Shown: positions 1 to 55,611 of the stretch, one piece after another
How positions within the stretch are numbered: the first letter of the stretch is position 1
Layout of the letters: the number at the start of each line of letters is the position of its first letter
From: Deltaproteobacteria bacterium
GTDB lineage: Bacteria; Desulfobacterota; Syntrophia; Syntrophales; Smithellaceae
Direction of reading: 5' to 3'
Length of the DNA stretch: 55,611 bases
Assembly: GCA_012729055.1 (NCBI GenBank)
Contig: JAAYDW010000008.1
Location: forward strand, 1-55,611
Program-made: the position numbers and the translations under genes
The notes under the pieces: generated by a model
What the model was told of the DNA's origin: nothing
The model's input: the letters and a program-made list of their open reading frames with translations, nothing else
Databases searched by the model: none

Positions 1-971
1 ATGCCGACCGTTTCGCCGCCCACGCGGGCCAAAGCGGTGATCAGCATTTTGCCAAACAAAGGCTTGATTTCGAGATATTGCCCTCCGTCCACGATGCAGG
101 CGAGAATCTTGTGCATGTCGTAGGCGCGTGTGCGCTTCTCGGGAAGAATGTCTAGAATTTTTTGAATGCGCGCATCGGAACACCCCGGCACGGGCCGTTT
201 CGGCGGCAATTCCTGAGCGTTTGACGGCATGAAATCCAGATAGGTTTTAATGAGGCGAAAGCAGTCTTCCGCATTTTCCGCGACCTGGTCGGCCATGCCG
301 GTCACCTGCGCGTGCACCTGCCAGCCGCCCATTTCCTCGGCGCTGTGCTGCTGGCCGATGGCTTTGCCCAGCGCGCGTGGGCCGGATACGGAAATCGACG
401 CTCCCTTGACCACGATGGTGAAATCCGCGAGGCAGGCCTGCCAGTCGGGAACGCCGTGGCAGTCGCCCATCGCCGCCATCACGTAAGGAACCTGGCGAAA
501 ATGGCTGTAGCCCGGACGCGCGGCGTCGGAGCCCACGCCGTGAAAAAGCATTCGGCCCGCGTCCTGAAGATCGGGAATACGCTGACCGCCCGCCTCGCCC
601 AGCCAGATCAGAGGAAAGCCATACGCGTAAAGCTGCTGCTTAAAGATTCCCATCTTCTTGTTGTTGATGGTGGCGCTGGAGCCGGCCAGCACCGTGAAGT
701 CGTTGGCAAAGACGCCCACCCGCCGACCGTTGACCGCGCCGTAGCCGATGACCAGTCCGTCCGCAGGCGTTTTTTCGGCCATGCCGGGAATATCGGAAAC
801 GCAAAGAGCGCCCAACTCCAGAAATGACCCGTCGTCGAGCAGACGCCCGATGCGTTCACGCGCCGTCAGGCGTCCCTTTTCGTGCTGTTTTTTGATCTTG
901 TCCTGACCCCCCTGCGCACGGGCCTTTTCCTTTTCACGCTGCAGCGCTTCGATCAGTTCTTCAAACGGCAT
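1..971 (-). CDS. Acyl-CoA carboxylase carboxyltransferase subunit (partial, 3' end outside window)
   Basis: About 323 codons are present; the C-terminal part lies beyond base 1. The start is the ATG at 971, 12 bases after the upstream NifX-like stop, with AAAGG before it. The N-terminus has the family signature KGRLTARERIGRLLDDGSF, then the crotonase-like carboxyltransferase core with LAGSSATINNKK, WLGEAGGQRI and VKGASISVSGPRALGKA. Relatives are propionyl-/methylmalonyl-CoA carboxylase beta subunits and decarboxylase alpha subunits, which move a carboxyl group between biotin and an acyl-CoA. Exact substrate cannot be told. Its tight spacing suggests co-transcription with the metallocluster operon, although a functional link is not obvious. 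Confidence 0.88.
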   Translation of the reverse strand, partial: MPFEELIEALQREKEKARAQGGQDKIKKQHEKGRLTARERIGRLLDDGSFLELGALCVSDIPGMAEKTPADGLVIGYGAVNGRRVGVFANDFTVLAGSSATINNKKMGIFKQQLYAYGFPLIWLGEAGGQRIPDLQDAGRMLFHGVGSDAARPGYSHFRQVPYVMAAMGDCHGVPDWQACLADFTIVVKGASISVSGPRALGKAIGQQHSAEEMGGWQVHAQVTGMADQVAENAEDCFRLIKTYLDFMPSNAQELPPKRPVPGCSDARIQKILDILPEKRTRAYDMHKILACIVDGGQYLEIKPLFGKMLITALARVGGETVG

Positions 972-983
972 GGCGTCGGCCTT

Positions 984-1322
984 TTAGTGATCGCAGGCAT
1001 TAATGCCGCTTTGCAGCGTGCCTGCGAAAAAATCCGCAATCAGTTTTTCCGGCGCATCAGGAGGCGCGCCAACCACCACCTGGATGCCCTGCTGGACGAA
1101 AAGCTGCTGGGCGCGTTGTCCCATGCCCCCCGCGATAATCATCCCGGCGCCCTGCTGGGCCAGCCACGGCGGCAGAAGACCCGGCTCATGAGGCGGCGCA
1201 GGAATATCTTCGCGTTTCAATATTTTCTTTGTTTTGTCATCCACTTCGACAATGGCGAAACTTGCACAATGTCCGAAATGCATGGTCAGTTTGCCTTCGG
1301 CTAACGGTATGGCGATTTTCAT
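984..1322 (-). CDS. NifX/NifB-type dinitrogenase Fe-Mo cofactor family protein (ORP-like)
   Basis: 112 residues, the whole length of one NifX-fold domain. It begins MKIAIPLAEGKLTMHFGHC, where the HFGHC motif is typical of the COG1433 family, and has GMIIAGGMGQRAQQLF in the glycine-rich second half. Known relatives bind metal clusters: NifX/NafY carry FeMo-co precursors, and the Desulfovibrio orange protein ORP carries a Mo-Cu cluster. It follows the Mrp ATPase by 10 bases, the same neighbour as in ORP operons. There are no nitrogenase genes in the window, so a FeMo-co role is unlikely; it is probably a carrier for another cluster. The tail ends in ACDH. Confidence 0.85.
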   Translation of the reverse strand: MKIAIPLAEGKLTMHFGHCASFAIVEVDDKTKKILKREDIPAPPHEPGLLPPWLAQQGAGMIIAGGMGQRAQQLFVQQGIQVVVGAPPDAPEKLIADFFAGTLQSGINACDH

Positions 1323-1332
1323 AATGGTCTCC

Positions 1333-2226
1333 TTATGCGTTTAATTTTTGCTCTTTATTTGAATCCAAAATCTGATCAATGATGTCCTGCAGTATTTTTC
1401 CCGTCGGCGATTCCGAAGAATGATAGATAAACACCTTGCCGGAATCGCCCGACTGGGCAATGCCCGGATCCATCGGAATCGCGCCCAGGAAGGGCACGCT
1501 CATGTCGGCGGCAATTTTACGGCCGCCGCCTTCGGGTAGGATCTGTGTGACTTCCCCGCACTTGGGGCAGACAAAGCCGCTCATGTTTTCGACGACTCCC
1601 AGCACCGGCACGTTGACCTGGCGGCAGAAACTGATGGACTTGCGTACGTCCACCGCCGCGACTTTCTGCGGCGTGGTGACGATGACCGCGCCGTCGAGCG
1701 GCTGAATCAGCTGGCACAGCGACAACGGCTCATCCCCGGTTCCGGGAGGCGCGTCCACGATCAGATAATCCAGATCGCCCCAGTTGACGTCCGTGAGAAA
1801 CTGTTTGATGACGCCCATTTTCATCGGACCGCGCCAGATCACCGCATCATCGGGATTGTGCAGCAGAAAACCAATGGACATGACTTTTAGGCCGCCGAAC
1901 TCCACCGGCAGCAGTTCGCCGGGCGTGCCTGAAAGCGAGGCGCCTTCCAGGCCCAGCATGGTCGGGACGCTCGGGCCGTGAATATCGACATCCAGAAGTC
2001 CCACGCGCAGGCCGTTTAACGCCAGCGCCGTGGCGAGATTCACTGCCACCGTGCTTTTTCCGACACCGCCTTTGCCGGAAAGCACCACGATTTTATGTTG
2101 TATGCGGCACAGCCGGGCCTGCAAACGGCGGCGGTCCGCGTATTCCTCCTTGCTTTCATTTTGCTGCTGATTTTTGGCGGAGCAGCTTGAATCTCCGCAC
2201 GAGTCACACGTTTTTTTGCTTTCCAC
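1333..2226 (-). CDS. Mrp/NBP35-family P-loop ATPase, iron-sulfur carrier
   Basis: 297 residues. A cysteine-rich N-terminus (CDSCGDSSC, residues 8-16) precedes the deviant Walker A GKGGVGKSTVAVNLA (about residue 51) and the Mrp signatures LDVDIHGPSVP, VDAPPGTGDEPLS and ENMSGFVCPKCGE; the late CPKC pair is the bridging cluster ligand of the family. These cytosolic ATPases bind and transfer [4Fe-4S] clusters. It is 4 bases behind the IscU-like scaffold and 10 bases ahead of a NifX-like gene, so scaffold, carrier ATPase and NifX-type acceptor are adjacent. This corresponds to the Mrp gene of Desulfovibrio ORP operons. Confidence 0.92.
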   Translation of the reverse strand: MESKKTCDSCGDSSCSAKNQQQNESKEEYADRRRLQARLCRIQHKIVVLSGKGGVGKSTVAVNLATALALNGLRVGLLDVDIHGPSVPTMLGLEGASLSGTPGELLPVEFGGLKVMSIGFLLHNPDDAVIWRGPMKMGVIKQFLTDVNWGDLDYLIVDAPPGTGDEPLSLCQLIQPLDGAVIVTTPQKVAAVDVRKSISFCRQVNVPVLGVVENMSGFVCPKCGEVTQILPEGGGRKIAADMSVPFLGAIPMDPGIAQSGDSGKVFIYHSSESPTGKILQDIIDQILDSNKEQKLNA

Positions 2227-2230
2227 TGTT

Positions 2231-2632
2231 TTATGTTCCTCCTGTTTTCGAATTTTTCAGATAGTCCTCACAGGCGGCCGCCAGCGTATTGGCCGCCAGA
2301 AGAGCGCAGTGCTCGTGATCTCCGGGAAGACCGCCCAGTGCGTCAAGAACGTCCTTTTGCATGATGGCTTTTGCCTTCGCAAGGGTTTTTCCCTTAGCCA
2401 GGCAGGTCGTCATGCTGCCGGCGGCGAGCGACGGAGCGCAGCCGTCCGTGATGAAGGAGACTTTCTGGATCTTTCCCTCTTCGACCCAAAGCCAGAATTC
2501 CATCGTATCGCCGCAGGGTCCGGTGATTTTCGCGTGTCCGTTGAAGATGTCTTGCGGGCCCAGGTTGCGCGGGTCTTTCGCATGCCGGTACGCCGTAAGA
2601 TAAAATTTATCGATTTCCACCATTTCCGTCAC
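2231..2632 (-). CDS. IscU/NifU-type iron-sulfur cluster scaffold
   Basis: 133 residues from a GTG at 2632 that overlaps the TGA of the upstream ATPase; AGGAGG lies 9 bases before this GTG, while the ATG at 2623 is 18 bases away, which decides the start. The three scaffold cysteine regions are visible: GPCGDTMEFW, DGCAPSLAAGS and EHCALLAANTL. IscU-family proteins assemble Fe-S clusters on these cysteines and pass them to carriers. There is no cysteine desulfurase next to it, so sulfur must come from a gene elsewhere. The neighbours (MinD-type ATPases, Mrp, NifX) indicate a dedicated scaffold for this locus rather than the housekeeping ISC one. Confidence 0.88.
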   Translation of the reverse strand: MTEMVEIDKFYLTAYRHAKDPRNLGPQDIFNGHAKITGPCGDTMEFWLWVEEGKIQKVSFITDGCAPSLAAGSMTTCLAKGKTLAKAKAIMQKDVLDALGGLPGDHEHCALLAANTLAAACEDYLKNSKTGGT

Positions 2633-3519
2633 GACTGCTTCCCTCCTGAACGGGTTACGTTTTTCCAAACGGCAAGAATATCGGGGGCGCAGGCAGCGCC
2701 GATTTCCACAGCCGTCTTTTGTTCGATTTGCGCGCGCGTCATGGCCCGGTCGTACCGGATGCGTCCGGCAATGAGCGCTCCCGCCTCTTTTGCTTTTGTT
2801 TCCATCCGCCCGGTCATCGCGGGATTGATATCCCACTTGTTGACGCACACGGCTGCCGGAATCTGAAAATGGCGGGCCAGGCCCAGCACCCGTTCGAGGT
2901 CATGTTCGCCCGAAACGGTCGGTTCGGTGACCACCAGAATCTGCGATGCGCCGGTGACCGAAGCGATAACGGGGCAGCCGATGCCGGGCGGCCCGTCGAC
3001 GATGATCCAATCATAGCTGCCTGTTTCGGCCAGCCGACGCGCTTCCTGCCGCACGGTGGAGACAAGTTTGCCGGAGTTTTCGGCGGCCGCCGCCAGGCGG
3101 GCATGCACCATGGGCCCCAGCCTCGTTTGTGAAACAAACCATTTACCGCAGAGCCGCTCCGGAAAGTCAATCGCTTTTTGCGGGCAGAAATGAACGCACA
3201 CGCCGCAGCCTTCGCACGATATCGGATCGATGACAAACAGCGTGTCGCTGTCCTCCTTTTCTTCCATTCGGATCGCCCCGAACCGGCACAGGTCCGCGCA
3301 GACGCCGCAGTCCGCGCAGTCGTCCCGGTTGATGACAGCCTGACGGCCGCCGCGGAAGTCATGCTCCTCGCGGATATCGGGCGCCAGAACCAGGTGCAGA
3401 TCTGCCGCGTCCACGTCGCAGTCGCAGATGACCGGGCGTTCGGCCAGAACGGCCAGCGACGCGGTGACGCTGGTTTTCCCCGTTCCCCCCTTGCCGCTGA
3501 TGATGACCAGTTCGTTCAT
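2629..3519 (-). CDS. MinD/NBP-type ATPase with internal double-cluster ferredoxin domain (copy 1)
   Basis: 296 residues. Walker A SGKGGTGKTSVTASLA is at residues 8-23. A bacterial ferredoxin insert at about 68-117 has two CxxCxxCxxxC motifs (CADCGVCADLC and CEGCGVCVHFC) for two [4Fe-4S] clusters. The ATPase fold resumes with IIVDGPPGIGCPVIAS. This ATPase-ferredoxin layout is that of the paired ATPases of Desulfovibrio ORP operons (DVU2103/DVU2104 type). The likely role is nucleotide-driven cluster insertion or electron delivery. Start codons and stops overlap both neighbours, so translation is coupled with the radical SAM gene before and the scaffold after it. Confidence 0.9.
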   Translation of the reverse strand: MNELVIISGKGGTGKTSVTASLAVLAERPVICDCDVDAADLHLVLAPDIREEHDFRGGRQAVINRDDCADCGVCADLCRFGAIRMEEKEDSDTLFVIDPISCEGCGVCVHFCPQKAIDFPERLCGKWFVSQTRLGPMVHARLAAAAENSGKLVSTVRQEARRLAETGSYDWIIVDGPPGIGCPVIASVTGASQILVVTEPTVSGEHDLERVLGLARHFQIPAAVCVNKWDINPAMTGRMETKAKEAGALIAGRIRYDRAMTRAQIEQKTAVEIGAACAPDILAVWKNVTRSGGKQS

Positions 3520-4463
3520 GATGCGCGCTCCGCCGGTGTGTAATAAATCGTTCTTCCGTTTCGTTTTGCGACGACGCTTTTACCGGCGATCATCCGCTCG
3601 ATGCGCTTGACTGCATCATGCGGATGCAGTCCCAGCCCCGCGCAGAGGCCTTCGAGCGCGCAGGGGCGCCTGGCCAGAAGATTCATAATGTCATTGTCGG
3701 TTGCGTCTGACGAGCCCGCGTCGGCAAAGCCTGCCGGAGGCGTGTTTTCCAGAAGGTCCACATTTTTCGCAAAGCAGCCGACGAGCGTTTTCATTTGTTT
3801 CGGGTCCACGGCGCAGGCAAAATCTTCGGGAGCCGGACGATTTACCGTGCCCAACTGGACTCTTTCCGGCCGGATTTTATCAATCCAGGCCGCAATTTTT
3901 CTCGCCTCCAAAGGCAGACCGGTCACGCCGGAAACCAGGAGCACCTCCAGCCAGAGGCGCCCTTTATACTGTCCTGCAAAGGTTATCAGGCCCTCAGCCA
4001 TGGTTTCAAAGGAAATGTCCGGATGGGGGCGGTTGACATATTCAAAAAGCGCGGCATCGCCCGCGTCGAGCGACGGAATCACCAGGTCCGCGCCGGCCAG
4101 CGCCTCGCGGACTTCCGGCCGATACAAAAGCGATCCGTTGGTAATGACCGCGACGGGAATCTTCGTCATTTCCTTTATCTTGGCAATCAGTTCGCCTGTG
4201 CCCGCATGCAGCGTCGGCTCGCCGGAGCCGGCAAGACTGATGTAATCGCAGTCAATCCCGGTTGAGAGCTTTTCGTGAAGCTCTTTCAAAACGTCCGCCA
4301 CCGGAACATACTCACGCCGTTCCAGCGTTTTCTCCGTGGTCTTACCCAACTGACAATAAATGCAGTCATAGGTGCAGGTCTTGTAAGGCACCAGATCCAG
4401 CCCGAGCGAGCGGCCCAGACGCCGCGAGGGGACGGGACCGTAAATATACTCATACGTTGGCAT
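3516..4463 (-). CDS. Radical SAM protein (COG0731 type) with C-terminal winged-helix-like segment
   Basis: 315 residues from the ATG at 4463, which has AGGAG 9 bases upstream; a longer frame to 4508 would overlap the previous gene and lacks that site. The N-terminus reads GPVPSRRLGRSLG, then the SAM-cluster motif CTYDCIYCQ (Cx3Cx2C) and SLAGSGEPTLH, the GGE-like motif. Residues from about 240 to the end (ALEGLCAGLGLHPHDAVKRI and on) look like a small winged helix. The reaction is unknown. In this operon it occupies the place where a cluster-building or modifying radical enzyme would be expected; NifB is the analogy, not a homology claim. Confidence 0.87.
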   Translation of the reverse strand: MPTYEYIYGPVPSRRLGRSLGLDLVPYKTCTYDCIYCQLGKTTEKTLERREYVPVADVLKELHEKLSTGIDCDYISLAGSGEPTLHAGTGELIAKIKEMTKIPVAVITNGSLLYRPEVREALAGADLVIPSLDAGDAALFEYVNRPHPDISFETMAEGLITFAGQYKGRLWLEVLLVSGVTGLPLEARKIAAWIDKIRPERVQLGTVNRPAPEDFACAVDPKQMKTLVGCFAKNVDLLENTPPAGFADAGSSDATDNDIMNLLARRPCALEGLCAGLGLHPHDAVKRIERMIAGKSVVAKRNGRTIYYTPAERAS

Positions 4464-4477
4464 AACGTTCTTCTCCT

Positions 4478-5314
4478 TTACTTTAACCGTTGCCGGATGA
4501 TTTTCCACAAATTTTCAAAAAGCGGCCGGTATTCGGGCAGCGCGTCCACCATTAGAATCCCCCGCGAATAGGCTTCGGCAATGCGCCGGTCGTCGGGAAT
4601 TTCCAGAAAAATGGGGATGCTCTCCCTTTGGCAGTAGTACTGCACCCGGTCGTCGCCTGAGCCCATTCGGTTGACGATCACACCGAAGGGCAACCGAAGC
4701 TCGCGTATCATATCCACGGCCAGCGCCAGATCGTTGAGACCGAACGGCGTGGGCTCCGTCACCAGAAGGACCATGTCCGTGTCCCGCACCGCGGCGATCA
4801 CCGGACACGATGTTCCGGGCGGCGCATCCAGAATCGCGTCGCCCATGAGCGCAAACTCGCTTCTGACCGCGCGGATCAGAGGCGGCGCAAGCGCCACGCC
4901 CACATCAAGCCGTCCTGTTACCAGGGTGATCCGGTCAGCCTGCGCCGTTTCCACCACGCCGATGCGGCGCTCCCTTTCGGTAATGGCCTTGAGCGGACAT
5001 ACCAGCGCGCAGCCGCCGCAGCCATGGCACATTTCCGGAAAAACCAGCGGCGCGGTCCCGAAGGTCACAATAGCCGAAAACTGGCAAATTTTCGAACACA
5101 GGCCGCAGCCGTCGCAAAGAGACTCGTCCACTTGCGGAACGGGTATGCCGACGATTTTGTAAGTCGGCGTGGATGTTTTCAAAAACAGATGCGCGTTGGG
5201 TTCTTCGACGTCGCAATCCGCGAGAACAACGCTGCCGTCGAAAACGCGCGCCAGGTTGACGGCTATCGTGGTTTTGCCGGTTCCGCCTTTTCCGGAAGCT
5301 ATTGCGATTCTCAT
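4478..5314 (-). CDS. MinD/NBP-type ATPase with internal double-cluster ferredoxin domain (copy 2)
   Basis: 278 residues, paralogous in layout to the ATPase at 2629-3519. Walker A ASGKGGTGKTTIAVNLA is at residues 6-22; ferredoxin motifs CDGCGLCSKIC and CHGCGGCALVC follow at about 67-106, then ILDAPPGTSCPVIAAV. Paired copies separated by a radical SAM gene suggest a heterodimer, as such ATPases usually dimerise through the nucleotide face; this is inference. Its ATG overlaps the stop of the membrane-protein gene by four bases. Confidence 0.9.
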   Translation of the reverse strand: MRIAIASGKGGTGKTTIAVNLARVFDGSVVLADCDVEEPNAHLFLKTSTPTYKIVGIPVPQVDESLCDGCGLCSKICQFSAIVTFGTAPLVFPEMCHGCGGCALVCPLKAITERERRIGVVETAQADRITLVTGRLDVGVALAPPLIRAVRSEFALMGDAILDAPPGTSCPVIAAVRDTDMVLLVTEPTPFGLNDLALAVDMIRELRLPFGVIVNRMGSGDDRVQYYCQRESIPIFLEIPDDRRIAEAYSRGILMVDALPEYRPLFENLWKIIRQRLK

Positions 5315-5958
5315 GTCATACCTCCATCCGTGACGGAAATCGGGCGCTTGCCATCGCCATTTTCTTTCTTAATCCAGAGCAAGGGGAAAACAATATCGCT
5401 GGTGCAACAGGGAATCCAGACCGCTAAAAACAGAAAGACCGCAATCAAAATCATCGTAAAGACGTCCAGAGAAGTTCCCAGCGCCATCAGAATGTGAAAC
5501 AGCGACGCCCAAGTGCTGAGCAGCACATGGCCTGCATGGGGAATTTTAGTGTGAGAAATGACAAACCCCAGTCCGATACCGGCTAAAGCCAGCGGATTGA
5601 CCAGCCACCATTTTTCGATAAAGCCAAGATGAATGCCGCGATAAGGCAGGTCAAGCAGCCATTCTCCGGCAAAGGGAATGAGTGAATCGCTTAAAGTGGC
5701 AATGCCGACCGATCCAAAATATCCAATAAGAATTGTTCGCCAAACGCCGCCACCGGAGTGCAGTCTGTACATCGCCGTGGTTACCAGGGCGCTGAGCAGG
5801 ACGTGCAGCGGATGCATCGTCCAGAAAAGCGTGGACGAAATCTCGCCTGGGATCCGGAAATGAATAAAAACAGCCATAATGACAATGCCCGTGACAGTGC
5901 CGAAAGCCGTGAACGGCGCGTGCGCTTTAAGTTCTATGGCAACAAACGATGTTTTCAC
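5311..5958 (-). CDS. Multi-spanning membrane protein of unknown function
   Basis: 215 residues from a GTG at 5958 that overlaps the TGA of the DUF89 gene (pattern TCGTGA); a purine-rich AGGGGAAAG lies upstream. A longer frame to 6057 would run inside the DUF89 gene, so the GTG start is preferred. About five or six hydrophobic segments are visible, with conserved-looking HPLHVLLSALVTT, GGVWRT and a C-terminal IPCCTSDIVFPL whose paired cysteines face a membrane end. The charged tail ENGDGKRPISVTDGGMT is probably cytosolic. I do not recognise the family. Four-base overlaps on both sides tie it to the metallocluster operon, so a transport or anchoring job for the cofactor or its substrate is possible. 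Confidence 0.75.
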   Translation of the reverse strand: MKTSFVAIELKAHAPFTAFGTVTGIVIMAVFIHFRIPGEISSTLFWTMHPLHVLLSALVTTAMYRLHSGGGVWRTILIGYFGSVGIATLSDSLIPFAGEWLLDLPYRGIHLGFIEKWWLVNPLALAGIGLGFVISHTKIPHAGHVLLSTWASLFHILMALGTSLDVFTMILIAVFLFLAVWIPCCTSDIVFPLLWIKKENGDGKRPISVTDGGMT

Positions 5959-6842
5959 GAGTCGTTTCTTTCCCCTGCGGTCTTCTGTCGTTCGAACCGG
6001 TTGGCCGCCACGTAAGTTCCCGCGGCAAAACCGGTATGAAGGCTGATCACCGGACACTTGGCCCGAAACAGGAAGAAAACGTCGCGTTGTCCCTCCGACA
6101 GGCTTTCAAAATTACCCTGGCCTTTGGCGATGATCATGTCGGCTTCATCGAACCGGCGGCGGAACTCAGGGCTGCAATCGCTCAGCAGGGTGCCCGGCGC
6201 ATCCGAGCCGTTGTCCATGACGTCGGCGATGTCTTCCATGCCCGCCGCCCTGGCGTCGGGAAGCGTCGCGTCGTTGATCACCGGTGCGCCGCGTACGACC
6301 AGCGTAACCCGCGCGCCGGAAAACTGCTCGATCAGCAGACGGTCGAAAAAAATTTCACCGGCGTTGTCGGCCAGGTAAAGAATGGTTCTGGCCAGGCCGG
6401 CCGCTTTTCTCAACGCCTCCAGATCGCCGAAGACGGGCTGCATGGGCGCGCTTTGGAGCTCCGCGTAGACCTCGCCCAGGCCCACATTGTTTTTGGCGCC
6501 CAGATCGATGATGTTTCCCGTGATGGCGTAACGGACAGCCATGGTCAGCGGATCGACCGCGGCCGCGATGCGCCGGCGGATGGAGGGCATCAGCCGGGAG
6601 GCGAGCGCATTGTGCCGGTCCTTGGAAATCCGGTAGGGATCCTCGACGGCCAGAAGGGCGCGCAGGCGCCGGTGAAGCATCTGCGCGGCGGCCGGCGGCG
6701 TCTGACTAAGGTCGATGTCGCCGATCCACTGCAAAACGTTGTGCATCAGGCGGTCCTGCTCTTCCTCCGAGGAAACCGAAAGGCGGACCGCATCGGCGGC
6801 CTGGCGCACAAAACACGGAACACAATCCAGACACATTTTCAT
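5955..6842 (-). CDS. DUF89/ARMT1-like metal-dependent phosphatase family protein
   Basis: 295 residues. The N-terminal CLDCVPCFVRQA cysteine motif and the catalytic-type signature YLADNAGEIFFDRLL (about 176-190) identify the prokaryotic DUF89 family; KGQGNFESLSEG near 250 is another family motif. Characterised DUF89 proteins are damage-control phosphatases acting on reactive sugar phosphates and related metabolites, using a divalent metal. It is sandwiched with four-base overlaps between the TrmO-like gene and the membrane protein. In this setting it may clean up a phosphorylated by-product of cofactor synthesis; that is inference. Confidence 0.85.
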   Translation of the reverse strand: MKMCLDCVPCFVRQAADAVRLSVSSEEEQDRLMHNVLQWIGDIDLSQTPPAAAQMLHRRLRALLAVEDPYRISKDRHNALASRLMPSIRRRIAAAVDPLTMAVRYAITGNIIDLGAKNNVGLGEVYAELQSAPMQPVFGDLEALRKAAGLARTILYLADNAGEIFFDRLLIEQFSGARVTLVVRGAPVINDATLPDARAAGMEDIADVMDNGSDAPGTLLSDCSPEFRRRFDEADMIIAKGQGNFESLSEGQRDVFFLFRAKCPVISLHTGFAAGTYVAANRFERQKTAGERNDS

Positions 6843-7330
6843 TTGAGGTACCCCCTCTTTCCCTTGTGCTGCGCCGTTTGTTCATCCACCTCGTCCTGCC
6901 AGCCGCTTTTTTTTACGTCGCACAGGTCGAACTTTGCCGTATAGGGCTTGATATCCAGGAGCGGCGTGCCGTCGAGAATATCGGCGCCGTCGAAATGGAC
7001 AACAGAGCCTTCGATCTTCAAAAGCTCTACCACGGATAGACCGATGGGATTGGGGCGGCCCGGCGCCCGCGTGGAAAAAACGCCTCTTTCCACGTCCTGC
7101 AGAAACGGTTTGACGGTCAATTTTGCCGGCGGCGCGTGGTGAAAATGATAGAGCAGGTAAATGTGCGAGAATCCCTCCAGATCGCTTAGACCCGCAGCGA
7201 ATTCGGGAAAGATGTCCGCACGACCGCAGCAGCCTCGCGCGTAAACCGGCTGGATGGGCGTGTTTTCCGCAACCGTGTGCCGGCTGCGGATCACGCCGAT
7301 CGGATGATAGACAATTCGGGAATCCGTCAT
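6839..7330 (-). CDS. TrmO/TsaA-like SAM-binding protein (UPF0066, VirR/YaeB family)
   Basis: 163 residues, a single UPF0066 beta-barrel domain. The family signature GVFSTRAPGRPNPIGLSVV is at about 83-101, followed by DGTPLLDIKPY. Escherichia coli TrmO methylates the t6A base at position 37 of tRNA-Thr, and the archaeal relatives are usually found in metal or cofactor loci. This copy is shorter than E. coli TrmO (about 235 residues) and lacks the C-terminal domain, so a tRNA substrate is not certain; a different methyl acceptor tied to this operon is possible. It overlaps the genes on both sides by four bases. Confidence 0.85.
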   Translation of the reverse strand: MTDSRIVYHPIGVIRSRHTVAENTPIQPVYARGCCGRADIFPEFAAGLSDLEGFSHIYLLYHFHHAPPAKLTVKPFLQDVERGVFSTRAPGRPNPIGLSVVELLKIEGSVVHFDGADILDGTPLLDIKPYTAKFDLCDVKKSGWQDEVDEQTAQHKGKRGYLK

Positions 7331-7689
7331 GCCCAGTGCCCTTCCACATCGGCGTCCGACGCCTCCCGGAGTTTGCCGGATCGGTAGAGATCCAGCGCCT
7401 CCTGGACCGTCGTTGCGTCGCAGTTGAAAATTTTAATTCCCGCCGCCTTTAAGACCCGAAACGCCTTGGGACCGCAGTGGCCCGTGACCAGCGCTTTGAC
7501 GTTCAGTCGCGCAATGTTTTGCGCGGACTGGATGCCCGCTCCCTGTGCCGCGTTTAAATTTTGCCGGTTGTCCACAACCTCAAATGTGCCGGTGTCGAGA
7601 TCGTAAATCAGAAATTTCGGCGCGCGGCCGAAGCGGCTGTCCAGCGGCGCGGATACGTCGCTGCCTGATGTTGTGATTGCAATTTTCAT
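7327..7689 (-). CDS. NifX/NifB-type cofactor-binding family protein (second in operon)
   Basis: 120 residues. It begins MKIAITTSGSDVSAPLDSRF with FGRAPKFLIYD, the NifB C-terminal/NifX pattern, and has VKALVTGHCGPKAFRVLKA in place of the GNMGQGA-type loop of the other copies, putting a His and Cys next to the glycine turn. It probably binds a metal cluster or precursor. The ATG has AGGAAGG upstream and the stop overlaps the TrmO-like start by four bases. Confidence 0.85.
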   Translation of the reverse strand: MKIAITTSGSDVSAPLDSRFGRAPKFLIYDLDTGTFEVVDNRQNLNAAQGAGIQSAQNIARLNVKALVTGHCGPKAFRVLKAAGIKIFNCDATTVQEALDLYRSGKLREASDADVEGHWA

Positions 7690-7706
7690 CGTACCTTCCT
7701 CAATCG

Positions 7707-8150
7707 TTAATTGTAAGATTCCATCAGCTCGCGGGACTCCTTCATGAGGTCGGCGGCTACCAGTTCCATTTTTGTTTGTTCCCAGAAGGGAAGTCTGCTG
7801 TGAGTCTCCATGTATTTAAGCGGAATCGGGTGAGTCCCCACAACCACCGTTAGATTAAACTGTTCTTCAATAAAAACTTTAAATTGTCCAAGTCGCGGAC
7901 AGGGCGGGTATCCGACCACCAGCCCGGTGGCCAGGTGGACGATGTCGCATCCGTTTTTCAAAAATTCCGCCGGAACGTATTCCACGTTGCCGCCCGGACA
8001 GCCCCCGCAGGTCGAATATCCGACAATTTCCACTCGTTCATCCGGAGCGTAGCGGGCAAAGCCGCCGTGGCGTTCGCGCAGCGCTCTGAAGCATTTTCCG
8101 CCGCCACAATGGCTGTATCGGGCGCATAGAATGATCCCAATATTTTTCAT
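7707..8150 (-). CDS. CGGC domain protein (putative metal-binding)
   Basis: 147 residues. The protein carries CARYSHCGGGKCFRAL near the N-terminus, and YSTCGGCPGGNVEYVP, the CGGC motif naming Pfam family PF08821, at about 46-61. HLATGLVVGYPPCPR adds a third cysteine site. Such proteins are common in anaerobes and archaea and are presumed to bind metal through these cysteines; no activity is established. It sits 17 bases before a NifX-like gene and 157 bases after the zinc-ribbon gene, the largest gap within the operon. Confidence 0.82.
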   Translation of the reverse strand: MKNIGIILCARYSHCGGGKCFRALRERHGGFARYAPDERVEIVGYSTCGGCPGGNVEYVPAEFLKNGCDIVHLATGLVVGYPPCPRLGQFKVFIEEQFNLTVVVGTHPIPLKYMETHSRLPFWEQTKMELVAADLMKESRELMESYN

Positions 8151-8307
8151 GATTAATCCATCTTCCTGACGTGTCGCCGAATGAAATAATTTTGGTTCTC
8201 TCCTGGTTTCGATCGGATAAAATCGGTGGCGGCGGCGCGAAGCGGTGTTGGATCCGCCGCCGCCATCCCCGCGCGAATATGCTTCACGCCTATGTCTCCG
8301 GCCGTTC

Positions 8308-8523
8308 TCACTCTCTTATCAGGTTTGTGCCGCACTGCGGGCATTTGAGCTGCGTACAGGGCACGCCGCGTTCGTGCGGCTGGCTGTGTCCGCAGTTGGG
8401 GCAGCGGCAGGTTCCCGCCGCGCCGCCGGCCGTCGGGCCGCCCATGCGTCCCCGTCCGCCGCCTCCGCGTCCCTGGCCCATGCCCATTCTCTGATCTTTT
8501 CCTCCGCGATTGGCTGCATTCAT
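8308..8523 (-). CDS. Small zinc-ribbon protein with Gly/Arg/Met-rich linker
   Basis: 71 residues from the ATG at 8523, with AAGGAG 6 bases upstream. Residues 1-35 are low-complexity (GMGQGRGGGGRGRMGG). The C-terminal half is a four-cysteine treble-clef-like ribbon: CRCPNCGHSQPHERGVPC followed by KCPQCGTNLIRE. Similar short ribbons occur beside NifX-like genes in anaerobes and archaea. It may be a metal carrier or adaptor; function not established. It is 28 bases behind the arginine decarboxylase gene. Confidence 0.8.
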   Translation of the reverse strand: MNAANRGGKDQRMGMGQGRGGGGRGRMGGPTAGGAAGTCRCPNCGHSQPHERGVPCTQLKCPQCGTNLIRE

Positions 8524-8551
8524 GTTTGTCTCCTTATTTGTCAACCGTTTC

Positions 8552-9100
8552 CTAAAATACAAAAACCGCCGCCGCCAGAACCGTCGTGTAGTCGGCTGTC
8601 TTCAGCACGGCGGACTGGGTGGTGTTGCGGGTGCCGACGATTTTACCGCTGATTTTGAACAATTCTTTTTTTTCGTCCCAGCTTTCATCCACGTTGAAAT
8701 CGATGCCCAGTGTGGATGCCAGCATGGCCGCCGCCAGGTCCTCGGCATAATCGCCTGTCTGTTTTTCGGTAAAACCGAAGGCGTGATGCTCGCTGATGTA
8801 GCCGTACGTCTTCTTGTCCACCGGAATCGCGCAGCCGACGGACGCGGCAATCAGCCTTTTGGGCTCGTTCGAGCAGCAGCGGCTCATCACGCAAAACGTA
8901 ATTGCGCCGGGTCGAAGCCTCTTGAGGCCCTCCGCCCGCGAGATCACTTTGCAGCCCGGCGGCATAATACTGGAAACCTGCACCAGGTTGCATTTTTCGA
9001 TGCCCGCGTCGCGCAGCGCGAGCTCAAAGGAATGCAGCTGTTCTCGGTGCGACCCGACCCCTTTGGTAAAAAAAATTTCTTTCGGAATGGATGCGTTCAA
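8552..9100 (-). CDS. Pyruvoyl-dependent arginine decarboxylase proenzyme
   Basis: 182 residues from a TTG at 9100 with AGGAGG 8 bases upstream. The self-cleavage site is visible in NLVQVSSIMPPGCK (Ser43-Ser44): cleavage between the two serines would give a beta chain and an alpha chain with an N-terminal pyruvoyl group. The FGFTEKQTGDYAEDLAAAML segment holds the catalytic-type Glu. The family (PvlArgDC, archaeal Methanocaldococcus type) decarboxylates arginine to agmatine without PLP. Its place inside a sigma54-driven metallocluster operon is unusual; agmatine or proton consumption may serve a condition under which the operon is induced. Confidence 0.87.
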   Translation of the reverse strand: MNASIPKEIFFTKGVGSHREQLHSFELALRDAGIEKCNLVQVSSIMPPGCKVISRAEGLKRLRPGAITFCVMSRCCSNEPKRLIAASVGCAIPVDKKTYGYISEHHAFGFTEKQTGDYAEDLAAAMLASTLGIDFNVDESWDEKKELFKISGKIVGTRNTTQSAVLKTADYTTVLAAAVFVF

Positions 9101-9136
9101 TGATTATTCCTCCTTCGCCATCAAAAATGGGCGGCG

Positions 9137-9571
9137 TCAGTCCTGTTCTCCCGGTTGCGGCGGTCGCATGCGGCAGCCCATGGGGCGCCTCCGACGCCCG
9201 CTTTGTCTCGGGCAGGATGTTGCCTCCGAACCCCGGCCGCGGCAGCCGGGCAGAGAAAAGACCTCCAGACTCAGACGGTTGCCCAGGTAAGCGGCCAGAA
9301 CATCCTCCACGGGACCGCGGACAAACGAATGGACGATCACGCCCCGCGACGCGATGGATCGCTCCATGGGGCGGGAAATGGCGCCGCAAATCAGCACGTT
9401 GATGCCCCGGGCCGCGAGGTCGGAAATCCGGCTGGCCGGGTCCTTTCCGGAGAAACGAGCCGTGGAGCGCCGGGGGGCTTCTGTGTTGTCCATGTCCAGG
9501 ATCAGCAGTTGGTCCGCCGCGTCGAAAACGGTGGAGATGCATTCCTTGAATACGGACAGGGCGATTTTCAT
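9137..9571 (-). CDS. NifX/NifB-type family protein with basic C-terminal tail (third)
   Basis: 144 residues from the ATG at 9571 (AAGGAG upstream), the first gene behind the sigma54 promoter. The NifX-like half runs from MKIALSVFKECISTVFDAAD through VLICGAISRPMERSIASRG to about residue 110. The rest is a Cys/Arg/Pro-rich tail (GCRGRG, CPRQSGRRRRP, CRMRPPQPGEQD) not present in the other copies. The loop ISRPMER replaces GNMGQGA, so ligand binding may differ. Being promoter-proximal it may be the most abundant product of the operon. Confidence 0.78.
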   Translation of the reverse strand: MKIALSVFKECISTVFDAADQLLILDMDNTEAPRRSTARFSGKDPASRISDLAARGINVLICGAISRPMERSIASRGVIVHSFVRGPVEDVLAAYLGNRLSLEVFSLPGCRGRGSEATSCPRQSGRRRRPMGCRMRPPQPGEQD

Positions 9572-9633
9572 GTTCTTCTCCTTGCTGGTTTTCGTTTTCT
9601 TTAGTGAGGCCGCGGCCTTCAAATCAGGATAAA

Positions 9634-9650
9634 GCAAAAGCAATGCCAGG
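9634..9650 (-). promoter_or_regulatory. Sigma54 (-24/-12) promoter of the metallocluster operon
   Basis: Read on the minus strand the site is CTGGCATTGCTTTTGCTT. The GG (9647-9646) and GC (9635-9634) are separated by exactly ten bases, the required sigma54 spacing, and it agrees with the TGGCA and TTGCT halves of the consensus. It lies about 63 bases upstream of the NifX-like start at 9571 and just downstream of a gene for a sigma54 activator. Confidence 0.78.
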
Positions 9651-9734
9651 GATGAATGGGACGGCATTCCTGAAGCGTTACAGTAAGATGGAATAAGGAA
9701 ATCCGGCGGGCGGCCTGCGGCGCGGTTGCAGAGA

Positions 9735-9772
9735 TGCGACCTCTGTCGCGACTGAGTCGCAAAATCGCGACA
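9735..9772 (-). promoter_or_regulatory. Probable activator-binding array (GCGAC/GTCGC half-sites)
   Basis: Five half-sites alternate within 38 bases: GCGAC 9736, GTCGC 9745, GCGAC 9748, GTCGC 9756, GCGAC 9767. They make the palindrome GTCGCGAC (9745-9752) and the inverted repeats GCGAC-N4-GTCGC and GCGAC-TGA-GTCGC. The array is centred about 106 bases upstream of the -24 element, the usual distance for an enhancer of a sigma54 activator, whose gene ends 7 bases away. Confidence 0.65.
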
Positions 9773-9778
9773 AGCCTT

Positions 9779-11140
<1,362 letters not shown>

Positions 11141-11153
11141 GGATTGCTCCGAT

Positions 11154-11516
11154 TCAGTGCTCGTGACAGCCGTGTTCGTGCTGTGCGCAGGAAAGCCCGG
11201 AATCGGCAAGCCCGCCGGCCAGCCATTTTGACGCCACTTCCCGGACGTTTCCCGAACAGCCGCGCAGGACACGGATGCCGCTTTGGCCCAGGACGTTTAC
11301 GGCGCCCTGGCCCATGTTGCCGGCCAGCATGACCTCTACGCCCATTTCGGCAAGCACCTCAGCGATATTGGATTTGCAGCCGCAGCCGGGAGGCGGCGTG
11401 AGGATTTCTTCGGAAACGATTTTCCGGTCGTCGTCGATGGTGAATACGGTGAAGTATTCACAGTGGCCGAAATGTTCGTCAACGGTGTTTTGGTAGGATG
11501 GTAGAGCGATTTTCAT
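11154..11516 (-). CDS. NifX/ORP-like protein with His-rich C-terminus (fourth)
   Basis: 120 residues. It begins MKIALPSYQNTVDEHFGHCE with the HFGHC motif, has PPPGCGCKSN in the linker and MLAGNMGQGAVNVLGQSG as the glycine loop. The end, CAQHEHGCHEH, is rich in His and Cys and looks like a metal-binding tail. Of the four copies it is closest in layout to ORP-type proteins. It is 12 bases behind the DUF134 gene and 13 before the sigma54 activator, so it is transcribed from the 11901-11929 promoter and not from the sigma54 site. Confidence 0.86.
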   Translation of the reverse strand: MKIALPSYQNTVDEHFGHCEYFTVFTIDDDRKIVSEEILTPPPGCGCKSNIAEVLAEMGVEVMLAGNMGQGAVNVLGQSGIRVLRGCSGNVREVASKWLAGGLADSGLSCAQHEHGCHEH

Positions 11517-11528
11517 GATGTTCTCCTT

Positions 11529-11876
11529 TTACGATGGATGCTGTTTGGTGCGGCGGAGGTTTGCTCTGCCGCAAGGTTCGCGTTTTTCGGTCGCCGCTTC
11601 GCCTGATTCGATTTTCAGCGCTTTGCCGTGGATCAGCACATCGGCAATCTTGCGATGCGCCGACTCGAGAATCCGGCCGAAGGTCTGGCGGGAAATGTTC
11701 ATTTGCGCGGCTGCTTCTTCCTGATAGAGCCGCTCGTAATCCGCCAGGCGGACCGCCTCGAATTCGTCGAGCGCCAGGAGGACTTCGTCGAGGTCGAAGG
11801 CGGGAATGCCGCGTGGCTTGAAGTGGTTTTTGTCCGGCGTTCCGCAGATATGGCGCCGGCATTTGGGTCGGGGCAT
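11529..11876 (-). CDS. DUF134 (UPF0251) predicted DNA-binding protein
   Basis: 115 residues. The N-terminus MPRPKCRRHICGTPD and PAFDLDEVLLALDEFEAVRLAD, followed by the sigma-region-4-like helix-turn-helix EAAAQMNISRQTFGRILESA, define DUF134. Such proteins habitually accompany NifX-like genes and are thought to be local regulators. The palindrome at 11904-11919 in its own promoter suggests autoregulation. AGGAAAG precedes the ATG. Confidence 0.88.
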   Translation of the reverse strand: MPRPKCRRHICGTPDKNHFKPRGIPAFDLDEVLLALDEFEAVRLADYERLYQEEAAAQMNISRQTFGRILESAHRKIADVLIHGKALKIESGEAATEKREPCGRANLRRTKQHPS

Positions 11877-11900
11877 GATCGTTTCTTTCCTCCGAACCGA

Positions 11901-11929
11901 ATAATAAGCATATGCTCATAATATGTCAA
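11901..11929 (-). promoter_or_regulatory. Sigma70-type promoter of the DUF134-NifX-activator genes
   Basis: On the minus strand TTGACA (11929-11924), a 17-base spacer and TATTAT (11906-11901). This is a near-consensus promoter about 25 bases upstream of the DUF134 start. Confidence 0.75.
11904..11919. promoter_or_regulatory. Palindromic operator inside the DUF134 promoter spacer
   Basis: ATAAGCATATGCTCAT is a 16-base inverted repeat with a perfect AGCATATGCT core (11907-11916). It overlaps the -10 box and the spacer, where a bound protein would block RNA polymerase. DUF134 is the obvious candidate ligand, by position only. Confidence 0.55.
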
Positions 11930-11966
11930 GGCCGAAAACCAATTTGGCTGTAAACCAATTCTTTTG

Positions 11967-11995
11967 TGGACGCGATCCGGCAGGACGTTTATAAT
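11967..11995 (+). promoter_or_regulatory. Sigma70-type promoter of the DUF1847 gene
   Basis: TGGACG (11967-11972), 17 bases, TATAAT (11990-11995). The -10 is perfect and the -35 matches four of six. Transcription would begin near 12002, giving a leader of about 25 bases. It is divergent from the DUF134 promoter. Confidence 0.6.
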
Positions 11996-12027
11996 AATTG
12001 CCAATTTTTACCGAAGAGGACTCCCTT

Positions 12028-12768
12028 ATGAAATCCGAACAAAATGTGGCGCAGTGCGCCCGCTGTCCGTTGGCTCGCCGGGAGCGCATCTGTCTTAACC
12101 GGCGGGGGAAAGCCCCCGAATTTTGTCCCACCGCGCGCGGCAAAAAAATCACCGACCGGGCCCGCAGGGAATATGCCGAGCCGGCCGTCCGGGAATTTGC
12201 CAGGCTCTCGTCGGTTCAGGAAGGGGCTGGTTACGCCGGCCCCGACAGAAAACCGGGCGCTCTCCATCCGGTGAAAACGCGGATCGAGGAGATTATGGAA
12301 TTTGCGCGCCGGATGAACTACAGCCGTCTGGGTCTGGTCTTTTGTGTGGGTCTGGCCCGGGAAGCGGCGGCGGTCGAGCAGATTTTCGCAAGCCATGGAT
12401 TTGAGGTGGTTTCGGTGGTGTGCAAGGTCGGAGCCGTTCCCAAAGAGGAAATCGGCATTACCGATGCGGAAAAGATTTTTTCCGGCGAATTCGAATCCAT
12501 GTGCAATCCGATCGCCCAGGCCCTGTTTGTGAACGACGCCCGCGTCCACTTCAATGTGCTTTTGGGACTTTGCGTCGGCCATGATTCGCTTTTCTTCAAA
12601 TACGCACAGGCGCCGACAACCGTCCTGGCCGTTAAGGACCGTGTCACGGGCCACAATCCGCTGGCGGCCGTGTACGGCCGGGAGAGCTATTTTGCCAGGA
12701 TCAAGGGCGGAGCGCTTCCGAAAGCGCCGGCGCAAAAAGAAAGCAGACCAAAGCGGAAACCCCGTTAA
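12028..12768 (+). CDS. DUF1847 cysteine-rich metal-binding protein
   Basis: 246 residues from the ATG at 12028, which has GAGGA upstream; ten further codons to 11998 lie within the promoter region and are rejected. The N-terminus has CARCPLARRERICLNRRGK and EFCPT, a four-cysteine set; the core contains GLVFCVGLAREAAA, VVCKVGAVPKEE, MCNPIAQALFVN and NVLLGLCVGHD, the DUF1847 pattern. The family is predicted to bind metal. It is divergent from the metallocluster locus and shares its upstream region, which suggests linked control. Confidence 0.85.
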   Translation: MKSEQNVAQCARCPLARRERICLNRRGKAPEFCPTARGKKITDRARREYAEPAVREFARLSSVQEGAGYAGPDRKPGALHPVKTRIEEIMEFARRMNYSRLGLVFCVGLAREAAAVEQIFASHGFEVVSVVCKVGAVPKEEIGITDAEKIFSGEFESMCNPIAQALFVNDARVHFNVLLGLCVGHDSLFFKYAQAPTTVLAVKDRVTGHNPLAAVYGRESYFARIKGGALPKAPAQKESRPKRKPR

Positions 12769-12821
12769 TCGGGTCTTGGCTCTTGCCGCCTGCTTCTGTC
12801 CGGAAATAAAAAACAGGATTT

Positions 12822-13673
12822 CTATCGTTTTGCCGGCGGCTGAAGCGCGAGGGCTGCCGCTTCCGCGGCGCAGTTCCGGCGGGGTTTGAGTCCCCGGGCC
12901 CGGGCCGCGGCGATTTCGGCTTTGGCGGCTTTCATGTCGGAGACAAAACCGGGGCCGGCGTGCAGACGGCTGAAAACGGCCGAGCCGATAAACCGGCCTT
13001 CCAGAACGTCGCTTTGCCAATGGCAGTTGCAGATCACCCGGCTTTCTCCGAAAGCCCGTCCCCGGACAACGAGCGCGTCTCCGTGCGCCGGATCCAGTTC
13101 GCTCAGAATCAGAGCCCAGGTCCAGCCGATAGCGCTGTGGCCGGATGGATAAGATCCGTCTTTCGCAAGCTCCTTTTCCCAGTCGGGCGAGCAGGTCGTT
13201 GTCGCATGGGCGATGAAGGGGCGGATGCGCCGATAGCGATCCTTGGCTTTGAGTGTGGCGACGATGGCGTCGGTCATGGAACGGCGCAGAATCTGATAAA
13301 GATAAGGCGTTTCCCGTTCGGAAATCGGCAGCCCGAGCGCGCAGGAAAAGGTATCCGTGGCGGCGGGAAACGACAGATTCGCGTCATCGACCGCCAGCAA
13401 CCAGCGCGGTGTGTTGCGCAGGGCCTGGCGGGATTGGAAAACCTCTTCGTCGAGCGCGGCGGCGGCCGATCCGGCGGCAGGCGGCGGTCCTAAAAGAACC
13501 AGGCTGTCCGGCGCCTTGTCAAAGGCGATGTAGCCTTTCAGGTACCCCGGATGGACTTCCGGCACGGCGGGCGGCCTGCCCGGAAGTCCGAAACCCGCGC
13601 AGCCCCAGGCCAGCGCCGCCAGAAACAGGAAAGACAACAACCGTCCGTAGAAAAGAGTTCTCCGTTTTTTCAT
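12822..13673 (-). CDS. Class A acid phosphatase (PAP2 superfamily), exported lipoprotein-like
   Basis: 283 residues. A signal sequence with LFLAALAWGCAG makes a lipobox (Cys25). The PAP2 signature is complete: KAKDRYRRIRP, then GSYPSGHSAIGW, then SRVICNCHWQSDV, supplying the phosphate-binding Arg, the proton-donor His and the nucleophilic His. These enzymes release phosphate from many monoesters in the periplasm. It faces the DUF1847 gene end to end, and follows the SnoaL-like gene by 53 bases. Confidence 0.9.
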   Translation of the reverse strand: MKKRRTLFYGRLLSFLFLAALAWGCAGFGLPGRPPAVPEVHPGYLKGYIAFDKAPDSLVLLGPPPAAGSAAAALDEEVFQSRQALRNTPRWLLAVDDANLSFPAATDTFSCALGLPISERETPYLYQILRRSMTDAIVATLKAKDRYRRIRPFIAHATTTCSPDWEKELAKDGSYPSGHSAIGWTWALILSELDPAHGDALVVRGRAFGESRVICNCHWQSDVLEGRFIGSAVFSRLHAGPGFVSDMKAAKAEIAAARARGLKPRRNCAAEAAALALQPPAKR

Positions 13674-13726
13674 AAAAAATTATTTCTTCTCCTGAATGAT
13701 TTTTAAACGGCAACCGCGCCGTTTTT

Positions 13727-14146
13727 TTACGAAACGGCCCGCGCCTTTTGCCGGGCGATTTCGGCCAGCAGGTTCGAGCGGTCGAAATAAACTTCGTTGC
13801 GCCGGATTTTGCCTTCGGCGTCAAGCTGGACGAAACAGACGCCGATGATTTCCAGTGTGGCGCTTCCCACGGGAATCCGGGCCAGCCATTTGTTGAGAAA
13901 ACCGTCTTCGAGCGGAATGCCCTCGATCTGCGTCCAGACCCAGCCGGGATTGGCGGCCAGCAGCTTGCGGAAATAGGCCAGCAGATTTTGCTTTCCCCGG
14001 ACGCCGCCGGGCACGCCGGGATCGAGATAATAAGCGTCTTCGGCGTAAAAGGCCGCCAGCCGTTCGGGATCGTTGCCCGTCCAGGCCGGCAGCCATTTTT
14101 CCGCAAATTGCCTGGCTTCGGCGGCCGGAAGATATTTCATCGCCAT
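13727..14146 (-). CDS. SnoaL/NTF2-like small protein
   Basis: 139 residues with an NTF2-like cone fold pattern: WLPAWTGNDPERLAAFYAED, then VRGKQNLLAYF and a final strand pair ending GKIRRNEVYFDRS. Family members are hydrolases, isomerases or ligand-binding proteins; no catalytic set can be assigned. It starts at 14146 behind GGGAGAAGG, 11 bases after the FMN reductase stop, so the two are probably co-transcribed. Confidence 0.8.
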   Translation of the reverse strand: MAMKYLPAAEARQFAEKWLPAWTGNDPERLAAFYAEDAYYLDPGVPGGVRGKQNLLAYFRKLLAANPGWVWTQIEGIPLEDGFLNKWLARIPVGSATLEIIGVCFVQLDAEGKIRRNEVYFDRSNLLAEIARQKARAVS

Positions 14147-14157
14147 GCGCCTTCTCC

Positions 14158-14718
14158 CTACTTCGCGCCGGCCGCGTGTTTTCTCACCCAGGCGGCGTAT
14201 TTGTCCATCCAGTTCGCGAGAAACGCTTTGCTGTCCGGACCGATGTTGCCGTCGGCGTCGAACAGTCCTTCTTTGGCGTGAATGAACGCCTCGGGCTGAG
14301 CCAGCGTCGGCGCGTCCAGAAAGACGAGAACGTTGCGCAGATGCTGCTGCGCCATGGCCGTGCCGACGGCGCCGATCGACGCCCCCAGAATGCCGGCCGG
14401 TTTCCCCGCCCAGGCGTTTTGGCCGTAGGGGCGCGAAGCGTTGTCCAGGGCGTTCTTGAGGACGCCGGGAATGGAGCGGTTGTATTCCGGCGTGACAAAC
14501 AAAAGGCCGTCGGACGCCAGAATGTCGTTTTTCAGCCGGAGGACGGACGGGGCCTGGCGGGCGTCATCGTCCTGGTTGTAAAGCGGCAGGTCGCCGATGG
14601 CGAGCTTGCGAAACGAAAAATCGGGCGGCGCCAGTTGAATGACGGCGTCGGCGAGTTTTTGATTGAAAGACGCTTTGCGCAGGCTCCCGACAATGACGGC
14701 GATTTGATATGCGCTCAT
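14158..14718 (-). CDS. NADPH-dependent FMN reductase (ChrR/YieF-like)
   Basis: 186 residues from the ATG at 14718, preceded by AGGAGG. The flavodoxin-like phosphate-binding loop GSLRKASFNQKLA opens the protein; VTPEYNRSIPGVLKNALDNA and RPYGQNAWAGKPAGILGAS are the family signature around the flavin. Relatives reduce quinones, chromate or azo compounds with NAD(P)H. First gene of a three-gene minus-strand set. Confidence 0.9.
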   Translation of the reverse strand: MSAYQIAVIVGSLRKASFNQKLADAVIQLAPPDFSFRKLAIGDLPLYNQDDDARQAPSVLRLKNDILASDGLLFVTPEYNRSIPGVLKNALDNASRPYGQNAWAGKPAGILGASIGAVGTAMAQQHLRNVLVFLDAPTLAQPEAFIHAKEGLFDADGNIGPDSKAFLANWMDKYAAWVRKHAAGAK

Positions 14719-14812
14719 GGTATCCTCCTTTTTGACAAGGTGTAAAAAATTTTCTTGAGTCGTCATCCGTGCCTTTTTTCGTGCCTTTCCGTCAGGAACG
14801 CCGCATTTCCCG

Positions 14813-15064
14813 CTATTTTTTTCTCAAAACGCGAAAGAGAACCAGAATCAGGACCGCGCCAGCGATGGCCAGCAAAAAGCTGGCGAGATTAAAGCCCGTG
14901 ACGGATCCCAGTCCGAACAAGGTTCCGATAAATCCGCCCACGAAAGCGCCCGCGATTCCCAGGAGAATAGTTGTGATGATTCCTCCGGGGCCCGTGCCTG
15001 GCATGAGAAATTTCGCAAGCGCTCCGACGATCAAGCCCATGACGATCCAGGTTAAAATGCCCAT
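14813..15064 (-). CDS. GlsB/YeaQ/YmgE-family small membrane protein
   Basis: 83 residues with three hydrophobic helices and the glycine pattern GILTWIVMGLIVGALAKFLM, GGIITTILLGIAGAFVGGF. The family is stress-induced and once called transglycosylase-associated; function unknown. AGGAGG precedes the ATG. It has its own promoter-like sequence at 15202-15229. Confidence 0.88.
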   Translation of the reverse strand: MGILTWIVMGLIVGALAKFLMPGTGPGGIITTILLGIAGAFVGGFIGTLFGLGSVTGFNLASFLLAIAGAVLILVLFRVLRKK

Positions 15065-15201
15065 GAATGACCTCCTTTGGTTAAGGTTGTTTCAATCTTT
15101 CCTCCGGTTATCCTGCGGTTTGCGGGAAGACCCGAGGTCTCCGACATTTTTTCTGTCCGCGCCGGGTTGCATCTTCCGGAAAGAAGCGTTAACTAAAAAA
15201 C

Positions 15202-15229
15202 TCTATGCTGAAGCGCCGGGCGGTGTCAA
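15202..15229 (-). promoter_or_regulatory. Possible sigma70 promoter for the GlsB-like gene
   Basis: Minus strand TTGACA (15229-15224), 16 bases, CATAGA (15207-15202). The -35 is perfect and the -10 weak. It would give a leader of about 130 bases. Confidence 0.42.
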
Positions 15230-15273
15230 CACCGAATTCCGGATGCCCTTTCGGAAGAGCCGGCTCGGTTTGT

Positions 15274-15837
15274 TCATGTTGCCGTCGACAGGTAAAGATC
15301 GCGCAGGCGATGGAGCAGGGCATGATACTTTTCATGGACGCCTTCGCCCGTCTCCTCGCGTTCCACCCGGTCGAATCCGGCCATCAGTTCCTCCTGCGCG
15401 CCCGGCGAAAGGCGCTGGTCCGCCATGACGAAGAGGACGTGATCTTCCTTGTCGATGTGGTTCCCAAGCAGTTCAATGTATTTCCGGGCGTTTTCCGCAA
15501 AAGCCGCGGCGCCGCCCACATCTCCCTTTTTCATGGCCGCAAGCGCGTCGTCCATGCTCCGGACAAGGCTGCGCCCCAGCGCATGCTCCCTCAGCATGAC
15601 GGCGACGGGACCGTCGGTCGCCGGCAGGCCGACTTTTGCGAGCGCCGGAAAAAGCAGCTTTTCCTCCTTGGCGTGATGGCATTGGTCGGTGAAGGTGCGG
15701 ATGAAATCGATGATGGACGCCAGGTGTCCGGCATCCACCGCTTCGCCTTTGTCCAACTTCGCGCACACCGCGCCGATCACTTTCAGCATTTCCAGGACCA
15801 GCCGGTGTTCCTCTTTTAAAACGTCCGTCGGTTTCAT
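15274..15837 (-). CDS. Hemerythrin HHE-domain protein
   Basis: 187 residues from the ATG at 15837 (AGGAGG 8 bases before). Iron-binding residues are seen in EEHRLVLEMLKVIGA, DQCHHAKEEKLLFPAL, LREHALGRSLVRSMD and GNHIDKEDHVLFVMAD, the normal order of His and Glu ligands in a four-helix diiron bundle. Probably oxygen or NO binding, or iron-related stress protection, in an anaerobe. No partner gene is adjacent. Confidence 0.88.
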   Translation of the reverse strand: MKPTDVLKEEHRLVLEMLKVIGAVCAKLDKGEAVDAGHLASIIDFIRTFTDQCHHAKEEKLLFPALAKVGLPATDGPVAVMLREHALGRSLVRSMDDALAAMKKGDVGGAAAFAENARKYIELLGNHIDKEDHVLFVMADQRLSPGAQEELMAGFDRVEREETGEGVHEKYHALLHRLRDLYLSTAT

Positions 15838-15893
15838 GATCGTCCCCTCCTTTTTGTTTTCAACGTTCACCGGAACATCGCGTTAGGCCGCCG

Positions 15894-16997
15894 TTAAGAA
15901 ATACGGCGGTTCATCTGAAAAAGATGGCTGTCCCCCTCGTCCTGAAATTCCTGCCGGATACGGTCGAGCTCCTTTTCGGCGGCGAAAAACGCATCGACCA
16001 CGGCCGGGTCGAAGTGCCTGCCCCGGCCTTCCCGGAGAATTCCGTAGGATTTCTCGAGCGAAAAGGCTTCTTTGTAAGGCCTTTTCGACATGAGCGCGTC
16101 GAACACGTCGGCGATGGCCACGATGCGGCCCACGAGCGGAATTTTGGTTCCTTTCAGCCCCAGGGGATAACCGCTGCCGTCCCATTTTTCATGATGGGTG
16201 AGCGCAACGATTTCTCCCAGGCGGATATAACCGGCTTTCGATCCTTCCAGAATCCGTCCGCCGATGGTGGTGTGCTGTTTCATAATGATCCATTCTTCAT
16301 CGGTGAGTTTGCCGGGTTTGAGGAGAATCCGGTCGGGAATGCCGATCTTGCCTACGTCGTGCATCGGCGCGGCGTAAAGGATGAACTCCACCGTTTGATC
16401 GTTGAGGCCCATGGTTCTGGCGATGGCGGCCGCATAATGGCTCATGCGCTGAATATGGGCGCCCGTGTCCTCGTCCTTGTATTCCGCGGCGCGGGTCAGA
16501 CGGTAGAGGGCCTCAAGCGACACGGCTTTGATTTTTTCGAAGGCCAGGCGCAGGTCTCTGGTCCGCCTGGCCACTTCCGTTTCGAGCTCCTGTGAGTAGT
16601 TGCGCATATAGTCGTTATAGGCCTTGACTTTGACCAGAGAAGCCACCCGCGCGCGGATTTCCGTCTTATCGACCGGCTTGGTGAGAAAATCGTCGGCGCC
16701 CGCCTCCAGCGCCCTGATCCGGTCGTCCACTTCCTGCAGTGCCGTCACCATTACGACGGGAATGATCCTGGTTTGCTCGTCCGCTTTGAGGAGGCGCGCC
16801 ACCTCAAAGCCGTCGAGGCCGGGCATCATGATGTCCAGCAGGATGACGTCCACGGGCGTTTCGCGGACCTTGGCGAGCGCGTCCTCCCCGTTACGGGCAA
16901 ACGCCACCTCGTATCCCAGCGGCAGAAGCACCGCTTCCATCAGGCGCAGGTTGCGGTCTTCATCGTCCACAACCAGGATCTGCGGTTTTTTTCCCAT
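15894..16997 (-). CDS. Response regulator with HD-GYP c-di-GMP phosphodiesterase
   Basis: 367 residues; the ATG at 16997 shares a base with the TAA of the receiver gene (TAATG), and AAAGGA lies upstream. Receiver domain at 1-120 with phospho-Asp in VILLDIMMPGLDGFE and KPV. A coiled segment leads to the HD-GYP domain: MHDVGKIGIPDRIL and HHEKWDGSGYPLGL. Such proteins cleave c-di-GMP. As the last gene of an operon that also encodes a cyclase and kinase, it is the likely output that lowers c-di-GMP. Confidence 0.93.
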   Translation of the reverse strand: MGKKPQILVVDDEDRNLRLMEAVLLPLGYEVAFARNGEDALAKVRETPVDVILLDIMMPGLDGFEVARLLKADEQTRIIPVVMVTALQEVDDRIRALEAGADDFLTKPVDKTEIRARVASLVKVKAYNDYMRNYSQELETEVARRTRDLRLAFEKIKAVSLEALYRLTRAAEYKDEDTGAHIQRMSHYAAAIARTMGLNDQTVEFILYAAPMHDVGKIGIPDRILLKPGKLTDEEWIIMKQHTTIGGRILEGSKAGYIRLGEIVALTHHEKWDGSGYPLGLKGTKIPLVGRIVAIADVFDALMSKRPYKEAFSLEKSYGILREGRGRHFDPAVVDAFFAAEKELDRIRQEFQDEGDSHLFQMNRRIS

Positions 16998-17401
16998 TAC
17001 GGTTCCTTTCCCGTCGGGCCGGCTTCGGTGAAGTAGCCCGCAATTTTTTCGATGAATTCCGTGACGTGGATGGGTTTGGCGATGTAATCGTGGCACCCTG
17101 CTTTAAGCATCCTCTCTTCGTCACCGTCCATGGCGTTGGCCGTAAGAGCCACAATCCTGATATGTCGGGTGGCTTCGTCCTCCTTGATCCGCCGCGTGGC
17201 CTCGATGCCGTTCAGAACGGGCATCTGGATATCCATCAGGATGAGATCCGGGAGGCCCGCTTTTGCCATGTCCACCGCCTGTTGTCCGTCGGTCGCCTCC
17301 AGTGTGGCGTATCCTTTGTAATGAAGGATATCGCGGAACAGTTTCAGATTGTTGGGATCGTCCTCGACGATCAGGATGCGCATTTTTCCGGTATCGGTCA
17401 T
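16997..17401 (-). CDS. Single-domain CheY-like response regulator
   Basis: 134 residues: one receiver domain with acidic pair VEDD (12-15), phospho-acceptor Asp57 in LILMDIQMP, ALTANAM and IAKPI. It has no output domain, so it probably acts as a phosphorelay shuttle between the histidine kinase (17423-20674) and the HD-GYP regulator. AGGGAGG precedes the ATG. Confidence 0.92.
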   Translation of the reverse strand: MTDTGKMRILIVEDDPNNLKLFRDILHYKGYATLEATDGQQAVDMAKAGLPDLILMDIQMPVLNGIEATRRIKEDEATRHIRIVALTANAMDGDEERMLKAGCHDYIAKPIHVTEFIEKIAGYFTEAGPTGKEP

Positions 17402-17422
17402 GTTTCCCTCCCTGAGAAGCCG

Positions 17423-20674
<3,252 letters not shown>

Positions 20675-20675
20675 T

Positions 20676-21677
20676 CTAAGCCTCTTGGTCTGCTTTCGGG
20701 GGAAGGTCGGCCGCTGCTTTTACAACCACCCGGTTGCGCCCCGTGGCCTTTGCTTCGTAGAGGGCCGCATCCGCCCGCTTGATAAAATCTTCTTCCGTAT
20801 CCGCGGGGATAAAAACCGTCGCCCCGAAACTGGCGCTGATGAAACGGTCGATTCCCGTAAAAGACGCGCCGGCAATGGCCTTGCGCATTCTTTCCGCGCA
20901 GTCCGCGGCGGCCGCGGCTCCCGAATTCGGGAGGATGACGAAGAACTCCTCTCCGCCGTAACGGGCGACGATGTCTTCCGTCCGGCACGAATCGCGCAGA
21001 ATTTCCGCCGCCTGCTGCAGTACTTTGTCGCCTGTGTTGTGACCGTAGGTGTCGTTAATGAATTTGAAGTGGTCGATGTCCGCCATCAGCGCCGCCAGCG
21101 GCCGGCCGTGGCGTCTGGCCTGGGACAGCTCTCTTTCCAGCAGTTCCGACAGATGTCTCCGGTTGGCGAGCCCCGTGAGCGGATCGGTCTTCATCAGCCG
21201 CGTGATGGTTTCATTGGCGGCGGCCAGTTCGCGGTTCTTTTTATTGAGTTCCCGGGTCAGGTCGGTCAGTTCGTCCGTGAGCCGCGAGAGGGTCGTGACC
21301 AGTTCGTTGTCGGTGAGACGCACGGTGTGCGCGAAAATCACGTACCGGCCGTCGATTTCGAGCAGGTGCCCCGACAGGGAGTGCTCGAGAGAAGCGCTCA
21401 GGTCGAAGGTGAGTTTGACCGGCAGGCAGTCCCCGGCCCGGCAGGTTTTAGCTGCAGCCTGGCCGTCGCGCAGGAAAGAGTTGATGGACCGGCCGACCGG
21501 CTTTTTGGATAGCCCGGCGTTTTCCAGAAAGAAGGCGTTGCAGTCCAGAATCGTCCCTGCGGCGTCGAGAAGAATGACGGCGAGTCTGCCGGAGGTGAGC
21601 AGATAGTCGGCGAAAATCCTCGGCCGGCTGTAAAACAGCTTTTTCAGATCGGATTCCGGAGCGCTTTGATCTACCAT
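20676..21677 (-). CDS. PAS-GGDEF diguanylate cyclase
   Basis: 333 residues. A PAS-like sensor (about 25-125) and a coiled linker lead to a GGDEF domain with DPLTGLANRRHLSELLERE and active-site GGEEF. RTED stands five residues before GGEEF, the classical RxxD inhibitory site, so feedback control is expected. It makes c-di-GMP from GTP. The ATG lies within the last codons of the cobalamin-sensor gene (overlap 21671-21677), so the two are translationally coupled. Confidence 0.94.
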   Translation of the reverse strand: MVDQSAPESDLKKLFYSRPRIFADYLLTSGRLAVILLDAAGTILDCNAFFLENAGLSKKPVGRSINSFLRDGQAAAKTCRAGDCLPVKLTFDLSASLEHSLSGHLLEIDGRYVIFAHTVRLTDNELVTTLSRLTDELTDLTRELNKKNRELAAANETITRLMKTDPLTGLANRRHLSELLERELSQARRHGRPLAALMADIDHFKFINDTYGHNTGDKVLQQAAEILRDSCRTEDIVARYGGEEFFVILPNSGAAAAADCAERMRKAIAGASFTGIDRFISASFGATVFIPADTEEDFIKRADAALYEAKATGRNRVVVKAAADLPPKADQEA

Positions 21678-22768
21678 GCGGTCGCCTGTTCGATGGCTGC
21701 GCGCGGATTTTCCGCCCAGGCGTCAGCGCCGATCCGGCGCCACAGCTCAGGATCGATGTTGAAAGCCGCTCCGCCCACCATGACCCGAACGCCGCCAAGC
21801 TTTGGGTCGGCCTTGATTCGGGAAATGATGTCCTCGACCTTATCGAGTCCGAACGGCATGGTGAGCGAGATCGCCACAAAACGCGGCTCAGTTTTGGCGA
21901 GCAGCCCCAAAAGCTCCTCGGCCGGCGTATTCGCGCCCAGAAACAGGACGTCCCAGCCGTCCGCCTCCAGCAGATCGGCCAGCACGCGCGCGCCCAGCTC
22001 GTGATATTCGTTGGGGGCCGAGGTCACCACGGCCTTGCCCCGATTTGCGCCGGCCGGCGCAAACTTCGCATAGAGGGCGGCCAGAATTCTTCCGACAACG
22101 GAAGTCGCCAGGTGCTCTTCGGCGGCGCTGATCTTGTCTTCTTCCCAGAGGCGGCCGATTTCATACATGACCGGCTGGATGAGCCCCATGTACAGCCTTT
22201 CCTGTCCCCGATCTTCAGCCAGGACCGACTCGGCGATCTCCAGGCAGGAGGCGTAGTCGCCCGCCAGAAGCTGCGCTCCGAACATTCTGCGCTTGTCGCC
22301 CAGTTCCGGATAGGGAACTTCCTCTCCGGGAACCGCAGCGGAGAGGGTTATTAATAAAGGATGATTTTTGAGCATCCAGTCGTAAACGGCGACAATTTCA
22401 GCGGCCGCGTCGGCCGGGGTGATGTGATTTTCAACGGCCTTCTTCCAGGCCGCAAGTTCCAGAGGAAAGTAATCAAAGGAAAATCCGTGGGCCCGGTAAG
22501 TCCGGTAAACCCAGGGCAGTATTTTAGCGAGCAGCGTGAAACTGCCGAATTGCAGGACCGTGGAGATAAACTCGACATGATGGCGGTGGTTGTTGCACAT
22601 CATTCCGAGCGGATTTCCGCCGATGAGGGCGTTGATTCCCGGCTCGGCGGCCATCGCGGCATTCACCTCTTCGAGCATGGCGTTTCTCGCCTGGGCGTAG
22701 CGCTTGGCCGTCTCCGGACGGATCCGCAGAGATTCCTTTGCGTTTTCAACAAATTGTTCCCTTGTCAT
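21671..22768 (-). CDS. Cobalamin-binding sensor protein, CarH-like B12 domains
   Basis: 365 residues. Residues 1-150 are a helical domain I do not recognise (HRHHVEFISTVLQFGSF). About 155-240 is a B12-binding cap with W208-x9-E218-H219, the W-x9-EH pattern of CarH/LitR photoreceptors. The Rossmann-like B12 domain follows with E254-x-H256-x2-G259 (lower axial His) and VMVGGAAFN. No DNA-binding domain is present. It heads the c-di-GMP operon, so a light- or cobalamin-state input to that pathway is plausible. A strong promoter is at 22899-22928. Confidence 0.85.
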   Translation of the reverse strand: MTREQFVENAKESLRIRPETAKRYAQARNAMLEEVNAAMAAEPGINALIGGNPLGMMCNNHRHHVEFISTVLQFGSFTLLAKILPWVYRTYRAHGFSFDYFPLELAAWKKAVENHITPADAAAEIVAVYDWMLKNHPLLITLSAAVPGEEVPYPELGDKRRMFGAQLLAGDYASCLEIAESVLAEDRGQERLYMGLIQPVMYEIGRLWEEDKISAAEEHLATSVVGRILAALYAKFAPAGANRGKAVVTSAPNEYHELGARVLADLLEADGWDVLFLGANTPAEELLGLLAKTEPRFVAISLTMPFGLDKVEDIISRIKADPKLGGVRVMVGGAAFNIDPELWRRIGADAWAENPRAAIEQATAW

Positions 22769-22898
22769 CAGTCCTCCAGGAAAGTGGTGATCGGTTGGGG
22801 AAGCAATAAACCCTTGCGTGAGTTTTCCCTGATCTGCGGCGATGCCTTGCGGCGCCGTTTTTAATGAAATCCCCTGTTGATAGGTTCCGTCCGCGCGA

Positions 22899-22928
22899 AT
22901 TATGACAAAAAGCCGGAGGATTCGTCAA
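22899..22928 (-). promoter_or_regulatory. Sigma70 promoter of the signalling operon
   Basis: Minus strand TTGACG (22928-22923), 18 bases, CATAAT (22904-22899): five of six matches in each box. The leader to the start codon at 22768 is about 125 bases; I could not fit a cobalamin or GEMM riboswitch to it. Confidence 0.65.
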
Positions 22929-23061
22929 GGCAATAGTTTACAAATTCCAATGAGATGTTAAAAGATGCCGGACAAACGCTCGCTTGAATTTTACCTTTTG
23001 TCATGATAGCTTGCGTCAAACGGGCCGGCCGTGTGCGCATGGGGTCCGGGAAAGGTAAGTC

Positions 23062-23697
23062 TTGAAATATTATCCGGTTTTCTGGGATATCACAGAAAAA
23101 AAATGCATCGTGATCGGCGGCGGCGACGTGGCGGCCAGAAAAGTCGAAAGGCTTCTTTCGTGCGGCGCGCGGGTTTGCGCCGTCAGTCCTGAACTGATTC
23201 CCGAACTGGCGGCTTTGCAAAAAGAAGGCCGCCTCGATTACATTGCCGACCGGTATGCGGGAAAATATCTCGACGGCGCGACGCTGGTCATCGGCGCGAC
23301 AGACGACGAGCAAACCAACGCCGCGATTTCGCGGGACGCCCGCGCCAAAGGCATTCCGGTCAATATCGTCGATGATCCGCAAAAATGCGATTTCATTTTG
23401 CCTTCGCTTGTCGAACGCGGCGATTTGACGTTGGCCTGCGGAACCGGCGGGGCTTCTCCGGCGCTCGCGCGTCATGTCCGGGAGGAGCTGGAAAAGATTT
23501 TCGGAGAAGAGTACGGAGCGCTGCTTTCTATTTTGAGTCAGTTGCGGATGAAAATGGAGAAAAATCAGGGCCTGGGCAGAGTCTGGTTTGACCGGCTCAT
23601 GGCGGCGGACCTGCTGGGGGCCATCCGCGACAAAGATGAGGCCAGAGTGAAGAGCATTGTTCTGGAAATCACCGGTTCGGAGGTGAACCTTGACTGA
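23062..23697 (+). CDS. Siroheme synthase, precorrin-2 dehydrogenase/ferrochelatase domain (CysG N-terminal type)
   Basis: 211 residues from a TTG at 23062 with AAAGG upstream. The Rossmann loop VIGGGDVAARKVERLL and NIVDDPQKCDFILPSLVERG, GTGGASPALARHVREELE are family signatures. It oxidises precorrin-2 to sirohydrochlorin and may insert iron to give siroheme. The methyltransferase half is separate here (in the CobA-HemD fusion). In this cluster siroheme is the precursor of heme through the Ahb enzymes. First gene of the tetrapyrrole operon. Confidence 0.92.
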   Translation: MKYYPVFWDITEKKCIVIGGGDVAARKVERLLSCGARVCAVSPELIPELAALQKEGRLDYIADRYAGKYLDGATLVIGATDDEQTNAAISRDARAKGIPVNIVDDPQKCDFILPSLVERGDLTLACGTGGASPALARHVREELEKIFGEEYGALLSILSQLRMKMEKNQGLGRVWFDRLMAADLLGAIRDKDEARVKSIVLEITGSEVNLD

Positions 23698-24514
23698 TCT
23701 GGAATTCTTGCTGTTTGTGCCGGCCTGCGTCTGCGTCGGCGCGGCCACGGGAGGCTACCTGCTTTCGCTGATTGTCAAGAAAGTCCAGGTCGCGCGCGTT
23801 TCCACCTGGATTCTCACGGCCGGCTTTGTGTTTTTGACGCTCGGTTTGATTCTGGCCGCTTTTTCGGCGCAGGGGTGGGGCGGTTTCGGATCGCGCCACC
23901 TGCTTTCGGTTTACGCCTGGGCGGTGTCCGGGTTGTATCTCGCGCTGCAGTTCAAAACCCGGACGCGCGTTCTGGGCGCGTTTATCGCGCCGGTGATTCT
24001 GGTGTTTCTGATCGTCGCGGCCGGCCAGGGCTCAGAGAAAAATCTGATTCCGCCCGCCTGGCAGGGCTGGCTCACGGTGGCGCATCTGGTGCTGGCGATT
24101 GCCGGCGAAGCGCTGTTTGTGCTGGCGTCGGCCGCGGGCGCGATGTTTATTCTTCAAAACCGTCTGATCAAGCACAAAAAGACCGGGTCGATGATCCGCT
24201 TTCTGCCGTCGCTTAGCGATTTGGACCGGATCAACCATATCGGCCTTTTGGGAGGCTTTGTGCTTTTGACGCTGGGCATGGTCGGCGGATCGGTTTACGC
24301 CGCGTTTGTGTGGGAGGGGACCTGGGCTTCCGATCCCAAAGTGATCTGGACATTTTCCGTGTGGGCCGTTTACGGGATTTTGCTGCACCAGCGGCTGGCC
24401 ATCGGCTGGAGGGGCGTGCGGATGGCGATTCTGTCCGGCACAGTGTTTCTTTTGTTTGCGGTTTCGGCTCTCGTGATCCGTTTTTGTCTTCCCACCATCC
24501 ATAGTTTTATTTGA
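23690..24514 (+). CDS. HemX/CcsA-like membrane protein (cytochrome c assembly family)
   Basis: 274 residues, about eight membrane helices. TTG start at 23690 inside the previous gene's end, with GGAGGTG 5 bases upstream. WxWD-like region is WEGTWASDPKVIWTFSVWAVYG, matching the tryptophan-rich heme-handling loop of the CcmC/CcsA family. Proteins of this type between siroheme genes and hemA are called HemX; they regulate glutamyl-tRNA reductase in Bacillus or handle heme. It ends four bases before hemA. Confidence 0.88.
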   Translation: MTDLEFLLFVPACVCVGAATGGYLLSLIVKKVQVARVSTWILTAGFVFLTLGLILAAFSAQGWGGFGSRHLLSVYAWAVSGLYLALQFKTRTRVLGAFIAPVILVFLIVAAGQGSEKNLIPPAWQGWLTVAHLVLAIAGEALFVLASAAGAMFILQNRLIKHKKTGSMIRFLPSLSDLDRINHIGLLGGFVLLTLGMVGGSVYAAFVWEGTWASDPKVIWTFSVWAVYGILLHQRLAIGWRGVRMAILSGTVFLLFAVSALVIRFCLPTIHSFI

Positions 24515-24517
24515 GAA

Positions 24518-25780
24518 ATGATTGTACTTGTTGGATTAAATCATAAAACCGCGCCGCTTGCCGTGCGCGAAAGACTTTTTGCCGGATGTCAGGACCTCGC
24601 CGATCTGCCGGCCGATCTGCTGTCGCAGGGCGGCGTGCGCGAGGCGATGTACCTTTCCACCTGCAACCGCGTGGAGCTTCTGGCGTCCGTCGAGGAAGAC
24701 AGCGGGGCGGAAACGGCGCTCACGGATTATCTGGCGCGCCGGGGCGCGCTGAGGCGCGAAGAAGCGGAGAGCTGCCTGTTTTTGTACCGCGACGAAGAGG
24801 CGATCCGCCATCTGTTTCGCGTGACCTCGAGCCTGGACTCGCTGGTGATGGGCGAAGCGCAGATTCTGGGGCAGGTCAAGGACGCCTACCGGCAGGCGCT
24901 CGCGAAAAACGCCACCGGCGTGGCGCTCAACCGTCTTCTGCACCGGGCGTTCCGCACCGCCAAGCGCGTGCGGACGGAAACCGGCATTGCGGCCAATCCC
25001 GTCTCGGTGAGCTTTGCCGCGGTTGAACTGGCGAAGAAAATTTTCGGGACGCTTGCGGGAAAAAAGCTTCTGGTCATCGGCGCGGGCGAAATGGCGGAGC
25101 TGACCTGCACGCATCTTGTCGGCAACGGAGCGGAGGAAATCACCGTCGCCAACCGGTCGGCCGCGCAGGGAACGGCGCTTGCCGAAAAGTTTCACGGCCG
25201 GGCCGTGTCGCTTGCCGCTCTTGACGAAGCGCTTGGCGATGCCGATATTGTCATCAGTTCCACCGGCGCGCCGTCCTACATCGTGACGGAGGCGATGGCG
25301 TCCCGCTGCCTGCGCAAGAGAAAGAATCGCCTGCTGTTTTTCATCGACATCGCCGTTCCGCGCGACATTGATCCGGCGGTGGACGCGCTGGAGAACGTCT
25401 TTTTATACAACATCGACGATTTGCAGGGCATTGTCGATGAAAACATCAAGAACCGGAGGCGCGAGGCCCTGCGCGCCGAAGCCATCGTGACGGAGGAAGT
25501 CGCCAATTATCTGAACTGGCTTCGGGAGCTGGAGGCCGTGCCGACGATCGTGTCGCTTCGGTCCAAGGCGGACGGCATCGTGCGCCGGGAGCTGGAAAAG
25601 GCCGGGTACTGGCTTACGGGGCTTCCCGAGGACGACCGCGAAAAGGTCGAGGCCCTTGTGCACGGGATCGTGAACAAAATTCTGCATGCGCCCATGGCCG
25701 TGATGAAGGAGGAAAGCGCCGAGTTTGCCTCGCAGGACATTGTCGCCGCGGTCCGGCAGCTCTTCCGCCTGGACGATTAA
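24518..25780 (+). CDS. hemA: Glutamyl-tRNA reductase
   Basis: 420 residues, full length. VGLNHKTAPLAVRERL, the catalytic-Cys motif STCNRVELLA, GEAQILGQVKDAYR and the NADPH domain LLVIGAGEMAELTCTHL are all present. It reduces glutamyl-tRNA to glutamate-1-semialdehyde, the first step of C5-pathway tetrapyrrole synthesis. The next enzyme, HemL, is not in the window. Confidence 0.97.
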   Translation: MIVLVGLNHKTAPLAVRERLFAGCQDLADLPADLLSQGGVREAMYLSTCNRVELLASVEEDSGAETALTDYLARRGALRREEAESCLFLYRDEEAIRHLFRVTSSLDSLVMGEAQILGQVKDAYRQALAKNATGVALNRLLHRAFRTAKRVRTETGIAANPVSVSFAAVELAKKIFGTLAGKKLLVIGAGEMAELTCTHLVGNGAEEITVANRSAAQGTALAEKFHGRAVSLAALDEALGDADIVISSTGAPSYIVTEAMASRCLRKRKNRLLFFIDIAVPRDIDPAVDALENVFLYNIDDLQGIVDENIKNRRREALRAEAIVTEEVANYLNWLRELEAVPTIVSLRSKADGIVRRELEKAGYWLTGLPEDDREKVEALVHGIVNKILHAPMAVMKEESAEFASQDIVAAVRQLFRLDD

Positions 25781-25789
25781 AGGAGAAAA

Positions 25790-26707
25790 ATGAAAGTTAA
25801 AATTGGCACGAGAGGCAGCAAACTGGCGCTCTCGCAGACAAATTTTGTGGCAGCCGGCCTGAAAAAAGCGGCGCCGGAGATCGATATCGAGGTTTGCGTC
25901 ATAAAGACCAGGGGCGACATCATGCAGGACGTTTCGCTCCTCCAGATCGGCGGCCAGGGCGTGTTCGTCAAGGAAATCGAGGAGGCGCTTCTTTCCGGCA
26001 GCATCGATCTGGCCGTCCATTCCATGAAGGACATGCCCGGCGAGATTCCCGGGGAGCTGATTTTCCCGGCCATCCTGCAAAGGGAAGACGTGCGCGACGT
26101 CCTGGTAACCCGCGGCCGGGTCAAATTTGAATTTCTGCCCAAGGGGGCGAAAATCGGCACGGGATCGCAGCGGCGCGGCGCGCAGATCAAATCGTTCATG
26201 CCGGATGTCGAAATCGTGCCGCTGCGCGGCAACATCGACACGCGTCTGAAGAAGATCGAAACGGAAAACCTCACCGGCGTGGTTCTGGCCGCGGCGGGTC
26301 TCAAACGTCTGGGGTATGGAGAAGTCATCACGCAGTTTCTGCCGACGGAAATCATGCTGCCCGCGGTGGGGCAGGGGGCCCTGGGAGTGCAGGTGAGAAA
26401 AAACGATGCGGCGCTGGCGGAGCTTTGCGCGCGGCTCAACCACAATACGACTGCGGCGGAAGTGACGGCGGAGCGCGCCTATCTGCAGGCGCTGGGCGGC
26501 GGCTGCCGCCTGCCGATTGCCGCATACGGTCTTATGGAAGGCAAGCGCCTGACGCTGGAAGGCCTGCTGGCCTCGCCCAACGGCGCAGAAGTGCTGCGCG
26601 ACAAGGTTTGGGGCGAGCCGGGCGAGGCCGCAGCCATGGGCCGGCGGCTGGCGGACATGATCCTGGAAAAAGGCGGCCGGCGTCTGCTGGAGTTGATGAA
26701 TTGTTGA
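25790..26707 (+). CDS. hemC: Porphobilinogen deaminase (hydroxymethylbilane synthase)
   Basis: 305 residues. The start has GTRGSKLALSQTNFVA, then HSMKDMPGEIPGEL and GTGSQRRGAQIK; the dipyrromethane cofactor Cys is in LGGGCRLPIAAYG. It joins four porphobilinogens to hydroxymethylbilane. AAAGGAG lies just upstream and the gene follows hemA by 9 bases. A 215-base gap then separates it from the cobA-hemD fusion. Confidence 0.97.
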   Translation: MKVKIGTRGSKLALSQTNFVAAGLKKAAPEIDIEVCVIKTRGDIMQDVSLLQIGGQGVFVKEIEEALLSGSIDLAVHSMKDMPGEIPGELIFPAILQREDVRDVLVTRGRVKFEFLPKGAKIGTGSQRRGAQIKSFMPDVEIVPLRGNIDTRLKKIETENLTGVVLAAAGLKRLGYGEVITQFLPTEIMLPAVGQGALGVQVRKNDAALAELCARLNHNTTAAEVTAERAYLQALGGGCRLPIAAYGLMEGKRLTLEGLLASPNGAEVLRDKVWGEPGEAAAMGRRLADMILEKGGRRLLELMNC

Positions 26708-26744
26708 TCCCGTGCTGAACGTTTATTCATTCGGCCTCTGCTGG

Positions 26745-26838
26745 GTTTGAAAGCCGTCGACCTGTAAAGCGTGATGAGGAAGGCTTTTCGGAAATTTCGC
26801 GTCTCGGGACGAATCGGGGACCATAGAGGCTTTCAAAC
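26745..26838 (+). repeat. Long-range inverted repeat in the hemC to cobA-hemD gap
   Basis: GTTTGAAAGCC (26745-26755) and its exact complement GGCTTTCAAAC (26828-26838) bracket 72 bases. It could form a stem in the mRNA or be a remnant; no regulator or known riboswitch is recognised. Confidence 0.5.
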
Positions 26839-26922
26839 TTTCTTGATTGAAAAAATAAATTAAAAACCGCATTTGGCCGGATGTTTGCCGGGAGAATGCC
26901 GGGCGGAAATAATGAGATAAAA

Positions 26923-28491
26923 ATGACAACTGAAAAAACGAAACCAGGAAAAGTGTACATCATCGGCGCGGGGCCGGGGGATCCGGGGCTCATGACGATC
27001 AAGGCGGCCCGGTGCCTGGGGCTGGCCGACGTGGTGGTTTACGACAATCTGGTCAATGAAGAGCTTCTCGCCTATGCGCCGGCCGGCGCCCGCGTCATTT
27101 ACGCGGGTAAAGAGGGCGGAAACCACACGCTGACGCAGGACAAAATCAACGAGCTCCTGGTCCGGGAGGCTCTGGACGGCTGTACGGTGGCGCGCCTCAA
27201 GGGCGGCGATCCCTTTATCTTCGGCCGCGGCGGCGAGGAAGCGGAAGCGCTGGCCGCCCGCGGCATTGACTTTGAAGTGATTCCCGGCGTGACCTCCGCA
27301 ATCGCGGTGCCGGCCTATGCTGGCATTCCGCTCACGCACCGGGGCGTCACCTCCACGGTGGCGTTCATCACCGGCCATGAAGATCCGACCAAGGAAAAAA
27401 GCGACATCGACTGGCAGGCGCTCGCGGGCATCGGAACGCTGGTATTTCTGATGGGCGTGAAGAATCTCGATCAGATCACCGGCGCCCTGATTGCGCAGGG
27501 CAAGCCGTCGGAAACGCCCGCGGCCCTGATCCGGCGCGGCACAACGCCCGATCAGAAGGTTCTTTCCGGCACGCTCGCCACGATCGCCGCACGCGCCGCG
27601 GAAAACCGCTTTAAACCGCCCGCCATTCTGGTGGTGGGAAAGGTGGTCGAACTGCGCGATACGCTCGGCTGGTTTGACACGAAGCCTCTGTTCGGCCTGG
27701 GCGTGGTGATCACGCGGCCCGAACGGCAGGCCGACGATCTGGCGAAGCTTCTTGCCGCGGAAGGCGCGCGGCCGATCGCGTTTCCGACCATCGCCATCGA
27801 ACCGCCGTCCGACTGGAGCGAACTCGACCGGGCGCTGGCCGATCTGGACTCTTACCAGTGGCTCATCTTCACCAGCGCCAACGGCGTGCGCTTCTTTTTC
27901 GAACGCATGCAGCAAAAGGGCAAAGACGTGCGCGATCTCAAGGGCATCAAAATCTGCTGCATCGGTCCGGCCACGGCCCGGCAACTGGCGGACCGGGGCA
28001 TCCGCGCGGATCTGGTGCCCGGGGAGTTTATCGCCGAAGGCATTTTGAAATCGTTTGCCGCCATGGATATTCAGGGAATGAACATCCTCATTCCGCGGGC
28101 GGAAAAAGCCCGCGATATTTTGCCCCGGACGCTCCAAGCGCAAGGCGCGCAGGTCACGGTGGCAACCGCTTACCGGACGGTGAATTCCGGCAGGAAAAAA
28201 GAAGAGCTGGCCGGGCGGCTTTCCGCGGGCGACGTGGACGTGATCACGTTTACCAGCTCCTCCACCGTGACGAATTTTTTTGAGATCATGGGGAAGGATT
28301 TCACGCTTCCGCCTTCCGTCCGGGTGGCCTGCATCGGCCCCGTGACGGCGGCCACGGCGAAGAAGGCGGGCCTGTCCGTCGATATCGCCCGGGAAGAATA
28401 CACCATGGAAGGGCTGGTCGCGGCGCTTTCCCGCGCTCTGCAGGAATCGGCGCCCGGGACGGGCGGGGGAAAAGAAAGGAAAAAAGGATGA
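26923..28491 (+). CDS. Uroporphyrinogen-III C-methyltransferase / uroporphyrinogen-III synthase fusion
   Basis: 522 residues from the ATG at 26923; an upstream in-frame ATG at 26881 has no better ribosome site. Residues 1-245 are the SUMT (CobA) methyltransferase: VYIIGAGPGDPGLMTIKA, YAGKEGGNHTLTQDKIN, RLKGGDPFIFGRGGEEAEAL, GVTSAIAVPAYAGIPLTHRG. Residues about 255-510 are HemD (VVITRPERQADDL, IFTSANGVRFFFERM, ITFTSSSTVTNFFE). It cyclises hydroxymethylbilane and makes precorrin-2 for siroheme. The stop overlaps the ahbC start (ATGA). Confidence 0.94.
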   Translation: MTTEKTKPGKVYIIGAGPGDPGLMTIKAARCLGLADVVVYDNLVNEELLAYAPAGARVIYAGKEGGNHTLTQDKINELLVREALDGCTVARLKGGDPFIFGRGGEEAEALAARGIDFEVIPGVTSAIAVPAYAGIPLTHRGVTSTVAFITGHEDPTKEKSDIDWQALAGIGTLVFLMGVKNLDQITGALIAQGKPSETPAALIRRGTTPDQKVLSGTLATIAARAAENRFKPPAILVVGKVVELRDTLGWFDTKPLFGLGVVITRPERQADDLAKLLAAEGARPIAFPTIAIEPPSDWSELDRALADLDSYQWLIFTSANGVRFFFERMQQKGKDVRDLKGIKICCIGPATARQLADRGIRADLVPGEFIAEGILKSFAAMDIQGMNILIPRAEKARDILPRTLQAQGAQVTVATAYRTVNSGRKKEELAGRLSAGDVDVITFTSSSTVTNFFEIMGKDFTLPPSVRVACIGPVTAATAKKAGLSVDIAREEYTMEGLVAALSRALQESAPGTGGGKERKKG

Positions 28492-29675
28492 TCGGTATCT
28501 CCAAACTATACTGCGGGGCGGTGGAGCCCTCCGACGTGCTGCGCTACAACCGGCACTCCGGAAGACTGCCGTCGCATCTGCTGCAATTTTCGGCGGACAA
28601 GAAACCGGTGGTGGTCTGGAACATGACGCGCCGCTGCAACCTCAAATGCATCCACTGCTATTCCAACTCGGCCGACATCGACTATCCCGATGAGCTGACG
28701 ACGCAAGAAGCCAAAAAAATGATCGATGATCTGGCGGCCTTCGGATCGCCGGTCCTGCTGTTTTCCGGCGGCGAACCGCTGATGCGGAAGGATTTGCTCG
28801 AACTGGCCAGGTACGCGACGGACAAAGGCATGCGCGCGGTCATCTCCACCAACGGCACGCTCATTACCAAAGACATCGCCGCCGAACTCAAAAAAATCGG
28901 CCTTTCGTATGTCGGCGTCAGCCTCGACGGTTTGCAGCCTACGCACGACCGTTTCCGCGGCAGAAAAGGCGCGTTTGAAAAAGCCATCGAAGGCATCCGC
29001 AACTGCCGCGAAGCGGGCATCAAGGTGGGCCTGCGCTTCACCGTCAACCGCCACAACGTGGCCGACGTGCCGGCCATGTTCGACCTGATGCGGAAAGAAA
29101 AAATCGAACGGATGTGCTTCTACCATCTGGTGTATTCCGGCCGCGGATCGAAGCTCCGCGAGGAGGATCTGGCGCACGAGGAGTCCCGGCGGCTGCTCGA
29201 TCTCATCGCCGACAAGACGAAGGCCATGTTCGACGACGGCCTGGCGCCCGAAATTCTCACGGTGGACAATCACGCCGACGGGCCTTACCTGTATCTGAAG
29301 ATGAAGGAAAAAGATCCGGCGCGCGCTGCGGAAATTCTGGAGCTCCTGGAAATGAACGAGGGCAATTCCACCGGCGTCGGCATCGGCTGTGTGAGCTGGG
29401 ACGGCGAAGTGTATCCCGATCAGTTCTGGCGCAACCGGCCGCTGGGCAATGTCCGGAAGCGGCCCTTCAGCGAAATCTGGACGGACGAAAAAAATGAATT
29501 TCTGATGAAGCTGAAGGAAAAAAAGAAACACGTCACCGGCCGCTGCGCGACGTGCGTGTGGCTTTCCGTGTGCGGCGGGAACTTTCGGGCGCGGGCCGAG
29601 TCGGCAGGCGACGTCTGGGGACCGGATCCCGCCTGCTATCTGACCGACGAAGAAATATCATCAAATAAGGAGTAA
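28488..29675 (+). CDS. ahbC: 12,18-didecarboxysiroheme deacetylase (AhbC), radical SAM
   Basis: 395 residues. MIGISKLYCGAVEPSDVLRY opens the protein as in AhbC; the SAM cluster is CNLKCIHCY, then LFSGGEPLMRKDL and GVSLDGLQPTHDRFRG. The C-terminal SPASM-like part ends with CATCVWLSVCGGNFRARAE, giving an auxiliary cluster. AhbC removes the two acetate side chains of didecarboxysiroheme to make iron-coproporphyrin III. Starts within the stop of cobA-hemD. Confidence 0.93.
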   Translation: MIGISKLYCGAVEPSDVLRYNRHSGRLPSHLLQFSADKKPVVVWNMTRRCNLKCIHCYSNSADIDYPDELTTQEAKKMIDDLAAFGSPVLLFSGGEPLMRKDLLELARYATDKGMRAVISTNGTLITKDIAAELKKIGLSYVGVSLDGLQPTHDRFRGRKGAFEKAIEGIRNCREAGIKVGLRFTVNRHNVADVPAMFDLMRKEKIERMCFYHLVYSGRGSKLREEDLAHEESRRLLDLIADKTKAMFDDGLAPEILTVDNHADGPYLYLKMKEKDPARAAEILELLEMNEGNSTGVGIGCVSWDGEVYPDQFWRNRPLGNVRKRPFSEIWTDEKNEFLMKLKEKKKHVTGRCATCVWLSVCGGNFRARAESAGDVWGPDPACYLTDEEISSNKE

Positions 29676-29678
29676 AGT

Positions 29679-30653
29679 ATGCAATTTCCTGAATACCGGG
29701 GACGCCGGTTGAGAAAGAACGGCACCTTCCGCAGGCTGGTGCGCGAAACGCGCCTGAGTGTGGACGAACTGGTTTATCCGCTTTTCGCCGTGCCGGGCAA
29801 GGATGTGAAAAAACCCATCGGGTCCATGCCGGGGCAGTTTCAGATGTCGGTGGACCAGATCGCGAAGGAAGCGCGCGAGGCTTATGCGCTGGGCATCCCC
29901 GCGCTTTTGCTTTTCGGCATTCCGGCCAGGAAGGATGAGCAGGGAACCGGGGCGTTTGCCAAAGACGGCATCGTCCAGCAGGCCGTGAAGCGCGTTAAGA
30001 ACGAAGTGCCGGACATGCTGGTGATCACGGACGTCTGCCTGTGCGAATACACGAGCCACGGCCACTGCGGCATCCTCGAAAAGGGCGAGGTGCAAAACGA
30101 CGCCACGCTCGAGGTGCTCGCGGAAACGGCGCTCTCGCAGGTGAAAGCCGGCGCGGACATGGTGGCGCCGTCGGCCATGATGGACGGACAAATCGCAGCC
30201 ATCCGGGAAATCCTCGATGAAAACGGCCTCGACAACATTCCGATCATGGCTTATTCTGCGAAATACGCCTCCTCGTTTTACGGGCCGTTTCGCGAGGCGG
30301 CTGAAAGCGCGCCGCAGTTCGGCGACCGCAAGGCCTATCAGATGGACCCGGCCAATTCCGACGAGGCCATCCGGGAAATCTCGCTCGATGTCAATGAAGG
30401 CGCGGACATCATCATGGTGAAGCCCGCGCTGCCGTACTTGGACATCATCTGCCGGGCCAAACAGGAATTCGATCTGCCGCTTGCCGCCTACAACGTGAGC
30501 GGAGAGTACGCGATCATCAAGGCCGCGGCGAAGCTGGGCTGGATCGACGAAGAAAAAGCCATGCTGGAGAGCGTCACGGCCATCAAGCGCGCCGGCGCGG
30601 ACATCATCATCACCTACTGGGCGAAAGATCTGGCGAAGGTGCTCGCGAAGTGA
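29679..30653 (+). CDS. hemB: Porphobilinogen synthase (delta-aminolevulinate dehydratase)
   Basis: 324 residues. Metal-site cysteines are in [15 protein letters not shown], the first Schiff-base Lys in [16 protein letters not shown], and the second in [13 protein letters not shown]. It condenses two aminolevulinates. AAGGAG precedes the ATG; the gene follows ahbC by three bases. Its end is followed by 366 bases of repeats. Confidence 0.97.
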
Positions 30654-30685
30654 AAAGTGGAGCGCGAAAAGACGTGCGGAAATTC

Positions 30686-30722
30686 CCCCTCCCCCCGCCC
30701 CTCCCACAAGGGGAGGGGAGAT
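30686..30722 (+). repeat. 37-bp direct repeat, left copy (palindromic CCCTCCC/GGGAGGGG type)
   Basis: This 37-base stretch is identical to 31373-31409. It is itself palindromic (CCCCTCCC..ACAA..GGGGAGGGG). Degenerate relatives follow at 30727-30755, 30770-30790 and 30980-31012. The 366 bases between hemB and the DUF559 frame consist almost wholly of these and the repeats at 30809-30950. Confidence 0.85.
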
Positions 30723-30808
30723 CAGTCCTCCCTTGATGGGAGAGGGTTAGGGTGAAGCTCCAGGAGACACCCCTCCCTTGACGGGAGAACAAAAGCGTTT
30801 TTTTTGTG

Positions 30809-30950
30809 TAGGGCGGACCTTCAGGTCCGCCTGGTGCGGGATTAAAGCCCGGCAGCTACAGGTGAATGGTGATATGTGCCTCAAAATGTAGGGCGAGCCT
30901 TGAGGGCCGCTATTGGCGGGGCTGAAGCCCCGCCCTACGAGAAACAGAGG
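30809..30950 (+). repeat. Two dispersed palindromic repeats (TGTAGGGCG type)
   Basis: Copies begin at 30809 and 30887. Each has TGTAGGGCG, a first stem (GCGGACC..GGTCCGC in the first copy) and a second stem around TAAAG or TGAAG, ending in a complement of the start such as GCCCTACGAGAAAC. The same family forms the tandem array at 42488-42690. Confidence 0.8.
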
Positions 30951-31019
30951 AGAGAAGGTTAGGGTGCAGAAAGTTCTGAGACTCCTCTCCCTTGAGGGGA
31001 GGGGCAGGGGTGAAATCTT

Positions 31020-31496
31020 TTGAAAAAAGAAAAAACCAATCTGACCCGATTGGCAAAAAACCTCAGAGCCAATTCAACAAATGCGGAACGATTATTATGG
31101 CAGCACCTCAGATCCAGACAGCTCGAAAGCACAAAGTTTCGCAGACAGCAACCGATCGGCGGTTACATTGTCGATTTTGTTTCATTTGAGGACAAATTGA
31201 TTGTTGAATTGGACAGGAGCCGGCACGCGGAGCATCAGGAAAGTGACCGACAGCGCGATCAATGGTTGACCTCTCAAGGCTTCAGGGTGTTGCGTTTTTG
31301 GAATAATGAAATATTAGGAAATATAGAAGGAGTTTTGGAATCGATTATGGAGCGTTTATCTCACTCCCCCAACCCCTCCCCCCGCCCCTCCCACAAGGGG
31401 AGGGGAGATGCTGATGATGCAACGGTCGTGGATGCGGATGTCCTGTCCCGCCCCTCTTCTAAAGGGCACGCGGTCCATGAGGGGAAGGGGAATGCC
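31020..31496 (+). CDS. DUF559 (Vsr-like endonuclease fold) reading frame, continuous with ahbD
   Basis: About 159 residues from a TTG at 31020; the frame has no stop of its own and continues into ahbD. Residues 10-110 match DUF559: LRANSTNAERLLWQHLRSRQ, KFRRQQPIGGYIVDFVSFE, LIVELDRSRHAEH (usual ELDGGQH, so two positions differ), FRVLRFWNNEIL. After residue 112 the protein is encoded by repeat DNA (PNPSPRPSHKGRG). The usual catalytic-type Asp and Glu remain. Its ribosome site GGAGGGG lies in a repeat. It may be an active mobile gene or a decaying insertion. Confidence 0.7.
31373..31409 (+). repeat. 37-bp direct repeat, right copy, inside the reading frame
   Basis: Identical to 30686-30722 and 687 bases downstream of it, in the same orientation. 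It encodes the SPRPSHKGRG-like peptide between DUF559 and AhbD. A degenerate second relative is at 31448-31490 and supplies GGGGAAGGGG in front of ahbD. Confidence 0.85.
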
Positions 31497-32528
31497 GTGC
31501 GCATGATCGCTTGGGAAGTGACGCGCAGCTGCAATCTCAGCTGTGTGCACTGCCGGGCCGCGTCGCATCTCGGTCCTTATCCGGGGGAGCTTTCCACCTC
31601 CGAATGTCTTAGCCTGATCGACGACATCGCGCGCTTTGCCAAGCCGGTCATCATTCTCACCGGCGGCGAGCCGCTTTTGCGGCCGGATATCTTCGACCTG
31701 GCCGCCTACGGCACGCAAAAGGGCCTGCGCATGGTCATGGCGACCAACGGCACACTGGTGGACCAGGCCGTCGCGCGCAAAATGATCGCCGGCGGCATTC
31801 AGCGGGTGAGCATCAGCATCGACGGGCCGGACGCGCCAACCCACGATGCGTTTCGCCAGCAGCCGGGCGCGTTTGCCGGCGCGCTCGCGGGCATCGAAGC
31901 CATGAAGGCCGCCGGTATGGAATTTCAGATCAATACGACGATCACAACCGCCAATCTGCATCAGATTAAAGAAATTCACGAGCTGGTCCTGAAAATCGGC
32001 GCGGCCGCGCATCACATCTTTTTGCTGGTGCCGACCGGGCGGGGCAGGGACCTGGCCGAGCAGGCGATCACCGCGGCGGACTACGAAGAGACGCTCCACT
32101 GGTTTTACCGGGAAAGCCTGACGTGCGAAATCCAGCTCAAGGCCACCTGCGCGCCGCACTATTTCCGGATTATGCATCAGAACAAACCCAAGGGGGCTAA
32201 GCCCGTCAAAAAAGCAGGCGGCCACTTTCATGAATCCACAAGAGGATGCCTGGGCGGCATCGCGTTTTGCTTTGTTTCGCATGTAGGCCAGGTGCAGCCC
32301 TGCGGCTACCTGGAGCTCGACTGCGGCAATGTGCGCAAGCAGCCCTTCGGCGAAATCTGGGAAACCTCCGAGGTGTTTAACAATCTTCGGGATTACGGCA
32401 AGTACACGGGCAAGTGCGGACGCTGCGAGTTCATCAAGGTCTGCGGCGGCTGCCGGGCCAGGGCCTACGAGGCCACCGGCGATTATCTCGCGGAAGAGCC
32501 GCTGTGTCTGTATGAACCGCGCCGTTGA
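31497..32528 (+). CDS. ahbD: AhbD-type heme synthase, radical SAM (Fe-coproporphyrin III decarboxylase)
   Basis: 343 residues from a GTG at 31497 (ATG two codons later at 31503), behind GGGGAAGGGG. MIAWEVTRSCNLSCVHCRAA carries the SAM cluster; ILTGGEPLLRPDIF and SISIDGPDAPTHDAFR follow. The C-terminal cluster motif is CGRCEFIKVCGGCRARAYEA. AhbD turns two propionates of Fe-coproporphyrin III into vinyls, giving heme. The upstream reading frame is open back to 31020, so a DUF559-AhbD fusion could be made if the ahbD start is not used; length and start agree with a separate AhbD. Confidence 0.9.
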   Translation: MRMIAWEVTRSCNLSCVHCRAASHLGPYPGELSTSECLSLIDDIARFAKPVIILTGGEPLLRPDIFDLAAYGTQKGLRMVMATNGTLVDQAVARKMIAGGIQRVSISIDGPDAPTHDAFRQQPGAFAGALAGIEAMKAAGMEFQINTTITTANLHQIKEIHELVLKIGAAAHHIFLLVPTGRGRDLAEQAITAADYEETLHWFYRESLTCEIQLKATCAPHYFRIMHQNKPKGAKPVKKAGGHFHESTRGCLGGIAFCFVSHVGQVQPCGYLELDCGNVRKQPFGEIWETSEVFNNLRDYGKYTGKCGRCEFIKVCGGCRARAYEATGDYLAEEPLCLYEPRR

Positions 32529-32548
32529 GAATATTCGTTTGACATCGT

Positions 32549-32584
32549 TTAACGGGATTCCGGCCTGCGCCGGAATGACGGAGT
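32549..32584 (+). repeat. Dispersed hairpin repeat (ATTCCGGC..GCCGGAAT type)
   Basis: GGGATTCCGGCCTGCGCCGGAATGACGG is a short palindrome of a class widespread in bacterial genomes. Here it fills the gap between ahbD and the decarboxylase gene, and its last bases contribute the GGAG ribosome site of that gene. Confidence 0.75.
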
Positions 32585-32591
32585 AAGTAGC

Positions 32592-33041
32592 GTGATGGAC
32601 GCAATCGATAAAAAATTGCTGAATCTCCTGCAGAAGGAATTTCCACTCGCCGAGGAGCCTTTCCGGATTCTCGGCGAGCGCCTGGGGATCAGCGAGGAAG
32701 AAACCCTGGCCCGCGTGCAGAAGATGAAGGATTCGGGCGTTATCCGCCGCATCGGCGCGGTCTTCGACGGTCCCAAACTCGGCCGGGTGAGCACGCTTTG
32801 CGCCGCGCGCGTGCCGGAGGATAAAATCGAGCTCTTCGTCCGGACGGTCAACGCCTACAAGGGCGTGACCCACAATTACCGGCGCGGCCATGAATACAAC
32901 ATCTGGTTTGCCGTGAGCGCTCCGTCCGACCACGACCTCGCGGCGTTTCTCTCCGACGTCGGAGAAAAAACCGGCGTGACGGATATTCTGGACATGCGCG
33001 CGGTGCGCGTGTTCAAGATCAACGCCTTGTTTGAAGTCTGA
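32592..33041 (+). CDS. Siroheme decarboxylase subunit (AhbA or AhbB, Lrp/AsnC-like)
   Basis: 149 residues from a GTG at 32592 (ATG at 32595 also possible). An Lrp-type helix-turn-helix at the start (KLLNLLQKEFPLAEEPFRIL, VIRRIGAVFDGPKLG) is followed by an AsnC-like domain with THNYRRGHEYNIWFAV, the conserved motif of AhbA/AhbB/NirDL proteins. The known enzyme is a heterodimer of AhbA and AhbB that decarboxylates siroheme. Only one subunit gene is present in this window; the other must be elsewhere or absent. Confidence 0.86.
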   Translation: MMDAIDKKLLNLLQKEFPLAEEPFRILGERLGISEEETLARVQKMKDSGVIRRIGAVFDGPKLGRVSTLCAARVPEDKIELFVRTVNAYKGVTHNYRRGHEYNIWFAVSAPSDHDLAAFLSDVGEKTGVTDILDMRAVRVFKINALFEV

Positions 33042-33195
33042 TGCCGTTGAAAAAGCCCTGCGTCTGTGTCGTTTTGTCGCGTCGGCGGGGCGGGACTCGA
33101 GCGGGCGTCTCGTGAGCCGGCCGTGAGGTTTCTTGTTCCGGCTGCTTCACGAAATATTTTAAGTTTTTCCAAAATAAAAAAAGGAGGAACGAAAA

Positions 33196-33924
33196 ATGGA
33201 AAGCAGGAACATTAACTTTGCAGCGATGCCGCAAACGGCGATTACCGTGATCACCAAGCCCGGCGATTTTTTTCAGTCCATGCCCAGAACGGGAGGATTT
33301 CTGGAGCCGCTTCTCTTCGCGGTGGTCATGGGCGTGATTGCCGGAATTATTTACGCCGTTCTGAGTCTGTTGGGTTTAGGGCAGGCCGCCGGGCAAAGCC
33401 CCGGAATGATGGCGGGGCTCGGTATGATCATCTTCATGCCGATTGCCGCGGCCGTGGGAAGCTTCATCGGCGCCGCCATCCTGTTCGTCATCTGGAAAAT
33501 TCTGGGGTCGCAGGAAAATTATGAAACCGCCTACCGCTGCTGCGCCTACCTGATGGCCCTGTCTCCCGTGACGGCAGTCATCAGCGTCATTCCCTATGCG
33601 GGCGGAATCATTTCCATGGCCATCTATATCTTCTATGTGGTCACGGTCAGCGTTGCCGTTCACCAGATTCCCGCGCAAAAAGCCTGGATCGTCTTCGGCA
33701 TTATCGGCGTCGTCCTGGCGCTCATCGGCGTTTTTTCGGAATACCGCGCAAGGGACATGTCATCCTCGATGGACCGCTGGCGCCAGGTGGGCGAAGAGTA
33801 CCGCGCATCGGCCAGGGACATGGAAAAGTCCGCCCGGGAGATGAGCGAAGAGGCCGAGGAAATGGCCAAGCAGTTCAAAGAACAGGCAGAAGAAGCCAGA
33901 AAGCAAGCCGAAGAAAACCAGTAA
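33196..33924 (+). CDS. YIP1-family membrane protein with C-terminal coiled coil
   Basis: 242 residues. About five membrane helices lie between residues 35 and 180 (FLEPLLFAVVMGVIAGIIY; SYRCC-like YRCCAYLMALSPVTAV), the bacterial YIP1 pattern. The last 55 residues are a charged heptad helix (RDMEKSAREMSEEAEEMAKQ). Function unknown. AAAAGGAGG precedes the ATG. A strong terminator follows at 33940-33989, so it closes the tetrapyrrole transcript or is its own unit. Confidence 0.82.
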   Translation: MESRNINFAAMPQTAITVITKPGDFFQSMPRTGGFLEPLLFAVVMGVIAGIIYAVLSLLGLGQAAGQSPGMMAGLGMIIFMPIAAAVGSFIGAAILFVIWKILGSQENYETAYRCCAYLMALSPVTAVISVIPYAGGIISMAIYIFYVVTVSVAVHQIPAQKAWIVFGIIGVVLALIGVFSEYRARDMSSSMDRWRQVGEEYRASARDMEKSAREMSEEAEEMAKQFKEQAEEARKQAEENQ

Positions 33925-33939
33925 CCGCTTTTTTTATCC

Positions 33940-33989
33940 GGCGCGCGTCCGTCCGGTTGTGTTCATGACCACGCGCGCCCGTTTTTTTT
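33940..33989 (+). terminator. Rho-independent terminator after the YIP1-like gene
   Basis: GGCGCGCGT (33940-33948) pairs with ACGCGCGCC (33971-33979) and is followed by a run of eight T (33982-33989). It separates the tetrapyrrole region from polA. Confidence 0.85.
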
Positions 33990-34003
33990 CAAGGGAGATC
34001 GCT

Positions 34004-36661
34004 ATGACGGAAACGGACACGAAACCGCTCTTCGCGGTGGTGGACGGCAGCAACTATCTCTACCGCGCCTACTACGGTATTCCGCTTTTGACCAATTCGC
34101 GGGGATTTCCCACCAACGCCATTTACGGCTTTACCACCATGTTGATGAAGCTGCTGCGCGAAACGAATCCGGATTATCTCGTCGTGGCGTTCGACCTCAA
34201 GGGACCGACGACCCGGCACGGGGAATTCGGGGACTACAAAGCCACACGCAAACCCATGCCCGATGACCTGATTCCCCAGGTTCCGCGGATCAAGGAAGTG
34301 ATCCGGGCTTTTTCGGTCAGCATCCTGGAAAAACAGGGGATCGAGGCGGACGATCTGATTGGCGCGCTGACGGTCCGCGCCGCAGAAAAGGGATGGCGGA
34401 CGGTTATCGTCTCCGGCGACAAGGACCTGATGCAGCTCGTCGGCGATTCCGTCACGATGGTCGATACGATGAAGGACAAGACTTACGACGCGGCGGCCGT
34501 GAAGGAAAAGTTCGGCGTGGGGCCGGATCGGGTGGTGGAAATCCTGGGGCTGATGGGAGACACCTCCGACAATATTCCCGGCGTGCCGGGCGTCGGACCG
34601 AAAACGGCTCAGCGCCTCATTGAAGAATACGGATCGGTGGAGGCGGTCATCGCCAACGCGGAAAATCTGCGCAACGTCAAGCTCCGCGAAAGTTTCCGGC
34701 AATACGCCGATCAGGCGCGCCTGAGCCGGCAGCTGGCGCTTATCCGCACGGACGTGGACGTGGACTTCGATCTTCAGGAAGCGGCGCGCCGCGCGCCGGA
34801 CAACGACGAACTGGCGCGGCTTTTCGGCGAGTTCGAATTTTCATCTTTGCTTATGCAGATCAAGACCGATGCGCCGAAACCAGGTCAGGATACCGAAAGC
34901 GTATCCGATCGCGAGGGGCTCAGCCGTCTGGCCGGGCGGTTGGCGCGCTCTCGGGAACTGGCCTGCGAAACGATCCGGGAAAAAGGCAATCCCGAGGAGC
35001 TTATCGGGCTCGGTGTGGCGGTGGAAGACGAAGCGTTTTATCTGCCGCTCCGGCATCCGGGCGCCGGAGCGCAGCTTGCGGCGCGGGAAGTATTCGCGGC
35101 GCTGGCGCCGGTTTTCACCGACGCCCGGATCAAAAAATATTTTTACGATCTCAAAACGGCGCTGGCGGCGGTGGAGAACCTGGCAGTGGAAGCGGCGGAG
35201 GACTTGCAGCTTGCCGCCTATCTGCTCAATCCGGCGCGGCAATCCTATGCGCTCGATGAAATCGCCTGGGAATATCTGCATGAGCGGATCGCCTCGGTCG
35301 CCGACGTGTCGGGCGGCAAGAGCAAGACCTATCCGCTTGCGGCCGTGCCCGAAGATAAAATGGCCGCCTGGGCGGGCGAGCGGGCGCGCGCGCTGGCGGC
35401 GCTGGCGCCGGCGCTTGCCGCCAAACTCAGGGAGGCGGATGCGGAGGCGCTTTACCGCGAGGTCGAAACGCCGCTTTTGTTTACGCTCGCGTCGATGGAG
35501 AAAAAAGGCGTCCTTGTGGATACGGCGCTTTTGGGGCAGATGTCCGAAGAACTGGGGCAGCTTCTGGCGCTTTCCGAAGGAAAGATTCACCGCCTGGCCG
35601 GAGAAAAATTCAACATCAATTCCCCCAAGCAGTTGCAGACGATTTTGTTCGACAAGCTCAGGCTGCCCAAGGGGAAAAAAACCAAGGAAGGCTACTCCAC
35701 CGACGTGGACGTGCTTTCGGAGCTGGCGAAAAGCCACGAACTGCCGGCTGAAATCCTGGCCTACCGGTCGCTGGCCAAACTCAAATCCACTTACGTGGAC
35801 GCGCTCCCGCTCCTGGTTCATCCGCAGACGGGCCGGATTCACACGTCCTACAACCAGACCGTCGCCGCCACCGGCCGGCTTTCCAGCAGCAATCCCAATT
35901 TGCAGAACATTCCCATCCGCACGCTCGAAGGCAAGCGCATCCGCCAGGCCTTTATCGCCGGGCCGGGCTCAGTTTTGATTTCCGCCGACTATTCGCAGAT
36001 CGAACTGCGCGTGCTCGCGCACCTGTCCGAAGACAGGACGCTGCTTACGGCTTTTGCCTCCGACGAAGACATCCACACGCGCACGGCGTCCGACGTTTTC
36101 GGCGTTTTTCCGGAAATGGTGAACCCCGACATGCGCAGGCAGGCCAAGGTCATCAACTTCGGCATTCTTTACGGCATGAGCGCCTTCGGCCTCGCCAAGG
36201 AGCTGGGCGTGCCGCAGAAAACGGCGCAGGCATACATCGACGGTTATTTTGACCGCTACAAAAAAGTGCGCGAGTATCTGGACGGCATTCTGGAGGGGGC
36301 CAGGCGCGACGGCTACGTCTGCACGATTCTCAACCGCCGCCGCTACCTGCCGGACCTCAAAAGCTCCATTCCCTCCGTGCGCCAGTTTGCCGAACGCATG
36401 GCGATCAACGCCCCCATTCAGGGGAGCGCCGCCGATCTGATCAAGGTCGCCATGGTCAATATCGACAACCTCTTCAAGAGAAAAAAAATGGCCGCCCGTC
36501 TGATCCTGCAGGTGCACGACGAACTGGTCGTCGAAGCGCCGGAGGCGGAAAAAGAAGCGGCGATGGCGCTGGTCAAACAGGAAATGGAAGAAGTGGTAAA
36601 ACTCAGGGTGCCCTTGAAGGTGGAGATTGCCGCGGGCCGCAACTGGGACGAAGCGCACTGA
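34004..36661 (+). CDS. polA: DNA polymerase I
   Basis: 885 residues from the ATG at 34004 (AAGGGAG upstream); codons from 33959 lie in the terminator. The 5'-nuclease domain is at 1-290 (VVDGSNYLYRAYY, GVPGVGPKTAQRLI). A central domain at about 310-490 has the 3'-5' exonuclease fold, but the acidic metal ligands of E. coli Pol I (Asp355, Glu357, Asp424, Asp501) are not at the expected places, so proofreading is probably lost. Polymerase motifs A, B and C are intact: SADYSQIELRVLAHL, RRQAKVINFGILYGMSAFG, QVHDELVVE. Confidence 0.96.
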   Translation: MTETDTKPLFAVVDGSNYLYRAYYGIPLLTNSRGFPTNAIYGFTTMLMKLLRETNPDYLVVAFDLKGPTTRHGEFGDYKATRKPMPDDLIPQVPRIKEVIRAFSVSILEKQGIEADDLIGALTVRAAEKGWRTVIVSGDKDLMQLVGDSVTMVDTMKDKTYDAAAVKEKFGVGPDRVVEILGLMGDTSDNIPGVPGVGPKTAQRLIEEYGSVEAVIANAENLRNVKLRESFRQYADQARLSRQLALIRTDVDVDFDLQEAARRAPDNDELARLFGEFEFSSLLMQIKTDAPKPGQDTESVSDREGLSRLAGRLARSRELACETIREKGNPEELIGLGVAVEDEAFYLPLRHPGAGAQLAAREVFAALAPVFTDARIKKYFYDLKTALAAVENLAVEAAEDLQLAAYLLNPARQSYALDEIAWEYLHERIASVADVSGGKSKTYPLAAVPEDKMAAWAGERARALAALAPALAAKLREADAEALYREVETPLLFTLASMEKKGVLVDTALLGQMSEELGQLLALSEGKIHRLAGEKFNINSPKQLQTILFDKLRLPKGKKTKEGYSTDVDVLSELAKSHELPAEILAYRSLAKLKSTYVDALPLLVHPQTGRIHTSYNQTVAATGRLSSSNPNLQNIPIRTLEGKRIRQAFIAGPGSVLISADYSQIELRVLAHLSEDRTLLTAFASDEDIHTRTASDVFGVFPEMVNPDMRRQAKVINFGILYGMSAFGLAKELGVPQKTAQAYIDGYFDRYKKVREYLDGILEGARRDGYVCTILNRRRYLPDLKSSIPSVRQFAERMAINAPIQGSAADLIKVAMVNIDNLFKRKKMAARLILQVHDELVVEAPEAEKEAAMALVKQEMEEVVKLRVPLKVEIAAGRNWDEAH

Positions 36662-36768
36662 GCAATACAAGCTGTAGGCTGTCGGTCTGAAGACTGTAAG
36701 GAACAGCAGAAAATAAATATCCGCCGAGAAATATAACGGCACATCCAATGGAATCGGAGGTCTGATAA

Positions 36769-38373
36769 GTGCAAAACATTTTCCGTTTTCATGTTTTATC
36801 TTGTATTTTATTTCTGCTTTTGGTCGTTGCTCTTCACACAAATCAGGCTGTTGCCGAGACCAAGACCTTCATCAAGGAATACACCTTCCAGGCCGGTGAT
36901 GAGGACAGCAAGAATTCGAGCCGGGTCATTGCGCTCAGGGAAGTCAAAAGGCTTCTGCTGGAAGAATTGGGAACCTATCTGGAAAGCACCACGGAAGTCC
37001 GGAATTTCCAGCTCTCCAAAGATCAGATTGTGACGCTTTCCGCCGGCATCGTGCAGACCCAGCTCATCGAGGAGAAGTGGGACGGCAAAACCTACTGGCT
37101 CAAAGCAAAAATTTCCGCGGATGCCGACGGCGTCGTCCGGGCGATCGATGCCCTGCGCAAGAACCGCGTAAAGACGCAGGAACTCGAAGCGATGCGGCGG
37201 AAGTCGGAAGAACTGCTCCGCGAAGTGGAAATGCTGCGCAGGGAAATGGCGGCGCAAAACGGCGGACGGGAGGGCCGCAAGGCGGCTTACGATGCGTCGA
37301 TCAGGCAACTTTCCGCGGCGGAATGGATTGAAAAAGGTCATGCCGTTTCGGGGCCGCGCGACAAATTTCAGGCGGCCGTCGAGGCGTACAGCCGCGCCAT
37401 TGAACTGGACCCCGCCAATATGCAGGCCTATTATTTCCGGGCGCGGATCAGCGAAAAAAACCGGGCCTTGTCGGACTACTACAAAATACTGAGCCTCGCG
37501 GCGAAGACGTCGGAGGAGCATCTGATCCGGGCCTGGACCTATAAGGAACTGGAAAAGCGCGATGCCGCCCTGTCGGAATTCGGGCAGGCGATTGAGAAGG
37601 CCGCCGGTAACAGGGAAAAGGCGGCCGCTTATTTTGATCGGGGAAGATATTATTTTCTGTTTCGCCCCCGGCCTTATGTGACTGGCTCCGGAGAAGATAT
37701 TCCCAACGCGCCGGAACTTTCTCTGGGCGACTTTAATCAGGCCATTGCGCTCGATCCGACCGATCCCTCCTATTTCCACAACCGCGCCAACATCCTTCTG
37801 GCTCTCGGCCGGTACGACGCGGCGATCAGCGATTTAAGCGCAGGGCTGAAGATCGATCCCCAAAGTGCGGGCCTCTATTCCGCCCGGGGACAGGCTTACC
37901 AGTTCATGAAGAAGGACGAGCTTGCCGTCGCCGATCTGAGCCGCGCCATTGAACTGGAAGGGCCGGACCACCTCTTCGCCGCCCACGATTTCATGCTGCG
38001 GGCCTCGAGCTACGAAAGAATGGGGAAATACGACCTGGCGCTGGCCGACTGGGGCATCATGGCGGAGAAAAATCCGGACAACCCTTATTACCTGGGAGAA
38101 ATGTCCCGTCTTTACGTTCAGACCGGGAAGTACGACAAGGCGATTCAAAGTTACAGCAGGGTTCTCGCGCTCAAGCCCGAGTCGTACCTGGTTCGCGGAG
38201 CGCATTACAACCGCGCCCGGGCCTATGCGCTTCGGGGAGAAGCCGAAAACGCCATGCAGGATTTAAAGAAGGCCATTCAATTGGATGCCGGTTATCGGAA
38301 CGATGCCCGCAAAGACGCGGCCTTCGCCTCTCTGCGGCATCGTCCGGATTTTATCGCGCTGGTCGGAAAGTAA
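36769..38373 (+). CDS. Exported TPR-repeat protein
   Basis: 534 residues from a GTG at 36769 (GGAGGT upstream). An N-terminal signal peptide (LSCILFLLLVVALHTNQAVA) is followed by a domain with EVRNFQLSKDQIVTLSAGIV, a coiled coil near 140-170, then about eight tetratricopeptide repeats from residue 200 (AVEAYSRAIELDPANMQAYY, AISDLSAGLKIDPQSAGLYS). A periplasmic scaffold is likely; partner unknown. It faces the flavoprotein gene end to end. Confidence 0.85.
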   Translation: MQNIFRFHVLSCILFLLLVVALHTNQAVAETKTFIKEYTFQAGDEDSKNSSRVIALREVKRLLLEELGTYLESTTEVRNFQLSKDQIVTLSAGIVQTQLIEEKWDGKTYWLKAKISADADGVVRAIDALRKNRVKTQELEAMRRKSEELLREVEMLRREMAAQNGGREGRKAAYDASIRQLSAAEWIEKGHAVSGPRDKFQAAVEAYSRAIELDPANMQAYYFRARISEKNRALSDYYKILSLAAKTSEEHLIRAWTYKELEKRDAALSEFGQAIEKAAGNREKAAAYFDRGRYYFLFRPRPYVTGSGEDIPNAPELSLGDFNQAIALDPTDPSYFHNRANILLALGRYDAAISDLSAGLKIDPQSAGLYSARGQAYQFMKKDELAVADLSRAIELEGPDHLFAAHDFMLRASSYERMGKYDLALADWGIMAEKNPDNPYYLGEMSRLYVQTGKYDKAIQSYSRVLALKPESYLVRGAHYNRARAYALRGEAENAMQDLKKAIQLDAGYRNDARKDAAFASLRHRPDFIALVGK

Positions 38374-38398
38374 TCGCGATGCGGCGTGCCGGCCGCCA

Positions 38399-38968
38399 TT
38401 ACGGGGTGGCCGCTTTCTTTCCCAGGTCAAACGCTTCTTGCAGGGCTTTTTTGTTGCCGGCGATGTCGCCTTTGGCGGCGGCCGCCGCCTGCACCGCTCC
38501 CAGCCAGGTCAGTTTCGTCATTTCCGCGGTATTTTTGAAGACGGAAACGATGGGATCGCCGGTATGCGGATTCGGATCGCCGCAGACGGTCAGAAGGCCG
38601 ATGCGCTTGCCGCGCATTTTGGGATACACGCTTTTGTGCCAGCGCCAGTCCGCGTCAAAGAATACGCACCAGCGGTCCAGGTACGCCTTCATCTGCGCCG
38701 TCATCGTCCAGAAGTAAACGGGGCAGGCGTGGATCACGGCCTGCGCCTCCAGAATCCGGCCGGCGATGTCCGCCATGTCGTCCTTGATGGCGCAAACACC
38801 CGTCTCGTTGCATTTCTGACAGTCCTTGCAGCCGGCGATGCGCATGCGGTCAAGGACGAATTTTTCGACGTTCGCTCCCGCTTCCTTCGCGCCCGCCAGC
38901 GCCCGATCGAGCAGGAGATCGCTGTTGCCGCCGATTCGCGGACTTCCCAGTATGCCCAGCACCTTCAT
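38399..38968 (-). CDS. Iron-sulfur flavoprotein / FMN reductase family
   Basis: 189 residues from the ATG at 38968 (AAGGAGG upstream). VLGILGSPRIGGNSDLLLDR is the FMN phosphate loop. The compact cysteine motif GCKDCQKCNETGVC (Cx2Cx2Cx5C) binds a [4Fe-4S] cluster as in archaeal iron-sulfur flavoproteins. HACPVYFWTMTAQMKAYLDR is the dimer and flavin region. Probably an electron-transfer or oxygen-detoxifying flavoprotein of anaerobes. Confidence 0.88.
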   Translation of the reverse strand: MKVLGILGSPRIGGNSDLLLDRALAGAKEAGANVEKFVLDRMRIAGCKDCQKCNETGVCAIKDDMADIAGRILEAQAVIHACPVYFWTMTAQMKAYLDRWCVFFDADWRWHKSVYPKMRGKRIGLLTVCGDPNPHTGDPIVSVFKNTAEMTKLTWLGAVQAAAAAKGDIAGNKKALQEAFDLGKKAATP

Positions 38969-39190
38969 AAAAGCCTCCTTGATATTTTCTTTTTTTTCAG
39001 TTGATCCGCGCTCGAGAATATCTCTTTTGCGCCTTTTTGTAAATGGCAGACAAAGCGCCGTCGGCCCGGATAAAAAAATAAAGAAGGAAACGGACAAATG
39101 TGTTAAAAATAAACGGCAAAAAGAATTTCGTATAGAAGCGCCGGAAAGGCGCGAACCGCGTGCGACCCACGACAACAAGGACTGTGCAAA

Positions 39191-40021
39191 ATGCCGAAAC
39201 CTTATTTTCTCTATACGTACAGAGCCGCCTCAGGCGCGCTTGCCAAAAAGCCGGACGGAGCGCCCTTTGCCGTCATTGCGCACCGCGGCGCGTCGGCGGA
39301 CTGTCCCGAAAACACGCTCATCTCTTTCGAAGCGGCAATTGCCGAGGGCGCGGACATGGTGGAGCTCGACGTGCAGCTCACATCGGACGGCGAGGTGGTT
39401 GTTTTTCACGACGAAAAAATTTCCCGCACCACCAACGGCCGGGGGCGCATCGGCGACTACGCGTTTTTACAGCTCAGGAAGCTTGACGCGGGGAGCTGGT
39501 TCAATAAGAAATTCCGGGGCGAAAAGATTCCCCTGCTGGCGGAGGTGCTCGACTTGTGCAAAAACCGGATTGCCGTCAATGTCGAAATCAAAACGGAGGC
39601 GGTGACGGATGCCGCAAGCGGCGGGATCGAGGAAAAGACGCTTACGATCGTCGATCGGGCCGGCATGCGGGAGCATGTCGTTTTTTCCAGCTTCGACCCG
39701 CGCGCCGTTTTGCACGTCAAGAAAATCGACGCCGCACGGTCCGTCGCGGTGCTGTTCGAGAAGAAATATTACGGAAACGCTGCGCCCTCGCGGGTGGTGG
39801 AACAGCTCGGCGCGGACGCCTTCAACTGCTCCTGGCGGGAGCTTGACGCCGGATGGCTTCTCGATTTGAAGCAGGGCGGCATTCCGGTCCACGTTTATAC
39901 GGTCAACACTCCCGGCCGGATGAAGCGTCTCGTCGGGATGGGCGTTGACGGGATATTCACCAATCGCCCCGCCGTGCTGAAGAAAGTGCTGGAAGATTCA
40001 TGGAGCAAAATGAAGCCTTAA
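39191..40021 (+). CDS. Glycerophosphodiester phosphodiesterase (GDPD)
   Basis: 276 residues. The GDPD signature is clear: IAHRGASADCPENTLISFEA, ADMVELDVQLTSDGEVVVFHD (Glu and Asp metal ligands, catalytic His pair), NVEIKTEA. No signal peptide, so cytosolic (UgpQ-like). It releases glycerol-3-phosphate from phospholipid head groups. Its 3' end overlaps uvrC by 22 bases. Confidence 0.94.
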   Translation: MPKPYFLYTYRAASGALAKKPDGAPFAVIAHRGASADCPENTLISFEAAIAEGADMVELDVQLTSDGEVVVFHDEKISRTTNGRGRIGDYAFLQLRKLDAGSWFNKKFRGEKIPLLAEVLDLCKNRIAVNVEIKTEAVTDAASGGIEEKTLTIVDRAGMREHVVFSSFDPRAVLHVKKIDAARSVAVLFEKKYYGNAAPSRVVEQLGADAFNCSWRELDAGWLLDLKQGGIPVHVYTVNTPGRMKRLVGMGVDGIFTNRPAVLKKVLEDSWSKMKP

Positions 40022-41841
40022 AGGAAAAGATGGCGGGCGCCCCCCGGAGCCCCGGCGTTTACCTGATGTCCGACGCGCAGGGCAAGGTCATTTACGTCGG
40101 CAAGGCCAACGACCTCAAAAGCCGGATCGCCTCCTACTTTACCGGCCGCGACACGCGGCCGATGGCGCCGTTTCTGATGGCGCGGGTGAACGATATTGCG
40201 TTCATCACCACCGCCACGGAAAAAGAAGCGCTGATTCTGGAAAACAATCTCATCAAGCAGCACCGGCCGCGCTACAACGTCATCCTGCGCGACGACAAGA
40301 CCTATTACCATCTGTCGCTCAATCCGGCGGATCCTTATCCGCGCCTCCAGCTTGTGCGCCGCAGAACGAACAACGCCGCTTTGTATTTCGGGCCTTATCC
40401 GTCGGGGCTCGCGGCCAGGGAGACGCTGCGGTTCGCGCAGCAGATCTTTCCGCTGCGCACGTGCCGCGACCGGGATTTCCGCCTGCGCGCGCGGCCCTGT
40501 CTGGAATATCAGATCGGACGGTGTTTTGCGCCCTGCACGGGACTGATCGACGAGGCCGCCTACCGCAAGCTGGTGGAAAACGTCGTCTCCTTTCTGCAGG
40601 GCCGCCGCCGCGAATTGGTCGCCGATCTGAAAAAACAGATGGAGCAGGCGGCCGAGAATTTGAATTTCGAAGAAGCGGCGCGCCTGCGCGACCGCATCGG
40701 GGCGCTGACGCACGCGCTGGAAAAGCAAAACGTGGACTGGGGCGGCACGGAGGATATCGATGTTCTGGGCGTTTACCGGGAGCATGACGTCTATCAGCTC
40801 TGCCTGCTGTTCGTGCGCGGCGGAAAGCTCATCGGCAGCAAGTCTTTCACGCCGCTCAAAACCAGAGAGGACGAGGGCGAAACGGTTTCCTCCGCGATCC
40901 GGCAGTATTACGACGCTTCCAACGCGATAGGCGAGATTCTTCTGCCCTGCCGTCTGCCGGATGAAGCGGTGATCGCCGAATGGCTGGCCGATCTGTGCGG
41001 CAGGAAGACGCAGCTCACGGTTCCGCAGCGCGGACCGAAAAAAGCCCTGCTGGACATGGCCGCCGCCAATGCCCGCGAGCTCTTGGCCGCGTCCCGGAAA
41101 AAGGAGGATGAAAAAGAAGCGGCGCTTGCGGTCCTCCAGGAGAAGCTGGCGCTTTCGCGCCTGCCGCGGCGGATCGAATGCTTCGATATTTCCAATCTGG
41201 GAGGCAAGAACGCCGTCGGGTCGCTCGCGGCCGCGCAGGACGGCGAACCGGACAAGTCGCGTTACCGCCGCTACCGGATCCGTACGGCCGACGAGCCGGA
41301 CGACTACGGCATGATGCGCGAAGTGTTGACCCGCCGCCTGACCGGTTCCGATCCGCCTCCCGATCTGATCGTAGTGGACGGCGGCAAAGGGCAGCTCAGC
41401 GTGGCGCTTTCCGTTTTGAAGGAACTGGGAATAAAGCTGGATGTCGTCGGACTGGCCAAGGAAGAGAGGTCATTTATGGCGCTGAAAAGAAAGTTGCAGG
41501 GGAAACCGGACCGCAGCGAGGACCGCGTCTATCTGCCGCAGCGCAAGGACGCCGTGTATCTTTCGTCGGCGCCGGCCGCTCTGTCGATTCTGCAGCGGGT
41601 GCGCGACGAGGCGCATCGCTTTGCCGTGACGTACCATCGCAAGCTGCGGCAGAAGGCGGATTTCACATCGCGGCTCGACGACATTTCCGATATCGGCCCC
41701 GCGCGCAGAAAGGCGCTGCTTCGTCATTTCGGTTCTCTGCGCCGGGTGCAGGAAGCGTCCGCGGACGATTTGCAAAAGGCGCCGGGAATTGGTAAGGAAC
41801 TGGCCGAAAAAATTTATCAGGCGTTGCGAGTGAAGCAGTAA
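40000..41841 (+). CDS. uvrC: UvrABC system protein C
   Basis: 613 residues, full length. GIY-YIG nuclease at 10-95 (SPGVYLMSDAQGKVIYVGKA), UVR domain about 205-240 (AENLNFEEAARLRDRIGAL), RNase H-like domain with FDISNLGGKNAVGSL and IVVDGGKGQLSVAL, and two C-terminal helix-hairpin-helix motifs (DISDIGPARRKALLRHFG, APGIGKELAEKIY). It makes both incisions in nucleotide excision repair. The start lies inside the GDPD gene. Confidence 0.97.
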   Translation: MEQNEALKEKMAGAPRSPGVYLMSDAQGKVIYVGKANDLKSRIASYFTGRDTRPMAPFLMARVNDIAFITTATEKEALILENNLIKQHRPRYNVILRDDKTYYHLSLNPADPYPRLQLVRRRTNNAALYFGPYPSGLAARETLRFAQQIFPLRTCRDRDFRLRARPCLEYQIGRCFAPCTGLIDEAAYRKLVENVVSFLQGRRRELVADLKKQMEQAAENLNFEEAARLRDRIGALTHALEKQNVDWGGTEDIDVLGVYREHDVYQLCLLFVRGGKLIGSKSFTPLKTREDEGETVSSAIRQYYDASNAIGEILLPCRLPDEAVIAEWLADLCGRKTQLTVPQRGPKKALLDMAAANARELLAASRKKEDEKEAALAVLQEKLALSRLPRRIECFDISNLGGKNAVGSLAAAQDGEPDKSRYRRYRIRTADEPDDYGMMREVLTRRLTGSDPPPDLIVVDGGKGQLSVALSVLKELGIKLDVVGLAKEERSFMALKRKLQGKPDRSEDRVYLPQRKDAVYLSSAPAALSILQRVRDEAHRFAVTYHRKLRQKADFTSRLDDISDIGPARRKALLRHFGSLRRVQEASADDLQKAPGIGKELAEKIYQALRVKQ

Positions 41842-41900
41842 AGCGTCGGTACGACCGCGAAGTGGCGCGACCATGCCCTGCAACGACGGGTGTATTGCAG

Positions 41901-42455
41901 ATGGACTTGATTACCGTTATTCTTCTGGCGGTCGGCCTGGGCATCGACGCGTTTTCCGTGGCGATCGGGATCGGCGCGGCCAACAGCAAAAAATCCTGGG
42001 CGCCGGTTTTGCGTCTGTCTCTGGCTTTCGGTCTCTTTCAGTTTTTCATGCCGCTCGCAGGCTGGCTGGCCGGTTCGACCGTCGTGGATTTGATCGAGCG
42101 GTTCGACCACTGGATCGCTTTCGGCCTGCTTGTGATTATCGGCCTGAAAATGATCCGGGAGGGTTTTGAAAAAGAAAGCGATGGAGAAAAGACGGATAAA
42201 ACCCGGGGCTGGCCGCTGCTCTTGCTGTCCATTGCCACGAGCATCGACGCGCTGGCCGTGGGCTTCAGCTTTTCGCTGCTGAAAGAGCCGATTCTTTTTC
42301 CGGCGCTCATCATCGGATTGGTCTGTTTTGTAATGACGGCGGTCGGCATGATATTCGGCAAGGCGCTGGCGCGGATCTTCGGCAGAAAGGTGGAGATTCT
42401 GGGCGGCCTGGTGCTGATTGCCATCGGCGTGAGGATCCTCGTCGAGCATCTGTAA
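41901..42455 (+). CDS. mntP: Manganese efflux pump MntP
   Basis: 184 residues from the ATG at 41901; the ribosome site is weak. Six membrane helices in two related halves, with GLGIDAFSVAIGIG and TSIDALAVGFSFSL holding the conserved Asp residues, and GLKMIREGFE. It exports Mn2+. Upstream codons from 41862 are not needed for the fold. No mntP riboswitch was recognised. Confidence 0.92.
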   Translation: MDLITVILLAVGLGIDAFSVAIGIGAANSKKSWAPVLRLSLAFGLFQFFMPLAGWLAGSTVVDLIERFDHWIAFGLLVIIGLKMIREGFEKESDGEKTDKTRGWPLLLLSIATSIDALAVGFSFSLLKEPILFPALIIGLVCFVMTAVGMIFGKALARIFGRKVEILGGLVLIAIGVRILVEHL

Positions 42456-42487
42456 AAGAGGACCACCCCCGGTTGTGTACCCCCAAA

Positions 42488-42690
42488 TGTAGGGCGGACC
42501 GTGAGGTCCGCCATTGGCGGGTCTAAAGACCCGCCGTACGAGAAACGGGGCGATAAAACAAAAGTGTTGGTTGTGTAGGGCGAACCTTCAGGTTCGCCAT
42601 TGGCGGGTCTAAAGACCCGCCCTACGAGAAGCGGGGCGATAAAACAAAAGTGCTGGTTGTGTAGGGCGGACCTTCAGGTTCGCCTGCTGC
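42488..42690 (+). repeat. 86-bp tandem repeat, about 2.4 copies, built of palindromes
   Basis: Units begin at 42488, 42574 and 42660, spaced exactly 86 bases; the third is partial. Each holds the stem GGCGGACC..GGTCCGCC (or GCGAACC..GGTTCGC) and the stem GGCGGGTCT..AGACCCGCC, then GAGAAGCGGGGCGATAAAAC. It is the family of 30809-30950. It occupies the gap between mntP and ogt. Confidence 0.9.
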
Positions 42691-42716
42691 GGGGGACAAA
42701 CGGAAAGCGAGGTTTT

Positions 42717-43259
42717 ATGTTTTACCAAATCATTAAAGTCGGAAAAGAGGAAATCGGTCTGGTCTGGAGCGATCAAAGCGGCAAGCCGCAGGTGGAATTC
42801 ATCTACCTGCCCGGCCGGGAGAAAATGATCGACCGGATTGTCCGGGACTTTCCGTTCGTCGGGAAAACGCCGCGCCGCGCTGCCGGTTTGGACCGTCTGA
42901 TCGCCGATCTGTATGAGGGCAAGAAAGCGCCCACCGCGTTTTCTGCGCTCAATCGCGCAAGGCTTGCGGGATTTTCGGCCGAAGTGCTGTGGCAGACCTG
43001 CCGGATTCCGCGGGGGAAGGCCGCCACGTATTCGGGCTTGGCGAAACGTGCCGGCCATCCGGGGGCGGCCCGGGCGGTGGGAACGGTGATGGCGAACAAC
43101 CCGTTTCCGATTATCGTTCCCTGCCACCGCGTCGTCCGCGCCGACGGATCCATCGGCCGGTTCGGCGGCGGCAGCGCCATGAAAAAAGAACTCCTCGAAA
43201 AAGAGGGGGTCTTATTCGACGCCCGCGGCCGCGTGCGGCGCGACTGCATCATTTGTTGA
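42717..43259 (+). CDS. ogt: Methylated-DNA--protein-cysteine methyltransferase
   Basis: 180 residues from the ATG at 42717; an open frame back to 42600 is repeat DNA. The C-terminal domain has RIPRGKAATYSGLAKRAGHP and the acceptor motif IIVPCHRVVRADGSIGRFGG. It removes alkyl groups from O6-alkylguanine, suicidally, at that cysteine. Possibly expressed from sequence within or before the tandem repeat, as no other promoter was seen. Confidence 0.94.
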   Translation: MFYQIIKVGKEEIGLVWSDQSGKPQVEFIYLPGREKMIDRIVRDFPFVGKTPRRAAGLDRLIADLYEGKKAPTAFSALNRARLAGFSAEVLWQTCRIPRGKAATYSGLAKRAGHPGAARAVGTVMANNPFPIIVPCHRVVRADGSIGRFGGGSAMKKELLEKEGVLFDARGRVRRDCIIC

Positions 43260-43322
43260 CCGGCAGCGTATTTTTCAAAGCGAAACGAGCGCCGGACGCG
43301 TTTTTGGTGTGCATCATAGCCA

Positions 43323-43351
43323 TTGATTTTATGGTTTTCAATCACTATACT
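43323..43351 (+). promoter_or_regulatory. Sigma70 promoter of the DUF3300 gene
   Basis: TTGATT (43323-43328), 17 bases, TATACT (43346-43351). The leader of about 70 bases holds a hairpin at 43382-43405 (GCGGGAGAAA pairing with TTTCCCCGC) directly before the AAGGAGG ribosome site. Confidence 0.7.
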
Positions 43352-43427
43352 GATTGCCAAGAAAAAGCGTGAACCGACTGAGCGGGAGAAAATGTCTTTC
43401 CCCGCCAACCTGTAAGGAGGTTTAACC

Positions 43428-44861
43428 GTGCCGATGAAAACCATCAAAAAGATGATCGTTATGATCATGCTGATAGCCGCGCTGTTTCCCGTGGGCGTCC
43501 GGGCCCAGGATTACAAGGACTCCTATTCTCAACAAACCTTCAGCCAGGAAGAGCTGGCGCAGATGCTTGCGCCGATCGCGCTTTATCCCGACGCGCTGCT
43601 TACCCAGATTCTGATGGCCGCCACCTATCCGTTTGAGATTGCCGAAGCCGAACGGTGGATAACGCGCAATCCCTATCTGAAAGGCGATGCCCTCGACGAG
43701 GCGCTTTCGGCGAAGGACTGGGACGTGAGCGTGCTGGCGTTGTGCCACTATCCGAAAGTGCTGACCATGCTGAGCGAAAACCTGAGCTGGACGGCAAGCG
43801 TGGGCGATGCGTTTGCCAACCAGGAAGAGGACGTCATGGACACGATTCAGGAGCTGCGCGCCCGGGCGCGCGCCGCCGGCAATCTGGCGTCATCTCCCGA
43901 ACAGCAAGTGATTGTCGAGGACCGGTACATCCGGATCGAGCCGGCGGCGCCCGAGTATATCTACATTCCGGCGTATGATCCCTATTACGTTTACGGAACC
44001 TGGTGGCTCCCCCTGTTTCCGCCCGTGTCGATCATTCTGCCGGGTCTGGTGGTGTCGGGACCGGGCCTCTTTTTCTCGCCCCGATTTTACGTGGGATTCG
44101 GCGTTTTCGGCTGGTCGAGTTTCAACTGGATCGACCGCCAGGTGATCATCGTGGATATTGACAGGACTCGGCGCTATTACCGCTGGCATCACCGCCACCG
44201 CGACTGGGACCGCCGCCCCTGGCGGCCGGACCGCGACCGGCGGGATATCCGCAAGAAACGCGGCGATGAGATTCCCCGTTTCCGGCCGCCGGCCAAACCC
44301 GTGGCGCCCGGCCAGCGTTGGGGCCGCCCGCCCGGCGATCGGCGTCCTTACGATCCCGGGGACAGACAACCCCGTCCCGGCGACCGGGACAGAAAGCCCG
44401 ATCCGCGCAAACCCGGCGTCATCGACCGGGATAAACGCGATCCGGGCCCGCGTCCGGGCGACATTGGCCGCAAGCCGGTCGTGAAGACGCCGCCCGTTCC
44501 CGGTCAGGATCAGACGCCCATCGGGCCGCGGCCCCGCGATATCGGCCGCAAGCCCGAGGCGAAAACGCCCCCGGGTTACAATCGGGATATTGAACGGCCG
44601 CCGCAGCCGGGAATCGGTCCGCGCAGCCAGCCGGGAATCCGCGACCGCGGCCGGATCGAGGGCGGCAATCCGCAATATCGCGGACCCGTCATTCCGCAGC
44701 AGACTCCCGGAACGATCCGCAGCCGTGATGTGCAGGCGCCTCCGCGGGTGATGCCGAGGGAAGCAGGAAATGGCGCTCCGCCGCGCATGATGGATCGGGG
44801 CGCCGCGCCCGGCCGCGGCCCCGGCCCTGGCTCCGGTCCCGGCGAAGGCCGGAGGCCCTGA
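43428..44861 (+). CDS. DUF3300 exported protein with Pro/Arg/Asp-rich repeat tail
   Basis: 477 residues from a GTG at 43428, with AAGGAGG 8 bases before it. A signal peptide (MIVMIMLIAALFPVGVRA) leads to the DUF3300 core: SQEELAQMLAPIALYPDALL, ITQILMA-type TQILMAATYPFEIAEAERW, and IRIEPAAPEYIYIPAYDPYY. From about residue 255 the protein is disordered and built of repeats such as RPGDIGRKP and GDRDRKPDPRKP. Secreted or envelope protein of unknown function; the tail may bind polyanions or the cell wall. Confidence 0.87.
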   Translation: MPMKTIKKMIVMIMLIAALFPVGVRAQDYKDSYSQQTFSQEELAQMLAPIALYPDALLTQILMAATYPFEIAEAERWITRNPYLKGDALDEALSAKDWDVSVLALCHYPKVLTMLSENLSWTASVGDAFANQEEDVMDTIQELRARARAAGNLASSPEQQVIVEDRYIRIEPAAPEYIYIPAYDPYYVYGTWWLPLFPPVSIILPGLVVSGPGLFFSPRFYVGFGVFGWSSFNWIDRQVIIVDIDRTRRYYRWHHRHRDWDRRPWRPDRDRRDIRKKRGDEIPRFRPPAKPVAPGQRWGRPPGDRRPYDPGDRQPRPGDRDRKPDPRKPGVIDRDKRDPGPRPGDIGRKPVVKTPPVPGQDQTPIGPRPRDIGRKPEAKTPPGYNRDIERPPQPGIGPRSQPGIRDRGRIEGGNPQYRGPVIPQQTPGTIRSRDVQAPPRVMPREAGNGAPPRMMDRGAAPGRGPGPGSGPGEGRRP

Positions 44862-44893
44862 AAAAAAAATAACTGCAAGGATGCTGCGCTTCG

Positions 44894-47152
44894 ATGACTT
44901 CGGGAAATTGCCTGACTGCTGCTGAAGTGAAAACAAAAGGATTCCTGCTGCTCCTGGCCTTCATTTTACTGGCCGGGACGGTTCCGTCCGTCGCGTGGGC
45001 CGACGTTTCCGCTCCTCTGGCCCGCCCGCGCATCGGTCTCGTGCTGAGCGGCGGCGGCGCGCGGGGCATGGCGCACGTGGGCGTCCTCCAGATTCTCGAA
45101 GAGCTGAAAATCCCGATTGACTGCATTGCCGGCACCAGCATGGGCGCGATCGTGGGCGGACTTTACGCGGCGGGAATGTCGCCTGCGGAAATGGAAAAGC
45201 TCGTCACCAGCATGGAATGGAACCAGGCGTTCCGCGACCGGCCGCCGCCCAGCGAGCTGGCCTTCCGACGCAAGCGGGACGCAGCCGACTATCTGATCAA
45301 CTTCGACCTGGGTTACAAGGACGGCGGATTCACCATTCCCAAAGGCCTGCTGCAGGGGCAGAATCTGAATCTGATCCTGAAATCGCTTTTGCTGCACACG
45401 GAAGACACCACCGATTTCGACAAGCTCAACATTCCCTTCCGGGCCGTCGCCACGGACATTGAAACCGGCGAGGCCGTCATTCTGGAAAAAGGAGAGCTGG
45501 TCCGGGCGCTCCGCGCCAGCATGTCGATTCCCGCCCTTTTCGCCCCGGTCGAAATCGACGGCCGCCTGCTCGTAGACGGCGGCGTCGCCAACAACCTGCC
45601 CATTGATATCGCGCGGCAGATGGGCGCGGATGTCGTCATCGTTGTCGATATCAGCACGGGGCTGAGCAATCGCGCTCAACTGACCACCTCGGTGGAAATC
45701 ACCGCCCAGTTGACCACCATCATGGTTCAGCGCAACACCGCCGAGCAGATTCGCTCGATGCACGCCCGGGATATTCTGCTTCGTCCGAATCTGGACGGCA
45801 TCGCCAGCGGCGATTTTTTCAAGGCCGCGGAAGCGGTTGCCGCCGGACGGAAAAAAGCGGAGGCGATGAAACCGGACCTTGTCCGGCTGTCCGCTGACCA
45901 AAACGTATTTCTGGCGTATTTGAAGAAACAGAGGCGTAAGGAGCAGGAGCCGCCGATCATCGAAGCCGTGGAAGTCGCCAACAAAACGTCCCTGCCCACC
46001 GGCCTGATTGAGGCGCAACTGGACATAAAGCCGGGCGGAAAGCTCAATCTTGCCGAACTCAAAAAAAACATCGACCGGATTTACGGCATCGACACGTTTG
46101 AAAGCGTGGACTTCTACCTCAAGAGAAAAGACAAGGGATCGGCCATCGTCATCGAGCCGCTGGAAAAATCGTGGGGGCCGAATTATTTCCGCTTCGGCCT
46201 GGGGCTCGAAGACAACTTCAAGGGGACGAGCAGCTACGCGCTCACCGCGCAGTTCACCAAAACGGCCATCAACAGCCGGGCGGGCGAATGGCGCACGGAA
46301 GTGCGGATCGGCGAAAACCCGCACATCTATACGGAATTCTACCAGCCCATCGATTACGCGCTCAGTTATTTTGTTTCAGCCAACGCGGGCTACCGGCTCA
46401 GGAACATCAACGCGTTTAACGAAGACGGCGACATCACCACCCAGTACCGCGCCCAGTCCGGTTTCATCGGACTCGAGATCGGCAAGCAGTTCGGCAACTG
46501 GGGCGAGATCCGCGCTGGGCTGCGCCGCGAGTACGGCGTCGTCAAGGTGCTGGTCGGCAACCACACCGGCGACGACGATCCCTACAACCGGGGAAGCGTT
46601 TTTCTTTCCGCGGCTTACAGCACGCTGGACAACTACGTTTTTCCCCTCTCCGGGACCGATGCGTACATCACCTGGAATTACAACCTCAAGGCGCTGGGAT
46701 CGGACATCGAGGTGCAGGCCCTGGGCCTCAAATGGATGAAGGCGTTTACCTGGCACAAATTCACCTTCATGCCGTCCATCGACATCCACACCACGCTCGA
46801 CAACGACGACATGGCGGTGCAGGACACGTTTCCGCTGGGCGGATTCCTGAACCTGTCGGGATACTCGGTGGACGAAATCTACGGCCGCCACACGGGGCTC
46901 GCACGCCTGCTCGTCTACCGGGAGATCGGTTCGGCCGGCATGGGCGCGCTCACGATGCCGCTGTACATCGGCCTGTCCGCGGAAACGGGAAATGTCTGGA
47001 ACAAGCGGGCGGACATCAACATGGAATCGCTCATTCTGGCCGGCAGCGTCTTCATCGGCACCAAATCCTACCTGGGACCGATCTATCTGGCTTACGGCCA
47101 GGCCCAGCGCGGCCATTCTTCCATCTATCTCTACCTGGGCCAGCGGTTTTAA
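44894..47152 (+). CDS. Patatin-like phospholipase with POTRA and outer-membrane barrel (PlpD-like)
   Basis: 752 residues from the ATG at 44894; a GTG at 44927 would give a tidier signal peptide (KTKGFLLLLAFILLAGTVP). The patatin domain has GLVLSGGGARGMAHVGVL, nucleophile Ser82 in GTSMG, and the dyad Asp in VDGGVANNL. A POTRA-like segment (about 350-420) precedes a beta-barrel of the surface-antigen type that ends in a terminal Phe (YLYLGQRF). The layout is that of type Vd autotransporters, so the lipase is probably shown at or released from the surface. Confidence 0.9.
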   Translation: MTSGNCLTAAEVKTKGFLLLLAFILLAGTVPSVAWADVSAPLARPRIGLVLSGGGARGMAHVGVLQILEELKIPIDCIAGTSMGAIVGGLYAAGMSPAEMEKLVTSMEWNQAFRDRPPPSELAFRRKRDAADYLINFDLGYKDGGFTIPKGLLQGQNLNLILKSLLLHTEDTTDFDKLNIPFRAVATDIETGEAVILEKGELVRALRASMSIPALFAPVEIDGRLLVDGGVANNLPIDIARQMGADVVIVVDISTGLSNRAQLTTSVEITAQLTTIMVQRNTAEQIRSMHARDILLRPNLDGIASGDFFKAAEAVAAGRKKAEAMKPDLVRLSADQNVFLAYLKKQRRKEQEPPIIEAVEVANKTSLPTGLIEAQLDIKPGGKLNLAELKKNIDRIYGIDTFESVDFYLKRKDKGSAIVIEPLEKSWGPNYFRFGLGLEDNFKGTSSYALTAQFTKTAINSRAGEWRTEVRIGENPHIYTEFYQPIDYALSYFVSANAGYRLRNINAFNEDGDITTQYRAQSGFIGLEIGKQFGNWGEIRAGLRREYGVVKVLVGNHTGDDDPYNRGSVFLSAAYSTLDNYVFPLSGTDAYITWNYNLKALGSDIEVQALGLKWMKAFTWHKFTFMPSIDIHTTLDNDDMAVQDTFPLGGFLNLSGYSVDEIYGRHTGLARLLVYREIGSAGMGALTMPLYIGLSAETGNVWNKRADINMESLILAGSVFIGTKSYLGPIYLAYGQAQRGHSSIYLYLGQRF

Positions 47153-47180
47153 GAAGCGCGTCCTTGAACGGAAAAAGGCG

Positions 47181-48977
47181 ATGACCAAAGAAGAAGCGTT
47201 GAAAAAATATTTCGGCTACGACCGTTTTTATCCGCTGCAGGCCGAAATCATCGATCACGTGCGGGCGGGAAAGTCGGCGCTGGTGCTGATGCCCACCGGC
47301 GGGGGAAAATCCGTCTGCTTTCAGATTCCCGCCGTGATGGCCCGCGGCGTCACGGTGGTGATATCGCCGCTCATCGCGCTCATGAAAGACCAGGTGGACG
47401 GCCTGCAGGCCAACGGCATTTCCGCGGCGTTTCTCAACAGCACGCAGACGGAAGAGGAAAGCAGGGACGTCTATCGCCGGTGCCTCGCGGGCGACGTAAA
47501 ATTGCTGTATCTTTCGCCGGAACGCCTCTCCGCTCCCGGCACAGCCGGTTTTCTGCGCAAGCTTGACCTTACGCTTTTTGCCGTGGACGAGGCGCACTGC
47601 ATTTCATCCTGGGGGCATGATTTCCGCCCGGATTACCTCAAGCTCAGTCTTCTGCGGGAACAGTTTCCCTCCGTGCCCCTGCTGGCGCTGACCGCCACGG
47701 CCGACCGCGTGATCCGCCGGGATATCCTGCGGCAGCTGGCGATTCCCGAGCCGCACGCGTTCATCGCGTCGTTCGACCGGCCGAACTTAAGCCTTGCGGT
47801 CTATTCGGGACAAAAACGCCTGGAGCAGATTCTGCGCTTCCTGGCCAAAAGAAAGCAGCAGCCGGGCATCATCTACTGCCTGAGCCGCAAGACCACGGAA
47901 AACGTCGCGTCGCGGCTTACGGCCCGCGGTTTCCGCGCGGCGCATTATCACGCCGGCATGGAAAATGACGAGCGCAGCAAGGTTCAGGAAGCGTTCATCC
48001 GCGACAAGCTTCAGATCATCTGCGCCACTATCGCGTTCGGGCTGGGCATCGACAAATCCAACATCCGCTGGATCGTTCATTACAGCCTGCCCAAGAACAT
48101 CGAAAGCTACTACCAGGAAATCGGCCGGGCCGGCCGCGACGGCGCCCCCGCCGATACGGTGCTTTTTTACAGTTATGCCGACGTGAAGACCCACCACGAC
48201 ATGATCCGGGACGCGGCGCCCGAAAGACAGGATCTGCTTTTGGCGAAGCTCGACCGCATGAAGCGCTACGCCGAAGCGGACATCTGCCGGCGCCGCATGC
48301 TGCTCAGCTACTTCAACGAAGAGCCGCGGGGCGATTGCGGCAACTGCGACGTCTGCAAAAATCCGCCGCAGAAATTCGACGGAACGGTCATCGCCCAGAA
48401 GGCGCTCTCGGCCGTGTACCGCACCGGAGAAAACATCACCATGAGCACGCTGATTCAAATATTGCGCGGTTCGCACAGCGCCTCGCTGCGGGAAAGCGGA
48501 TACGACCGGATCAGGACCTTCGGCGCGGGGCGCGATATTCCCTACGGCGAATGGGCGGAGTACATTTTTCAGCTCCTGAACATGGGATGCGTGGATATCG
48601 CCTACGACGAGGGTTCGGCCCTGAAACTCAACGACCTCAGCCGGAAGATCCTGAAGGCGGAAACGACCGTCATGCTGACCCGGCCCGCCGAAATGGAAAA
48701 GAAGCTGGACACGATTGCTGCGCCCGCCAGGGCAAAGACGCCCGGCGCCGACGGCCTGTTCGAGCGCCTGCGCGCTTTGCGCCGGGAACTGGCCGACAAG
48801 CTCAATGTTCCGGCGTATGTGGTCTTTTCCGACCGGACGCTCCTGGAAATGGCCGAAGCCCGCCCGCGGGACGAAGCCGATTTGCTTGGCGTCAGCGGCG
48901 TCGGCGAACACAAGCTTGCGCGCTACGGCAAAGCCTTCCTGGATGCGATCCGGCGCCACGGCAAAGAAGAATCGTGA
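47181..48977 (+). CDS. recQ: ATP-dependent DNA helicase RecQ
   Basis: 598 residues from the ATG at 47181 (GGAAAAAGG upstream). Motif 0 YDRFYPLQAEII, Walker A LMPTGGGKSVCFQIPA, DEAH-type FAVDEAHCISSWGHDFRPDY, motif VI QEIGRAGRDG. Zinc-binding CRRRMLLSYFNEE with CGNCDVC and an HRDC domain at the end (LLGVSGVGEHKLARYG). It unwinds recombination and fork structures. Starts 28 bases after the patatin gene. Confidence 0.96.
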   Translation: MTKEEALKKYFGYDRFYPLQAEIIDHVRAGKSALVLMPTGGGKSVCFQIPAVMARGVTVVISPLIALMKDQVDGLQANGISAAFLNSTQTEEESRDVYRRCLAGDVKLLYLSPERLSAPGTAGFLRKLDLTLFAVDEAHCISSWGHDFRPDYLKLSLLREQFPSVPLLALTATADRVIRRDILRQLAIPEPHAFIASFDRPNLSLAVYSGQKRLEQILRFLAKRKQQPGIIYCLSRKTTENVASRLTARGFRAAHYHAGMENDERSKVQEAFIRDKLQIICATIAFGLGIDKSNIRWIVHYSLPKNIESYYQEIGRAGRDGAPADTVLFYSYADVKTHHDMIRDAAPERQDLLLAKLDRMKRYAEADICRRRMLLSYFNEEPRGDCGNCDVCKNPPQKFDGTVIAQKALSAVYRTGENITMSTLIQILRGSHSASLRESGYDRIRTFGAGRDIPYGEWAEYIFQLLNMGCVDIAYDEGSALKLNDLSRKILKAETTVMLTRPAEMEKKLDTIAAPARAKTPGADGLFERLRALRRELADKLNVPAYVVFSDRTLLEMAEARPRDEADLLGVSGVGEHKLARYGKAFLDAIRRHGKEES

Positions 48978-49124
48978 AAATAATCGCCGCCGGGAGAGCA
49001 AGACCGCATTGGCCGGGAGCAGAGCCGCATCGCCGCCGCGCCGCGAAAACGTTTTACAGCGCCTACTCAACCTGTTAAGAGGGATAAACATTCTGGAGAA
49101 AGAAACGCCTGACCCGGAGAACCG

Positions 49125-50840
49125 ATGGCCGAGAAACGCAAACCTGCCGACCTGATTTATGGCCTGGACGATGCCGTGCCGCTCCCCATTCGTCTGCTCC
49201 TCGGTCTGCAGCACAGTTTTCATGTCACGACGGCCCTGATCTTCGCCATCATCGTCCTCCAGGGCATGGGCGCGTCGGCCGCCCAGGCGGGCTTCTTTAT
49301 CAGCATGTCGCTTCTGGCCGGCGGCATTGCCGTCATCCTTCAGGCCCTCAATCGAAAAGGCGTGGGGTCGGGATATTTCGCGCCTTCCGTCTGCGAACCC
49401 GCGTATATCTCCGCGTCCGTGATGGCGGCGAAAATCGGCGGTCTGCCGCTGGTGCTGGGCATGACCGCGCTTGGCGGCGTCTTCGAAATGCTCCTGTCGC
49501 GCGTCGTCCACCGTCTGCGCCGGATCTTTACGCCTGAAGTCATGGGGCTGGTGGTGACGATGGTCGGAATATCGGTGATCCCGGTGGCGACGCGGAATTT
49601 TCTGGGCATTGCCGGTGAAGGCGGCCGGATCAATCCGGAGGTCCTGGCCGTTTCCCTCGTCACCCTGGGAACCATGGTGGCGATCACGGTGTGGAGCCGG
49701 GGCAAGCTCCGCCTGTTTTCCGTCATCATCGGCATGGCGACGGGGTATATCGTCTCCTTCGCGACGGGCCTCTTGCCCGCCGCGCACCTGGGGCAGATTC
49801 TGGACAAGCCTCTCCTGGCCGCGCCCGATTTTTCGCAGCTCAGCTGGTCTTTCGACGCTTCGCTGATCCTGCCCTTTCTGATCGCGAGCCTCTGCACGTC
49901 GGTGAAGACGATCGGGAACCTGACGACCTGCCAGAAAATCAACGACGCGGAATGGAAGCGGCCCGACATGTCCAACATCAAAAAAGGCCTCCTGGCGGAC
50001 GGCCTCAGCGTCAGCCTCAGCGGCCTTCTGGGGGGCATGGGACAGTCCACGGCCTCCAGCAACATCGGCTTGTCGCTGGGAACGGGCGCCACCAGCCGGT
50101 CGATTGCTTTCACGACGGGCGGCATCCTCATTCTTCTGGCCTTTCTGCCGCGCTTCGCCGAAATCTTTGTCGTGATGCCGCAGCCCGTCATGGGAGCGAC
50201 GCCGCTTTTCGCCGTCTGCTTTATTATTTTCACCGGTCTCCAGATCATGATGTCGCGGATGATGGACCCCCGGAAGATCTTTATTTTGGGCATTGCGATG
50301 ATCTTCGGCCTGAGCGTCACGGCGCTGCTGGACGCCTACAGTCAGATCGGCATTGTCTGGCTGCGGCCGATCTTCGGCTCGTCGCTTTACCTTTCCACGC
50401 TGCTGGCCGTCGGGCTTACGATCCTTTTTCAAATCGGACTGAAGCGAAAGACCAGCCGCGATGTGGAGCCGGGAAAAACCACCTACGACGATATCGCGGA
50501 TCTGCTGGAGAAGCAGGGCGCCCTCTGGGGAGCCAGGCCCGCCGTCATTGCCCAGGCCACGCGCGCGCTAAACGAACTTCTGGAGCTTTTGGCCGCCCTC
50601 AACCTTACGGAAAAAACCGTCCGCTTGGAATTGATGTTTGATGAATTCAACCTGGACCTGACGCTGGAGTACGACGGAAAGCCGCTTGCGCTTGCCGGGG
50701 ATTACGCGGCCCCCCTCTCGGTGGACGCGGACGTTTCGATGGAGCAGCTGGCGCTGCGCCTGATCCGGAAGGACGCCGACGTGCTTTCCGTTGCGGAAAA
50801 AGACGGCCGCTCCCGGATCATCCTGCATTTTGAACATTAA
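49125..50840 (+). CDS. NCS2-family nucleobase permease with extra C-terminal cytosolic domain
   Basis: 571 residues. Twelve to fourteen membrane helices, with the family marks LLGLQHSFHVTTALIF and GMGQSTASSNIGLSLGTGATSR and the Glu/Gln helix region SVCEPAYISASVMA. The substrate is a xanthine, uric acid or uracil type base with a cation. After about residue 440 comes a soluble region of roughly 125 residues (RALNELLELLAALNLTEKTV, LIRKDADVLSVAEKDG) not usual for the family; it faintly resembles a GHKL ATPase fold lacking its N box. GGAG precedes the ATG. Confidence 0.88.
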   Translation: MAEKRKPADLIYGLDDAVPLPIRLLLGLQHSFHVTTALIFAIIVLQGMGASAAQAGFFISMSLLAGGIAVILQALNRKGVGSGYFAPSVCEPAYISASVMAAKIGGLPLVLGMTALGGVFEMLLSRVVHRLRRIFTPEVMGLVVTMVGISVIPVATRNFLGIAGEGGRINPEVLAVSLVTLGTMVAITVWSRGKLRLFSVIIGMATGYIVSFATGLLPAAHLGQILDKPLLAAPDFSQLSWSFDASLILPFLIASLCTSVKTIGNLTTCQKINDAEWKRPDMSNIKKGLLADGLSVSLSGLLGGMGQSTASSNIGLSLGTGATSRSIAFTTGGILILLAFLPRFAEIFVVMPQPVMGATPLFAVCFIIFTGLQIMMSRMMDPRKIFILGIAMIFGLSVTALLDAYSQIGIVWLRPIFGSSLYLSTLLAVGLTILFQIGLKRKTSRDVEPGKTTYDDIADLLEKQGALWGARPAVIAQATRALNELLELLAALNLTEKTVRLELMFDEFNLDLTLEYDGKPLALAGDYAAPLSVDADVSMEQLALRLIRKDADVLSVAEKDGRSRIILHFEH

Positions 50841-50868
50841 CCGTCGTTTTCAAAAAGGACATCCATAA

Positions 50869-51504
50869 ATGAAAAAGCAGGAGAGAGATTTCGACAAGGA
50901 AGCGGCAACCTGGGACGATCATCCGGCGCGCGTGAAACTGGCGGAGGACGTGGCAGGCGCAATCATCCGGCAGGTCGCGCTCACGCCCGACATGGAAGTT
51001 CTTGACTTCGGATGCGGCACGGGCCTTCTGGCTTTGAGAATCGCTCCTCTGGTCAAGTCCGTCACGGGGGCGGACAGCTCGCGCGGCATGCTCAAAGTGC
51101 TGGAAGCCAAGGCGGCAAAACAAGGCCTTTCAAATATTTCCACAAGACATCTGGATGCCGGCAGCCGCATCTCCGGCGCCTACGATCTGATCGTCAGCAG
51201 CATGACCTTTCATCATGTCGAGCATGTCGGGGTTCTGCTTGGGGAATTGTTTCAGGCGCTGAAAGTCCCGGGGTGTCTTTGCGTCGCCGATCTGGACTCG
51301 GATGGGGGACGATTCCACGAAGACAACGGCGGTGTGTTTCATTTTGGATTCGGAAAAAGCGCTTTAGGCGAAATGTTCCGGCAGGCCGGCTTTGCTAAAG
51401 TCCGCAAAGTTCCCGCGGCAAAAGTCGATAAACCGGACCGCACGGGGAAGCTAAGAAAATTCAGCATCTTTTTGATGATCGGTGAAAAGTCCGAAAAAAA
51501 TTAA
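50869..51504 (+). CDS. Class I SAM-dependent methyltransferase
   Basis: 211 residues. Motif I is VLDFGCGTGLLALRIAP, motif II VTGADSSRGML, then LIVSSMTFHHVEHVGVLLGE as in UbiE-like enzymes. A YcgJ/UbiE-type small-molecule methylase; the substrate is not evident. It starts 28 bases after the permease, possibly with it in one transcript. Confidence 0.9.
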   Translation: MKKQERDFDKEAATWDDHPARVKLAEDVAGAIIRQVALTPDMEVLDFGCGTGLLALRIAPLVKSVTGADSSRGMLKVLEAKAAKQGLSNISTRHLDAGSRISGAYDLIVSSMTFHHVEHVGVLLGELFQALKVPGCLCVADLDSDGGRFHEDNGGVFHFGFGKSALGEMFRQAGFAKVRKVPAAKVDKPDRTGKLRKFSIFLMIGEKSEKN

Positions 51505-51678
51505 GCGCTGTATTTTATTGTACGCGATTCATTCCGGACGCGATCAGGAATCTCTGATTTTATCAGAACATTCCAGGCGGCATGGAGCGCAGCCGCGAAA
51601 AGAAGCAGCAAGACAAATTCCCGCGCCGGGGTAAATCGTCTCCTTCCCGAATGCGGTCATGAGCGGCCGCAGGACCGT

Positions 51679-53193
51679 TCAGGCCCCCGCGTTTAACCGG
51701 CGCAGTTCCCGGCGCAGAATCTTGCCCATGGGATTGCGGGGCAGGGACGTTGCGAGTTCAATCTGCCTGGGCCACTTGTTTTTTGCAAGATGTTCGCGGC
51801 AGTATTGATGCAGGTCTTCCGCCGAAGCCGTTGCGCCTTCCTTTAAGACAACGTAGACTTTGATTTCTTCTCCCATGACCGGATCGGGAATGCCGATGGC
51901 GACGGCGTCCCCAACGGCCGGGTGCGTGTAGAGGATCTCTTCGAGGTCGCGCGGGTAAATGTTGAATCCGCCGCGGATGATCAGATCCTTTTTTCTCTCC
52001 ACGATATACAGATATCCGTCTTCGTCCATCCTTGCCATGTCGCCGGTGTGCAGCCATCCGTTTCGAAACGTGCGCGCCGTTTCTTCGGGCTGCCGGTAAT
52101 ATCCGGAGGAAACATTCGGCCCTCTGACGAGCAACTCGCCCACGTTTCCGCGGGGGACGTCTCTTTCGTCATCATCGACAATCCGCACCTCCACTTCGGG
52201 AAGGGGCTGGCCGATGGAGCCGGGCTTGGTCGGCCGGTGATGGTAATTGGTGCTCACGGCCGGAGAGGCCTCCGACAGGCCGTAGGCCTCGTAAACCGTG
52301 CAGTTGAATTTCTTTTGAAACGCAAGCAGGCTTGCCACCGGAAAAGGCGCCGCCCCGGACAGGCAGCTTTTCAGGGAGGAAAGGTCGTACCGGTTGGCCA
52401 GGGGGCTGGCGAGCAGCGCGATAAACATGGCCGGCGCGCCGGGGAAATCGGTGACCCGGTATTTTTCAATCAGCCGGAAAGCCTCGTCCGGCTGGAACTT
52501 GCGCATCAGGACGTGCAGATTGCCGTACTGGTAGGCCTTGTTCATGGACGTGAGCCCGAAAGAGTGCGAAAGCGGCAGCGCGACAAGTGTGATGTCCGAG
52601 GGCCGGGTATCGTGGGCGCGCGCGGCGTTGACGGCGTTGGAATACAGGTTCCTGTGCGTCAGCATCACGCCTTTGGGGGATGACGTGGTTCCCGCCGTGT
52701 AGAGGATGACCGCCAAATCGAACTCATCGATGGCCGGAGGCGAAAAGGCGCCCGGCGGCTTTTCAATCATGGCCGGCAGGGAGTGCGTTCCGGGGAGAGT
52801 TTTCTCGTCGGTGACAATGACATTTTTTACGGTGGCATGCCCCCGGAGGAGCGCTTCGTTTTTCAGAAAAATATCGCCGTTGGTGATCATGGCGGCGGCT
52901 TCACAGTTGGCCAGAATGTGCGCGAGCTCTTTTCCGTTCAGAAGGGGAATGAGCGGCACAATGACGCCTCCCGCGCGCAGAATGCCCTGATAGCTGATGA
53001 TGACCTCCGGGCAATTGGGCAGCATCACCACGACTTTCTCTTCTTTTTGCAAACCGAGGCCCTGCAGGGAAGCGGCCAGGCCGTTGGCTTTCCGGAGAAT
53101 TTCCCGGTTGGTGTAAACGCGGTCATCGAAGACCAGAAAAGGATATTCGCCGAATGTCGTGATGGTTTCGTCCGCCAGTCTGACAAGATTCAT
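51679..53193 (-). CDS. AMP-binding acyl-CoA synthetase (long-chain fatty acid--CoA ligase type)
   Basis: 504 residues. The P-loop ILYTAGTTSSPKGVMLTHRN, the A5 motif VYEAYGLSEASPAVS, the hinge VERKKDLIIRGGFNIYPRDL and the catalytic Lys in RNPMGKILRRE are complete. It activates a carboxylic acid as acyl-AMP then acyl-CoA. In a syntrophic or aromatic-acid degrader this would begin acid oxidation. It follows the TctC-type gene by 92 bases on the same strand. Confidence 0.93.
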   Translation of the reverse strand: MNLVRLADETITTFGEYPFLVFDDRVYTNREILRKANGLAASLQGLGLQKEEKVVVMLPNCPEVIISYQGILRAGGVIVPLIPLLNGKELAHILANCEAAAMITNGDIFLKNEALLRGHATVKNVIVTDEKTLPGTHSLPAMIEKPPGAFSPPAIDEFDLAVILYTAGTTSSPKGVMLTHRNLYSNAVNAARAHDTRPSDITLVALPLSHSFGLTSMNKAYQYGNLHVLMRKFQPDEAFRLIEKYRVTDFPGAPAMFIALLASPLANRYDLSSLKSCLSGAAPFPVASLLAFQKKFNCTVYEAYGLSEASPAVSTNYHHRPTKPGSIGQPLPEVEVRIVDDDERDVPRGNVGELLVRGPNVSSGYYRQPEETARTFRNGWLHTGDMARMDEDGYLYIVERKKDLIIRGGFNIYPRDLEEILYTHPAVGDAVAIGIPDPVMGEEIKVYVVLKEGATASAEDLHQYCREHLAKNKWPRQIELATSLPRNPMGKILRRELRRLNAGA

Positions 53194-53228
53194 AAGGATT
53201 CCTCTCCGGATGCTTTTTTTAGTCTATC

Positions 53229-53260
53229 GGCCGCCCTGTCCCGAACGCCGGACGGCGGCC
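53229..53260 (-). promoter_or_regulatory. Intergenic hairpin between the TctC-like gene and the acyl-CoA ligase gene
   Basis: GGCCGCC and GGCGGCC pair across about 18 bases, with an inner GTCC/GGAC pairing. No T run follows on the minus strand, so it is more likely an mRNA processing or polarity element than a terminator. Confidence 0.5.
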
Positions 53261-53285
53261 TGCATTCGTTCCTTTTCCGGAATCG

Positions 53286-54281
53286 TTATTCCGGCGGCGT
53301 GGCCGCTTCTTTGATCACGCCGGAGCCGACCAGATGCCTGTTGATGATTTTCCACTGCTTTTTTTGAAAAGCGTCCATTTCTCCGGAGCCGTATTGTATG
53401 GGAATCATATCCAGCTTGTCGATCGCTTCCAGATATTCCCTGCTCTTCACCGCCCGGGCCAGCGCGCCTTCCAGCCGGGATAAGACCTCGGGCGGCGTGC
53501 CGGCCGGCGCTGCAATCGCAAAAACCGTATCGTTGACAAAATCGTAGCCCTGCTCGCGCAATGTCGGCACATCGGGAAACGCGGCCACTCTTTTTTCTGT
53601 CATGGTCGCCAGAAGCCGGATTTGCCCCGACCGGACGGCGGGCACAAATTCCGACGTCATGGAGGCAAAATCGACATGACCGCCCAGAACGGCCGCAATG
53701 ACTTCGGCGCTGCCCTTGAACGGCACATGAATGAGTTTCAGATTTTCCGCGGAGGCGATTTCGTCGACCGCGGCCTGTGGCGTGCTGCCGACGCCGATCG
53801 TGGCGAATTTCAGACCGCCGGGGCGGGCTTTGGCGTCTTTGACGAGGTCGGCAAGCGTCTTCCAGGGGGCGGTGCTTTTCACGATGACGCCCAGCTGCGG
53901 CGCGGCATAGCCCAGAACCAGGCGGCAGCTGGAAAAAGGTTTGAAGGGAACTTTCTGCATCTGGGAGACGCGGATGAGAACCGACGTAGGCGTGGCGCAA
54001 AGCGTATAACCGTCCGGTTTGGCCGCCAGCATGGAGGCGATGGCCACCGTTCCCGTCCCGCCCGCCTTGTTCTCAATGACCACCGGCTGCCCCAGAAGGG
54101 CGCCGAGCGGCTGCGCCAGCGCACGGGCGCTGATGCTCATATGGCCGCCCGGCGCAAAACCGACCAGAATCGTGATCGGCCGTTCCGGCCACGCGGCTTC
54201 TGCCCGGGCAGCCGATAGGCCTGACAGGACTATGATTCCCAACAAAACAATCGCCGGTTTCCAGGAAAAAATTTTTTTCAT
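53286..54281 (-). CDS. Bug/TctC-family periplasmic solute-binding protein
   Basis: 331 residues. A signal peptide (AIVLLGIIVLSGLSAARAEA) is followed by the TctC pattern: WPERPITILVGFAPGGHMSI, VVIENKAGGTGTVAIASMLA, ATIGVGSTPQAAVDEIA, HVPFKGSAEVIAAVLGGHVDF. The family delivers tricarboxylates, aromatic or other acids to TctAB. No tctA or tctB gene is in the window, so it is an orphan that may use a distant transporter. Neighbour of the acyl-CoA ligase, suggesting uptake and activation of the same acid. Confidence 0.92.
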   Translation of the reverse strand: MKKIFSWKPAIVLLGIIVLSGLSAARAEAAWPERPITILVGFAPGGHMSISARALAQPLGALLGQPVVIENKAGGTGTVAIASMLAAKPDGYTLCATPTSVLIRVSQMQKVPFKPFSSCRLVLGYAAPQLGVIVKSTAPWKTLADLVKDAKARPGGLKFATIGVGSTPQAAVDEIASAENLKLIHVPFKGSAEVIAAVLGGHVDFASMTSEFVPAVRSGQIRLLATMTEKRVAAFPDVPTLREQGYDFVNDTVFAIAAPAGTPPEVLSRLEGALARAVKSREYLEAIDKLDMIPIQYGSGEMDAFQKKQWKIINRHLVGSGVIKEAATPPE

Positions 54282-54565
54282 TCGGTCCTACCTTTGGTTG
54301 CATGAATTGCCGAAAAAGCATCAAAGAACGTCCTTCAGGCCGGTGGCGCAGAAGGATGCCGGACGCCCTGCATAAAATTCCCAAAATCCTTCCTCGTTTT
54401 TAAACAGACGCGACGCTGTGATGCGATAGATGGGAATCGATAGCAGATTTACGGGGAAACTGTCAATTGCAGAATAGGGCATCCGGCGCCCTTCCTCTTC
54501 TCAATCGAGAATTTTATCATTTTACCGGTGGCCTTAAACTTGTTTCTAACCGGTGCACAAAAAAC

Positions 54566-54594
54566 TTGACATGATGATCCTTCCAACTTAATCT
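54566..54594 (+). promoter_or_regulatory. Sigma70 promoter of the lipoprotein gene
   Basis: TTGACA (54566-54571), 17 bases, TAATCT (54589-54594). It lies in the 373-base gap 54282-54654 between divergent genes; apart from this promoter I see no gene, repeat or RNA there. Confidence 0.7.
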
Positions 54595-54654
54595 TCGCCA
54601 CCGTAAAACCAAGTATCAAAAACAAAACAGAGTTCATTCAAGGAGGAAAGAGCT

Positions 54655-55359
54655 ATGGAAAGAATCGTCGTCCGAAGTACGTTTTTATTTTTGGCGTTTT
54701 TGGTTCTGCTCACCGGTTGTTCACACCAGAGAGCCTGGGTTTATAAGGCTGAACCGCTTGTCTCCGCCGTACCTGTTATAAATAAATCTGTTTCCATTGC
54801 ACCTCTGACCGACCACAGGGAAAATTCAAATACGAATGCAGCGATGATGTATATGATTCCCCTGATGCCGTTTGGATGGCAAAATTTGAATACACCGGAA
54901 ACGGTTTCTATGCACATACAAAGCGGCTTGTGGATATTTAAACCGTCAGAGGATTTCGCAAAAGCAATTGCGGAAGAGTTGCAGAATTCAAGTATTTTTA
55001 AAGAAGCTTTTTTTACGCATCGAGAAAGTGAAGGTGAAATAGCACTGAGGGGGAAAATTCTGTCCACGAAGTATGAGGGGTATATGTTTACTTACGGCTT
55101 ATCCGTTTACGGACCGCTGCTTTGGATTTTTTGTTTGCCCACATCATATGTGAGCAACGATCTTTCCCTTCAACTTCAACTGGTGGATTTAAAAACACAA
55201 GAAGTCTTGTGGGAACAGTCTTATAAAAAGGAAGACAATAAGACATCCATTATCTATGCGCTGAAACCAGATTTCATGTATGATGATTTTTTAAAAGATA
55301 TCATGAAAGAGGCGGTGCCGTCCATACGGACCAGATTAAGCGGCCATGCGCAGAGATGA
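54655..55359 (+). CDS. Predicted lipoprotein of unknown function
   Basis: 234 residues with AAGGAGG before the ATG. LFLAFLVLLTGCSHQ is a signal with lipobox LLTGC, so Cys22 would be lipidated. The mature part contains NKSVSIAPLTDHREN, LQNSSIFKEAFF and LQLQLVDLKTQEVLWEQSYK, a layout seen in envelope lipoproteins of the LPS-assembly or GNA1162-like sort, but I cannot name a family. It is visibly richer in A and T than the genes before it. Confidence 0.8.
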   Translation: MERIVVRSTFLFLAFLVLLTGCSHQRAWVYKAEPLVSAVPVINKSVSIAPLTDHRENSNTNAAMMYMIPLMPFGWQNLNTPETVSMHIQSGLWIFKPSEDFAKAIAEELQNSSIFKEAFFTHRESEGEIALRGKILSTKYEGYMFTYGLSVYGPLLWIFCLPTSYVSNDLSLQLQLVDLKTQEVLWEQSYKKEDNKTSIIYALKPDFMYDDFLKDIMKEAVPSIRTRLSGHAQR

Positions 55360-55393
55360 GGTGTGAGCAATCGATATGCCTTATTTCCAAAAC

Positions 55394-55429
55394 AAAAGCG
55401 GCTGAAGATTTCCTTCCGCCGCTTTTTTG
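55394..55429 (+). terminator. Rho-independent terminator after the lipoprotein gene
   Basis: AAAAGCGGC at 55394 pairs with GCCGC ending at 55422, and six T follow. The inner GAAG and CTTC also pair. Confidence 0.75.
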
Positions 55430-55523
55430 TAATGAGTATATGACCGGTTGATCAATTTTGAATGTTCATTGACTACGATAATTCGTCCTCCCTGAAAAAC
55501 TTTTAACATATTGATATTATTGC

Positions 55524-55552
55524 TTGATTAACCTATTTTTGTGTGTTATGAT
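55524..55552 (+). promoter_or_regulatory. Sigma70 promoter for a gene at the window edge
   Basis: TTGATT (55524-55529), 17 bases, TATGAT (55547-55552). Confidence 0.65.
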
Positions 55553-55593
55553 TGCCGAAAATTCAGGAAAAGGAGCTAAAACCCGGCAAAATT

Positions 55594-55611
55594 ATGCAAC
55601 CCAAAGACAAC
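55594..55611 (+). CDS. Probable 5' end of a further gene (six codons only)
   Basis: ATG at 55594 followed by five sense codons (MQPKDN) before the window ends. AAAAGGAG lies 19 bases upstream, farther than usual, so the true start is not certain. No product can be inferred. Confidence 0.35.

Follow-up and report, generated by a model that had tools for sequence, protein, structure and literature searches.

Between hemB and ahbD, the window (the whole stretch of 55,611 nucleotides analysed here) contains a DUF559 gene surrounded by palindromic repeats, and we asked whether gene and repeats form one mobile unit and, if so, which of the repeats are its ends. The original prediction bracketed the gene with two identical 37 bp palindromes lying in the same orientation 687 bp apart, with degenerate relatives nearby. 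All of these components are present in the window, and comparison with other DUF559 loci places the ends of the putative unit differently.

The hemB–ahbD locus and its nuclease gene

A profile search identifies the gene as DUF559 (PF04480; E = 1.2e-41, with 141.5 bits against a curated cut-off of 20.6), and its neighbours are hemB and ahbD (TIGR04545, heme b synthase). Its frame is stop-free from the TTG up to ahbD, so that a single open frame of 502 residues runs across the downstream palindrome; the models that it matches are those of DUF559, radical SAM and related ones, with neither Y1_Tnp nor Vsr (PF03852) among them at an E-value of 0.001. The hairpin core of the repeats, allowing up to three mismatches, gives seven strand-matches in the window, whereas 100 dinucleotide shuffles average 0.04 and never exceed two, and degenerate relatives of the hairpin are located at 30728-30742, 30773-30787 and 30984-31004. 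The genome as a whole contains one DUF559 match and 21 strand-matches to the core palindrome at the same stringency, against three for a reversed-pattern control; three sites are at the DUF559 locus, and other near-perfect ones (0 or 1 mismatch) lie on contigs C74, C11 and C36. Between 30500 and 31600 there is no Rfam match at gathering score, all matches being far below it, and PADLOC returned a marginal match to DpdF alone.

The two repeats that bracket the gene are inverted, the tail of the upstream hairpin (30984-31004) pointing rightward and that of the downstream hairpin (31385-31405) pointing leftward, and other DUF559 genes are bracketed likewise. In the best-preserved relatives an inverted pair spans about 425 bp, and their inverted tails rule out the direct 37 bp bracket as the unit; the copy at 30686 is an extra one, further out (Table 1). 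A separate family of interspersed palindromic repeats (TGTAGGGCGGACC...GGTCCGCC / GGCGGG...CCCGCCCTACG) also occurs in the window, at 30807-30938 and 42488-42706, with a near tandem pair 86 bp apart and with copies inside the DUF559 repeat cluster.

Table 1. Features of the hemB–ahbD region, in window coordinates
Feature	Position	Strand	Remarks
hemB (porphobilinogen synthase)	29679-30653	+	
Extra outer copy, identical to 31373-31409	30686-30722	+	Cluster member, outside the putative unit
Further hairpin, then GGGTTAGGGTGAAG	30728-30757	+	GGGTTAGGGTGAAG is the canonical third-strand motif, pointing right
Further degenerate hairpin	30773-30787	+	Same family
Putative whole unit: hairpin, inward tail, DUF559, inward tail, hairpin	30982-31409	+	428 bp; extent predicted from relatives
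Upstream hairpin, CCTCTCCC-TTGA-GGGGAGGGG	30984-31004	+	One mismatch to core
Inward purine tail of upstream hairpin, CAGGGGTGA	31005-31013	+	Degenerate; 7/10 triplex matches
DUF559 gene part, TTG start	31020-31373	+	PF04480 domain 31038-31358; frame open into ahbD
Inward tail of downstream hairpin	31365-31384	-	7/10 triplex matches
Downstream hairpin core, CCCCTCCC-ACAA-GGGGAGGGG	31385-31405	-	Within second 37 bp copy, 31373-31409
ahbD (heme b synthase)	31500-32528	+	Same frame as DUF559

A structure model of the protein, built from a five-sequence alignment (mean pLDDT 84.8), has as its best PDB matches the Neisseria DUF559 protein 3hrl and then the homing endonuclease I-Bth0305I (3r3p; Foldseek E 2.1e-05, TM-score 0.66 over the query), with Vsr (1cw0) at rank 8. 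YcjD of E. coli has been placed in the PD-(D/E)XK superfamily with a profile match to Vsr (available text of PMC1189080), and for a DUF559 protein of Caulobacter a functional link with a cytosine methyltransferase and a tie to DNA damage are reported (available text of PMC12907096). The core residues D31173, E31206, D31212 and H31224, kept in 99-100% of 81 loci, are all present in the window's protein, and at 31215 it has Arg where 99% of these loci have Gly. This substitution together with the degenerate tails suggests that the window copy may be inactive, and it may be decaying.

Paired hairpins with mirror tails at DUF559 loci

In the window's phylum 104 DUF559 matches of at least 77 bits were listed, and 81 of the top 88 were scored (of the seven skipped, four were on contigs already taken, one was at a contig end and two were left out) and none of the lower 16. 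A C/T-type hairpin is present within 260 bp on both sides of the gene at 71 of these 81 loci and is missing from at least one side at the other 10; an early tally with other settings gave 66 of 81. The corresponding figures are 0/30 for Vsr loci, 1/30 for GIY-YIG loci and 2/359 for positions displaced by 3, 5 and 7 kb within these DUF559 loci, the Vsr and GIY-YIG controls being the 30 best loci of each kind, one per genome, with L164, L190, L205 and L211 ending at contig ends. Within 100 bp of DUF559, exact 9 bp C/T-type hairpins reach a density of 5.6 per kb on the upstream side and 6.2 per kb on the downstream side; at a distance of 4-10 kb the density is 0.09 per kb, so that the local excess over the 81 loci is about 60-fold. 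Outside the phylum, 23 named loci were available from Deinococcota, Cyanobacteriota, Pseudomonadota, Bacillota, a Dehalococcoidales and an Uhrbacteria genome; in this set, which combines 18 of 41 plasmid records with a match and five loci from a protein search and is neither random nor corrected for relatedness, 14 loci have hairpins on both sides and nine lack one on at least one side, including four (L232, L233, L234 and L237) with none on either side. The flanking of DUF559 genes by palindromes, which the original prediction expected to recur elsewhere, is therefore found both within the phylum and beyond it.

The same plan recurs in related genomes, with a hairpin and a purine tail facing the gene, then DUF559, then the mirror arrangement. 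Both tails are clearly inward at 42 of the 81 loci, both are outward at two and they are mixed at four, the rest being unclear or lacking a hairpin, and in the 42 loci with clear inward tails the unit measures 399-486 bp (median 425.5, IQR 417-443). The window unit is outside these 42, as its tails fall short of the cut of 8. In four Deinococcus loci the tails, read by eye, point outward. A composition-blind alignment of the flanks, which is weaker than the hairpin test, exceeds the 95% level in inverted orientation at 30/80 loci and in direct orientation at 21, with mean scores of 24.1 direct and 19.5 inverted; that it finds direct similarity too indicates that extra direct copies, as in the window, are common. 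The DUF559 frame crosses the nearest downstream hairpin at 40/81 loci and is open for at least 250 codons at 11/81. Because the repeats often lack a stop codon, a unit can lie within a gene or ahead of one without breaking the frame, as here, where DUF559 is read into ahbD.

The tail mirrors the purine arm of its hairpin, with A or T opposite A. For the nearest hairpin of 151 flanks the mirror score is 8.16/10 for the inward tail and 5.25 for the outward one, the inward tail being better in 125 flanks, worse in 19 and equal in seven. When tails are shuffled between flanks the score is 6.88 (sd 0.09, maximum 7.16 in 1000 shuffles), and reading the tail as a direct repeat yields 7.17. Of 110 clear inward tails, 90 have a turn of 3 nt, TTA being the most frequent. 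Since the tail mirrors the purine arm, the repeats belong with the known intrastrand-triplex motifs (TM/BoxC/PIT), and the flank set as a whole has the hairpin with a mirror third-strand tail, the two tails of the window each with seven of ten matches. TM motifs, earlier called BoxC or PIT, are treated in the available text of PMC4666352 as intrastrand-triplex repeats whose origin is left open; there the E. coli motif folds into a triplex in vitro, triplex repeats are tied to instability, and no mobility gene is reported near the E. coli TM copies. The idea that the repeat was an undescribed one is thus abandoned: the window's repeats belong to a known class, and here they stand as the ends of a DUF559 unit, in contrast to the E. 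coli copies as described in that text. A search of the available text of PMC4666352 for DUF559 or endonuclease found neither term, and a literature search, with preprints and most subscription journals outside its scope, returned no title or abstract linking DUF559 to triplex repeats.

E. coli K-12 has a DUF559 gene of its own, ycjD, with a BoxC copy 168 bp downstream whose tail points outward; given 23 copies in the genome (a number from the available text of PMC4666352), the chance of a BoxC this near is about 0.4%. The ycjD region, covered in 3362 of 5426 E. coli genomes, is missing for example from LF82, where an efflux operon occupies the place, and eefRABCD, present at the ycjD place in other E. 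coli lineages, is read as having been lost in the available text of PMC12817139. On that reading of the LF82 alternative, we rejected the ycjD site as a clean insertion.

Palindrome type, copy number and occupied or empty sites

Different DUF559 genes carry different palindrome types (for example with GGGAGAGGG or AAAGGGGGG ends), even within one genome. A usable palindrome signature was available for 71 of the 81 loci, and across these the similarity of palindromes correlates with protein identity (Mantel r 0.43, maximum of 2000 permutations 0.098), although the permutation numbers are not strict probabilities because the loci are related to one another. The palindrome of the closest protein in another genome matches better than the mean same-genome paralogue in 30 of 37 cases, worse in four and equally in three, and palindrome similarity is 0.665 for same-genome pairs (n = 32) compared with 0.678 for pairs from different genomes. 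These comparisons indicate that palindrome type follows the nuclease and not the host genome.

A strong or weak DUF559 match is present in 107 of 297 sampled genomes. We counted as genomes with DUF559 the 64 that have matches of at least 77 bits, and the 43 with weaker matches as genomes without. Repeat pattern a occurs in 49/64 genomes with DUF559 and 57/233 others, and pattern b in 37/64 and 38/233, respectively. When DUF559 labels were shuffled within 23 families the observed association was reached in 0/5000 permutations for each pattern, in line with the association between palindromes and DUF559 genes that had been proposed. Copy number also varies with flank type, which could be assigned in 54 of the 64 genomes: pattern b has a median of 21 copies where DUF559 is flanked by the b type (n = 18) and of 0 with other flanks (n = 36), and the medians for pattern a are 5 (n = 33) and 1 (n = 21; p 0.004). 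With three copies per DUF559 match removed, in a subtraction corrected for genomes with two matches, repeats are left in 40/64 genomes with DUF559 and 66/233 without (p 4e-9). Abundance of the repeats in genomes without DUF559, named at the outset as evidence against a link, is seen in part, with pattern a in the 57 genomes above and with 15 of the 38 genomes that have at least 20 copies lacking a strong DUF559 match, yet the association holds. Such repeat-rich genomes may have lost a DUF559 gene, may have one that was not assembled, or may owe their repeats to another mobiliser.

Occupied and empty versions of one site were found between hutU and hutH in 10 genomes of a single genus (that of G237, itself included). 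The spacer is 463 bp (G237) and 448 bp (G350) with the unit, and 41, 131, 29 and 138 bp (G215, G351, G007 and G045) without a unit or C/G hairpin; of the other four genomes, one has the two genes on different contigs and three gave no usable match. Empty sites, which we had been led to look for, thus exist within one genus: the unit, whether gained or lost, is seen as one block, and the empty sites are palindrome-free. No target duplication is apparent by eye at these junctions, where relatives differ much. The empty spacers of G215 and G351 contain a different short repeat, TGGAATATTGGAATRCTGGAAT-like and unrelated to the hairpins. At hemB–ahbD itself, the spacer of the sister genome G067 is a run of N and so gives no clean empty site, and the related genome G030 has a DUF559 unit of its own. 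In 23 loci of other families this spacer is 32-193 bp in 19 and 246-435 bp in four, and in G130 a GIY-YIG gene between ATTCCGGC-type repeats is found there instead.

The genomic contexts of DUF559 include coding sequence. It lies in frame inside methylase genes at locus L049 and in Pseudanabaena, the Pseudanabaena gene being 1621 residues long and having an Eco57I methylase domain; within the methylase gene of L055 there is one stop upstream and the frame is open downstream, and DUF559 is also found in a split Synechocystis gene. The joined flanks of L055 align unbroken with each of four homologues, at 35-39% identity and with about 15-22 extra residues; in the Picosynechococcus homologue this linker contains two C/G hairpins and no DUF559, and the rest of the gene has no such hairpin. 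In-frame hairpins, with or without DUF559, were also noted in DUF1156 and other methylase genes (L239, which is Picosynechococcus PCC 7002 pAQ6, L240, L241, L049 and L055); methylase genes are possibly favoured sites. On Deinococcus plasmids the position of DUF559 relative to the hpa genes varies, and in D. proteolyticus there is a 4 bp overlap between the two genes that stand on either side of it in strain NW-56. Azospirillum was rejected as a source of empty sites, all seven records covering the query being occupied; DUF559 stands at the same site in all seven plasmids, among them that of the query, so that units can be long-lived. Sinorhizobium meliloti Ak57, also considered as an empty site, has a half-deleted DUF559 next to smc, the deletion ending at the downstream palindrome.

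A proposed mobile unit and its alternatives

We think it probable that the feature is a mobile unit of about 425 bp in which a DUF559 nuclease (PD-(D/E)XK, Vsr-like) lies between inverted intrastrand-triplex repeats. The pairing of a known repeat class with a DUF559 nuclease as one compact, site-variable unit is strongly supported by the loci compared, and from this comparative evidence alone we infer movement and cleavage by DUF559. The repeat would be a C-rich/G-rich hairpin with a 3-nt turn and a purine tail able to lie on the purine arm as a third strand, and the nuclease would recognise its own hairpin or triplex end in single-stranded DNA, during replication or repair, and nick beside it. 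PD-(D/E)XK enzymes hydrolyse DNA with no covalent intermediate, so that copying of the unit would need, and would be done by, host repair and replication. Whole units would appear at new sites and lone ends would accumulate as dispersed repeats, as lone REPs accumulate around RAYT transposases.

The RAYT/TnpA-REP and REPIN systems are alike in having a small nuclease gene flanked by inverted palindromes, many lone copies, and a palindrome type that follows the protein, and the DUF559 locus shares with them a gene between palindromes that recur at other places in its genome. They differ in that RAYTs are Y1 HUH enzymes whereas DUF559 is of the PD-(D/E)XK kind, and in that the DUF559 palindrome carries a potentially triplex-forming mirror tail; a tetranucleotide tag reportedly stands beside the REP palindrome. 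The logic is REP-like with an unrelated enzyme, and the DUF559 unit is not a member of the RAYT/REP group. Vsr (1cw0, 1vsr) shares its fold family with DUF559 and, unlike it, has no flanking hairpin pair at the 30 loci scored in the window's phylum. Rickettsia palindromic elements are inserted in frame in coding genes, as DUF559 units are, and we know of no nuclease partner for them.

Could DUF559 instead be a homing passenger, a Vsr-like nuclease that inserts into palindromes spreading for other reasons and is copied as the cut is repaired? The fold is like that of I-Bth0305I, the second-best solved match and a homing endonuclease, and triplex repeats do occur in genomes without a strong DUF559 match. 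Nonetheless we regard this as unlikely, as the four resolved empty hutU–hutH sites hold no C/G hairpin, unit length is tight, and paralogues that share a genome tend to carry the palindrome type of the lineage to which each protein belongs; we know of no palindromic ends for I-Bth0305I. Spread of the palindromes by host Y1 (RAYT-type) transposases, with DUF559 merely carried, would fit the presence of Y1_Tnp matches in 212/297 genomes and the correlation of their number with repeat copies (partial correlation 0.33 with DUF559 controlled for, compared with 0.46 for DUF559). It is made highly improbable by the genome G030, which has two DUF559 genes and both repeat patterns with no Y1 match, by the DUF559 protein itself not being a Y1 protein, and by the presence of repeats in 6/11 genomes with DUF559 and no Y1 as against 55/159 with Y1 and no DUF559, the own-flank subtraction in this comparison having under-counted genomes with two matches.

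We also considered that DUF559 serves the host, as a Vsr-like repair or structure-clearing nuclease kept by selection near triplex repeats that break, the linkage being selected and the gene not mobile. The links of the Caulobacter protein to cytosine methylation and DNA damage (available text of PMC12907096), the instability of triplex repeats (available text of PMC4666352) and the single DUF559 site of the seven Azospirillum plasmids are consistent with such a role. However, a repair enzyme acting in trans could work without lying between two copies a fixed distance apart and without following the palindrome type that flanks it, and the site is occupied or empty within one genus, so that we hold this reading to be improbable. 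Hairpins beside genes are common and the arms are of low complexity, as would suit an artefact of chance or composition in which GC-rich intergenic hairpins or terminators stand beside a small gene. This explanation is already contradicted by the local excess and the near-zero Vsr and GIY-YIG controls, and the covariation of the mirror tail and the lack of an Rfam match at gathering score across the locus likewise leave it with next to no probability.

Under the mobile-unit reading, the question of triplex repeats gains a protein, one for which E. coli K-12 offers a homologue (ycjD) and 3hrl a structure already solved. If it is true, DUF559 would gain a concrete role, and REP-like elements would have arisen with an enzyme unrelated to RAYTs. 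A broader proposal, which we put forward tentatively and with some doubt, is that several of the most abundant bacterial palindromic repeats may be the ends of minimal mobile units of about 400 bp. Each would combine a single small nuclease that hydrolyses DNA with a repeat type specific to it (triplex repeats for DUF559, GTCATTCCGGCGAAAGCCGGAATCCAG and CACCGTTCACCCTGAGGCTCTCGAAGGGTGA for a subset of GIY-YIG genes); the folded end rather than a linear site would be recognised, and host repair would do the copying with no transposase chemistry.

GIY-YIG genes bracketed by other inverted palindromes (GTCATTCCGGCGAAAGCCGGAATCCAG; CACCGTTCACCCTGAGGCTCTCGAAGGGTGA) were seen at L133 (the hemB–ahbD locus of G130), L193, L201, L202, L213 and L217, and GIY-YIG with its own palindromes is possibly a second nuclease-repeat pair. 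A literature search on this pairing found nothing. By flank alignment, GIY-YIG loci exceed the 95% level in inverted orientation in 8/28 and in direct orientation in 9/28, compared with 0/30 and 3/30 for Vsr. In the window, a GGGATTCCGGCC-TGCGCCGGAATGACGG palindrome at 32549-32586, directly after ahbD, resembles those flanking the GIY-YIG gene of G130.
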